A DNA stretch of 41,451 bases from Chitinophagales bacterium (GTDB lineage: Bacteria > Bacteroidota > Bacteroidia > Chitinophagales > UBA2359). Both the position numbers and the translations under genes were made by a program. Location: assembly GCA_020629005.1 (NCBI GenBank), contig JAHDEE010000034.1:1-41451 (forward strand), read 5' to 3'. Under the pieces are notes generated by a model that was given only the letters and a program-made list of their open reading frames with translations, did no database searches and was not told the origin of the DNA. Within the stretch, counting starts at the first letter, position 1, and each line of letters opens with the position of its first letter. Positions 1-41,451 of this stretch are shown piece after piece.

Positions 1-172
1 CCAGATAGAAGTGGAAATGCAGCTGCCAGTGCGACGACTGAGTGTGCTGGTGGCGGTGGCTCGACGATAGGAGAGACGCAGCCAGCAGATACACGAAGCG
101 GAGCAATGGTAGTTGCATTGCAACGGATAGCTGGTCAGCCCTTTACGCGTTGGAATTGGTTTTGCTCCAAAT
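1..172 (-). repeat. Dispersed 3'-end repeat, copy A (cut by window start)
   Basis: Read on the minus strand, this stretch begins TTTGGAGC two nucleotides after the GtrA stop codon. It then shares ordered blocks with three other places in the window (4650-4833, 25887-26103, 39083-39274): CCGTTGCAATGCA, CGCTTCGTGTATC, GAGCCACC and GCACACTCAGTCG. The distal end, GGGCTATTTTG in the other copies, is missing because the window starts here. The open frame of copies B and C is broken by stops in this copy, which argues for a non-coding repeat. Confidence 0.8.
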
Positions 173-571
173 CTATTTGAAAACGAAATACCTGAACATA
201 AAAAAGTTAAACAAAACTCCTACAAGAAAGGAGATGAGCAGCTTGGAGGCAATGTAATGAATGCCGAGGACTTCTGTGATCAGATAGACGCCGATGGTGT
301 TGAGGATTAGGCTCATGCCAGAGGTGAAGATGTAGCGTAGGGCCTGACCAGAAAGTGCAGCATCCTGACGCTGGAAGGCCCAGTTTCGCCCTAGATAGAA
401 GCTGACCAAAGCTCCGGCTGCAGCGCCTAGAGCAGTGCTGCTTACATACCATATGCCTAGCAATTCGGTTGCAAAGATCAGGACCAGAAAGTCGGTGAGC
501 GTTGCCATGGAAGAGGCTAGCTGCGAGCGCAGAAAGCTCTTTCCAAAGGGTACTTTACTAAGGGTATTCAT
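173..571 (-). CDS. GtrA-family membrane protein
   Basis: This small integral membrane protein of 132 residues has four hydrophobic segments and matches the GtrA family. Visible features are a conserved RNWAFQ-type motif in the second loop and a closing FFMFRYFVFK typical of the family. GtrA-type proteins are thought to move polyprenyl-phosphate-linked sugars across the inner membrane for glycosylation of surface polymers. It is the third and last gene of a minus-strand cluster with a sugar-phosphate nucleotidyltransferase and a kinase-RapZ fusion, which fits a sugar or cell-envelope role. A 93-bp gap separates it from the nucleotidyltransferase, so a separate promoter is possible. The substrate cannot be read from the sequence. 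Repeat copy A begins directly after its stop codon. Confidence 0.85.
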   Translation of the reverse strand: MNTLSKVPFGKSFLRSQLASSMATLTDFLVLIFATELLGIWYVSSTALGAAAGALVSFYLGRNWAFQRQDAALSGQALRYIFTSGMSLILNTIGVYLITEVLGIHYIASKLLISFLVGVLFNFFMFRYFVFK

Positions 572-664
572 CGCGGGGCTTCATTATTTCTGACCGTGAA
601 GGACTGAAATCGGGCGCTAAGTTAAAATAAATGTGGCTTTATTTCGCAAAAATCTAAGAGGCAA

Positions 665-1402
665 TTACTGCCTCGGACCTTCAATGCTGGCAAAGTAATC
701 ATTGGCTTTTGCGAGCTTTTCGTGATTGCCAACATCCATCCATATGCTCTCATTGTCCATATAACCGATGATGTTTTCCATGATGCTCATTTGCAGCAAG
801 ACGGGGACAAGTGGCTGTGGATGATCGTGTTTTAGGAACTTAAAAATGCTGGTACTGTACACCTGCAGACCACTAAAGGCGAAGGATCTGACTTTGCCAA
901 AGGCATGTGGTCGAGACCATTTGGTGGTCAGGGTTCGCATATTTCTCCAACCGCAGAGGTGCATGTTTTTGTCGAACAGCAGTTTACGACTGCTTTCACG
1001 ATTGCGGATAGCGAGTGTGCCTAAGGCCTCACCGTTTTTGTGGTATTGCAATAATTTGTGGATATTCAAGTCGCTTATAATGTCCGCGTTGATGACTATG
1101 AACTGATCTTCGCCGTCAAAGAAGTCTCTTGCATAACTAATACCCCCAGCCGTGTCGAGCAATGTAGGATGCTCAATGGATACCTTAATTCTTGGGTCCC
1201 CTAGTTTTTCCAGCCAGTCCAGTATTTGTTGCTTGTGGTGATGCACATTTACGATGATGTCGTGAATACCAGAGTTTTTCAGATACTCGATATTGCGTTG
1301 CAGCAGTGGCTTGCCGTTTACCGGCACGAGCGCTTTTGGAAGCTCATTTGTGAGGGGTTTTAGCCTTGTTCCTAGCCCCGCTGCCAGTATCATCGCTTTC
1401 AT
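665..1402 (-). CDS. Sugar-phosphate nucleotidyltransferase, MurU/HddC-like
   Basis: The protein has 245 residues from the ATG chosen here; an upstream in-frame start at 1417 would add five residues, but the usual N-terminus of the family is MKAMILAAGLGTRL. The N-terminal ILAAGLGTRLKPLT loop binds the nucleotide, KALVPVNGKP follows, and a VINAD motif supplies the metal-binding aspartate. This is the NTP_transferase fold that joins a sugar 1-phosphate to a nucleoside triphosphate. The best guess is a MurU-like enzyme (N-acetylmuramate 1-phosphate uridylyltransferase), because the gene directly upstream, 40 bp away, encodes an AmgK-like sugar kinase and the two act in sequence in peptidoglycan recycling. 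A mannose- or heptose-1-phosphate specificity cannot be excluded. Confidence 0.85.
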   Translation of the reverse strand: MKAMILAAGLGTRLKPLTNELPKALVPVNGKPLLQRNIEYLKNSGIHDIIVNVHHHKQQILDWLEKLGDPRIKVSIEHPTLLDTAGGISYARDFFDGEDQFIVINADIISDLNIHKLLQYHKNGEALGTLAIRNRESSRKLLFDKNMHLCGWRNMRTLTTKWSRPHAFGKVRSFAFSGLQVYSTSIFKFLKHDHPQPLVPVLLQMSIMENIIGYMDNESIWMDVGNHEKLAKANDYFASIEGPRQ

Positions 1403-1442
1403 GATTACAATATACAAATTTTGGCCTTAGACAGAACGAATT

Positions 1443-2939
1443 TCAGCAACCTTGTGCTTCAATCTCTCTTTCTATGTGTTGTACATCTACCTTTATGCAA
1501 TACTTGTTGAGTAGATGTGTCTTTAGTCGCTCAGCGGAATAAACAGAGCGGTGTCTTCCGCCGGTGCAGCCAAAACTAACCTGCAGGTGCTCAAAACCTC
1601 TCTCGATGTATCTATCTACTGCACGGTCTACTGTAGAAAAAACATCTCTGAGAAATTCCGGCAACTTACTGCGCGTATCCAGGAATACCTGCACAGAGAG
1701 ATCTTTACCGGTCAGTTGCTTGTACTGGTCGTGTCTTCCTGGATTGTTTAAGTGGCGGCAATCGAAGATAAATCCGCCGCCATTTCCAGAAGGATCTGTA
1801 GGCAAAGCACGTTTGTAACTAAAGCTCTTGATGCTTACCAGCAGAGGCGATTCCTGATCTTGCTTACTGCGGAACTGATTGCACCAATCACTGTCCAACA
1901 ATCTCTTCAATATGTCTGGCAGTACCTCCAACTTAGCATTGCTTGGATATTGCTCAAGAAGGCTTTGCAGATTTTGCAGAGCCGGAGGAATGCTAAGAAG
2001 GAAATGATCCTTGCGTTGAATGATACCTCGAAAACCATAGGCGCCAAGTGTCTGCAATACACGCACCCAAACAAAGCTGTTGAAAGTCTCCCCGACATTA
2101 GCCGCATCAATTCCATACTGTTTCGAGGCCTGCTGTAAATAGCTGTCCAGAAGTCGCTGCTTGGCCTCAGTAGGCAAAGCAGCCCTGGCCTGGAAGAGCA
2201 AAGAAACCACATCATATGCCAATGGCCCTTGTCTGCCTCCCTGATAATCGATGTAGACATTTTGCTTATCTTTGATCATGATATTGCGTGACTGGAAATC
2301 GCGATACATGAAATAATCTGATTTGGCAGAGAGGCAATGTGTGGCCAGCCTTTCGAAATCTGCTTCAATAGCCCGCTCACTGTAAGGTATTTCCGAGACG
2401 TGCAAAAAGTAGCTTTTGAAGTAGCGCAGATCTTTCAGTATTCCCGTCCGATCAAAACTGCGCTCCGGATAGCAGCGGTCAAAATCCATTTCTTTGCTGG
2501 CTTCAATTTGCATTTGCAATAGCTCCCCCAGGATTTCCCCATATCGCTGCTCAATAACCGCCGGAAAGGGATCTTCAGGACTGGCTGCTGCCTTTAAATG
2601 TGAGAGCAGGCTTTGGTCTCCCAGGTCCTCTTGAAGATAATGGCAATGATCTTCCGATTTTATCAGAATTTGTGGCACGTGTATTCCCGATTTAAGGAAG
2701 TGCTCGGTGAAGTAAAAGAAAGCTCGATTCTCCGCCTCATCAGAACCATAGGTGCCGATGGCAGAAGCCTCCGCATGCTCCAGCCGATAATAACGCCTGG
2801 CCGATCCGCTGGCAGGTAGCAATGCTACCTTTTCTGGTGCCGTGCCGAAGTGACTTTGATATAGCTTGCTCAGCTCCCTCGTGATTTTGTCGCTCACAGT
2901 CTTGTTTTTTCTAGGCAAATTTAAGCAATGCACATTCAT
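1443..2939 (-). CDS. Fusion of AmgK-like sugar kinase and RapZ C-terminal domain
   Basis: This 498-residue protein has two domains. Residues about 1-350 form an aminoglycoside-phosphotransferase-type kinase: the catalytic loop reads YRDFQSRNIM (a Brenner motif with Tyr in place of His) and the metal-binding motif is IDYQGGRQGP. Residues about 365-498 match the C-terminal domain of RapZ, with SFSYKRALP, a FDCRHLNNPG segment and the phosphate-binding GCTGGRHRS near residue 458. In E. coli this RapZ domain senses glucosamine-6-phosphate and binds small RNA. AmgK kinases phosphorylate anomeric MurNAc or GlcNAc. With the MurU-like gene next to it, the fusion is probably a salvage kinase with a sensor or regulatory module. 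I chose the ATG at 2939; a TTG lies one codon upstream. Confidence 0.85.
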   Translation of the reverse strand: MNVHCLNLPRKNKTVSDKITRELSKLYQSHFGTAPEKVALLPASGSARRYYRLEHAEASAIGTYGSDEAENRAFFYFTEHFLKSGIHVPQILIKSEDHCHYLQEDLGDQSLLSHLKAAASPEDPFPAVIEQRYGEILGELLQMQIEASKEMDFDRCYPERSFDRTGILKDLRYFKSYFLHVSEIPYSERAIEADFERLATHCLSAKSDYFMYRDFQSRNIMIKDKQNVYIDYQGGRQGPLAYDVVSLLFQARAALPTEAKQRLLDSYLQQASKQYGIDAANVGETFNSFVWVRVLQTLGAYGFRGIIQRKDHFLLSIPPALQNLQSLLEQYPSNAKLEVLPDILKRLLDSDWCNQFRSKQDQESPLLVSIKSFSYKRALPTDPSGNGGGFIFDCRHLNNPGRHDQYKQLTGKDLSVQVFLDTRSKLPEFLRDVFSTVDRAVDRYIERGFEHLQVSFGCTGGRHRSVYSAERLKTHLLNKYCIKVDVQHIEREIEAQGC

Positions 2940-3070
2940 CAAGTGCTTTTGTGGGGATCAAATGTCAGTTCAAGGCGAAACTGTCGTTTACTGATTACCT
3001 TAATTATCAATGGGTTGCAGAGCCATTGCCAATGTTCTACTTTTAGCCAGATCCCAGTAAAAATTGCAAC

Positions 3071-4627
3071 ATGACTATGATTCCCAGCCTGCTGTTAAAG
3101 CAGTTGTACACCTTTGGAAGCTTGAGAAATGAAGAAAATGCCGTTGTTTTCTCGCTAAAAAACCGACTCAGCGACGCCTCCGTGAACAAGGTCTTGAGCC
3201 TGCAAATTGGCCAGCATGAAATCCCCTTGAGTAAACTTCGTCTGTCTAACGCGCAGGGGGACAGCAAGCCTGCTGCCGAGGTATCTGAGCAGCATCCTTT
3301 GGATTTTCCCTTGAAGCAAATCATCAACCTGCACGCCGAAGATTTGCAGTTGACGCACGGTAAGCACAGCATTCATCTGGTTATTGATACACTGCCTTTT
3401 GGGCGGCTGGAACTGAAGGTCGACGGATCAATTGAACATGCCAAGGAGGAAGAGGTCAAGATTCCCAGAAGCAATGAGGACGATTACAAAGAAGAAGTTA
3501 TTGTAGAAAGGCAAAATTTTGTGGAGCAATACTCAGGTGCAAAGTTGGATCACATCAAAAAATATTCATTTGATCCTCATGTATTGGAAGGCAACTGCGA
3601 GCATTTTACTGGCGTTGCTCAGATTCCAATTGGTTTTGCGGGACCAATCAGAGTAAAGGGCGAGCATGCCGACGGCGATTTTATTATTCCTTTGGCCACT
3701 ACGGAAGGCACCCTCGTGGCCTCTTATAATCGGGGTATCAAGGTCATCAATGCCTGTGGAGGCGTCCAATGCACGATCGTGCGGGATGCCATGCAAAGGG
3801 CACCGGTATTTGTCTACGAAAATGCCCGGGCAGCACGGGACTTCGTTGATTGGGTGCAGGCCCCGGAGAATTTTTCGCGCATAAAAAAGGAGGCGGAAAG
3901 TACCTCCTCCGTAGCCCGACTGCAATACATCGATCCCTATCTTTCCAATAAGTTTGCCTACCTGCGATTCAACTATTCCACCGGTGATGCTGCTGGGCAA
4001 AATATGGTGGGAAGAGCCACTTTCGCTGCCTGCAGCTGGATCATTGACGAGTATAAGGAAAATAAAATAAAACATTTTTACCTTGAGTCCAATCTGGCCA
4101 CAGACAAGAAAGCCTCACAGGTAAATATTATGCGCACTCGCGGTAAGCGCGTAACCGCCGAAGTCACCATTCCAAAGGAGGTGCTGGAGCAGGTAATGCG
4201 GGTAGATCCAAAGGCACTCAACTACCACTATGGCATCGCCAATATTGGCGCATTCCTGTCTGGAGCCAACAACAATGGCCTACACTCCGCCAATGCGATC
4301 ACGGCCATGTTCATTGCCACGGGTCAGGACGTTGCGAACGTTTCGGAATCCTCGGCGGGCATACTCTACACCGAGCTCACGGAAGCTGGAGGGCTGTACA
4401 TATCGATCACGATTCCCTCACTCATTGTCGCGACCTACGGCGGTGGTACGGCCCTGGCTACACAGCAGGAATGCCTGGCCATTCTCGATTGTGTTGGACG
4501 CGATAAGGTCAATAAGCTGGCCGAAATAATTGCCGGAGTGGTGCTGGCGGGTGAGATTTCATTGGCTTCCGCAATCTCCAGTTCAGATTGGGTAAGCAGC
4601 CATGAACAGTACGGTAGAAATCGATAG
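3071..4627 (+). CDS. Hydroxymethylglutaryl-CoA reductase, class I
   Basis: The enzyme makes mevalonate from HMG-CoA with NADPH, the committed step of the mevalonate isoprenoid pathway. The catalytic part spans residues about 140-518. All four catalytic residues are present: Glu212 in ATTEGTLVAS, Lys in the DKK motif (345-347), Asp420 in ATGQD and His511 in SSHEQYGRNR. NMVGRAT and YGGGT motifs are also clear. There are no membrane segments, unlike eukaryotic class I enzymes. Residues 1-125 are an extra N-terminal domain with an SLRNEENAVVFSLKNRLSDA motif, which I do not recognise as part of the catalytic fold. Neighbours are the divergent kinase-RapZ gene and, convergently, a TlpA-like gene. 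A possible promoter (TTG, 20 bp, TACTTTTA) lies at 3015-3045. Confidence 0.95.
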   Translation: MTMIPSLLLKQLYTFGSLRNEENAVVFSLKNRLSDASVNKVLSLQIGQHEIPLSKLRLSNAQGDSKPAAEVSEQHPLDFPLKQIINLHAEDLQLTHGKHSIHLVIDTLPFGRLELKVDGSIEHAKEEEVKIPRSNEDDYKEEVIVERQNFVEQYSGAKLDHIKKYSFDPHVLEGNCEHFTGVAQIPIGFAGPIRVKGEHADGDFIIPLATTEGTLVASYNRGIKVINACGGVQCTIVRDAMQRAPVFVYENARAARDFVDWVQAPENFSRIKKEAESTSSVARLQYIDPYLSNKFAYLRFNYSTGDAAGQNMVGRATFAACSWIIDEYKENKIKHFYLESNLATDKKASQVNIMRTRGKRVTAEVTIPKEVLEQVMRVDPKALNYHYGIANIGAFLSGANNNGLHSANAITAMFIATGQDVANVSESSAGILYTELTEAGGLYISITIPSLIVATYGGGTALATQQECLAILDCVGRDKVNKLAEIIAGVVLAGEISLASAISSSDWVSSHEQYGRNR

Positions 4628-4649
4628 CAAAATGATTTGAATCAAAACA

Positions 4650-4833
4650 ATTTGGAGCGAAACGGTCTCGGTCGCGTTGACAGCAGTCCCGTGCTCCGCT
4701 TGTATCCTGCAGCCTTTCAGCTGTTCCTGCAAGGCCACTGCTGTCTCCTCCTAAGGTCGGAGCCACCATTGGCCAGCAGTCACCACGCTGCCAGGCTACC
4801 GTATACCACTTCGCCCGGGGCTATTTTGATACA
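4650..4833 (+). repeat. Dispersed 3'-end repeat, copy D (most diverged)
   Basis: It begins TTTGGAGCGAAAC 23 nt after the HMG-CoA reductase stop and ends GGGGCTATTTTG. In between, TGCTCCGCTTGTATC, CTGTCTCCTCCT, GGTCGGAGCCACC, CCAGCA and GTCACC line up in order with copies A-C, with insertions. The distal end is embedded in a GC-rich hairpin that looks like a terminator. Confidence 0.65.
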
Positions 4834-4860
4834 GCACCCGGGCGAGTTGATTTTTGCCTT
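4808..4860 (+). terminator. Probable terminator after HMG-CoA reductase
   Basis: An inverted repeat CGCCCGGG...CCCGGGCG (perfect 8 bp, extendable) encloses a 17-nt loop holding the end of repeat copy D. It is followed by GAGTTGATTTTTG. The position, between two convergent genes, fits intrinsic termination. Confidence 0.6.
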
Positions 4861-4919
4861 GTTTGCATTGACTTCAGTCTATATAGCAAACCTGGACCAA
4901 GTTGCAGCACGCAAATCTA

Positions 4920-5978
4920 CTATCCACCGTAGATTTCCGCTAGTTTTTGACCTAGCTTCGGTCCTCTCAGGTTCTTTCCTATAATCTTGCCATCGCCATC
5001 CAATAGGAATGTGGTGGGGATGGATTTGATACCGTAGGCACCTGCTGCCTTGGAATTCCACTTCTTTAGCTCACTTACGTGGCTATCCCACTTGAGGTTG
5101 TCCTTTTCTATGGCAGCCAACCATTTGTTCTTGTTGTTGTCAAGTGATACACTATAGACAGTGAAGCCTTTGTCCTTGTACTTATCGTACATTCGAACTA
5201 CGTTTGGATTCTCACGGCGACAAGGTCCGCACCAGGAAGCCCAGAAGTCCAGCAATACCACCTTGCCTCTCAGATCGGAGAGAGCGAGTTCTTTTCCTTC
5301 TGGTGTGGGTGCACTGATATCAGGAGCCATTTTGCCAGGCATTGTGTTTTGCACACTAGCATTGCTAGCCATAAATTTCTTGTAGTCGCTGGCAAGCGTA
5401 GATCCTTTAGCTTCTGTGTCAAGCCGCTTTCCAACCTTTTGGAACTGGTCGAAATTGTCAGCAATCTTAAGGTTGTTTACCGCTAAATATGCCAGGTAAG
5501 GACTCGAAGTTGTGTCAATAAAGGTTTTGATATCTTCTTGTTGGAGCTGTCTTTGACTTAGTTGTTGATACAGTTGCTGTAGGGTAGCCGATTCCGAAGA
5601 GCCAGATATAGTATATAGATAATTTCTGACGGTACGAGAATCTCCTTCGATGTTTACATGCTCACCATTGTTTAGGACCATTAGTACCGAGTTTTTGGTC
5701 TTTCCAATCCGGAGCCTTGCGATGCACTTCTCAGGTGCCTTACCTTTCAAGGTAAACTTACCTTCTGCATCGACAAAAGCAGTATCCAGAACATCGAAGT
5801 TTTGGTTACGGACATGATCGAGATAGATTGGTGTGCCTTCATTCAAATTGCTCAATACCCCATCAATAGTGTATCCGTCATGAGCAGCGGCAGTTTCTCC
5901 AGAGTCACTTCCGAAGTTGCATTGGCTAAACACCAGGAGGCAAGCAGCCAATGAAAAATAGGTGAGAAAGGTTTTCAT
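4920..5978 (-). CDS. DUF4369/TlpA-type thiol-disulfide oxidoreductase lipoprotein
   Basis: The 352-residue protein starts with a lipoprotein signal peptide whose lipobox VFSQC puts the lipidated cysteine at residue 20. Residues about 35-120 resemble the DUF4369 domain. The C-terminal 140 residues are a TlpA/AhpC-TSA thioredoxin domain with the redox motif WCGPC at 249-253 and the cis-proline motif SIPTTF. It should face the periplasm, where such proteins reduce or shuffle disulfides in secreted proteins or cytochromes. Its ATG overlaps the gatB stop codon by one base (TAATG on the minus strand), so it is probably translationally coupled to gatB, although the two have no obvious functional link. 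Confidence 0.92.
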   Translation of the reverse strand: MKTFLTYFSLAACLLVFSQCNFGSDSGETAAAHDGYTIDGVLSNLNEGTPIYLDHVRNQNFDVLDTAFVDAEGKFTLKGKAPEKCIARLRIGKTKNSVLMVLNNGEHVNIEGDSRTVRNYLYTISGSSESATLQQLYQQLSQRQLQQEDIKTFIDTTSSPYLAYLAVNNLKIADNFDQFQKVGKRLDTEAKGSTLASDYKKFMASNASVQNTMPGKMAPDISAPTPEGKELALSDLRGKVVLLDFWASWCGPCRRENPNVVRMYDKYKDKGFTVYSVSLDNNKNKWLAAIEKDNLKWDSHVSELKKWNSKAAGAYGIKSIPTTFLLDGDGKIIGKNLRGPKLGQKLAEIYGG

Positions 5979-7432
5979 TATACTTTGTTTAATTCCGTTA
6001 TTAACATCTTATTGGCGGACTTGGGATCTATTTTACCCTTCGACCGCTTCATCACTTCTCCCATGAAGAAGCCGGTCAGCCCCTTTTTGCCTCCCTTAAA
6101 AGCCTTTACCTTGTCAGGGAAATCGTCCAGGACCTGTTTGATTGTGCTAGAGGCCAGGTTTCCGTCCTCTTCGATAATTAGGTTCAGTGTGGTCGCCAAC
6201 TCTTCAGCATTAGCTTCGGGATCAGCGATCAATGCAGGCAGTAATTGCTGCTGAGCTGTCAGTTGATTCACCTTACCTGCTTCAACGAGCTTGATTAGGC
6301 TAGCTAACCTGGCCGCCGATAGAGGGAAGTCAGATATGCTGAGCTGTTGCTCATTCAGATAGGACTTAACTTTGCCCATTACCCAGTTTGCAGCTGCTTT
6401 CGCCGGGACTTCTGTCTCTAATAACTCCTCAAAGTACCTTGCAGTTTTCTTATCATCTGTTAAAACTTCTGCATCGTATAAGGAGAGCCCGAGCGCCGAG
6501 CAGTATTTCCGCCTCAGTTGCCAGGGCAATTCAGGCAGGCTTGATTCAATTTTATCTATGTATTCCTGTGAAATCAACACCGGTTGCAAGTCCGGTTCAG
6601 GAAAATAACGATAATCATGCGCCATTTCCTTGCTCCGCAGCGGAAAAGTACTTCCTCTGTCCGCATCGAAACTGCGTGTCTGTTGTAAAATCTCCTCGCC
6701 TCTGTCCAGCATGGCCGCCTGTCTCTTTTCCTCAAAAGCGATGGCTCTGCGAATGTTGCGCAGAGAATTCATGTTTTTGATCTCTACTTTGCTGCCTAGT
6801 TTCTTTGCTCCCCTTTCCCTTAAGGAGATGTTTACATCACATCTAATACTTCCTTCCTCGAGATTTCCATCGCAAATCTCCAGGTACTGCACGAGTTGTC
6901 GTATTCCATTGATAAATGCGTCCACTTCCTCTGCTCCGTTTAGCGCAGGTTCGGTAACCAACTCCAGCAAGGGCACACCGGCCCTGTTTAGGTCCACCAG
7001 CGAAAAGCGATCATTTTGATCGTGAATGCTTTTGCCAGCATCTTCTTCGATGTGCACATGGTGTATTGGAATTTCTCTGGATTTGCCTCCAGTTTGGATG
7101 CTCAGCTGACCGCCAAGGCAGATCGGATTTCTGTCCTGGGTAATTTGATAACCTTTTGGGAGATCGGGATAGAAATAATTCTTGCGATCAAATCCGGTCG
7201 ACCTGTTCACCTTACCACCCAAAGCAAGTGTAAGTCTGACAGCATATTCCAGCACTTTTTCGTTTAGCAGTGGGAGAGTGCCTGGATGCCCCATTGTAAT
7301 GTAACTGGTATTCTGGTTAGCATCAGCTCCGAATTGTGCAGGGTCGGAAGCAAATACCTTGCTTTTGGTTTGCAACTGCATATGCACCTCCAAACCTACA
7401 ACCGTTTCGTATTTTCCGACTGATTGACTCAT
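5978..7432 (-). CDS. gatB: Asp-tRNA(Asn)/Glu-tRNA(Gln) amidotransferase subunit B
   Basis: GatB binds the misacylated Glu-tRNA(Gln) or Asp-tRNA(Asn), phosphorylates the acyl group and receives ammonia from GatA. The 484-residue product has the hallmark start YETVVGLEVHMQL, the DLPKGYQITQ segment, a KIEIKNMNS-like KVEIKNMNS motif and the C-terminal Yqey-like helical tail domain (about 340-484) used in tRNA binding. I chose the ATG at 7432; a GTG three codons upstream is also possible. It lies 14 bp after the alaS stop and its stop overlaps the start of the TlpA-like gene, so the three probably form one transcript. gatA and gatC are not in the window, as is common outside Firmicutes. Confidence 0.96.
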   Translation of the reverse strand: MSQSVGKYETVVGLEVHMQLQTKSKVFASDPAQFGADANQNTSYITMGHPGTLPLLNEKVLEYAVRLTLALGGKVNRSTGFDRKNYFYPDLPKGYQITQDRNPICLGGQLSIQTGGKSREIPIHHVHIEEDAGKSIHDQNDRFSLVDLNRAGVPLLELVTEPALNGAEEVDAFINGIRQLVQYLEICDGNLEEGSIRCDVNISLRERGAKKLGSKVEIKNMNSLRNIRRAIAFEEKRQAAMLDRGEEILQQTRSFDADRGSTFPLRSKEMAHDYRYFPEPDLQPVLISQEYIDKIESSLPELPWQLRRKYCSALGLSLYDAEVLTDDKKTARYFEELLETEVPAKAAANWVMGKVKSYLNEQQLSISDFPLSAARLASLIKLVEAGKVNQLTAQQQLLPALIADPEANAEELATTLNLIIEEDGNLASSTIKQVLDDFPDKVKAFKGGKKGLTGFFMGEVMKRSKGKIDPKSANKMLITELNKV

Positions 7433-7446
7433 TTCTTCCACTACTT

Positions 7447-10080
7447 CTACAAACTTTCAACCAAACTTCTGGCTTCGGCCAGGGCCTGATCCAGTCCTTC
7501 CGGCTTTTTTCCACCTGCAGAAGCATAAAAGGCCTGTCCACCTCCGCCTCCCTGTATGTGTTGCGCAATGGCTCGAACCATTTTGTTTGCGTCCAGATTC
7601 TTGCTTTTTACCAGCTCATCGTCCACCATGATGGTGAGATGCGCTTTGCCAGCTACTTCGGCCCCAAGTGCAAGCACCAAATTGGGAATGGCTCGCTTTA
7701 GGTCGAAAGCGATTTTCTTTATCATTCCTGCATCAGCAACACTGATTTTTTTACTGATGAATTTAACTCCCGATATCTCTTCTGCAGAATCTTTGATGGA
7801 AGCTGTAATGCTGGCTGCCTGTGCCATTTGCATAGATTCCAGTTGTCGCCTGAGCTCGGCATTTTCGTCCAGGGCTGAAGAGACCGCCTTTACAACATCT
7901 TTAGGATTCTTAAACATGGCTTTGACCTGCTTTACAGCATTCACCGTATCATTGATGAACTGTTCGGCTTTTGCGCCTGACAGCGCTTCGATCCTACGCA
8001 CACCTGCGGCCACAGAAGTTTCTTGCGAAATCTTAAAGTAGCCAATTTCGCCTGTAGCATTCACATGCGTTCCACCGCACAATTCTCTGGAAAACTGCTC
8101 GTCAAATGTAATGACTCGCACATGATCCCCGTACTTTTCTCCAAAGAGTGCAGTAGCCCCCATTTTCATCGCCTCTTCATAGGGAGTGAATCTGCTTTCT
8201 TCTAATGGAATGTTTTCCCGTACTTTCTGATTTACGATCAATTCCACCTCAGCCAGTTGCTCGTCGCTGACTTTGGAAAAATGAGAAAAATCAAAACGCA
8301 AATAATCCGGATGAACCAGCGAGCCCTTTTGATTCACATGATCTCCCAGCACTTGCTTGAGTGCCGCATGCAACAGGTGGGTGCCCGTATGGTTCTTATT
8401 GATATCCATTCTGCGAGCTACGTTGATCTCAGCCAAGACCTTACCCTCAGAAATTTCGGGCAATTGATTCACAAAATGCACGATCAGGTCATTCTCTTTC
8501 TTGGTGTCAAAGACAGCCACCTCTTTGCCATCGATGATCATTTTTCCTTTGTCCCCTACCTGTCCACCGGATTCTGCATAAAACGGAGTTCTGTCCAGGA
8601 CCAACTGATAGGATTCCTTCTTCTTGGAGACAATCTTACGGTATTTCATTAAGCGTGCCTCGCTGCTGGTTTCATCATAACCAACGAAGGTCTGTTCATT
8701 GCCTTCATTTACGATCACCCAGTCTGCCGACTCCACGGCACTTGCACTTCTGGATCTTTGTTTTTGCTCCTGCAGTGCCTTGTCAAAGCCCACAAGATCG
8801 ACTGTCATGCCCACTTCTCTGGCCATCAACTCCGTCAAATCTTTTGGAAACCCGTAAGTATCGTAGAGTTCAAAGGCGATTGCTCCCTCAATCTGCTTGG
8901 ATCCTTTTGCAACGGTATCCTTTTCGATCTGTGCAAATCGTTTGAGTCCTCCTTCCAGTGTACGAAGGAAAGAGTTTTCTTCTTCCATGATCACCTTGCC
9001 CAGAAACGCTTCATTGGCAGCGAGTTCTGGAAACACTTGTCCAAAGTCCTTCACCAGTGTAGGTACCAGTTGATATAGCAGAGGTTGCTTATAATCCAGT
9101 GTGCTGTAAGCATATCTTACTGCTCTTCTCAGTATTCTTCTGATCACATAGCCAGCCCCAGTGTTAGAAGGCAATTGACCGTCGGCTATGGTAAAGCTGA
9201 TGGCTCTTACGTGATCCGCTATTACTCTTAGTGCAATGTCTATTTCTTCACTTGTGCCATATCGGGCTTTGGTCAATTGTTCGATCTTCCTGATTATAGG
9301 AGTGAACACATCCGTATCATAAGTGGACTCCTTTTCCTGCATGACCATGCAGAGTCTCTCGAATCCCATACCTGTATCGACATGGCTGTTTTTCAGTTTC
9401 TCCAGACTCTTATTAGCCAGTCTGTTGAACTGGATGAAGACCAGGTTCCAAATCTCGATTACCTGTGGATGATCGGCATTAACAAGGTCTATACCCGAAA
9501 CTTTTTCTCGCTCCGCATCAGGTCTCATATCGACATGAATTTCCGAACAAGGCCCGCACGGCCCTACATCTCCCATCTCCCAGAAGTTGTCTTTCTTATC
9601 AAAAGCCAAAATGCGTTCTTCAGGTAAATGCGCCTTCCACAAATCGAAAGCTTCCTGATCCAGGCCCAAATTCATCTCCTCATCGCCTGCAAAGACTGAG
9701 ACATAGATCCGGCCTTTATCAATTTTAAGATCTTCGGTTAAGAACTCCCATGCCCAATCAATGGCCTCTTTTTTGAAGTAGTCTCCAAAAGACCAGTTGC
9801 CGAGCATTTCAAAGAGAGTGTGGTGGTAGGTATCTACACCAACTTCTTCCAGGTCATTGTGCTTTCCGGAAACCCTCAAGCACTTCTGTGTATCAGCCAC
9901 TCGTGGGTTCTTTGGCTCTTTGTTACCGAGGAAATAGTCCTTGAATTGGTTCATGCCAGCATTGTTGAACATGAGTGTGGGATCGTTCTTCACCACTACA
10001 GGTGCAGAGGCCACAATTTCATGCTTTTTACTTGCAAAAAAGTCTAAAAATGCTTGTCTTATTTCCTTGGAGGTCATCAT
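7447..10080 (-). CDS. alaS: Alanyl-tRNA synthetase
   Basis: The protein has 877 residues, the normal length for bacterial AlaRS. In order it shows the class II catalytic core (VKNDPTLMFNNAGMNQFKD, then GMGFERL), the tRNA-recognition domain, and the editing domain with HTGTHLLHAAL and the CGGTH motif. The C-Ala domain ends in the GGGGGGQAFYASAGG-type glycine-rich segment. The editing-domain metal ligands (HxxxH, CxxxH) are intact. It is the first gene of a minus-strand unit with gatB and the TlpA-like gene. It starts with two adjacent ATG codons (10078-10080 and 10075-10077), and either could be used. It is divergent from the M23 peptidase gene. Confidence 0.97.
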   Translation of the reverse strand: MMTSKEIRQAFLDFFASKKHEIVASAPVVVKNDPTLMFNNAGMNQFKDYFLGNKEPKNPRVADTQKCLRVSGKHNDLEEVGVDTYHHTLFEMLGNWSFGDYFKKEAIDWAWEFLTEDLKIDKGRIYVSVFAGDEEMNLGLDQEAFDLWKAHLPEERILAFDKKDNFWEMGDVGPCGPCSEIHVDMRPDAEREKVSGIDLVNADHPQVIEIWNLVFIQFNRLANKSLEKLKNSHVDTGMGFERLCMVMQEKESTYDTDVFTPIIRKIEQLTKARYGTSEEIDIALRVIADHVRAISFTIADGQLPSNTGAGYVIRRILRRAVRYAYSTLDYKQPLLYQLVPTLVKDFGQVFPELAANEAFLGKVIMEEENSFLRTLEGGLKRFAQIEKDTVAKGSKQIEGAIAFELYDTYGFPKDLTELMAREVGMTVDLVGFDKALQEQKQRSRSASAVESADWVIVNEGNEQTFVGYDETSSEARLMKYRKIVSKKKESYQLVLDRTPFYAESGGQVGDKGKMIIDGKEVAVFDTKKENDLIVHFVNQLPEISEGKVLAEINVARRMDINKNHTGTHLLHAALKQVLGDHVNQKGSLVHPDYLRFDFSHFSKVSDEQLAEVELIVNQKVRENIPLEESRFTPYEEAMKMGATALFGEKYGDHVRVITFDEQFSRELCGGTHVNATGEIGYFKISQETSVAAGVRRIEALSGAKAEQFINDTVNAVKQVKAMFKNPKDVVKAVSSALDENAELRRQLESMQMAQAASITASIKDSAEEISGVKFISKKISVADAGMIKKIAFDLKRAIPNLVLALGAEVAGKAHLTIMVDDELVKSKNLDANKMVRAIAQHIQGGGGGQAFYASAGGKKPEGLDQALAEARSLVESL

Positions 10081-10130
10081 TTTATCCTCTTAAATTTGGC
10101 TTAAATCTTCGCTAATCGTGATAATGTTTT

Positions 10131-10138
10131 TACATTTG
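10131..10138 (+). promoter_or_regulatory. Candidate -7 promoter element for M23 peptidase gene
   Basis: TACATTTG matches the Bacteroidota -7 consensus TAnnTTTG and lies about 50 bp upstream of the ATG at 10190. No TTG was found at the usual 17-19 bp upstream, so only half of the promoter is supported. CCTAAGG just before the ATG is a good ribosome binding site. Confidence 0.4.
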
Positions 10139-10189
10139 CTCACTCCCAGCTATAAAACTGCGCGAATTTAAGCATTTTATTCCTAAGGC

Positions 10190-11170
10190 ATGACCAAAGA
10201 CAAGTACTATTACAACACCAGCAGTCTTCGTTATGAAAAGGTCGAAACCTCCTGGCAAACCAAATTGTTGAGGGTTTTTGGGTTCCTCTGTGCAACCATT
10301 GTTTTCGCTTCTATTATTGTTGCATTTGCTTTCCGATACATTGACTCTCCAAAAGAGAAGCAAATGAAACGGGAGCTTACTCAGATGAACTCACATGTGG
10401 ATAACATGTCTCAGAAATTGCTGACCTATTCCGTGGTTTTGGAGGAGTTGAGAGATCGAGATGACAACATTTATCGCGCAATCTTTGAAGCCGAGCCAAT
10501 TCCACGCAGTGTAAGAGAGGCGGGATTTGGTGGCGGGGATCGATGGAAGTATCTCGACAACCTCAGCAATGGTGAAGCCCTAAAGGCCGTAGCAGAGAAA
10601 ATTGAAAAGCTAGGTAAGCAGTTATACATCCAATCAAAGTCCTACGACAACCTTGCCCAGATGGTGAAGGACAAGGAAGACATGCTCGCCTCCATTCCAG
10701 CCATCCAGCCAATTTCCAATTCTGATCTAAAAAGACTTTCCTCAGGATTTGGAATGAGAATGCATCCCATATATAAGAGAAGGAAGATGCACTATGGAGT
10801 CGACTTTACGGCTCCAACTGGTACCAAAATATATGCTACTGGTAAAGGAAAAGTGGTAAAATGCCACCTTTCAAGAAAGCGCAAAGGATACGGCACTTAC
10901 GTGGAAGTTGCTCATGGTTACAGCTACAAAACGCTTTATGCTCACCTGGACAAGATATCTGTCAAAGTAGGGCAGGAAGTAAACAGAGGAGACGTTCTTG
11001 GCGAAGTCGGCAATACCGGCGGTTCTACAGCCCCGCACCTTCACTATGAAGTGTGGAAAAACAACAAGCGAATCGATCCTGTAAATTTCTTCTACAATGA
11101 TTTGAGTCCGGAAGAATTCGATCAGATAATTGATCTTGCAAGTAAGCCAACTCAATCCTTTGAGTTTTAG
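10190..11170 (+). CDS. M23-family (LytM) peptidase, membrane anchored
   Basis: The 326-residue protein has a short cytoplasmic N-terminus, one membrane segment (about 27-49), a coiled-coil-rich periplasmic linker (about 55-170) and a C-terminal LytM domain. The zinc ligands are present: His192 or His201 with Asp205 in the HPIYKRRKMHYGVDF segment, and the HLH motif at 283-285. It should therefore be an active Zn endopeptidase that cuts peptidoglycan cross-bridges during growth or division. It is a single plus-strand gene, divergent from alaS. The topology matches other Bacteroidota M23 proteins of this size. A role as an EnvC/NlpD-type activator is less likely because the metal site is complete. 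Confidence 0.93.
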   Translation: MTKDKYYYNTSSLRYEKVETSWQTKLLRVFGFLCATIVFASIIVAFAFRYIDSPKEKQMKRELTQMNSHVDNMSQKLLTYSVVLEELRDRDDNIYRAIFEAEPIPRSVREAGFGGGDRWKYLDNLSNGEALKAVAEKIEKLGKQLYIQSKSYDNLAQMVKDKEDMLASIPAIQPISNSDLKRLSSGFGMRMHPIYKRRKMHYGVDFTAPTGTKIYATGKGKVVKCHLSRKRKGYGTYVEVAHGYSYKTLYAHLDKISVKVGQEVNRGDVLGEVGNTGGSTAPHLHYEVWKNNKRIDPVNFFYNDLSPEEFDQIIDLASKPTQSFEF

Positions 11171-11289
11171 CACATTGTCACGCCGCAAGACCGAATAATT
11201 AGTTATCGGAACTAGCGCTCCAGAGTGGGCAAAAAACTATTTCGTCTGCCAGAAAAAGGACTTTGCGCATATTAATGCAGTAGCCAATG

Positions 11290-11320
11290 ACGGTCCTTGA
11301 GCGGAGCCGAAAGGCCCGTT
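11290..11320. repeat. REP-like hairpin 1
   Basis: CGGTCCTTGAGCGGAGCCGAAAGGCCCG forms an imperfect hairpin around the core GAGCGGAGCCGAA. It sits 120 bp downstream of the M23 gene and close to a second element sharing a similar core at 11371-11410. Confidence 0.5.
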
Positions 11321-11370
11321 ATTGGAGGACTACGAAGCTAGTATTGAGCAGCATATGTATCAGAAACACT

Positions 11371-11410
11371 CTTCAACGGGCGCTTCGACTTCGACCAGCG
11401 ACCGTTGAAG
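11371..11410. repeat. REP-like hairpin 2
   Basis: CTTCAACGG and CCGTTGAAG form a perfect 9-bp stem. It continues after one G/A mismatch with CGCT/AGCG around the loop TCGACTTCGACC. There is no T-run, so it is not a classic terminator, but it stands between two convergent genes (M23 peptidase and pfkA). No coding region was found in the 285 bp between those genes. Confidence 0.6.
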
Positions 11411-11455
11411 ACTCCGAATTGGGTTTTTACTCACTCTTGCTAAGCGCCCAGGGTT

Positions 11456-12448
11456 CTAGTAAGACAAAACCTTGGCCAACTGAAGCAGATTTTTGTCCGC
11501 CTTAACATGGTGCTTTTGTGCCTCGTCAAATGGGGTCAAGGTGAGCTTTTGATTCACCAGACCCACCATCACACGATTGTCGCCGCGTATGATTGCATTA
11601 ACCGATTCATAACCAAGTTGACTTGCCAGCACGCGATCACTACAAGTGGGTGTTCCACCCCTTTGGATATGTCCCAGTATCGTAACCCGAATCTCATACT
11701 GATCCAGCCTGTCTTTGACAACATTCGCAATGTGGATCGCTCGGCCAGCACCTCCCTTCTCGGCAACAACCACGATGCTTGAAGACTTTTGACGCTCATA
11801 ACCACCTCTGAGCGTATCTATCAAGCCATCGATGCTTGTGTCAAACTCTGGTAGCAGGATGGCCTCAGCGCCTCCGCCAATACCACTCCACAGAGCCAGA
11901 AAGCCTGCATCGCCTCCCATCACTTCTATAAAGAACAATCGGTTATGGGAATGTGCAGTATCTCTTATCTTATCAATTGCGTCCAGTGCCGTATTGATTC
12001 CTGTATCGTAGCCAATTGTAAAATCAGTTCCGTATAAATCATTATCGATGGTACCCGGAGCTCCCACCATTTGGATATCAAAATTGCTACTGAACTCGTT
12101 TGCTCCTCTGAAAGTCCCATCACCGCCAATTACAATCACAGCATCAATCTCAGCTTCTTTCAGGGCTTTATAAGCGGCTTCCATGCCTTCCTTGGTCTTA
12201 AACCTCTTGCTTCTTGCAGACTTCAGGATGGTCCCTCCTCTGTGAATGATATTGCTTACTGACCGTGGACCCATTTCCATGAAATCCCCTTCCATCATTC
12301 CGCTATATCCTCTCATGATTCCTACAACCTCAAGCTCATTATATTGAGCCGTGCGTACGATGGCGCGAATGCAGGCATTCATACCCGGTGCATCTCCTCC
12401 GGAGGTTAGTACTCCGATCTTTTTCACTGTAGTTTTTTTGTTGGTCAT
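11456..12448 (-). CDS. pfkA: ATP-dependent 6-phosphofructokinase
   Basis: PfkA phosphorylates fructose 6-phosphate to fructose 1,6-bisphosphate in glycolysis. The product has 330 residues, close to the roughly 320 of the bacterial ATP-dependent form. Motifs in order are GVLTSGGDAPGMNA (nucleotide binding), RGGTIL, IGGDGTFRGA, the catalytic PGTIDND, EVMGGDAGFLAL and GHIQRGGTP. GGDGT rather than GGDD points to ATP, not pyrophosphate, as the donor. The start is the ATG at 12448. It is followed by REP-like hairpins and faces the M23 gene. The next gene upstream on the same strand is a metallo-beta-lactamase-fold hydrolase, 58 bp away. Confidence 0.96.
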   Translation of the reverse strand: MTNKKTTVKKIGVLTSGGDAPGMNACIRAIVRTAQYNELEVVGIMRGYSGMMEGDFMEMGPRSVSNIIHRGGTILKSARSKRFKTKEGMEAAYKALKEAEIDAVIVIGGDGTFRGANEFSSNFDIQMVGAPGTIDNDLYGTDFTIGYDTGINTALDAIDKIRDTAHSHNRLFFIEVMGGDAGFLALWSGIGGGAEAILLPEFDTSIDGLIDTLRGGYERQKSSSIVVVAEKGGAGRAIHIANVVKDRLDQYEIRVTILGHIQRGGTPTCSDRVLASQLGYESVNAIIRGDNRVMVGLVNQKLTLTPFDEAQKHHVKADKNLLQLAKVLSY

Positions 12449-12506
12449 GGTTGTTCCTTACGATCAAAGATTTGTTTCAAATCAAGCCGCAGCGGTGATT
12501 CCTGGT

Positions 12507-13352
12507 TTAAATCTTCAGCAGCTCATTCAGTTTACCGGTCTTATCGACGCGATATCCTTTTGCGGTCTTTTTCAGTGTACAGCATTCTATCTTCGGGTCA
12601 TGCTCAAAGAATAGAATGGCATTCTTCTGAAAGGCATACTCTAAAAATTTTGCTTTTTCATCCAGCGTCTTTCTGGGCTCCATATCATAGGCCATCACAT
12701 ATGGGAGAGACACGTGTCCTGCTGAGGGTATCAGGTCTGCCATATACAATATGGTTTTGGCCCTGGCCTCTATCTCAACCAACATCATCGCATTGGTATG
12801 CCCGTAAACATAATGAACTTTGACGCCTGGAGCAAGCTCAGCTCCGTCTTCAAGAAACGACAGCTGCTCTGCCTCTTGCAAGGGCACAAAGTTCTCTTTG
12901 AGGAATGAAGCATTTTCTCTTTTGTTTGGGTACATTGCTGAAAGCCAATGTGTTTTATTGCTCCAATAGGTCGCATTTGGAAATGTTGGTGTCAAGGCAC
13001 CTGAACTGTTTTTATCTACTGCTCCCCCGCAATGATCAAAGTGCAGATGTGTTAATAGCACATCCGTGATTTTTTTCTGACTGTAGCCAGCCGCTTCCAA
13101 CGAGCCTTTTAGACTATCCTCCCCGTGCGGGTGAAAATGAGATCTGAATCTTTCGTCTTGTTTTTCGCCAATGCCCGTGTCGATCAAGATCGTCCTTTCA
13201 CCAGAATCGATCAGTAGACAACGCATTGCCCAGGTACATAGATTGTTTTCATCTGGAGGATTAATTTTCTTCCATAGTACTTTCGGTACGACACCAAACA
13301 TGGCTCCACCGTCAAGCTTGAATAGACCTGTGTCAATTGCGTGTAGTTTCAT
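12507..13352 (-). CDS. Metallo-beta-lactamase-fold hydrolase
   Basis: This 281-residue protein has the zinc motif HLHFDH, followed by YGHT, an AD metal-bridging aspartate in YMADLIPSAGH and a late FFEHDP histidine. These complete the two-metal site of the metallo-beta-lactamase superfamily. Its layout, with a long loop after LIDTGIG and a HFHPHG segment, resembles AHL-lactonase/MBL-fold metallohydrolases. It lacks a signal peptide and should be cytoplasmic. The substrate is unknown. Calling it a quorum-quenching lactonase would go beyond the data. It lies between pfkA and ribH on the same strand, with 23 bp between it and the ribH stop codon. Confidence 0.88.
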   Translation of the reverse strand: MKLHAIDTGLFKLDGGAMFGVVPKVLWKKINPPDENNLCTWAMRCLLIDSGERTILIDTGIGEKQDERFRSHFHPHGEDSLKGSLEAAGYSQKKITDVLLTHLHFDHCGGAVDKNSSGALTPTFPNATYWSNKTHWLSAMYPNKRENASFLKENFVPLQEAEQLSFLEDGAELAPGVKVHYVYGHTNAMMLVEIEARAKTILYMADLIPSAGHVSLPYVMAYDMEPRKTLDEKAKFLEYAFQKNAILFFEHDPKIECCTLKKTAKGYRVDKTGKLNELLKI

Positions 13353-13375
13353 CTTGCGAAGTTTAGCCCTGTCGA

Positions 13376-13891
13376 TTACAGGTTAAAACCTGTGCTTTTT
13401 GGCTCTCTATAAGAATTCAAGTGTACCATCTTGATCGCTGTGACGGCAGCTTCTACTCCTTTATTTCCATGTTGTCCACCAGCTCTCGCCAATGCTTGTT
13501 CTTCAGTGTTTGGTGTCAGGAGACCAAACACAAAGGGCTTAGAATATCGAAGGCCAAGCTGCATGATCGCCATCGACACAGATTGGTTGATGTATTGATC
13601 ATGACTTGTCTCCCCTTTGATTACGCAACCCAGGGTAATAACTGCATCTGGCAAATGTTTGTCATATACAATTTGTGCACCAAAAGGAAGTTCGTAAGCC
13701 CCTGGAACATGAATGGTATGGATTTGCTGCTCGCTACAACCGTGCTGCAACAGCTTTTCATAAGCCCCACGAAGAAGAGCATGGGTAATCTCTTGATGAT
13801 AATCTGCGACACAGATGCCAAATTTCATATCGGAGGCAGAGGGAACGGTATCCGCATCATAGTCGGATAGGTTCTTTAAGTAGCTAGCCAT
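13376..13891 (-). CDS. ribH: 6,7-dimethyl-8-ribityllumazine synthase
   Basis: RibH joins the ribitylaminouracil and dihydroxybutanone phosphate to make lumazine, the penultimate step of riboflavin synthesis. Motifs are FGICVADYHQEIT, VPGAYELPFGAQ, and VIKGETSHDQYIN with the catalytic histidine, then FGLLTPNTEEQA and the closing KGVEAA. From the ATG at 13891 the protein has 171 residues, about 15 longer at the N-terminus than typical. A TTG nine codons upstream would lengthen it further. It follows a TPR gene on the same strand, separated by a strong terminator hairpin. Confidence 0.95.
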   Translation of the reverse strand: MASYLKNLSDYDADTVPSASDMKFGICVADYHQEITHALLRGAYEKLLQHGCSEQQIHTIHVPGAYELPFGAQIVYDKHLPDAVITLGCVIKGETSHDQYINQSVSMAIMQLGLRYSKPFVFGLLTPNTEEQALARAGGQHGNKGVEAAVTAIKMVHLNSYREPKSTGFNL

Positions 13892-13924
13892 GGAAGGATT
13901 TTGATAGTGAGCCGCCAAAATAAA

Positions 13925-13959
13925 AAAAATCGGTAAATCACTGAAATTTACCGATTTTC
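13925..13959 (-). terminator. Intrinsic terminator after the TPR gene
   Basis: On the minus strand, AAAATCGGTAAAT and ATTTACCGATTTT form a 13-bp stem with a 7-nt loop, followed directly by TTTT. It lies between the TPR stop at 14001 and the ribH start, so ribH probably needs its own promoter or read-through. Confidence 0.8.
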
Positions 13960-14000
13960 TCTTTTGTAATCGCTTCTTAAACTGCCCTTTAGGGGTGACC

Positions 14001-14720
14001 CTATAAAGCGGCCTTTGCGCCTAATCTAGCCAGGTACTTTTCAACGTCCCGGGCTTGGGTACTCTCCGGGTAGTCGCGCTTGATGCGCTCAAAAGCTCGT
14101 TTTGCTCCATCAATGTCGCTATTGATTTCGGAGGCAAGTCCAGCTTTAAGCAAGAAAAGTGGTGCTGTGAACTCATTGTCATAGGCGGCGGCTTTTTCGT
14201 AGTAGCCGATACCTGTAGCATTTTCTCCCTTTTCCGTGTAGGCATCTCCCATTGCACCTTGTGCCATTGCGCTGATAATCTTATCCTTTCCGCTGTAGTT
14301 ACCTAGAAATTCGATAGCCTCGTCGAACTGACCGAGATTCAGATAGGAGATTCCAGCGTAATAGTTTGCCAGATTGGCTGGTCGAGCCCAGCCACTGTAG
14401 GAATCGATGATATCCAGGAAGCCGCTTTGACTGTCCGTGCCATCCAGGGCCTGTTGGAATTCACCATTATTGAAAAGTTGCTCAGCAGCATACATTTCAG
14501 CCTGTGCACTTTTTTCCTGATTCGGGATATACACCCTGGTGAAGATCATATATGCCAAAACGACAGCAAGAAATAATCCCAGTATTCCCAGAATTTTTCC
14601 CTTGTTTTCTTCGACAAAGGTCTCGGCATTGGATTTCGCGAGATCCAGATTTATGTCTTTCTCAAATATGCTTTCTGGCTCCTTTGCTGATTGCTTTCTT
14701 TTCCGTTTCACTTTCGCCAT
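14001..14720 (-). CDS. TPR-containing membrane protein (YfgM-like)
   Basis: The 239-residue protein begins with a basic cytoplasmic tail (KVKRKRKQ), has one membrane segment at about 44-62 and then tetratricopeptide-type helices. NLANYYAGISYLNLGQFDEAIE and the later repeats resemble the TPR_21/YfgM domain. In E. coli YfgM binds the Sec translocon and periplasmic chaperones. Whether that applies here is inference from the fold. It sits between ribH and pdhA on the minus strand and is closed by a clear terminator. Confidence 0.85.
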   Translation of the reverse strand: MAKVKRKRKQSAKEPESIFEKDINLDLAKSNAETFVEENKGKILGILGLFLAVVLAYMIFTRVYIPNQEKSAQAEMYAAEQLFNNGEFQQALDGTDSQSGFLDIIDSYSGWARPANLANYYAGISYLNLGQFDEAIEFLGNYSGKDKIISAMAQGAMGDAYTEKGENATGIGYYEKAAAYDNEFTAPLFLLKAGLASEINSDIDGAKRAFERIKRDYPESTQARDVEKYLARLGAKAAL

Positions 14721-14786
14721 GATCTGTACAAGTCTTTTTCCAAGTAACTCAAGTAACTGTGGTGGTTAATAATCTAAGCTTTGATC

Positions 14787-15821
14787 TTATATCTTAATGT
14801 AAGGGTAGTCCTGTTGCATGTAAACATCTTTATAAAGTTCAGAGACATCCGGATAAGGGGATTCCTCGGCAAACTTCACGCATTCCGCTACCTGCTTCTT
14901 TACTTTTGCTTCAATTTCCTTCAATTGCTCCTCAGTGGCATATTTCTTTTTCAAAATGGTCTTTCGGACCGTCTTGATGGCATCCCTTTCCTTGAAATCT
15001 TCCACTTCTGCCTTAGTTCGATATTTTGCAGGATCCGACATCGAATGCCCTTTGTATCGGTAAGTTCGTATTTCAAGAAAAGTAGGACCTTCGCCTTTGC
15101 GGGCTCTTACAAGTGCCCTGGCAACCGCTTCGTGTACGTCCTCAACATTCATGCCATCTACTGGCTCGCTCGGCATATTGTAACCAAGCCCAAGCGTATA
15201 AATGTCCGGCATATTCGATGTCCGCTCAACGGAAGTACCCATCGCATAATAGTTGTTTTCGCAGATGAAAACAACAGGTAATTTCCAGGTCATCGCCATA
15301 TTGAAAGTCTCGTGCAAGGCACCTTGTCTGGCAGCACCATCACCAAAGAGTGTTATCGACACGTTATCAGTGCCCTTGTACTTTTCGGCAAATCCAAGTC
15401 CAGCGCCCATCGGAATTTGTGCGCCAACTATACCATGCCCGCCAAAGAAGAAACGCTCCTTGGAAAAAAAGTGCATCGATCCACCCTTGCCTTTGACACA
15501 ACCAGTGGATTTTCCCAGCAATTCAGCCATGCACTCGTTCGGTGTCATTCCCCTTGCAAGGGCAAGTCCGTGATCCCTATATGCAGTCATTATTGGATCT
15601 TCTAGCCTTGTAGCAGTTACAATTCCGGCAGATACAGCTTCTTGTCCAATATACAAATGGCAAAAGCCTCTGATTTTTTGCTGCCCATATAATTGCCCGG
15701 CTTTCTCCTCAAACTTTCGCTGCAAGTACATGTTTTCAAACCAAAAGAGATAAGTTTCCTTATCAAATTTGATTTTTGACTTACTTCGTTTCTTATTTTG
15801 TGATACCTTGGTGCTGGCCAT
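14787..15821 (-). CDS. pdhA: Pyruvate dehydrogenase E1 component, alpha subunit
   Basis: PdhA carries the thiamine diphosphate site of the alpha2beta2 type E1, which decarboxylates pyruvate and passes the acetyl unit to lipoyl-E2. The protein has 344 residues. The thiamine diphosphate motif runs from GDGAARQG to CENNYYAMGT. GKGGSMHFF, the GGHGIVGAQIP segment and the phosphorylation-loop-like YRYKGHSMSDP are all present. The N-terminus is rich in lysine and serine. The beta subunit is not adjacent, so the complex genes are split, as is common in this phylum. Branched-chain oxoacid E1-alpha is a less likely alternative because of the HGIVGAQ motif. Confidence 0.93.
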   Translation of the reverse strand: MASTKVSQNKKRSKSKIKFDKETYLFWFENMYLQRKFEEKAGQLYGQQKIRGFCHLYIGQEAVSAGIVTATRLEDPIMTAYRDHGLALARGMTPNECMAELLGKSTGCVKGKGGSMHFFSKERFFFGGHGIVGAQIPMGAGLGFAEKYKGTDNVSITLFGDGAARQGALHETFNMAMTWKLPVVFICENNYYAMGTSVERTSNMPDIYTLGLGYNMPSEPVDGMNVEDVHEAVARALVRARKGEGPTFLEIRTYRYKGHSMSDPAKYRTKAEVEDFKERDAIKTVRKTILKKKYATEEQLKEIEAKVKKQVAECVKFAEESPYPDVSELYKDVYMQQDYPYIKI

Positions 15822-15839
15822 TCAGGCGAATTTTAGGTG

Positions 15840-15869
15840 CAAAAATAGGCAAATTTTGTCGATTTTCAG
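15840..15869 (-). promoter_or_regulatory. Candidate promoter of pdhA
   Basis: On the minus strand, TATTTTTG (15840-15847) fits TAnnTTTG exactly. A CTG stands 19 bp upstream, one base from the -33 TTG consensus. The predicted leader would be about 12-15 nt before the ATG at 15821. Confidence 0.4.
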
Positions 15870-15929
15870 TCTTTCATTTAATTTGTCGTCCTGTGCTTTG
15901 CCTTCCTTTTTACCTATTTAGACACCGTA

Positions 15930-17027
15930 TTGTATCTCAGACATCTACACCTCCGGAATTACAAGAACTTTATCGAACTGGATACAGCATTTAAAAGAGG
16001 ATTTAATCTCTTTGCCGGTCAAAATGGATCAGGAAAAACAAACTTGCTTGATTCAATCTACTATCTGTGCATCGGCAAGAGCTATTTCAGCCCCCTTGAT
16101 AGGCAGAATATCCGGCATGAGCAGAACTTCATGATTCTTCAGGGAGAGTTTGAGAATCAGGGAGAAAATCTCTCCATTTCCTGCAAACTCGGGCAAGGTC
16201 GAAAAAAGCAGATTTCCTGCAACGATTTGGTATATGGTCGAGTTAGCGAGCATGTTGGAAAGATTCCAGTGGTAGTTGTTTCGCCTGGAGATCACAAGCT
16301 GATAGAAGGAGGAAGTGAAGACCGCAGAAGATTAATCAACGAAGTGCTCTCACAGTTAAATCCTGAGTATCTCCGGAGTCTGCAGAACTACCGAAAGACG
16401 CTAGCCCAAAGAAATGCACTCTTGAAAGCCGATTCTAAGTCTGGGATAGATGAACAACTACTATTGCTTTACGATGCGCAGCTGGAGGAAGCTGGGATGT
16501 TGATTGCCAAAGAACGCTCCCAACTTTGCGAGGCTTTGCTGCCTTTTTTTAATGCTCATCAGCGACACATCAGTCTCCAACGAGAGCACGTTGGCTTGCA
16601 GCTAAAAACCAGCATGTTCGAGGCTTCACTTAGGGATCAGTTGCTGGCCTGTAGACAAAAGGATTTCATCTTGCAAAGAACTACGGTTGGAATACATAAA
16701 GATGATCTCGTTTTTTCGCTCGGTGGAAGGCCAATCAAGCGTTTTGGTTCTCAAGGTCAACAAAAGACTTACTTATTAGCATTGAAACTGGCCTTGCTGG
16801 AGATCTTCAAAAAGCAAAAAAAAATTAGCCCGATCCTTCTTTTAGACGATATCTTTGACAAACTTGACCCCGATAGAATGGGCCGGCTGCTGTCACTTTT
16901 GCAACGCAACACTGGTTCTCAGATTTTTATGTCAGATACTCAGAGGGAGCGGCTAGAGGACTTATTTGCCCTTGAAGGCATATCCTTCAATACAGTCACA
17001 GTCAACAATGGAAAAGTAGAGAAATGA
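15930..17027 (+). CDS. recF: DNA replication and repair protein RecF
   Basis: RecF is an SMC-like ATPase that recognises single-strand gaps and, with RecO and RecR, loads RecA. The 365-residue product starts YLRHLHLRNYKNF as expected and has Walker A GQNGSGKT (30-37). The ABC signature-like segment GSQGQQKTYLLALKLAL and Walker B ILLLDDIFDKLD are near the C-terminus. The only start that gives the canonical N-terminus is TTG at 15930, with no ATG close by. Its stop overlaps the start of the DciA-like gene (ATGA), so the two are translationally coupled. It is divergent from pdhA. Confidence 0.95.
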   Translation: MYLRHLHLRNYKNFIELDTAFKRGFNLFAGQNGSGKTNLLDSIYYLCIGKSYFSPLDRQNIRHEQNFMILQGEFENQGENLSISCKLGQGRKKQISCNDLVYGRVSEHVGKIPVVVVSPGDHKLIEGGSEDRRRLINEVLSQLNPEYLRSLQNYRKTLAQRNALLKADSKSGIDEQLLLLYDAQLEEAGMLIAKERSQLCEALLPFFNAHQRHISLQREHVGLQLKTSMFEASLRDQLLACRQKDFILQRTTVGIHKDDLVFSLGGRPIKRFGSQGQQKTYLLALKLALLEIFKKQKKISPILLLDDIFDKLDPDRMGRLLSLLQRNTGSQIFMSDTQRERLEDLFALEGISFNTVTVNNGKVEK

Positions 17028-17317
17028 AGAAGAAGAAAGACGGTATCCCGATACGCTCACTAATTGAGCAAATGATCCAAAAGTTTGATGTCGAAGACCG
17101 CTTTTCGGAAGCACGAGTTGTAACTTTGTGGCGTAAACTGATGGGGCGACCCATCGTAGACCGAACTAAAAGTGTTTATGTGAAAGATCGAAAACTTTTT
17201 GTCGAAGTGGTTTCAGCCCCTCTAAGGAATGAGTTGCATTATGCAAAGGAAAAGATAAAAAGCATGATCAATGAGGATTTGGGCGAGGAATACATCCTCG
17301 AAGTAATTGTTCGTTAA
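17024..17317 (+). CDS. DUF721/DciA-family protein
   Basis: This 97-residue basic protein matches the DUF721 (DciA) family: IRSLIEQMIQKF, VVTLWRKLMG followed by TKSVYVKDRKLFVEVVSAPLRNEL. DciA loads or interacts with the replicative helicase DnaB in bacteria lacking DnaC. It starts inside the end of recF (4-bp ATGA overlap), a common arrangement for this family and strong support for the call. Bacteroidota members are usually short like this one, lacking the disordered extension of proteobacterial DciA. Confidence 0.88.
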   Translation: MKKKKDGIPIRSLIEQMIQKFDVEDRFSEARVVTLWRKLMGRPIVDRTKSVYVKDRKLFVEVVSAPLRNELHYAKEKIKSMINEDLGEEYILEVIVR

Positions 17318-17367
17318 ACGTTGTACAAAGTATACAGTTGAATAACTGCCACCAAACCAGGGAAATT

Positions 17368-18579
17368 ATGCGAGTTGTATCTCTATTGCTGTTTGTTTTT
17401 CTAAGTCTTGTCTTTCAGCCTGAACTGCACGCTCAACTGAAAGGGGATTTCGAATCTTATGGAGCTGAGGAAGAAACACCCTCTCAAAAGAAAAAGAAGG
17501 AGAAGGAAGAGAAACCTAAAAAGGATAAAAAGAAGCCAGTCAAGAAGAAGCCGGCCAAGAAAAAGAAAGACAATAAAAAAGCTTCATCTAGTAAAAGCAG
17601 TAAACCGCTCACTGCCGAGGAGCAAAAAAAGCTTGCAGAAAAGGAAAAACGCAAGAAGGAGAAAGAGGAGACAAGACTCAAAGCCGAACAGAAACGTGAT
17701 GAGAAAGCCAAGGCAAAGGCCGAAAAACAACCAAACTTATATAACCAACAATTGAATTCCGCCGAGGAATTCTCTTCTAAACAACAATACAGTGAAGATA
17801 GTCCGGAAGATCCCAATGTGCTGAGATTGTCGATCGAGCCTCATCTTTTCTCCAATTTGGATACCATTCTGGTAGTAGAGCAAAAGAAAGAAATCACCTT
17901 TAATGATCAGGAAAACATAAAATACTTCTACAACCAGGCACTATTTAAGCTCAAAGACAGAAGTTACGAGGAAGCGATCACTTTGCTGGATAAGTCAATT
18001 CGTCTAGATCCTGGCAATAAGGAACTACTTCAATTGCGTGGAAATGCCTATGTCGAAATTGCGGAAATAAAGAAAGGAATTCGAGATTTTCATAAAGCCC
18101 TGAAAGTCGACAATAGGGACCCAATCCTGCACTACAATCTGGCAACTGCCTACTTCAAAAAAGGTAAGTACAAGAAGAGCCTAAAGCACTATGATCAGGC
18201 GATCTTGCTGAAGGAAGATTATTGGATGGCCTATCAAGGAAGGGGATCGGTAAGCACCATGCTCAAGAATTATGAGTCTTCGGTAAGAGACTTTAACAAG
18301 GTAATAGATCACAACGCATATTTTGCGCCCGCCTTCAAGGGTAGGGGGGTTGCCAAAGGACTACTTGGTCGATATGATGAAGCGATTGGAGACTTCTCTT
18401 TGAACATTGAGTTGGAGCCCATGGATGGCTTAGCCTACTACTATCGGGGTTTAGCTTTTGTTAGCAATAATCAACCCAGAGAAGCTTGCAGAGATTTGGA
18501 TCGCGCATATGAGCTAAACGTATTACAGGCATTTGGTGACATCAGAAAGTACTGTGAATCCGATTTTCTCGAATACTGA
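17368..18579 (+). CDS. Secreted TPR protein with lysine-rich linker
   Basis: From the ATG at 17368 the protein has 403 residues. A signal peptide (RVVSLLLFVFLSLVF, cleavage after HAQ) is followed by a very lysine- and glutamate-rich low-complexity segment of about 100 residues. At least five tetratricopeptide repeats follow in the C-terminal half (YNQALFKLKDRSYEEAI, LHYNLATAYFKKGKYKKSL, YQGRGSVSTML and similar). A TTG ten codons upstream is possible but would mask the signal peptide. It probably acts as a scaffold in the periplasm or outer membrane; the partner is unknown. The gene ends exactly where the convergent LuxE-like gene ends, with no gap. Confidence 0.85.
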   Translation: MRVVSLLLFVFLSLVFQPELHAQLKGDFESYGAEEETPSQKKKKEKEEKPKKDKKKPVKKKPAKKKKDNKKASSSKSSKPLTAEEQKKLAEKEKRKKEKEETRLKAEQKRDEKAKAKAEKQPNLYNQQLNSAEEFSSKQQYSEDSPEDPNVLRLSIEPHLFSNLDTILVVEQKKEITFNDQENIKYFYNQALFKLKDRSYEEAITLLDKSIRLDPGNKELLQLRGNAYVEIAEIKKGIRDFHKALKVDNRDPILHYNLATAYFKKGKYKKSLKHYDQAILLKEDYWMAYQGRGSVSTMLKNYESSVRDFNKVIDHNAYFAPAFKGRGVAKGLLGRYDEAIGDFSLNIELEPMDGLAYYYRGLAFVSNNQPREACRDLDRAYELNVLQAFGDIRKYCESDFLEY

Positions 18580-19578
18580 TTACCCAACTACCAGGAGATT
18601 GCAACCTCTGATATCACTATGGTCAAGTCTACCCAATACCCGAAACTCATTGGGGCTGATTTTCACGCCAAGGTCATCAGTAGCAATGAAACTACAGGAG
18701 TAGAGATTGCTTAAGTCAATTATATTGATGGCTCCACTTTCTCCTGTAGCCATGTGTGAAAAAGGGTCTTGTACATCTCTTATGAATATAGTCATCCGGT
18801 CGCTGCACTTGAAGACCCCATTTTTCAAGGAGTATGCCTGACTCAATAATTCGGTCATCCCATATTCAGATAATACCTGAGTGCAATTGAATCCACGGCG
18901 AATTCGAGCATGCAATTCTTCCCGAATCATCTCCTTTCTACGACCCTTCATCCCACCTGTTTCCATCACAAGGATCTCAGATCGTCCCTTGGGATATACC
19001 TCTGCAAAGTCCAGCAATGCATAACTAACTCCGATAAGAAATAGCTTCTTTGAACTCTTCTGAAGTTCCAGAATCCGCCGACGCAAGGCAGCGTAATCAT
19101 GCAAGTAAAAGTCCAGCTTGTCCTGACCAGAATGTTGCATAAGATGGCGGACCATGTACACCAATGAAGAATCTTCCCTTTCGAGGTAAGAAGGTAGAAG
19201 GGCAAGAAAGTGGTATTGTTCAAGGGATCCGAAGACAGCAGTAAAGCCATCAATGATGCTGGAATGATAAAGGGATTTTCGAAACACCAAATGATTGCTC
19301 ACATTTCCGCCGGTTCCGCTGCTACGAAATGTGAGTTCATGCTTCTCGATTTGACTGATTACTTCGTGATTTTTGAAAAACTGAATAGGCAAGAAGGGAA
19401 TCTGATCAACAGTCTTGATTTCTCCGGACTCAATGCCCAAAAGCTCTATGTAGCGCTTGTAAATAGGCACACTTTTGGCTTGAAGATGGAAGATCTCCAA
19501 AGCAATTTCATCGAACTGCGAAACGTCGAAGCTGTTTAGCTTTTTGTGAAGAACAGAAAATTCCTTGGCTATAGACAT
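18580..19578 (-). CDS. LuxE-like acyl-protein synthetase/AMP-dependent ligase
   Basis: The 332-residue protein resembles LuxE, the acyl-protein synthetase that activates fatty acids as acyl-AMP. A TFRSSGTGG motif (P-loop-like, AMP-binding), the METGGMKGRRKEM segment and a QVLSEYGMTELLSQAYS motif are typical of LuxE and PaaK-like enzymes. No luxCDAB genes are near, so bioluminescence is not implied. Similar stand-alone genes occur in Bacteroidota, where the product is unknown. It is convergent with the TPR gene with zero spacing, so the two transcripts must overlap at their 3' ends. Confidence 0.82.
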   Translation of the reverse strand: MSIAKEFSVLHKKLNSFDVSQFDEIALEIFHLQAKSVPIYKRYIELLGIESGEIKTVDQIPFLPIQFFKNHEVISQIEKHELTFRSSGTGGNVSNHLVFRKSLYHSSIIDGFTAVFGSLEQYHFLALLPSYLEREDSSLVYMVRHLMQHSGQDKLDFYLHDYAALRRRILELQKSSKKLFLIGVSYALLDFAEVYPKGRSEILVMETGGMKGRRKEMIREELHARIRRGFNCTQVLSEYGMTELLSQAYSLKNGVFKCSDRMTIFIRDVQDPFSHMATGESGAINIIDLSNLYSCSFIATDDLGVKISPNEFRVLGRLDHSDIRGCNLLVVG

Positions 19579-19621
19579 CTTTTGACCGGGGAAAAGCGTT
19601 TATTTACTCGAAAGATGGGCG

Positions 19622-19629
19622 CAAAGATA
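19622..19629 (-). promoter_or_regulatory. Candidate -7 element of the LuxE-like gene
   Basis: On the minus strand TATCTTTG is a perfect TAnnTTTG match 44-51 bp upstream of the ATG at 19578. No TTG stands at the usual distance upstream. Confidence 0.4.
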
Positions 19630-19701
19630 GGAGTTTTGACCTGCAAAGCCCTTATCTGGATACTTACATAATAATTGTGCTAAAGAAAGGGTTATAGCTT
19701 T

Positions 19702-20205
19702 ATGAGATCAAGACTGTTTCACAACCTTATTCAGCTCAGTATCATTCTCTTTATGGTGGGTAGTTGCATAAAGCCGGAAGTGTTTCCCGTCGAGCCAGAG
19801 ATTACTAATGTTTCAGTCCTGCAAACGATGTATGATGGTGGAAATAACGGGTCTGCAGATTCTATTGTTTTTATTATAGAATTTACAGACGGTGATGGTG
19901 ATCTCGGAGTAGATGCTACTGATCAGCTGGCCAATCTCTACATCGAAGACACAAGAAGATCCCATGTATACCCAAATAAAATCCCTGCGATTACTCCGCT
20001 TGGAAACGAGAAGGGAATCTTTGGCGAATTTCAAGTAATGTTGGCTTCAGTTTGTTGTCTTCCGATCTCGGGTGCGCCTTGCACTCCCGACGGAATTTAT
20101 CCAGACCTGGATACCCTGCAGTTCACAGTACAGATTCGAGACCGTGCCAACAACTATAGCGAGGTGGTGGCTGCTCCTCCGATCATTATACGCTGTAATC
20201 AATAA
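19702..20205 (+). CDS. Hypothetical lipoprotein
   Basis: This 167-residue protein has a lipoprotein signal peptide with lipobox MVGSC (Cys22). The body contains an acidic FTDGDGDLGVD stretch that could bind calcium, a Cys-Cys pair and two further cysteines in the last third. I do not recognise a named family beyond similarity in style to small Bacteroidota surface lipoproteins whose core motif is DGDGDLG. An AAAGAAAGGG stretch about 10 bp upstream can serve as the ribosome binding site. It lies alone between the LuxE-like gene and the tetR-alkB pair. Confidence 0.75.
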   Translation: MRSRLFHNLIQLSIILFMVGSCIKPEVFPVEPEITNVSVLQTMYDGGNNGSADSIVFIIEFTDGDGDLGVDATDQLANLYIEDTRRSHVYPNKIPAITPLGNEKGIFGEFQVMLASVCCLPISGAPCTPDGIYPDLDTLQFTVQIRDRANNYSEVVAAPPIIIRCNQ

Positions 20206-20300
20206 CTTTTGCAAAGCTCATTAAGGCAAAAGCATTTCTGATTTCATTTCTGCACATCCTGCACGTAAACTGAATTGCAAACAGCAGGTTTGCTGCTATC

Positions 20301-20954
20301 TTACTTGAAAAAGCTGGAATCATCCGTTTGGTACTGATAGATTTCTTCCGTTTCATGAGAACCGAGTATTCCAAAGAGCTTCATCCGGAAGTATTGATCA
20401 AAAGCATCCTGCGGGCTCAGCTTGTTGGCTTCCAAAAACTTTGGATCCGTAAATGCAGTAAAGAACAACTGATCGGTCATTACCAATACCGAGGTGGAGA
20501 AACGATTGAAAATTCCCTTCTTCATTCCCATTTCGTAATGGGCACCCAATATCTGTATGGCCATATCCCGGAACTCTTCAACCTTTTTCCACAAGAGAGG
20601 GTATCCTTGCTTCAAATCTTCAAGAAACTCAACCGATATACCCGAGATGCGACCGGAGAAAAATTTTAGGGACATGATATACCGCTCAAGAAACGGTTTG
20701 TCTTGATCATTGATTATCTCCTGAAAGCCCCCAACGTCCTTCAGGATTTGCTCAATAGCCAAGGCCATGATTTCTTCTCTAGAGTTAAAATACTTGTAAA
20801 TGGTCGCCTTTGATTTTTCTAGTTGAGCGGCAATCTCATCCATAGTGAAGCTGCTAATTCCCTTTTGCTTGATGATTGGCAATAAGCTCTTAACCCACCG
20901 ATTCTTTTTCTCCGGATCGTCCTTACGATCCTTATCACTCATTTTTCTGCCCAT
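20301..20954 (-). CDS. TetR-family transcriptional regulator
   Basis: The 217-residue protein has a TetR N-terminal helix-turn-helix (about 15-65; GISSFTMDEIAAQLEKSKATIYKYFNSREE, written here in part) and an all-helical ligand-binding C-terminal domain. An internal ATG at 20942 would remove four residues. It is divergent from the alkane hydroxylase gene, with 122 bp between them holding two nearly identical palindromes. The likely role is local control of alkB, and of itself, in response to an alkane-, alkanol- or fatty-acyl-type ligand; this is inference from position. Confidence 0.9.
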   Translation of the reverse strand: MGRKMSDKDRKDDPEKKNRWVKSLLPIIKQKGISSFTMDEIAAQLEKSKATIYKYFNSREEIMALAIEQILKDVGGFQEIINDQDKPFLERYIMSLKFFSGRISGISVEFLEDLKQGYPLLWKKVEEFRDMAIQILGAHYEMGMKKGIFNRFSTSVLVMTDQLFFTAFTDPKFLEANKLSPQDAFDQYFRMKLFGILGSHETEEIYQYQTDDSSFFK

Positions 20955-20971
20955 ATGCTAATTTTCTTTCT

Positions 20972-20999
20972 GTAAACTATTTTTGACAAAATAGTTTAC
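20972..20999. promoter_or_regulatory. Palindromic operator 1
   Basis: GTAAACTATTTT and AAAATAGTTTAC are perfect 12-bp half-sites around a 4-bp spacer TGAC. The site lies 18 bp upstream of the tetR ATG on the minus-strand side and 56 bp centre-to-centre from operator 2. Confidence 0.85.
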
Positions 21000-21017
21000 T
21001 TTCTAAACAAAGTAAGT

Positions 21018-21025
21018 TACATTTG
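21018..21025 (+). promoter_or_regulatory. Candidate alkB -7 element between the operators
   Basis: TACATTTG fits TAnnTTTG. Transcription would start near 21032, inside operator 2, with operator 1 covering the -33 region. That layout fits repression by a TetR protein. No TTG is seen at the ideal -33 position. Confidence 0.45.
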
Positions 21026-21027
21026 GA

Positions 21028-21055
21028 GTAAACTATTTCTGGAAAAATAGTTTAC
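21028..21055. promoter_or_regulatory. Palindromic operator 2
   Basis: GTAAACTATTT and AAATAGTTTAC are perfect 11-bp half-sites around a 6-bp centre, CTGGAA. The outer half-site sequence is the same as in operator 1. It lies 21 bp upstream of the alkB ATG. Confidence 0.85.
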
Positions 21056-21076
21056 CCTCATCTTAAATCCAGACCT

Positions 21077-22180
21077 ATGAATGCTAATGTACTAAAATAT
21101 AGTGCGGTTTTTATCGCCGTCGGATTAGCTTTTCTATCCTTGTCTTCAACAGGATGGTTAGCCTATGTAGCGCCAATCTATATCTTCTTGTTGGTGCCAG
21201 TCCTCGACTTTCTTCTTCCCAGCGATGAACGAAACATGACGAAAGCTGAAGAAAAAATTGCCAAGGCGGACCGTTCTTATGACTACGTTTTATATGCCAT
21301 TGTGCCTTTGCAATTTACAATTCTTGCTTACTTTCTATATAGAGTTAGTGATCCAGGTCTGATGTTGGTTGATCGAATTGCCTACATCTTTACAATGGGC
21401 ATCTCTTGTGTCAGTTTTGGCATTAATGTGGCTCATGAACTAGGTCATAGGCACACAAAAATGGAGCAAAACATGTCCAAAGCACTGTTGCTTTCCACTA
21501 TGTACATGCATTTCTTTATCGAACATAACAGAGGACATCACAAGAATGTTTCGACGGATGATGATCCAGCATCGGCCGATAAGTGGGAGATTGTTTATCT
21601 CTTCTGGATCAAATCTGTTGTACTAGGCTACATCTCCGCCTGGAAATTAGAAGCGGACAGACTTCGAAAAGCAGAAATCCCATTTCTAAGTCTGAAAAAT
21701 GAGATGATACAATACCTGTTGATCCAGATCGGATTCGCAGCCTTGATCGGGATGGCTTTTGGACCCGTGGTGCTGTTACAATTTCTGATAGCGGCTAGCA
21801 TAGGGGTTCTTTTCCTGGAAACGGTCAACTACTTGGAGCACTATGGCCTGAGAAGAGACAAGGTGCAAGAAGGAATCTACGAAAAAGTGCAACCTCACCA
21901 TTCCTGGAACTCCAATCACCCAGTAGGCAGAATCATGTTGTTTGAATTGACAAGACATTCTGACCACCATTACAATGCAAGCAGGAAATACCAGGTGCTA
22001 CGTCACTTTCCAGATGCACCACAAATGCCAATGGGCTATCCTGCGATGATTCTGTTAACCTTCGTTCCTCCTTTGTGGTTTCTTGTTATGCATCGGGAGA
22101 TAGCCAAGTATGAAGAGCGAGTGAAGGGCTTCGAGCAGCAGCAACAGGAATCTAATTTTGGAAATCTGGGTCTCGGTTAG
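21077..22180 (+). CDS. alkB: AlkB-type alkane 1-monooxygenase
   Basis: The 367-residue integral membrane di-iron enzyme has six hydrophobic segments and the complete histidine boxes of the alkane hydroxylase family: HELGHRH (120-126), EHNRGHHKN (149-157), NYLEHYG (251-257, the AlkB-specific box) and HSDHH (294-298). It would hydroxylate the terminal carbon of medium-chain alkanes using electrons from rubredoxin, which is not encoded nearby. A wider substrate range (for example xylene-monooxygenase-like) is possible. Expression is probably controlled by the divergent TetR protein through the two operators just upstream. Confidence 0.93.
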   Translation: MNANVLKYSAVFIAVGLAFLSLSSTGWLAYVAPIYIFLLVPVLDFLLPSDERNMTKAEEKIAKADRSYDYVLYAIVPLQFTILAYFLYRVSDPGLMLVDRIAYIFTMGISCVSFGINVAHELGHRHTKMEQNMSKALLLSTMYMHFFIEHNRGHHKNVSTDDDPASADKWEIVYLFWIKSVVLGYISAWKLEADRLRKAEIPFLSLKNEMIQYLLIQIGFAALIGMAFGPVVLLQFLIAASIGVLFLETVNYLEHYGLRRDKVQEGIYEKVQPHHSWNSNHPVGRIMLFELTRHSDHHYNASRKYQVLRHFPDAPQMPMGYPAMILLTFVPPLWFLVMHREIAKYEERVKGFEQQQQESNFGNLGLG

Positions 22181-22199
22181 TCAGAGAAACGTAGAAGCC

Positions 22200-22946
22200 C
22201 TAGGCGTAACTCATTTCTCGAATGCCTACTTTGTGAGTCCGCAGCTTTGGTAGCAATCTTACATGTTCTTCGAGTTCGGACTTCCATAACATGTAAGCAT
22301 TGCCCATCAAATGGATTCCGTCGTTGGAAAAGTGTTGATTCATTTCTCCGGTGTACTCAGCCATCAACCGGTGTAAATCGATATACTGAAGGCTCAAGCT
22401 TGTGCACATTTTTTGCAATTCTGCGTTGAGCTCAAGAATCTTTAGGTTTTGACTGCCGTAAATATTGGTTTGACTACTGTAAATGGGAAGTATACTTTGC
22501 ACGAAAATCTCTGTGTCAGGCAAGTCATCCGCCAATTGGTTTACCAGCCTACGATAATTAGTCAGGCAATCCCGAACGGAGGCATTTTGGTGTAGGTCGT
22601 TGATTCCCACCATAATAAAAACCTGTCTGGGACGTCTGCCGATCACTTCGTCTAGCCTTTGACGTACATCGTTGATTGTATCACCCTCAACTCCGCGATT
22701 CAAAATCTCGTTGGAATGGAATAACTCATGCCACAGGCAACGTGCAATATGACCGTCACCGAGGAATACAATTTTATTTTTATTATTCGGCATCCAGGTG
22801 AAGTGCGTAGTTTTTTGTTCATGTTTTTTGGCCCACAGGTCATGGACCCACTTCCTGATATACATTCTCACTCCCGCTACTCCACAAACTAACGCAGCGG
22901 CCAGACCAATATTAAGTAGAATCGAAAAGGTTAGAAGCTCCTGCAT
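22200..22946 (-). CDS. SGNH-fold protein with altered nucleophile position
   Basis: From the ATG at 22946 (248 residues) the protein starts with a membrane segment (about 3-24) and then an SGNH/GDSL hydrolase fold. Block I reads FLGDGHIARC where FLGDSxxx is expected, so the catalytic serine is replaced by glycine (codon GGT). Blocks II (NRGVEGDTINDV), III (VGINDL) and V (DGIHL) are intact. It may be a pseudo-enzyme or a binding protein, or it could use another residue. A TTG at 23039 would add 31 residues and is less likely. The gene ends 19 bp from the end of alkB (convergent). The 278 bp upstream show no other gene. Confidence 0.8.
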   Translation of the reverse strand: MQELLTFSILLNIGLAAALVCGVAGVRMYIRKWVHDLWAKKHEQKTTHFTWMPNNKNKIVFLGDGHIARCLWHELFHSNEILNRGVEGDTINDVRQRLDEVIGRRPRQVFIMVGINDLHQNASVRDCLTNYRRLVNQLADDLPDTEIFVQSILPIYSSQTNIYGSQNLKILELNAELQKMCTSLSLQYIDLHRLMAEYTGEMNQHFSNDGIHLMGNAYMLWKSELEEHVRLLPKLRTHKVGIREMSYA

Positions 22947-23224
22947 AGGCCTGAAATTTTGTCTGTGCTGAATCGAGAGCCATAATCTGACCAATCTCAA
23001 TGCACTAAATATGCTTGCTAGATCATCAAATGATAACAATGCACCCTTGTGCTGACAAATTTGAGGCCATTTTGAAGAGGTATTTGAATAATTTAGATGT
23101 TATTTGTCCCAATCAATTGAATTCTGGCGGAATCTTGCACAATGCTTGCAATAAACAGATTTCTATTGCTGCTGCTTATTAAACTTGTCTGCTCTTACGG
23201 AATCCAAATGGGCAGAAAGCAAAA

Positions 23225-24034
23225 ATGAACGCTATGAAACATATTACCGCTTGCCTGCTCATCGTACTTTGTGGTCTATTGCTCAGCCCACAGATTCACG
23301 CCCAAAATTCAAATTCTGGATTGGGTGGTCTTTTCATGAGCAAGAAGAAAAAGAACGAAAAAGCCCAAATTGAGGCAGAAACGCAACGAATTGTTGAGGA
23401 AAAAAAGAAACTGCAGGAAGAAAAAGTAAGGAACAAACGGAAGGCAAAAGAAGCAAAGCCAGACCAAGCAGAAAAGAACACACGCCCAACACGTCCACCA
23501 GCAAAGGATGAGTCAAGCAATACAAGACCGACCAAACAGAGACCAGATAGAACCGATCGTCCTACGAGACCGCCGGTTAAGGATGAGTCAAGCAATACAA
23601 GACCGACCAAACAGAGACCAGATAGAACCGATCGTCCTACGAGACCGCCGGTTAAAGATAAGTCAACTAATACAAGACCGACTAAGCAGAAGCCAAGACC
23701 AGAAAAGACGGAACGTCCAACAAGGCCCCCTGTTCAAGATCCTTCAAAAGAGACATTACCAACTAAACATAGACCACGCCCAGACACGAAAACGGAAAGA
23801 CCACAGCGTGGTGAACGAGATGATCAAGCTAGAGATCGCCGAGAAAGACCAGAACACCAAGGAGAGAGGACCGACAAGCAAAGAAACAAGGAGCAACGAA
23901 AAGGAAAAGGTAGAAAAGCAAGCCAGGCCGGAAAAGCCAAATGTGGTGTGGCTGGTTGCCAGCACCCAGGAAGGCACCAAGGACTGCACAAACATCAAGA
24001 AGTGGTGGCGCCGATCATTTACGACGAAGAATAG
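23225..24034 (+). CDS. Basic secreted repeat protein with Cys/His C-terminus
   Basis: The 269-residue protein has a signal peptide (about 1-26, ending IHAQ), a charged coiled-coil-like segment (about 40-85) and a long, strongly basic, Arg/Pro/Thr-rich repeat region. Two copies of a 25-residue unit (DESSNTRPTKQRPDRTDRP then TRPPVK) are identical in DNA, followed by two degenerate units. The last 30 residues hold a compact CGVAGCQHPGRHQGLHKH motif with two Cys and four His that could bind a metal. I know no family for it. A surface, polyanion-binding or metal-binding role is a guess. Confidence 0.8.
   Translation: MNAMKHITACLLIVLCGLLLSPQIHAQNSNSGLGGLFMSKKKKNEKAQIEAETQRIVEEKKKLQEEKVRNKRKAKEAKPDQAEKNTRPTRPPAKDESSNTRPTKQRPDRTDRPTRPPVKDESSNTRPTKQRPDRTDRPTRPPVKDKSTNTRPTKQKPRPEKTERPTRPPVQDPSKETLPTKHRPRPDTKTERPQRGERDDQARDRRERPEHQGERTDKQRNKEQRKGKGRKASQAGKAKCGVAGCQHPGRHQGLHKHQEVVAPIIYDEE
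23506..23655 (+). repeat. Perfect 75-bp tandem repeat, two units
   Basis: The units at 23506-23580 and 23581-23655 are identical and in frame (25 codons each), starting GGATGAGTCAAGC. A third, diverged unit begins at 23656. Identity at silent positions implies a recent duplication or active homogenisation. Confidence 0.9.
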
Positions 24035-24067
24035 AAATCGGATCGTGAATTCCTGCATTCATGCAGA

Positions 24068-24107
24068 AAAAAGCCGAAGGAGCACTGCTCTTTCGGCTTT
24101 GTCTTTT
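24068..24107 (+). terminator. Intrinsic terminator after the basic repeat gene
   Basis: AAAGCCGAA and TTTCGGCTTT form a stem around GGAGCACTGCTC, followed by GTCTTTT. It lies between convergent genes and may serve both strands. Confidence 0.75.
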
Positions 24108-24121
24108 ACCCCTGTTGATTT

Positions 24122-25291
24122 CTAAAAAACCTGCACAAGCAGCCCCTTCAAATATTCCCCCTCCTGATGAAATAAATTGATCGGATGATCAAGCCCGGCA
24201 CCCAGCTCTGCTAGGATTCGCATTTGCCTGCCGGCTTCGATTCCCGCAGCCCTGATTGTATTCGCAAAAAGAGCACGATCGATTACCTGAGAACAACTAA
24301 AAGTCATAATCAAGCCTCCACTCGATATCTTAGACATTGCGATCTTATTTAGTCGGATGTAGCCCTTCACCGCCTTATGCCGAGTCTTCACATTCTTGGC
24401 AAATGCTGGTGGATCAAGCACAATTACCTCATACTCTTCACTGCTCTCCTGCAAGAATTCAAAAACATCAGCACAATAGGCCTCATGTTTCTGATCCAAA
24501 CCGTTCAACGCCATATTTCGCCTGGTCAGATCAATTGCCTTTTGCGAACTATCCACAGAATGGACCAAACGGGCTCCACCACCAAGCGCACTGACAGAAA
24601 ATCCACCTGTATAACAAAAAGTATTAAGCACCTTTTTTCCGGCACAATAGCTCGCTAGCTTTTTTCGATTATCGCGCTGATCGATAAAGAAGCCAGTCTT
24701 CTGACCCTTCACCCAATCAACCAGATAGCGATTCCCATCTTCCAGCACTTCAGCTTCTTCTTCTGATCCCAGCAAAAATCCATCTTCCTGCTCATAGCCC
24801 GAATTAGCCTTCAAAGTCTTAGCGCTCTTGTCATAAATCGTCTGCAACTCAGCACCATAAATTTCCCTAAGTGCATGCGCAATAGTAGGAAATAATCTAT
24901 GCATGCCCACAGTATGAGCTTGAAGCACCGCCGCATCTCCATAAATATCAATGATCAAACCCGGCATGCGATCACCAGAAGCATTGATCAATCGATAAAC
25001 ATTAGTCCCCTCAGCACAAACCCAATCTTGTCGATGACCATATGCCTTCCGTATCCGCTCAGTCCAAAATGCCTGATCAAATTCCTCTTGCTCATAACTC
25101 AACACCCTCACCGAAATACTGCCTCGATGATAATGCCCCTTGCAAAGAAATTTCCCGGATTCACCAAAAACCTCCACAATATCTCCCTCTTCAGGCTCCC
25201 CATCGATGCGTCGAATTCCCCCGGAAAAAATCCAGGGATGAAATCTCATTACCGCTGCTTCTCTTTTCTTTCTTAGTATTACTTTTGTCAT
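24122..25291 (-). CDS. rlmI: Class I SAM-dependent rRNA methyltransferase, RlmI-like
   Basis: The 389-residue product from the ATG at 25291 begins with a PUA-like RNA-binding domain (about 1-75; VILRKKREAAVMRFHPWIFSG in part). An EEHD/central domain follows, then a Rossmann methyltransferase domain with NTFCYTGGFSVSAL (SAM binding), DPPAFAKN and a TFSCSQ motif carrying the catalytic cysteine. RlmI methylates C1962 of 23S rRNA to m5C. A longer in-frame start at 25375 would add 28 residues before the conserved N-terminus and is unlikely. It is divergent from the YkgJ gene with 51 bp between. Confidence 0.88.
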   Translation of the reverse strand: MTKVILRKKREAAVMRFHPWIFSGGIRRIDGEPEEGDIVEVFGESGKFLCKGHYHRGSISVRVLSYEQEEFDQAFWTERIRKAYGHRQDWVCAEGTNVYRLINASGDRMPGLIIDIYGDAAVLQAHTVGMHRLFPTIAHALREIYGAELQTIYDKSAKTLKANSGYEQEDGFLLGSEEEAEVLEDGNRYLVDWVKGQKTGFFIDQRDNRKKLASYCAGKKVLNTFCYTGGFSVSALGGGARLVHSVDSSQKAIDLTRRNMALNGLDQKHEAYCADVFEFLQESSEEYEVIVLDPPAFAKNVKTRHKAVKGYIRLNKIAMSKISSGGLIMTFSCSQVIDRALFANTIRAAGIEAGRQMRILAELGAGLDHPINLFHQEGEYLKGLLVQVF

Positions 25292-25342
25292 GAAGATAGT
25301 TCGGCGCACACAATCCAGTGGCGCAATTTTGATAGATGAATA

Positions 25343-25837
25343 ATGCTGAATCCAGATCTCGAGAAACTTCCACAACTAGCCAGCCAGGCTAAACCCAGAA
25401 ATCAGAAATTGCTGGCAAAGATAAAAAGAAAGAAACCAAAGAATCTGGATGCTACCGTCTCGGAGATCCATGACGAAGTCTTCGAAGAGATCGACTGCCT
25501 GGATTGTGCCAACTGCTGCAAAACAACTAGCCCAACCTTTTACAATCGGGATATCGAGCGTCTGGCAAAACATCTCAAACAAACGCCCGCCGAGTTCACG
25601 GAAAAGTTTCTCCACATCGATGAAGACGATGACTACGTGCTCAATTCCGCCCCCTGCACCTTCCTGGGCTCCGACAACTATTGCAGTGTCTACGAGGCTC
25701 GTCCGGATGCTTGCCGCCAATATCCACATACCAAACGCCGCAAATTTCACCAAGTGCTATCCCTCACACTCAAAAACACTTTCATATGCCCTGCTGCATA
25801 CAGAATCGTAGAGCAGCTCGGCAAAGTGTACCAATGA
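25343..25837 (+). CDS. YkgJ-family cysteine-cluster protein
   Basis: The 164-residue protein has the UPF0153/YkgJ pattern: CxxCxxCC at residues 52-59, then Cys105, Cys114, Cys124 in the YEARPDACRQYPH motif and a further Cys near 149. These probably bind a metal or Fe-S cluster. The biochemical function is unknown in the family. It ends 50 nt before repeat copy C, which has the same orientation as this gene. Confidence 0.88.
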   Translation: MLNPDLEKLPQLASQAKPRNQKLLAKIKRKKPKNLDATVSEIHDEVFEEIDCLDCANCCKTTSPTFYNRDIERLAKHLKQTPAEFTEKFLHIDEDDDYVLNSAPCTFLGSDNYCSVYEARPDACRQYPHTKRRKFHQVLSLTLKNTFICPAAYRIVEQLGKVYQ

Positions 25838-25886
25838 ATGCAATCGACCAGCTGAGAAAATCATCATTTTGTCCCAATTGTGAAGA

Positions 25887-26103
25887 TTTTTTTGGAGCGA
25901 ATCAACATTCGGCCGTGGAACAGGTCTCCCTGCTGTCCGTTCCAATGTAGGGCCCATCCAGGTGCTTCGTGTATCCGCTGCAGTGGTCTGCTCCTTGGGT
26001 CGCAGCCCCCTCCAGCGGCACACTCAGTCACCTGGCTGCACCCTCCATTTCCCCTTCCATCAGGGCTATTTTGCAAGCGCTGCCCATCGCGCTACTTTGG
26101 CAT
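25887..26103 (+). repeat. Dispersed 3'-end repeat, copy C
   Basis: It begins TTTTTTTGGAGCGAA, 50 nt after the YkgJ stop, and ends CAGGGCTATTTTGCAAGC followed by CTACTTTGGCAT. A stem CCCTGC/GTAGGG (25928-25933 with 25947-25952) encloses TGTCCGTTCCAAT. The rest of the 532-bp gap (26104-26369) shows nothing recognisable. Confidence 0.85.
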
Positions 26104-26369
26104 AAAGACACGAGGCTTTGCAGCATGAGCGCTGAGGGAATATAGGTCTATTTGGTTGATTATCAGTGTGCAATGTCGATTTGCAGCCAGCTATTCAAGG
26201 CAATATTGCTTATCTTAGAAAATTGTGAAACCGGATATTAGACAGCTCATGACCACCCTTTACAACTTGTAAGTATTGACGCCACTCATCATTTTTTCCG
26301 CTACTGTTTCCGAACCAATTCGCTGCTATCGTCCATGCTTGCAAAGATTGTTTACAAATACCCAACACA

Positions 26370-26900
26370 ATGAGATTATTAATGACCGCTTTGTTACTTG
26401 TCGTTTGCGGATTGCAAATACAAGCACAAAGCACGCAAACAACAAAAAAGGTGGTAGCAAGCAGCAACGAAGTTGTAACTGCCAACGCTGGTACTTTGGA
26501 GGCAGATGGACTACGGCTTTCCTTTACTGCAGGAGAACTTATAGTTGGCTCCGGTTTAGAGAGTTCAAGTGTAAGCCTCTCGCAAGGATTTCAGCCACCT
26601 GCAACTATTACTTCAACATCAGTCTCGCAACCTATTGAGGGAGTGCAGTTAAGTGTTTATCCCAATCCAGCTATGGATTTTATCCAGGTAGATTTTGTGA
26701 AACTAGAAAGGAAGGACGCTGCATTTGCGCTTGAATTGCACAACTTGAAGGGCCAAAAGCTAATTAGCCAAAACATTGCCCCTGGCACTGCCTCTTCACA
26801 GCTTGATCTAGAGGGACTCTCCAATGGACAGTACCTGCTGACCGTTTTGGATCTTTCTGCAGAACGAAAGACCTGCTATCAAATCAACAAGACTAAATAA
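26370..26900 (+). CDS. Secreted protein with type IX (Por) sorting tail
   Basis: The 176-residue protein has a signal peptide (about 1-19, GLQIQAQ) and a C-terminal type A sorting domain of the type IX secretion system (about 90-176: [36 protein letters not shown]). Between them is only a short domain with an [15 protein letters not shown] stretch typical of small Bacteroidota T9SS proteins. It should be exported to, or attached to, the cell surface. It leads a probable operon with two collagen-like proteins, 22 bp upstream of the first. Confidence 0.9.
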
Positions 26901-26922
26901 TAAACCACTAAAAATAATTGAA

Positions 26923-28386
26923 ATGAAAAGTATTATAGCTTTAATCACATTGCTGCTTTTGAGCGCTTTTGCCTTCGCACAGGTTCCTCAGGCATTTAGC
27001 TACCAGGCAGTGGCCTTTGATGACGAAGGAGGCCCTTTGATAGAACAAGATATTAGTGTGCAAGTGGAAATACTACAGGATGGTGCCGCAGTATATTCCG
27101 AAACCCATAGTGTGCAGACCACAAATACCGGACTGTTCAATCTTGCAATTGGAAATGGAGATAGTGGTTCCTCTTTATCAGCGGTAAACTGGGCAAACGG
27201 AGCAACCAGCATCAGCATCGCAATTGATGAAAATGGTGGAGATGATTTCGAATTGGTGAGCACGACGGCTCTTTTGAGTGTACCATATGCACTGCATGCA
27301 GATGGCGCTGAAGGTCCACAAGGTCCAGCTGGTCCACAGGGACCATCCGGCCCTCCTGGTCCTCAAGGTCCACAAGGTCCTTCGGGTGATGCCGGTGATC
27401 CGGGTCCTGCAGGTCCTCAAGGTCCCGACGGTGCTTCCGGAGCTCAAGGCCCTCAAGGCCCTGACGGGGAAGTTGGTCCGTCTGGTGACGCAGGTCCACA
27501 AGGTCCTCCTGGCCCACAGGGTCCTATGGGCCCACAAGGTCCCGGTGGTGGAGATCCTGGAATTGACTGCTGGGATACCAACGGAAATGGGGAAAATGAT
27601 GAAGAAGAAGATGTAAACGAAGATGGAGATTTCAACCCCTATGATTGTATTGGAGAACCAGGAGAGACTGGCCCGGTGGGTCCTCAGGGTGAATCTGGAA
27701 TAACTGGCGCACAAGGTCCTTCAGGACCAGCTGGCCCTCAGGGCCCAGCAGGGCCGATGGGTGAAACAGGCCCGCAAGGCCCACAAGGTCCACAGGGTCC
27801 TGCTGGTCCAATGGGTCCTCAAGGAGCGGCAGGTCCACAAGGCCCTCCCGGCCCTCAGGGTCCTCCAGGCGAGCAAGGTCCTCCAGGAATTTCTCCCTGG
27901 AACGTGTCTGAGGACGTGTTGAGTTTTGACGGACAAGTAGGTATCGGTACAGATGACCCTGCTTGTGATCTGGATGTCGCAGGAACAATCTGCGCGAATG
28001 GTGTTGCACTTAGTTCGGATCGCAGATACAAGAGAAACATTGAAGACCTGGAAAGTGTATTGGCAAAAGTGCTCAAAATGCAGGGGGTTACTTATACTTT
28101 CAGAACAGAAGAGTTTCCAGAAAGACGCTTCCCGGAAAGCATGCAAATTGGTCTAATAGCGCAGGAGATAGAGCAACTGTTTCCTGAGCTGGTAATTACT
28201 AAAGCAGATGGCTACAAAGCCGTGGATTATGTAAAACTGAACCCCATCCTGCTAGAGGCCATCAAGGAAATTCATGCTCAATTGCAGACCCTTAAAGCTG
28301 AAGATGATGCGTTCTTGCGCGAGACAGAGCTTTTGAAGGCTGAGATCGAAGGCATGAAAAGCACCTTGACTGAGCAGTCAAAATAA
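26923..28386 (+). CDS. Collagen-like/S74 surface protein 1
   Basis: The 487-residue protein has, in order, a signal peptide (1-19), a beta-rich head (about 21-128, [14 protein letters not shown] and FNLAIGNGD), and a Gly-X-Y tract (about 131-213). A Cys-bracketed insert (Cys216-Cys242) with two EF-hand-like loops comes next, then a second Gly-X-Y tract (about 245-322). The C-terminal S74 intramolecular chaperone ([15 protein letters not shown], about 363-470) is followed by a coiled coil. S74 domains trimerise fibres and then cut themselves off near the SSDRR sequence. Trimeric collagen-like fibres on the surface are the likely product. There is no type IX tail. Confidence 0.9.
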
Positions 28387-28411
28387 TTTCTGACCCGATA
28401 AAACTAATAAG

Positions 28412-29896
28412 ATGAAAAATTTAATAGTTATAGCATTGGGTTTGTTCTTGTGCTTCACATTATCAGCCCAGGCGCCTTACGCTTTCAATTTCCAGGGCTT
28501 TGCTTCTAACTCAGAGGGAGAGGCTCTAGAAAACCAGGAAATTACCGTGCAGATCGAAATACTGGATCAATCCGCAACAGGACCGGTAGCTTACGAAGAA
28601 ATTCATACAACAACAACAGGCCTGCTAGGAAGATTCAGCATAGCGATTGGTTCCGTAGAAAATAGTGAAGGTATAACCCTCGAGTCTGTGGACTGGTCCG
28701 CTGGACAGAAATTCCTTCGAATTTCCATGGACCCGAATGCAGGGGATAATTTTACAACGCTTGGAACTCAACAACTCTTTTCAGTTCCTTTCGCCCTTTA
28801 CGCTGAGAATTTAAGAGGTCCAGCTGGACCGCAGGGTTCATACGGTCCTCAAGGTATGGCTGGAGCTATGGGGCCCACTGGTATCGAGGGTCCACAAGGC
28901 GAAGAAGGGCCCGCAGGAGCTCAGGGATTGCCAGGCAGCGATGGCAGTGTTGGCCCAATCGGTGAGGCTGGTCCAATGGGTTTGGCCGGACCTGCAGGCC
29001 TTGAAGGAGAGCCAGGCCCAATCGGTGAGGAAGGTCTACCAGGTGGTACTGACGGGAATCCAGGTGTGAAATGTTGGGATCTCAATAACAACCTGGCTGA
29101 TGATCCAGAGGAAGACAAGAATGAAGATGGCGCCTTTACCATCGCCGATTGTAAAGGACCAGACGGTGACCCAGGTCCTATGGGTCCTCCTGGTGCTACG
29201 GCTAGCACAGGACCAGAAGGACCTCAAGGACCAGTGGGCCCTGCCGGACCACAAGGCCCTACTGGTGCTCAGGGACCTGCGGGTAATGCAGGTGATCCAG
29301 GAGTAATTGGAATCATCTGTTTTCCAAATACCACCCCTGGTCCGCAGGGAATGACTGGTCCACAAGGAGAGCCGGGAGAGCGAGGCACGACTATCTGGAT
29401 ACCCAATGCAGATAGTAGCATGACATATGTAATGGATTACAGTATTGGCATAGGGACGGACACTCCGGATTGTGCGCTGGATGTTGCAGGCAGCATCTGT
29501 ACCAATGGTACCCCTCTGAGTTCAGATCGTCGGTTCAAGCAAAACATCGAGCCACTACAGCATGCAATGAGCAATCTTTTGCGAATGAGGGGAGTTAGCT
29601 ATGACTTTAGAACCACTAAGTTTGCAGCAAAGAATTTTCCGGCAGAAAAGCAAATAGGCTTTATTGCACAGGAACTAGAGTTGATATACCCTGAATTAGT
29701 GATGACAAAATCAGATGGCTATAAAGCCGTTGACTACGCCAAAATGACTCCGATTCTGATTGAAGCGATCAAGTCGCTGAACGCAGAACTTGAAGCCAGA
29801 AAGCAGTTTAGCGCAAATGAGAAAGCCAGGATTCTAAAGGAACTTCGAGCTGAAGTGCAGTTGTTGAATCAACAAATGGATACAGCAAGGAGATAA
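28412..29896 (+). CDS. Collagen-like/S74 surface protein 2
   Basis: The 494-residue paralogue of the gene 25 bp upstream has the same order: signal peptide (1-20), head domain (about 21-134), Gly-X-Y tract (136-218) and a Cys221-Cys247 insert with two EF-hand-like loops. More Gly-X-Y follows with a second interruption carrying one cysteine (GIICFPNTT, about 300-307), then the S74 domain (about 370-480) and a coiled coil. The head and S74 domains are clearly homologous to protein 1 but well diverged in DNA, so this is an older tandem duplication. A terminator follows. Confidence 0.9.
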   Translation: MKNLIVIALGLFLCFTLSAQAPYAFNFQGFASNSEGEALENQEITVQIEILDQSATGPVAYEEIHTTTTGLLGRFSIAIGSVENSEGITLESVDWSAGQKFLRISMDPNAGDNFTTLGTQQLFSVPFALYAENLRGPAGPQGSYGPQGMAGAMGPTGIEGPQGEEGPAGAQGLPGSDGSVGPIGEAGPMGLAGPAGLEGEPGPIGEEGLPGGTDGNPGVKCWDLNNNLADDPEEDKNEDGAFTIADCKGPDGDPGPMGPPGATASTGPEGPQGPVGPAGPQGPTGAQGPAGNAGDPGVIGIICFPNTTPGPQGMTGPQGEPGERGTTIWIPNADSSMTYVMDYSIGIGTDTPDCALDVAGSICTNGTPLSSDRRFKQNIEPLQHAMSNLLRMRGVSYDFRTTKFAAKNFPAEKQIGFIAQELELIYPELVMTKSDGYKAVDYAKMTPILIEAIKSLNAELEARKQFSANEKARILKELRAEVQLLNQQMDTARR

Positions 29897-29945
29897 TCCT
29901 GTACGGTATACCAAGAGATGATCGGGTATTCACAGATACTTGACG

Positions 29946-29987
29946 AAAAAAGGGCATTGACTGAAACAGTCAATGCCCTTGTCATTT
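29946..29987 (+). terminator. Intrinsic terminator after the collagen-like operon
   Basis: AAGGGCATTGACTG and CAGTCAATGCCCTT form a 14-bp stem with an AAA loop, flanked by A and T runs on both sides. It probably works for both convergent transcripts. Confidence 0.88.
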
Positions 29988-30006
29988 TCCTTCAATGTTG
30001 GACAGC

Positions 30007-30714
30007 TCAATCGATGCTGATTAGTTCGACATCAAAGATTAGTGTTGTATGAGGGCCGATTTTGGGGCCGGCTCCATTTGCTCCGTAAGCTAAATCTGAA
30101 GGAACAAAAAGTTTCCATTTTGATCCTACAGGCATCAGTTGCAAGGCTTCCGTCCATCCGGCAATCACTCCACTTACAGGGAAGGAAGCAGGCTGTCCTC
30201 GATCGACAGAGCTGTCGAACACCTCCCCGGATATCAATGTACCGTGGTAGTGAGTCGTCACCTTATCTGTCAAAGAGGGCTTCGGTCCGGTGCCTTCTTT
30301 GATTATCTGATATTGTAGCCCGGAAGGAAGTGTAACAATTCCTTCTTTGGCTTTGTTGGCTTCAAGGAATTCGGTACCTGCTTTTTTAGCTTCCGCCTCT
30401 TGTTCTTGTGCTAGCTTGGAAAAGTAGGCTTGAAGCGTTTGTTCGGCCTCTGGTGCTGAAATTTTTAAATCCGCCTCTCCAAACACATCCGTGATCGCCT
30501 GACTAAAGGCGTTGGTATTTAAGTCTTTCATTCCCTGCTGCTGAATGCTTTTGGCAATATTCACACCCAAACTGTAACTTACTTTGTCGATTTCTGAATC
30601 CATTGATATTTCTTTGCTTGTTTCTGATTTTTGACCACTACAGGACATAGTAGCGAGGCTGAGGCAAATCGCCAGCAGACACTGTGGTAATAGTTTTACT
30701 TTCAAAATTTTCAA
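30007..30714 (-). CDS. FKBP-type peptidyl-prolyl isomerase lipoprotein
   Basis: The 235-residue protein has a lipoprotein signal with lipobox ATMSC (Cys25). A helical FKBP_N dimerisation domain follows (about 40-120, with VSYSLGVNIAKSI), then a C-terminal FKBP domain (about 130-235: LPSGLQYQIIKEGTGPKP, VFDSSVDRGQPASFPVSGVI, SDLAYG). This is the Mip/FklB layout. It catalyses proline isomerisation in the periplasm, helping secreted proteins fold. It is convergent with the collagen-like operon; helping its proline-rich products fold is an appealing guess. Confidence 0.93.
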   Translation of the reverse strand: MKILKVKLLPQCLLAICLSLATMSCSGQKSETSKEISMDSEIDKVSYSLGVNIAKSIQQQGMKDLNTNAFSQAITDVFGEADLKISAPEAEQTLQAYFSKLAQEQEAEAKKAGTEFLEANKAKEGIVTLPSGLQYQIIKEGTGPKPSLTDKVTTHYHGTLISGEVFDSSVDRGQPASFPVSGVIAGWTEALQLMPVGSKWKLFVPSDLAYGANGAGPKIGPHTTLIFDVELISID

Positions 30715-30792
30715 TTTAATTCTGCGCGAAGGTAGGAACTATATGATGATTTATTTGCTTTTCAGCAATATTAGCCCGAGGGCAGGCCTTTT

Positions 30793-31974
30793 TTAGTTGC
30801 TGGAAGCCAGCTTAACTGTTCTCATGATCTGCTTTTTTCCCTGCCTGGATTGAAGACTTATCAGGTATATTCCGGGAACCCATGTTTGGGTTTGCATTGT
30901 GCATTGCTTCTTTCCGGATGCTGGTAGCTCAAAAACCAGGCTTCCGGCTGTATTGAAGACGGCGATTTGCTGCATATCACCTTGCCACTCAATTTGCAAT
31001 TGATCGACAAAGGGGTTGGGGAAACTACTCACTTCCAGTGCTTCTACAGTAGCCGACGAAACGGCCGGACCTGCAAGGGTATACTGCTGAAAGAATTTCC
31101 AAATCTCTTCCGAAGCATTGATATCTCTATTGGTCATTCCATCAATGTCGAATACGCCATCCGGCCAGGTATGTCCACCATCATTGATTTTAAAATGCAA
31201 GACTTCTTTGTTGCTTTGGCAATCCGTCCAGGCAGTTTTTTCTACAGTGGTGCCGTCAGTATCTACAATATCCTCCAGGTCTTCGGTTATTGCTTCCGAG
31301 CTGCATTCGTTTTGGCTAATCCAATAGTCCATGGACTCTTGCACACTCAGGAATCCATCGGCTCCATTATAGGGAACGGTCAAATCATTGTCGCCGTGGA
31401 TATGCAGCACTGGTTTTGGTACAGAAGACTGACAATTTTCTACCATGATCTCTGTCATCACTCCCGTCACTGATGCTATGGCCGCGATTCGGTCTTCCAG
31501 TTCACATGCTAGACGATAACTCATAAAACCACCATTGGACATGCCGCAGGAATAGACGCGATTCGCATCGATGTTGTAATTGGCTGAGAAGTGGTCGATC
31601 AGTGCGGAAACAAATCCTACATCGTCTGGATAGCTGTTGTATTGGTCTTCGTTAAATCCAACATTGAAGAATTGCGTGTATGTTCCTAACTCATTCTCGA
31701 AGCCAATACCTTCCGGGTAGACCACGATGAATTCGTTTTCTTCCGCAACAACGTCCATTCTGGAGTAGATTTCTTGTTGTGTAGCATTGGAGCCAAATCC
31801 ATGAAGGTTAAAAACAAGGGGGTAAGCTTTCGTGCTGTCATAGGTTTCAGGCACATAAAACCGCATGGATCGCTCCTCGTCCTGGAACATAATTGTGCCT
31901 TGCTGTGTTTGTGCAGCTACCGATAAGGACAGCAAACAGATGCCGAGGATCAAAAAAACTAGTTGCTTTCTCAT
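30793..31974 (-). CDS. Secreted esterase (PHB-depolymerase/feruloyl-esterase-like) with type IX tail
   Basis: From the ATG at 31974 the protein has 393 residues. A signal peptide (about 1-21) is followed by an alpha/beta-hydrolase domain of the Esterase_phd type (about 28-290), with the oxyanion motif NLHGFGSN, nucleophile elbow GMSNGG, acid HIHGDNDLTVPY and catalytic His in GGHTWPD. A type IX sorting tail (about 315-393, SSFPNPFVDQLQIEW) ends the protein. It probably cleaves ester bonds in polymers outside the cell, for example polyhydroxyalkanoate or acylated polysaccharide. The exact substrate is unknown. A longer start at 32007 would put 11 residues before the signal peptide. Confidence 0.9.
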   Translation of the reverse strand: MRKQLVFLILGICLLSLSVAAQTQQGTIMFQDEERSMRFYVPETYDSTKAYPLVFNLHGFGSNATQQEIYSRMDVVAEENEFIVVYPEGIGFENELGTYTQFFNVGFNEDQYNSYPDDVGFVSALIDHFSANYNIDANRVYSCGMSNGGFMSYRLACELEDRIAAIASVTGVMTEIMVENCQSSVPKPVLHIHGDNDLTVPYNGADGFLSVQESMDYWISQNECSSEAITEDLEDIVDTDGTTVEKTAWTDCQSNKEVLHFKINDGGHTWPDGVFDIDGMTNRDINASEEIWKFFQQYTLAGPAVSSATVEALEVSSFPNPFVDQLQIEWQGDMQQIAVFNTAGSLVFELPASGKKQCTMQTQTWVPGIYLISLQSRQGKKQIMRTVKLASSN

Positions 31975-32091
31975 AGAATTTTTGTTAGAGATGGGTAATG
32001 AGATCAAGATTTCAGAGCTTTGCGGTAAAGATACATTGCCACAACATCATTGGCAGTTAATTGTTTTATTTCGCAACCAAAAGGAAAAAGA

Positions 32092-32445
32092 ATGACCAAG
32101 AAAGTATATCACCTCAGCAATTGTGGCACTTGTAAACGAATCATCAAGGATTTGGAAATTGGTGATGAATTTGTCTACCAAAACATTAAAGCAGAACCGA
32201 TAACAGAGCAGCAGATTGAACAAATGAAAGACCTGGCAGGCAGCTATGAAGCCTTGTTTAGTCGAAGAGCGATGAAATATCGCTCACTGGGGCTTGCGGA
32301 AAAAGACCTTTCTGAAAATGATTATCGAAACTACATTCTTGAAGAATACACTTTTCTGAAGCGCCCAGTGATTATTCGGGAGGATCGGATCTTTGTAGGT
32401 AGTGCAAAATCGACCATAGCTGAGTTAAAGGCATTGTTGCAATAA
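32092..32445 (+). CDS. ArsC/Spx-family thioredoxin-fold protein
   Basis: The 117-residue protein has an N-terminal CGTC motif (VYHLSNCGTCKRI) and the ArsC/Spx-type domain with KAEPITEQQIEQM, ALFSRRAMKYRS and a LKRPVIIREDRIFVG segment. It probably acts as a thiol-dependent reductase or a redox regulator. ArsC is not certain because no ars genes are near and the arginine triad of ArsC is not fully visible. The ATG at 32092 has a good AAGGAAAAAG site before it. Confidence 0.82.
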   Translation: MTKKVYHLSNCGTCKRIIKDLEIGDEFVYQNIKAEPITEQQIEQMKDLAGSYEALFSRRAMKYRSLGLAEKDLSENDYRNYILEEYTFLKRPVIIREDRIFVGSAKSTIAELKALLQ

Positions 32446-32463
32446 TCGTCTGAAAATGGCGTA

Positions 32464-32503
32464 AAAAATCCCCCTTTGCCGAAAAGCAGAGGGGGATTTT
32501 AAT
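32464..32503 (+). terminator. Bidirectional intrinsic terminator
   Basis: AAAATCCCCCT and AGGGGGATTTT form a stem around TTGCCGAAAAGCAG, with A and T runs on both sides. It closes the ArsC-like gene and may also stop transcripts from the 919-aa gene. Confidence 0.85.
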
Positions 32504-32518
32504 TTTTCAAACTCTAAA

Positions 32519-32688
32519 AACTAGTGCTACGCAAACGAAGTCCGCAACACCTTTAAGGGCTTCTATTTCTGTCATCCTTCGTTGCTCGTCAGTCACGTAG
32601 CTACGGCTATGCTCCATCCTCGCGCCTAGGCTGACAAAAAGATAAGCTCCTTAAAGGTGTCACGTACTTTGTTTACGCAGCACTAGTT
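32519..32688. mobile_element. 170-bp long-inverted-repeat element (MITE-like), complete copy
   Basis: The left arm AACTAGTGCTACGCAAACGA and the right arm (its complement reads AACTAGTGCTGCGTAAACAA) match for about 40 bp, up to CACCTTTAAGG. The match continues more weakly as GCTTCTATTTCTGTCA versus GCTTATCTTTTTGTCA. The centre holds the palindrome CGTAGCTACG. There is no open reading frame or transposase. The stop codon of the adjacent minus-strand gene (CTA on the plus strand, 32683-32685) lies in the right arm. Confidence 0.8.
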
Positions 32689-35442
32689 GTTTCGCTTATT
32701 CATGATCGCTAGCAGGTGCAGCAAGTAGGCAAAGATTGGAGCGGCAATACTAGTGCCTATTACATCAGTCAATGCCAGATAGCCATAGATTGATAAGGTA
32801 GAGCAGCTGATCGCCAATACCAGCAAGGCTGTGATAATGGCAGCATGTTTAAATAAACGTGGGTCAAATGGATAAGAAGATAGTCTTGTCCATTGGAACA
32901 GATTCACCGTGCCTGTTCTGCCATTAGGCGCGCTGACTTGAGCAGACATCACAGTCAGGAACAGGAAGCTAAGTGTCAATAGTGCAAGAGTAATCAAACC
33001 CCATTGCCCCATTGTTGGCACATCTGCAGCTGTGAGATTACAGTTGGCATCACAACTGTTGTCTTCGGACAAAGAACCACCGATGCCGTTGCTAAAGTTG
33101 GCCGTATATCCTATAACCGGTTCATGGTAGAAGCTTACCGTGTACGTTCCTGCTGGACCTTCCGATATTGTCGGTGTTGCGTCAACTCCTCCGGCATCGA
33201 GAACACCCGTAGTACCAAGGTCGAACATCCAGGTTTCACCAGGCTCTGAAGTTATCGTTACTGTTTCATAGAATAGTTCGATGAAACCGTCTGGCTCGTT
33301 ATCAATGTTGTTTGCATTGCTACATGCACAAGGATCATCAATGTCTGAGCTCGGGTCGATTGGCGGGGGAGTGCAATCTCCTGTGGTAGCATCTGCAGAA
33401 ACGGTACAGTTAGCATCCCCGGTGTCTGATACGGTAACCACTACAGAAGTTCCATTTGCATACGGCCCAATCTGTGTGGGGTTTCCATCGCCAATGGCAG
33501 CAACAGTAGCACTACCCTGATCATCTCCAATATCATATGCTGAGCCAGATCCGAAATCGACGGTTACGCTGAGATAAAAATTATCTTCATCACCGTCTTC
33601 ACAAACATCTTCCACAGTCACCGTTGGATTCACACAGGCAGGTGAAGTTTGGCCAAATACGCAGATGTCAAAATTAGGTGTGCTTGTAGCGGTGGAGCTG
33701 TAATTGTAAACTCTAAAGTAGTACGTATCACCAGGATTGAGCAGGCCGGTAGCATCAACTGTTGGTTCAACACCATCATCAGCGCAGGCAATATTGACCA
33801 ATGAGCCACAAGATCCTGAATAGAGCTGCATAACTCCGTCGAACGGATCTGTTAGTGTGATCTCCGCATCTGTACCTCCAGCAACAAAAGAGAACCATAC
33901 GTCATCATTGGCAGTACCGCCTGTGAAACCATCACAAGTTTCATGCGCTATGCCGGAATCAGTTGCGGAGATGATAGAATAACTGCTTGTAGTACAAGTC
34001 TCATTCAATGTGAGGGCAATAGCTCCAGAGCAGTCGTCATTGGAGGGAGCAGAGGAGCAATTTAATGTCAAGCTTTCTGATACTTGCGAACAGTTAATGT
34101 CCGAATCATCTGTCAAAGTTACTATTACATCAGTCAAAGAAGCGTAAGCTCCAAAGTTGTAAGTTCCCGCTGCCGTGATGTCGGTTTGAGCTGCGGTACC
34201 CTGGTTATCTGTGATAGAGTAGGACGCTGCATCTCCCAACGCGGTCAAGTCAACAACAGCTTCAAATATTCCTTCATCAGAGCAATTGGTGTCGAAGGTA
34301 ACGGTTGGTGCTACACAATTGATTGGTGCACCTGATAGGCAGATCGTAAAGTCTGGAGAGGAAGTTGTTCCACTGAAGTAGTAAAAGACACGTACATAGT
34401 AGGTGTCTCCATCAACGACTGCCTCGTCGGTGATTGTTGGGCCAAAGTCAGCACAAGCCTGGGAAACCAGGCTTCCGCATGCGCCGCTGAAAAGCTCCAC
34501 AACACCATCAAAGTCATCTTCAACATCAATCGTTACTGTACTGCCGTTAGCGACGAAGCTAAACCAGACATCATCATTTGCCGTTCCAAGACAATCGTCG
34601 TCAGAGACACCAGAATCAGTGGCTGCTACAATCGTCGAAGAGATCGGTATACATATGGCATTGTGAGACAGTGAGATGGCACCTGAGCAATCATCATTTG
34701 CCGGGGGGGGAGTGCAGTCTGTAGATAAGGTACCTGAGAATTGCGAACAATCTATATCATCAGCATCATTCAAAGTGACCACTACATCTGTGTTGTTGGG
34801 ATATGGCCCAATGCTATAAGAGTCGGCAGAGGTGATACCTGTAATAGCTGCAGAACCCTGATCATCCGAAATGGAGTAAGAGGATGCATCTCCCACTGCG
34901 GAGATATTCACATCAACCTGAAAGTTCTCCTCATCAACACAAGAGGTTTCAAATGTAACTGTAGGAGCAGCACATGCTGCAGGAGCCCCAAAGACACAAG
35001 CGGTCATATCGGGAAAGCTAGTTGAAGTGTAACTGTACACACGGAACAAATAGGTCGCTCCATCTGTCAGGCCAGTCGCTTCAATGCTTTCTGGGTTTCC
35101 TCCATCCGCACAGCCAATGTTGGTGAGGGAGCCGCAAGTTCCTTCATAGAACTGGATAACAGCGTCAAAGTCTGCATCTACAAGAATGGTAGCTTCTGTA
35201 CCGCTTGCGACGAAGGAGAACCAAATGTCGTCGTTTGCTGTACCGGTAAAAATGCCGCATTCCTCAGCGGCCAATCCACTGTCTGTAGCATCTGCAACGG
35301 TTGCAGCTACGCTTTGGCAATTTGTTGTGTGTTCAAGTGTTACAGCAGTAGAACATTCATCTTGTGCGGTTGTACTTACAAAACAACAGAGAGTCAAAGT
35401 CAGCGCCAGAAACGCCGACTTCAAATTGTCGATTTTTTTCAT
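32683..35442 (-). CDS. Large secreted triple-repeat protein with VPTMGQWG (IPTL-CTERM-like) tail
   Basis: The 919-residue protein has a signal peptide (about 1-26) and three homologous modules of about 220 residues (28-248, 249-467, 468-690). Each holds a ANDDVWFSFVA motif, a VEDDFDGVVELFSG-type strand pattern, a TYYVRVY motif and paired cysteines, and each resembles a bacterial pre-peptidase beta-sandwich plus an Ig-like unit. A domain (about 700-800) with EPGETWMF follows, then VPTMGQWG (808-815) and a hydrophobic segment. This is the IPTL-CTERM-type sorting signal recognised by an exosortase (XrtH in other bacteria). Unusually, about 85 more residues with two further hydrophobic segments (about 866-890 and 893-913) follow. 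Confidence 0.88.
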   Translation of the reverse strand: MKKIDNLKSAFLALTLTLCCFVSTTAQDECSTAVTLEHTTNCQSVAATVADATDSGLAAEECGIFTGTANDDIWFSFVASGTEATILVDADFDAVIQFYEGTCGSLTNIGCADGGNPESIEATGLTDGATYLFRVYSYTSTSFPDMTACVFGAPAACAAPTVTFETSCVDEENFQVDVNISAVGDASSYSISDDQGSAAITGITSADSYSIGPYPNNTDVVVTLNDADDIDCSQFSGTLSTDCTPPPANDDCSGAISLSHNAICIPISSTIVAATDSGVSDDDCLGTANDDVWFSFVANGSTVTIDVEDDFDGVVELFSGACGSLVSQACADFGPTITDEAVVDGDTYYVRVFYYFSGTTSSPDFTICLSGAPINCVAPTVTFDTNCSDEGIFEAVVDLTALGDAASYSITDNQGTAAQTDITAAGTYNFGAYASLTDVIVTLTDDSDINCSQVSESLTLNCSSAPSNDDCSGAIALTLNETCTTSSYSIISATDSGIAHETCDGFTGGTANDDVWFSFVAGGTDAEITLTDPFDGVMQLYSGSCGSLVNIACADDGVEPTVDATGLLNPGDTYYFRVYNYSSTATSTPNFDICVFGQTSPACVNPTVTVEDVCEDGDEDNFYLSVTVDFGSGSAYDIGDDQGSATVAAIGDGNPTQIGPYANGTSVVVTVSDTGDANCTVSADATTGDCTPPPIDPSSDIDDPCACSNANNIDNEPDGFIELFYETVTITSEPGETWMFDLGTTGVLDAGGVDATPTISEGPAGTYTVSFYHEPVIGYTANFSNGIGGSLSEDNSCDANCNLTAADVPTMGQWGLITLALLTLSFLFLTVMSAQVSAPNGRTGTVNLFQWTRLSSYPFDPRLFKHAAIITALLVLAISCSTLSIYGYLALTDVIGTSIAAPIFAYLLHLLAIMNKRNN

Positions 35443-35754
35443 GATAGGATAATTTGTGATGTTTAATATACTTTGTTAGGTAGGCAGGCTGACCCCTGCC
35501 ATACTCTTAAAGTTAGCAATTCTGCGGGAAAATAGCAGTATTCGGTCGCGATTGAGACGATTTCGCGATTCAAAGAGCCATTTTGACAATCAATGCACAA
35601 TAGATTCGGCACGATCAAATTTTTCGGGCATATTTTGTTATGGGTTTCAATTTTCCGTGTCTATTTTCAACATTCACTTTAATTGGGCGTGAATCAACTC
35701 TTGATAATTGGGGAATATATTATATATTGAGGGAGATCAGAACGCTTAAGGATT
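35443..35754. other. Intergenic region between divergent surface genes
   Basis: These 312 bp lie between the 919-aa gene and the subtilase. I see no gene. One short hairpin, GGCAGG/CCTGCC, stands at 35481-35500. No TAnnTTTG promoter match was convincing. The subtilase ATG has a TTAAGGA site before it. Confidence 0.6.
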
Positions 35755-37809
35755 ATGGTGAAATATAAATATGGTGGAAAAGGCGGAAAGCAGTTTTCGC
35801 TGAAGGTATCTGAAGACTTGGTTGGCGTGCGACTGAAGAAGCAGAAGACTTTGGAGACTGCAGAATTAGCTGATGAGTCCAAAACCCTGCTTCCAAGGCT
35901 TATGCTGGTTTCTACTTTTTCGGAGGCAAATGTGGCTATTTACCGCTGTGTCGGATCTGATAGTGGTAGTCGAATTCGGGTAAGGAATCAGGCAAGGACG
36001 GTGCTTGGCAGAGATAAGGCCATTCGATTTGCGGGCAGGATTCTAGTGAACGATTTTGGTCAAACTCATCTCTACACCGAAAATGGCTTTATCAAGTTTT
36101 CAGATAGTTTGAAAGTGGTCGATTGTAAGCGAATTTTGAAGGAGGCAGGATTCAAGGTCATGCGCCGAAGCAGGACCTCGAAGAACAGTTTTTTTATCAA
36201 GGGTGCCGAGGATTTGGGCATGCAGGTATTTGAGGATACTTCAAAGCTTTTAGCCCGTCAAGATGTGGAGCTTTGCCATCCGGAACTAATTAGAGAAAGA
36301 AGATTGAAGGCGGCTTATACTCGACAATGGCATTTAAAGAAGTCCAGCTTTCAGGGTAAGACTATCGATGCGCACGTTTCTGCAGAAAAGGCCTGGCAGA
36401 GAAGCAAAGGAAAGGGAGCAACGGTAGCCATTATTGATCACGGTATTGATATTGATCACCCTGAGTTTAGCGGGAGGTCAAAAGTAGTGTCTCCACGCGA
36501 TATAATGGAAAAGACAGATAACCCCAGACCTCAGTTCTTAAATGAGGCACACGGCACTGCCTGCGCGGGTGTCGCCGTGGGAAATGGCCGGCAAAAGGCC
36601 TCCGGAGTAGCTCCGGAAGCTGCTTTGATGCCGATACGATTACTGGCAAATCTCGGCTCCCTGGCCGAGGCGGAAGCCATCGAATGGGCTGTCGATCAAG
36701 GCGCCGATGTGATCTCTTGCAGTTGGGGCCCGGAGGATGGCGATTGGGATCAGGCGGATGATCCTCGTCATATTAAGTTTCAGCCTCTGCCTGACAGCAC
36801 AAGAGAGGCCATTGACTATGCTGTAGAAAAGGGAAGGAATGGAAAGGGATGTATCGTGGTTTGGGCAGCGGGAAATGGTAGGGAAAATGTACAATTTGAC
36901 GGTTATGCCAGCTATGAAAAAGTATTGGCCATAGCTGCATGTAATGATACCGACCGAAGATCGGTCTATAGCGACTTTGGGGAACAAGTATTTTGTTGTT
37001 TTCCAAGTGGCGATCAGGGGTACGCACCTTTCAATCACCCTGCTCCCCTTTCTTCCGGAATTTGGACCACTGATAATCTTGGAGCCTCCGGCTACAACGC
37101 GGGTTCAAACTTTGCAGATGTCAATGTAGGTGATAGCGCCGGATCTTATACCGCAAGGTTTGGTGGCACAAGTAGTGCTACTCCTGGCGTGGCTGGGGTG
37201 ATCGCTCTAATATTGTCGGTCAATCCAGAGCTGAGCGAACAAGAGGTAAGGCAAATTCTAAAGGTATCTTGCGAGAAGATTGATCCTGGCTTTGGTGCCT
37301 ATGATGCACAAGGGCACAGCGTGTACTATGGATATGGCAAGTTGAATGCGGAATTAGCTGTGCTGAATGCGCAGGCTACTGTGGAGAGCCTGCCGGATTT
37401 TCAGGTGAGAGGTCACTTGGGATTCAAACGTCAGGGAGCAAGTCTGTTGCAAGACGGACAAGCGGTCAACAGTGCAAAACGGCGGGACAAATTGATCGGA
37501 ATTTCTCTACAATTGCAGCCTTTCCATCCAGGTTTGAGTATTGATTATCAGCTGATTTACAATCGTATTGGAGCGGGGAGTATTGGCAAAGATGGCTTAT
37601 TTATTAGTCACGATGACAAGCGTCGTAAGGCAGTAGGGATAAGGGTATGGTTGCGAGGTGATTTGAAGGATCAATATTCGGTTCGCTACAAGGTTCGCAA
37701 GAGGCGAGAAAGCAATTGGCTTTCTGCCGCTGATGGGCAAGTGTGTGGAACCGCTTCCGGTCGTGGTGAAGCAATTGTAGGAGTGGAGGTCAGCGTTGCA
37801 AAGCGCTAG
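35755..37809 (+). CDS. Subtilase (S8) serine protease without signal peptide
   Basis: The 684-residue protein has the complete subtilisin triad: Asp228 in AIIDHGID, His266 in EAHGTACAG and Ser473 in GGTSSATPG, with the oxyanion Asn374 in AAGNG. Residues about 90-180 look like an inhibitory propeptide (FIKFSDSL, then SRTSKNSFFIKG and LLARQDVELCHPEL). No signal peptide or type IX tail is visible; residues 550-684 form a C-terminal beta-rich domain ending in IVGVEVSVAKR. It may act in the cytoplasm or leave the cell by another route. An S8 enzyme with a non-secretory N-terminus is not unusual, but the first 85 residues are unassigned. Confidence 0.92.
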   Translation: MVKYKYGGKGGKQFSLKVSEDLVGVRLKKQKTLETAELADESKTLLPRLMLVSTFSEANVAIYRCVGSDSGSRIRVRNQARTVLGRDKAIRFAGRILVNDFGQTHLYTENGFIKFSDSLKVVDCKRILKEAGFKVMRRSRTSKNSFFIKGAEDLGMQVFEDTSKLLARQDVELCHPELIRERRLKAAYTRQWHLKKSSFQGKTIDAHVSAEKAWQRSKGKGATVAIIDHGIDIDHPEFSGRSKVVSPRDIMEKTDNPRPQFLNEAHGTACAGVAVGNGRQKASGVAPEAALMPIRLLANLGSLAEAEAIEWAVDQGADVISCSWGPEDGDWDQADDPRHIKFQPLPDSTREAIDYAVEKGRNGKGCIVVWAAGNGRENVQFDGYASYEKVLAIAACNDTDRRSVYSDFGEQVFCCFPSGDQGYAPFNHPAPLSSGIWTTDNLGASGYNAGSNFADVNVGDSAGSYTARFGGTSSATPGVAGVIALILSVNPELSEQEVRQILKVSCEKIDPGFGAYDAQGHSVYYGYGKLNAELAVLNAQATVESLPDFQVRGHLGFKRQGASLLQDGQAVNSAKRRDKLIGISLQLQPFHPGLSIDYQLIYNRIGAGSIGKDGLFISHDDKRRKAVGIRVWLRGDLKDQYSVRYKVRKRRESNWLSAADGQVCGTASGRGEAIVGVEVSVAKR

Positions 37810-37831
37810 CAGCTCAAGCTCCAGTCTGATT

Positions 37832-37855
37832 GATCTCCAGTCCTTTTTGGAGATG
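37832..37855 (-). terminator. Possible hairpin between subtilase and DUF3089 gene
   Basis: GATCTCCA and TGGAGATG form a 7-bp stem around GTCCTTTT. There is no proper T-run, so termination is uncertain. Confidence 0.3.
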
Positions 37856-37893
37856 TAAAATTCGATTTCTACAATCGAGCCAATTCATTTTGA

Positions 37894-38940
37894 TCACCGT
37901 TGTTTTCCCGTACGGGCTGCAAGGTATGCAGCAACTCTTTGCTGTGCATTCTCTCTGACGTTGTACCAAAACAAATTGTAATCACCTGCATGGTAATTCT
38001 TTGCGGGATACAGTTTTTGACCGAAATGGTCGATCTTGCTGATCCACAGCATGCCGCCATGAACTTGTGCGTCGGCAAATCCCGGCCGAAGTCTTTTGAA
38101 GTCTCTGAATACTCCCCCCTTGTTGAGTGCCCGTTCGGCTTTAGTTTCTTCGGTTGTCCATGTAAGTGGGTTAACAGCAACTTTACCTTTTAGGTAGGAG
38201 TGGTAATCTTTTGGGTAATGATCACTTGCATAGCTGCACCAACCTACAAAACAGTTCGTTTGCTCTGCACTGGTTCCAACAGGGATTTTGGGCAAAGAGT
38301 CGGCTGGAATTGGGATGCCGACCAGATAGGCCACCACCATTTGCTCCAGCAAATCATCCGATTGGCTAACTTCCTCTTTCAAGAGTCTGGCGCAATGTGT
38401 GGTGCCCTGGCTGTGAGAAGCAATGATAAAAGGCCTTCCTTGATTGAAATGATCCAGGTAGTATTGAAAGGCTTGTTTGACATCCTGATAAGCAAGATCA
38501 AGTGCCTGTTTTCCTTTGATCTTATCTTTGCAGTAGTATGCATGTAAATGAGCCTGTCGGTATTTTGGTGCGAATATGCGTCCTGCAGCATTGAATATGG
38601 AGGCTTGATGTCTTATCGTTGTTTTTTGTATTTGTTTGTTGAGTCGGCGGGCATCAAGGGCAGCGTTCCAATCACTTTCGCCTTTTGGTCTTCCCCAATA
38701 GATGGTTGGATGAACAAAGAATACATCGACTGCCGCTTCCGCCTGTTTGTCTTTGAGCTGGCTATCCGGCAGGAGATCGGCAGCGTCTTCTGTCCAAGGT
38801 AAAGCTTGCCAGTGTTTGTCCTGGCTGTAATCTGGAGCTGGGGGAGCATTTTCAAGCGCAAAATCTCGTTGGATATGATAGTGATGGCAAGAGCTGCACA
38901 AAAGCAGCAGGGCGAAGATGATTGGGCAGCGATGAAGCAT
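37894..38940 (-). CDS. DUF3089 alpha/beta-hydrolase lipoprotein
   Basis: The 348-residue protein has a lipoprotein signal peptide (LLLCSSC, Cys18) and the DUF3089 domain. VDVFFVHPTIYWGR near the start, APKYRQAHLHAYY and the nucleophile elbow ASHSQGTTH mark it as an alpha/beta-hydrolase fold. It is probably an esterase or lipase on the periplasmic side. The substrate is unknown. The start ATG at 38940 follows a -7-like element, and repeat copy B lies further upstream. Confidence 0.88.
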   Translation of the reverse strand: MLHRCPIIFALLLLCSSCHHYHIQRDFALENAPPAPDYSQDKHWQALPWTEDAADLLPDSQLKDKQAEAAVDVFFVHPTIYWGRPKGESDWNAALDARRLNKQIQKTTIRHQASIFNAAGRIFAPKYRQAHLHAYYCKDKIKGKQALDLAYQDVKQAFQYYLDHFNQGRPFIIASHSQGTTHCARLLKEEVSQSDDLLEQMVVAYLVGIPIPADSLPKIPVGTSAEQTNCFVGWCSYASDHYPKDYHSYLKGKVAVNPLTWTTEETKAERALNKGGVFRDFKRLRPGFADAQVHGGMLWISKIDHFGQKLYPAKNYHAGDYNLFWYNVRENAQQRVAAYLAARTGKQR

Positions 38941-38977
38941 GATTACTAGTAAATTTTAGGATTGGGTGTTGTATTAC

Positions 38978-39008
38978 CAAAGTTAATGGAGTAGAGGGAA
39001 AAAGGCAA
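38978..39008 (-). promoter_or_regulatory. Candidate promoter of the DUF3089 gene
   Basis: On the minus strand TAACTTTG (38978-38985) fits TAnnTTTG exactly. A TTG (39006-39008) stands 20 bp upstream, one base beyond the usual spacing. The leader would be about 30 nt. Confidence 0.45.
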
Positions 39009-39082
39009 AATACCCCAAGGCCAATCCTCTTGTCGGTACTATCTATTGGCTTCGACAATCATCGAAAACCAAGCACGGAAAA

Positions 39083-39274
39083 CCAAAGGTGCAAAATAGC
39101 CCTGATGGAAGTGTAAATGCAGGTGCCAGGCAGACGACTGAGTGTGCCGGTGCAGGTGGCTGCGACCAAAGGAGCAGACAGCTGAACCGGATACACGAAG
39201 CGGCTGCATGGTACCTGCATTGCAACGGACAGCAGGTAGCCCGGTTCTTGGGTAAGGTCGTTTCGCTCCTAAAA
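39083..39274 (-). repeat. Dispersed 3'-end repeat, copy B
   Basis: On the minus strand it begins TTTTAGGAGCGAAACG directly after the feoB stop and ends CATCAGGGCTATTTTGCAC. A perfect 7-bp stem TACCTGC/GCAGGTA (39232-39238 with 39212-39218) encloses TGTCCGTTGCAAT. Copies B and C are the best-matched pair. Confidence 0.85.
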
Positions 39275-39275
39275 T

Positions 39276-41378
39276 TTACGATAGTATTTGATAGACAAGG
39301 AAGCTTCCAAGGTATGCAACCGCACCCATGAAAATGAACTGCAAGATTGGCCAAAACCAGGAATCAGTTTCACGTTTGACTACAGCGAGGGTGCTCATGC
39401 ATTGCATTGCGAAAACGTAGAAAATCAGTAGTGAGAGTCCGGTGGCCAGCGTGTAGCTTGGTAGTCCCGTACGAGGGTTGGTCTCTTTGGCCATGTGCTC
39501 GCGAAGGCTGAGTTCATCGCTTTCGCCGAGGCTATAGATGGTTCCCATGGTGCCGACGAAGACCTCCCGGGCTGCAAAGGAGGTGATGAGGGCTATGCCC
39601 ATTTTCCAGTCCATGCCGAGGGGGCGTATGAGTGGCTCGATGGTTTTGCCTGCGATGCCGGCGAAAGAGTGTTCTAGTCGATTTGAGGCGATAAGATTCT
39701 CGGTGTCATCCGGTGTGAGATTTAGCTGTTTTGCCTCTGTGATGGCTTTTGTTTCTGCAATGGCCATTTGGTCTCCGTAGCTGAAGTTGGCCATGACCCA
39801 CAGGATGACAGAGATGACCATGATGATGCGGCCTGCTTCCCAAATGAAGGCCCAAACTTTTTGCAGGGTAGTTGTGAGCACGTTTCTCCAAGAGGGCATT
39901 CTGTAGGGGGGGAGTTCCAAAAGGAGAAAGCTTCGTTCGTTCGATTTTAGGATCTTTTTGAAAATCCATGCGGAGATAAGCGCGGCAAGCACACCCAACA
40001 AATAGAGTCCCATGAACACGAGTCCTTGCAGATTGAAGATGCCAATGGTGGTGGCAGGAATGACAAGTGCAATTAGTATTGCATAAACCGGTATTCGGGC
40101 TGAGCAGGAGATAAAGGGAGACACGAGAATGGTGATGAGTCTTTCCTTTTGATTGGAAATGGTTCGTGTGGACATGATGGCCGGGATAGCGCATGCGCCG
40201 CTGGACACCAGGGCAACTATGCTTCTGCCGTTCATGCCAAAACGGGCCATGAGTCCGTCAAAAAGATAGATGGCACGACTCATATATCCCGATTCTTCCA
40301 GTATACCGATCAGGAAGAAGAGTATTGCGATTTGGGGAATGAAAATGAGTACTCCTTCTAGTCCGGAAAGCAAACCATCATTGACAAGACTTAGCAGCCA
40401 GCCTTGTCCCAGCGCGTAACTGCTCCAGCCTTTGAGGGTTGAGAAGATATTTTCGATCATTTCCATTGGAATTCCTGCCCAGGTGAAGATGGACTGGAAT
40501 ACAAATAACATCAGTAGTGCAAAGATGATTGGGCCGGCTATGAAGTGTGTAAGTACGGAATCGGCCTTGTCTGAAAATGTGTCTTGGTTTTTCTGTTTTG
40601 CCTTTCGGAAGGATTTTAGTTTTGGGGCAAACTGGTCAAATCTGCCGAGGGTTTCTTGAACCTGGAGACCTAGTTTATCAATAGTTGATTGCGCTAAATG
40701 TTTGGCAATTGTTTGCTTTTGCGCTGTGTTGATGCCTAAGATCCAATCGTGGTGATGTAAGAGCAGGTTTGACTGATAAGTGGTTTTTCTTGCGAGATCG
40801 TTCTGAAGCTCTGCTGGCAAAAGTGCTGTTCTATTGTCTTGCTGCAGGAAGCTCTGATGGGACAAACCTTCTTCTGGATTTTTTAATACGCGTGCTATAA
40901 TGCTCTTTAGTTGATCCAGATTTTGTTGCATTCTGGCACTAATTTTTAGCACTGGGATGCCTAACCAATCACTCAATGCAGTGCTGTCTATTGCTGATTC
41001 TGGTGCTTCCTCATCAGCCAGATTGAGGGTGAGGATGAGTGGAATTTTGAGGTCAATCAGTTGGGAAAGCAGCAAGAAGTGTTTTTCCAATTGGTGAATG
41101 TTGGCCACATAGACAATTAGATCCGGAAAGGATTCATCAGTGGGGTTGGCCAATGTATTGGCGACGATACGTTCGTCTTGGGCATTTGGGTATAGACTGT
41201 AGGCGCCGGGAAAGTCGATGATCCTTGCTTGCGTCCCTTGTAGGTCGAGAGTTGAAGACTTTCGGTCTACTGTGACACCGGGGAAGTTGCCGACCTTTTG
41301 GTTGAGTCCGGTGAGGGCGTTGAAAAGGGTTGATTTCCCGCTGTTTGGATTGCCGATGAGGCCGATGATGTCAGGCAT
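39276..41378 (-). CDS. feoB: Ferrous iron transporter FeoB
   Basis: The 700-residue protein imports Fe(II). Residues about 1-165 form the G domain with G1 GNPNSGKST, G2 region GNFPGVTVDRKS, G3 DFPGAYSLY and G4-like NLADE. A helical guanine-dissociation-inhibitor region follows. The membrane domain has two Gate (nucleoside-recognition) repeats: ILFFLIGILEESGYMSR, SGACAIPAIMS and SFAAREVFVGTMG. It is somewhat shorter than the E. coli protein (about 770), within the normal range. No feoA is in the window; one could lie to the right. Its upstream region, from about 20 bp before the ATG, is occupied by the inverted-repeat element. Confidence 0.95.
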   Translation of the reverse strand: MPDIIGLIGNPNSGKSTLFNALTGLNQKVGNFPGVTVDRKSSTLDLQGTQARIIDFPGAYSLYPNAQDERIVANTLANPTDESFPDLIVYVANIHQLEKHFLLLSQLIDLKIPLILTLNLADEEAPESAIDSTALSDWLGIPVLKISARMQQNLDQLKSIIARVLKNPEEGLSHQSFLQQDNRTALLPAELQNDLARKTTYQSNLLLHHHDWILGINTAQKQTIAKHLAQSTIDKLGLQVQETLGRFDQFAPKLKSFRKAKQKNQDTFSDKADSVLTHFIAGPIIFALLMLFVFQSIFTWAGIPMEMIENIFSTLKGWSSYALGQGWLLSLVNDGLLSGLEGVLIFIPQIAILFFLIGILEESGYMSRAIYLFDGLMARFGMNGRSIVALVSSGACAIPAIMSTRTISNQKERLITILVSPFISCSARIPVYAILIALVIPATTIGIFNLQGLVFMGLYLLGVLAALISAWIFKKILKSNERSFLLLELPPYRMPSWRNVLTTTLQKVWAFIWEAGRIIMVISVILWVMANFSYGDQMAIAETKAITEAKQLNLTPDDTENLIASNRLEHSFAGIAGKTIEPLIRPLGMDWKMGIALITSFAAREVFVGTMGTIYSLGESDELSLREHMAKETNPRTGLPSYTLATGLSLLIFYVFAMQCMSTLAVVKRETDSWFWPILQFIFMGAVAYLGSFLVYQILS

Positions 41379-41397
41379 AAATTTTGGAGCTTAGCCG

Positions 41398-41451
41398 CTA
41401 GTGCTACGCAAACGAAATTCGCAGCACCTTTAAGGGCTTCTATTTCTGTCA
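41398..41451. mobile_element. Long-inverted-repeat element, second copy (cut by window end)
   Basis: CTAGTGCTACGCAAACGAA to CTTCTATTTCTGTCA matches the left arm of the element at 32519-32688 with about four differences over 54 bp. The rest lies outside the window. It begins 20 bp upstream of the feoB ATG, so the feoB promoter lies in or beyond it. Confidence 0.8.

Follow-up and report, generated by a model that had tools for sequence, protein, structure and literature searches.

A CTAG-flanked 166-bp hairpin at the end of a 919-aa open reading frame: a probable non-autonomous mobile element with apparent relatives across Bacteroidota

The stop codon of a 919-aa open reading frame (ORF) lies inside an inverted repeat in the genome of a Chitinophagales bacterium, raising the question of what this repeat is, how it came to lie there and whether it determines where the protein ends. 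The DNA analyzed (the window) is a whole contig of 41451 bp (G000:C168) from a draft genome of 6.89 Mb in 456 contigs (G000).

The hairpin element and its copies

A first-pass annotation had described a non-coding, MITE-like inverted-repeat element, and the repeat was found where it had been placed: two arms of 43 nt each (32516-32558 and 32649-32691) are 84% complementary and enclose 90 nt. Predicted RNA folds had energies of -72.9 kcal/mol for the plus strand (z = -9.7) and -87.7 kcal/mol for the minus strand (z = -10.8), and no shuffled sequence was as stable on either strand. The element and its parts are listed in Table 1; the TAG of the 919-aa ORF indeed falls within the right end of the element, as annotated. 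No Rfam covariance model matched the window at its gathering score, and over 32400-32800 there were sub-threshold matches only.

Table 1. Positions of the hairpin element, its parts and neighboring features in the window
Feature	Position	Strand	Basis or remark
Complete hairpin element, CTAG to CTAG	32521..32686	- (better-folding, G.U-rich strand)	166 bp; arms, fold, copies, boundaries
Left CTAG, one copy of the target-site duplication	32521..32524	.	Flank survey and empty sites
Right CTAG, other copy of the duplication; TAG at 32685-32683 (minus) is the stop of the 919-aa ORF	32683..32686		
Left terminal inverted-repeat arm, TGCTACGCAAACGAAGTCCGC...	32525..32558	+	Arm comparison
Right terminal inverted-repeat arm, TGCTGCGTAAACAAAGTACGT... 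on the minus strand	32649..32682	-	Arm comparison
Apical core TCACGTAGCTACGGCTATGCT, common to other genera and families with different arms	32593..32613	.	
919-aa ORF, stop codon inside the right CTAG	32683..35442	-	C-terminus common to element-free homologues
Second copy, first 54 bp only	41398..41451	+	Truncated where the contig ends; 51/54 bp match the first copy

The annotation had anticipated further copies, and searching G000 yielded at least 40 near-full ones with 90-100% identity, and a pattern made from the terminal repeats matched 223 times, compared with 2 matches for the reversed control pattern. The congener G001 contains at least 20 full copies at 91-94% identity. The second copy previously reported at 41398 is present, but as a stub and not as a full copy: it runs off the end of the contig, and its length of 54 bp is due to the assembly break, not to biology. 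Many contig ends of this genome fall inside the repeat, and the element is probably behind many contig breaks in these assemblies. Counted from the start codon of feoB (39276-41378, minus strand), the truncated copy begins 19 bp upstream, and it probably sits in the feoB leader.

Several other size forms were found: a class lacking the core (125 bp, three identical copies at different sites), a form of 65 bp, several of 33 bp and one of 187 bp, in which an internal repeat is expanded. Tandem copies also occur, adjoining each other and sharing one CTAG. Short, non-coding, multi-copy and bounded by terminal inverted repeats, the 166-bp element has the properties of a MITE, and together with the CTAG-sharing tandems and the two empty sites described below this upholds the earlier reading as a non-autonomous mobile element.

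Insertion site and stop codon

Almost all full copies start and finish in CTAG or a near variant, and two empty sites were identified. One lies in a 325-bp hairpin repeat (L293), which reads GCATC-CTTG-TTGGC; two loci at the matching site (L002 and L029) read GCATC-CTAG...CTAG/CTTG-TTGGC, with the element in opposite orientations. The other is an orthologous site, with TTGA-CTTT-CAGC in the congener (L453) and CTGA-CTAG...CTAG-CAAC in the window's genome (L024). The net insertion at the empty sites is 162 bp, and one tetranucleotide becomes two; these tetranucleotides are CTTG and CTTT, not CTAG itself. With CTAG on both sides of the copies, the sites display a target-site duplication. The 325-bp element is itself CTAG-ended (L293:16596-16920, on G000:C218) and has a two-branch fold: one branch is the core hairpin, and copies of the other in L002 and L029 are the insertion sites of the 166-bp element.

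Deviations from CTAG were balanced between the two sides among 108 distinct elements (17 vs 16 in family A, the elements of this genus). A Y1-like flank asymmetry, with a variable 5' and a fixed 3' tetranucleotide, had seemed possible on the first copies and was gone on this larger set. Among the ten flank pairs in which both sides deviate, three are identical (TTAG/TTAG, CTCG/CTCG and CCTG/CCTG), as a duplication of 4 bp predicts. We favor, without regarding it as proven, a 4-bp over a 2-bp target duplication at insertion; a 2-bp duplication of TA within CTAG is the less favored reading and keeps some plausibility, since only 3/10 of the doubly deviating pairs match exactly. CTAG is under-represented in 414 kb of G000 (553 seen vs 937 expected from trinucleotides), and TAG and TAA stops are used about equally among the ORFs called there.

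The annotation had also proposed that the end of the element defines the C-terminus of the 919-aa protein, a claim that homologues with the same C-terminus and no element would contradict. Such homologues exist in eight other genomes of the family. The ORF ends in ...CGA AAC AAC TAG, the homologues of its C-terminal region end within ~3 residues of the same place, and in none of these eight genomes does the element lie directly behind the homologue; the proposal has to be abandoned. As judged from these sequences, the stop codon of the gene was most likely present in the target CTAG before insertion, and the duplication kept it. Since the insertion duplicated the TAG, the 919-aa protein would have remained unchanged. 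Residues 808-824 of this protein match IPTL-CTERM below threshold, and a conserved tail of 95 residues comes after them, a layout resembling 'midcut-by-XrtH'.

The association with stop codons is not confined to this gene. In family A, 25 of the 68 elements abut an ORF of at least 100 codons, all 25 in the frame where CTAG gives TAG, and the TAG of the flanking CTAG is the actual stop in 24 of them (the exception is L404, which has GCAG as its flank and a TAA stop immediately after it). Other non-coding CTAGs in 414 kb of G000 are stop codons in 20 of 157 cases, which makes the enrichment at family-A elements about fourfold in odds (25/68, p = 0.00009; 24/68, p = 0.0002). In the family-B set, nearly all from G003, five of 40 elements abut such an ORF, three of them in the CTAG-TAG frame. 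Loss of insertions within genes accounts for the frame, but perhaps not for the whole enrichment. The overlap with stop codons is a by-product of the CTAG target, which explains the recurring annotation puzzle of repeats supplying stops: the duplicated target CTAG contains TAG, and the gene end is kept.

Relatives and strand-specific fold

With the whole element as query, three genomes of the same family (G003, G005 and G017) were found to share only its centre, which is enclosed there by quite dissimilar arms that form an inverted repeat of ~166 bp. A scan of 85,000 genomes with a pattern demanding the core showed, among the matches listed, the core in Marinilabilia, Draconibacterium, Microscilla, Flammeovirga, Phaeodactylibacter, Lewinellaceae, Mariniphaga, Carboxylicivirga and Sunxiuqinia of the Bacteroidota, and also in a few other lineages (Chlorobiota, Balneolaceae and Helicobacteraceae). 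Most of the listed matches are centred in an inverted repeat of 160-170 bp, often CTAG-ended, and a few look like coincidences inside genes. The core was a requirement of the scan, which makes the core's invariance in the scanned loci circular; the independent support comes from G003, G005 and G017. The distribution is patchy: the core is present in 5/20 genomes of the element's own family, and a stricter pattern, which would miss some variants, found it in 0/394 other genomes of an even phylum sample. Carriage by phages or plasmids was rejected, since the core matched neither viral contigs nor plasmids; four terminal-repeat matches in viral contigs looked like coincidences.

On sequence grounds, we regard these loci as a pan-Bacteroidota superfamily with a fixed length of ~166 bp, a shared apical core and lineage-specific arms. 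It is apparently undescribed, as no description was found in Rfam or in the literature searched, and the core sequence appeared in no paper of that literature. As a rule, bacterial MITEs go with a single insertion sequence (IS) and a single species group. Here, one architecture (~166 bp, apical core, compensating arms, CTAG flanks) occurs in many families of the Bacteroidota; their terminal repeats differ and no partner is apparent, and the superfamily offers a handle on what keeps such elements alive besides a transposase binding site.

The consensus fold of 35 diverse elements comprises 47 pairs, 41 of them with a compensatory change, and 87% of the fold cells are paired, compared with 64% when shuffled and 40-45% when slid. 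Inverted terminal repeats covary just as repeats, so that strand asymmetry is the stronger evidence. When arms were aligned regardless of strand, transition mismatches between them gave G.U over A.C on one strand at 193:71. This G.U excess was found in 33 of 39 lineages (33 vs 1), in outer and inner arms alike, with p-values that are optimistic because the lineages are partly related. Selection seems to see a single folded strand, either RNA or ssDNA. The inner fold and the apical loop are conserved and the ends diverge. Orientation of the elements showed no bias with respect to the gene (14:11 for the abutting ORFs of family A) and, by GC skew, none with respect to the replication strand (46/91); this randomness argues against a role in host mRNA and against replication-strand-dependent insertion.

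Candidate mobilizers and competing explanations

A transposase with matching terminal repeats, which the annotation had expected to be worth seeking, was found neither in the loci examined from this genus nor in Marinilabilia rubra, where repeat pairs lie ~151 bp apart and never at IS size. Loci from this genus yielded no autonomous IS with matching ends, G000 being a 456-contig draft that breaks at repeats. An IS-sized candidate in G003 (L171:4260-5080), with terminal repeats ~800 bp apart, encloses only a 129-aa lipoprotein-like ORF and no transposase; this pair is a copy that either contains a gene or has been interrupted by one. IS630 elements prefer CTAG, and MITEs driven by them have a TA duplication. 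The IS630 transposase (PF13358) is absent from G000, G001, G005, G017, M. rubra, JC049, Draconibacterium, Mariniphaga and Lewinellaceae SD302, and since it is missing from most carriers tested, IS630 was ruled out as mobilizer and the element does not class with the IS630-driven MITEs of RUP/Correia type. DDE_Tnp_1 (PF01609) has three matches in G000; its absence from four carriers (G001, G003, M. rubra and JC049) led us to reject an IS4/IS5-type MITE as well. Y1_Tnp genes are present in 12 of the 14 carrier genomes searched, with no match in G001 and G017 (both drafts). In 30 fetched loci with flanks of up to 1.5 kb the core was never next to Y1_Tnp, so that the REP/RAYT arrangement, copies flanking a Y1 gene, was not seen and a RAYT/Y1 mobilizer was discarded. 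A reverse-transcriptase mobilizer was set aside too, RVT_1 being found neither in G000 nor in the carriers G436, G437 and G440 (isolate Mariniphaga sediminis). The DDE search covered IS630 and DDE_Tnp_1, and draft genomes may hide a multi-copy IS. Flanks that deviate equally on both sides, the target duplication and the fact that copies without the core have spread make an unseen DDE transposase our first choice as mobilizer.

Known systems resemble the element in part. Bacterial MITEs such as RUP, NEMIS/Correia and nezha (PMC10969869, PMC3733652) are likewise short, non-coding and present in many copies with terminal inverted repeats, a flanking duplication, a strong transcript fold and mostly intergenic positions. 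The 166-bp element differs from them in its CTAG-like 4-bp flanks, in having no IS with matching ends found, and in that its length, apical core and one-strand fold are conserved phylum-wide whereas its ends differ by lineage. Coxiella QMITE2 is similar in overall size, terminal inverted repeats and highly folded transcript; it differs by duplications of 7-9 bp, and the available text mentions no phylum-wide conserved core (PMC10969869). The REP/RAYT palindromes (GTAG- and CGTC-tagged) are also palindromic, multi-copy and associated with TAG stops, since flanking ORFs are reported often to take their TAG stop from the end of a GTAG REP; CGTC REPs occur in Bacteroidetes without a dedicated transposase (PMC3733652), and the 166-bp element shares both traits as far as found. 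Unlike REPs, which measure 20-40 bp, it is 166 bp long, with a CTAG duplication and no RAYT linkage. CGTC REPs have a CGTC tag followed by an 8-9 bp stem starting with AT; the window reads CGTCAGTCACG..., with a stem not starting with AT, and no CGTC adjoins the core in G003, Marinilabilia, Microscilla and others.

We assign a probability of about 0.6 to the reading that the repeat represents a single copy of a non-autonomous mobile hairpin element, inserted at CTAG by a trans-acting DDE-type transposase and kept as a one-strand hairpin. The putative transposase would recognize the ends and make a 4-bp staggered cut at CTAG. As the empty sites show, ~162 bp are gained at a CTAG-like tetranucleotide that was there beforehand and then stands on both sides; copies also land side by side sharing one CTAG, as well as inside the larger hairpin repeat. 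At the present locus the homologues suggest that the 919-aa gene ended at this CTAG before the insertion, which duplicated its TAG. The statistics further indicate that a long one-strand hairpin is maintained, near-constant at ~166 bp, with a shared core and arms that diverge and compensate across Bacteroidota. Because core-deleted 125-bp copies also spread, the apical core may serve something other than end recognition, such as transcript stability or protein contact. Ends alone suffice for a classical MITE; they do not account for the fixed length, the strand bias or the conserved inner fold, and these three features are points against a simple MITE reading. It is possible, though we advance it only tentatively, that a folded single strand (RNA or ssDNA) with fixed length and constant apical loop is what is recognized phylum-wide while the ends drift, by machinery unlike IS630, IS4/IS5, RAYT or reverse transcriptase.

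Movement as folded ssDNA, with cutting and joining done by an HUH/Y1-type enzyme (RAYT or IS200/IS605-like) specific for the hairpin and not for double-stranded ends, would fit the better folding of one strand in nearly all lineages (33/39), the conserved inner fold and loop beside diverging ends, and the Y1_Tnp genes in 12/14 carriers; it is nonetheless unlikely, with no match in the two drafts and no core beside any fetched Y1_Tnp gene. A Y1 mechanism also predicts one target-derived and one element-encoded side, but CTAG deviations are equal on both (17 vs 16), and there is no orientation bias against GC skew (46/91). The proportion of family-A elements that lie in frame at a long ORF (25/68, 24 at its TAG, vs 20/157 other CTAGs) could instead mean that the host keeps the repeats as 3'-end RNA structures, terminators or mRNA stabilizers, hence many on stop codons. 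This is rendered improbable, even more so than ssDNA movement, by the lack of a gene-orientation preference (14 vs 11) though one strand folds better, by the congener without the element at one orthologous site, by the element-free homologues of the 919-aa gene and by family B, where only 3/40 elements abut a long ORF in that frame. We consider least credible a SINE-like parasite, a structured RNA reverse-transcribed and inserted at nicked CTAG by a reverse transcriptase in trans: the strand-specific fold, random insertion orientation and flanking duplication agree with it, but RVT_1 is not found in G000 or in the three other carriers named above, and both ends are precise, with no poly(A)-like or other copying tail.

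Other repeats accompany the element. A second abundant repeat, CATTTCCACTTCNATCNGGGCTATT, has 19 fuzzy matches in 414 kb of G000 (e.g. L299:17012 and L296:11740). Compared by eye, the first bases of the window (1-60) resemble its reverse complement, and the contig may be bounded by repeats on both sides. Palindromes of 19-27 bp, CTAGTGCC...GGCACTAG, adjoin full elements at L333:803, L335:785, L337:793 and L292:17747, and the ends of another subfamily in G001 (L340) match these palindromes.
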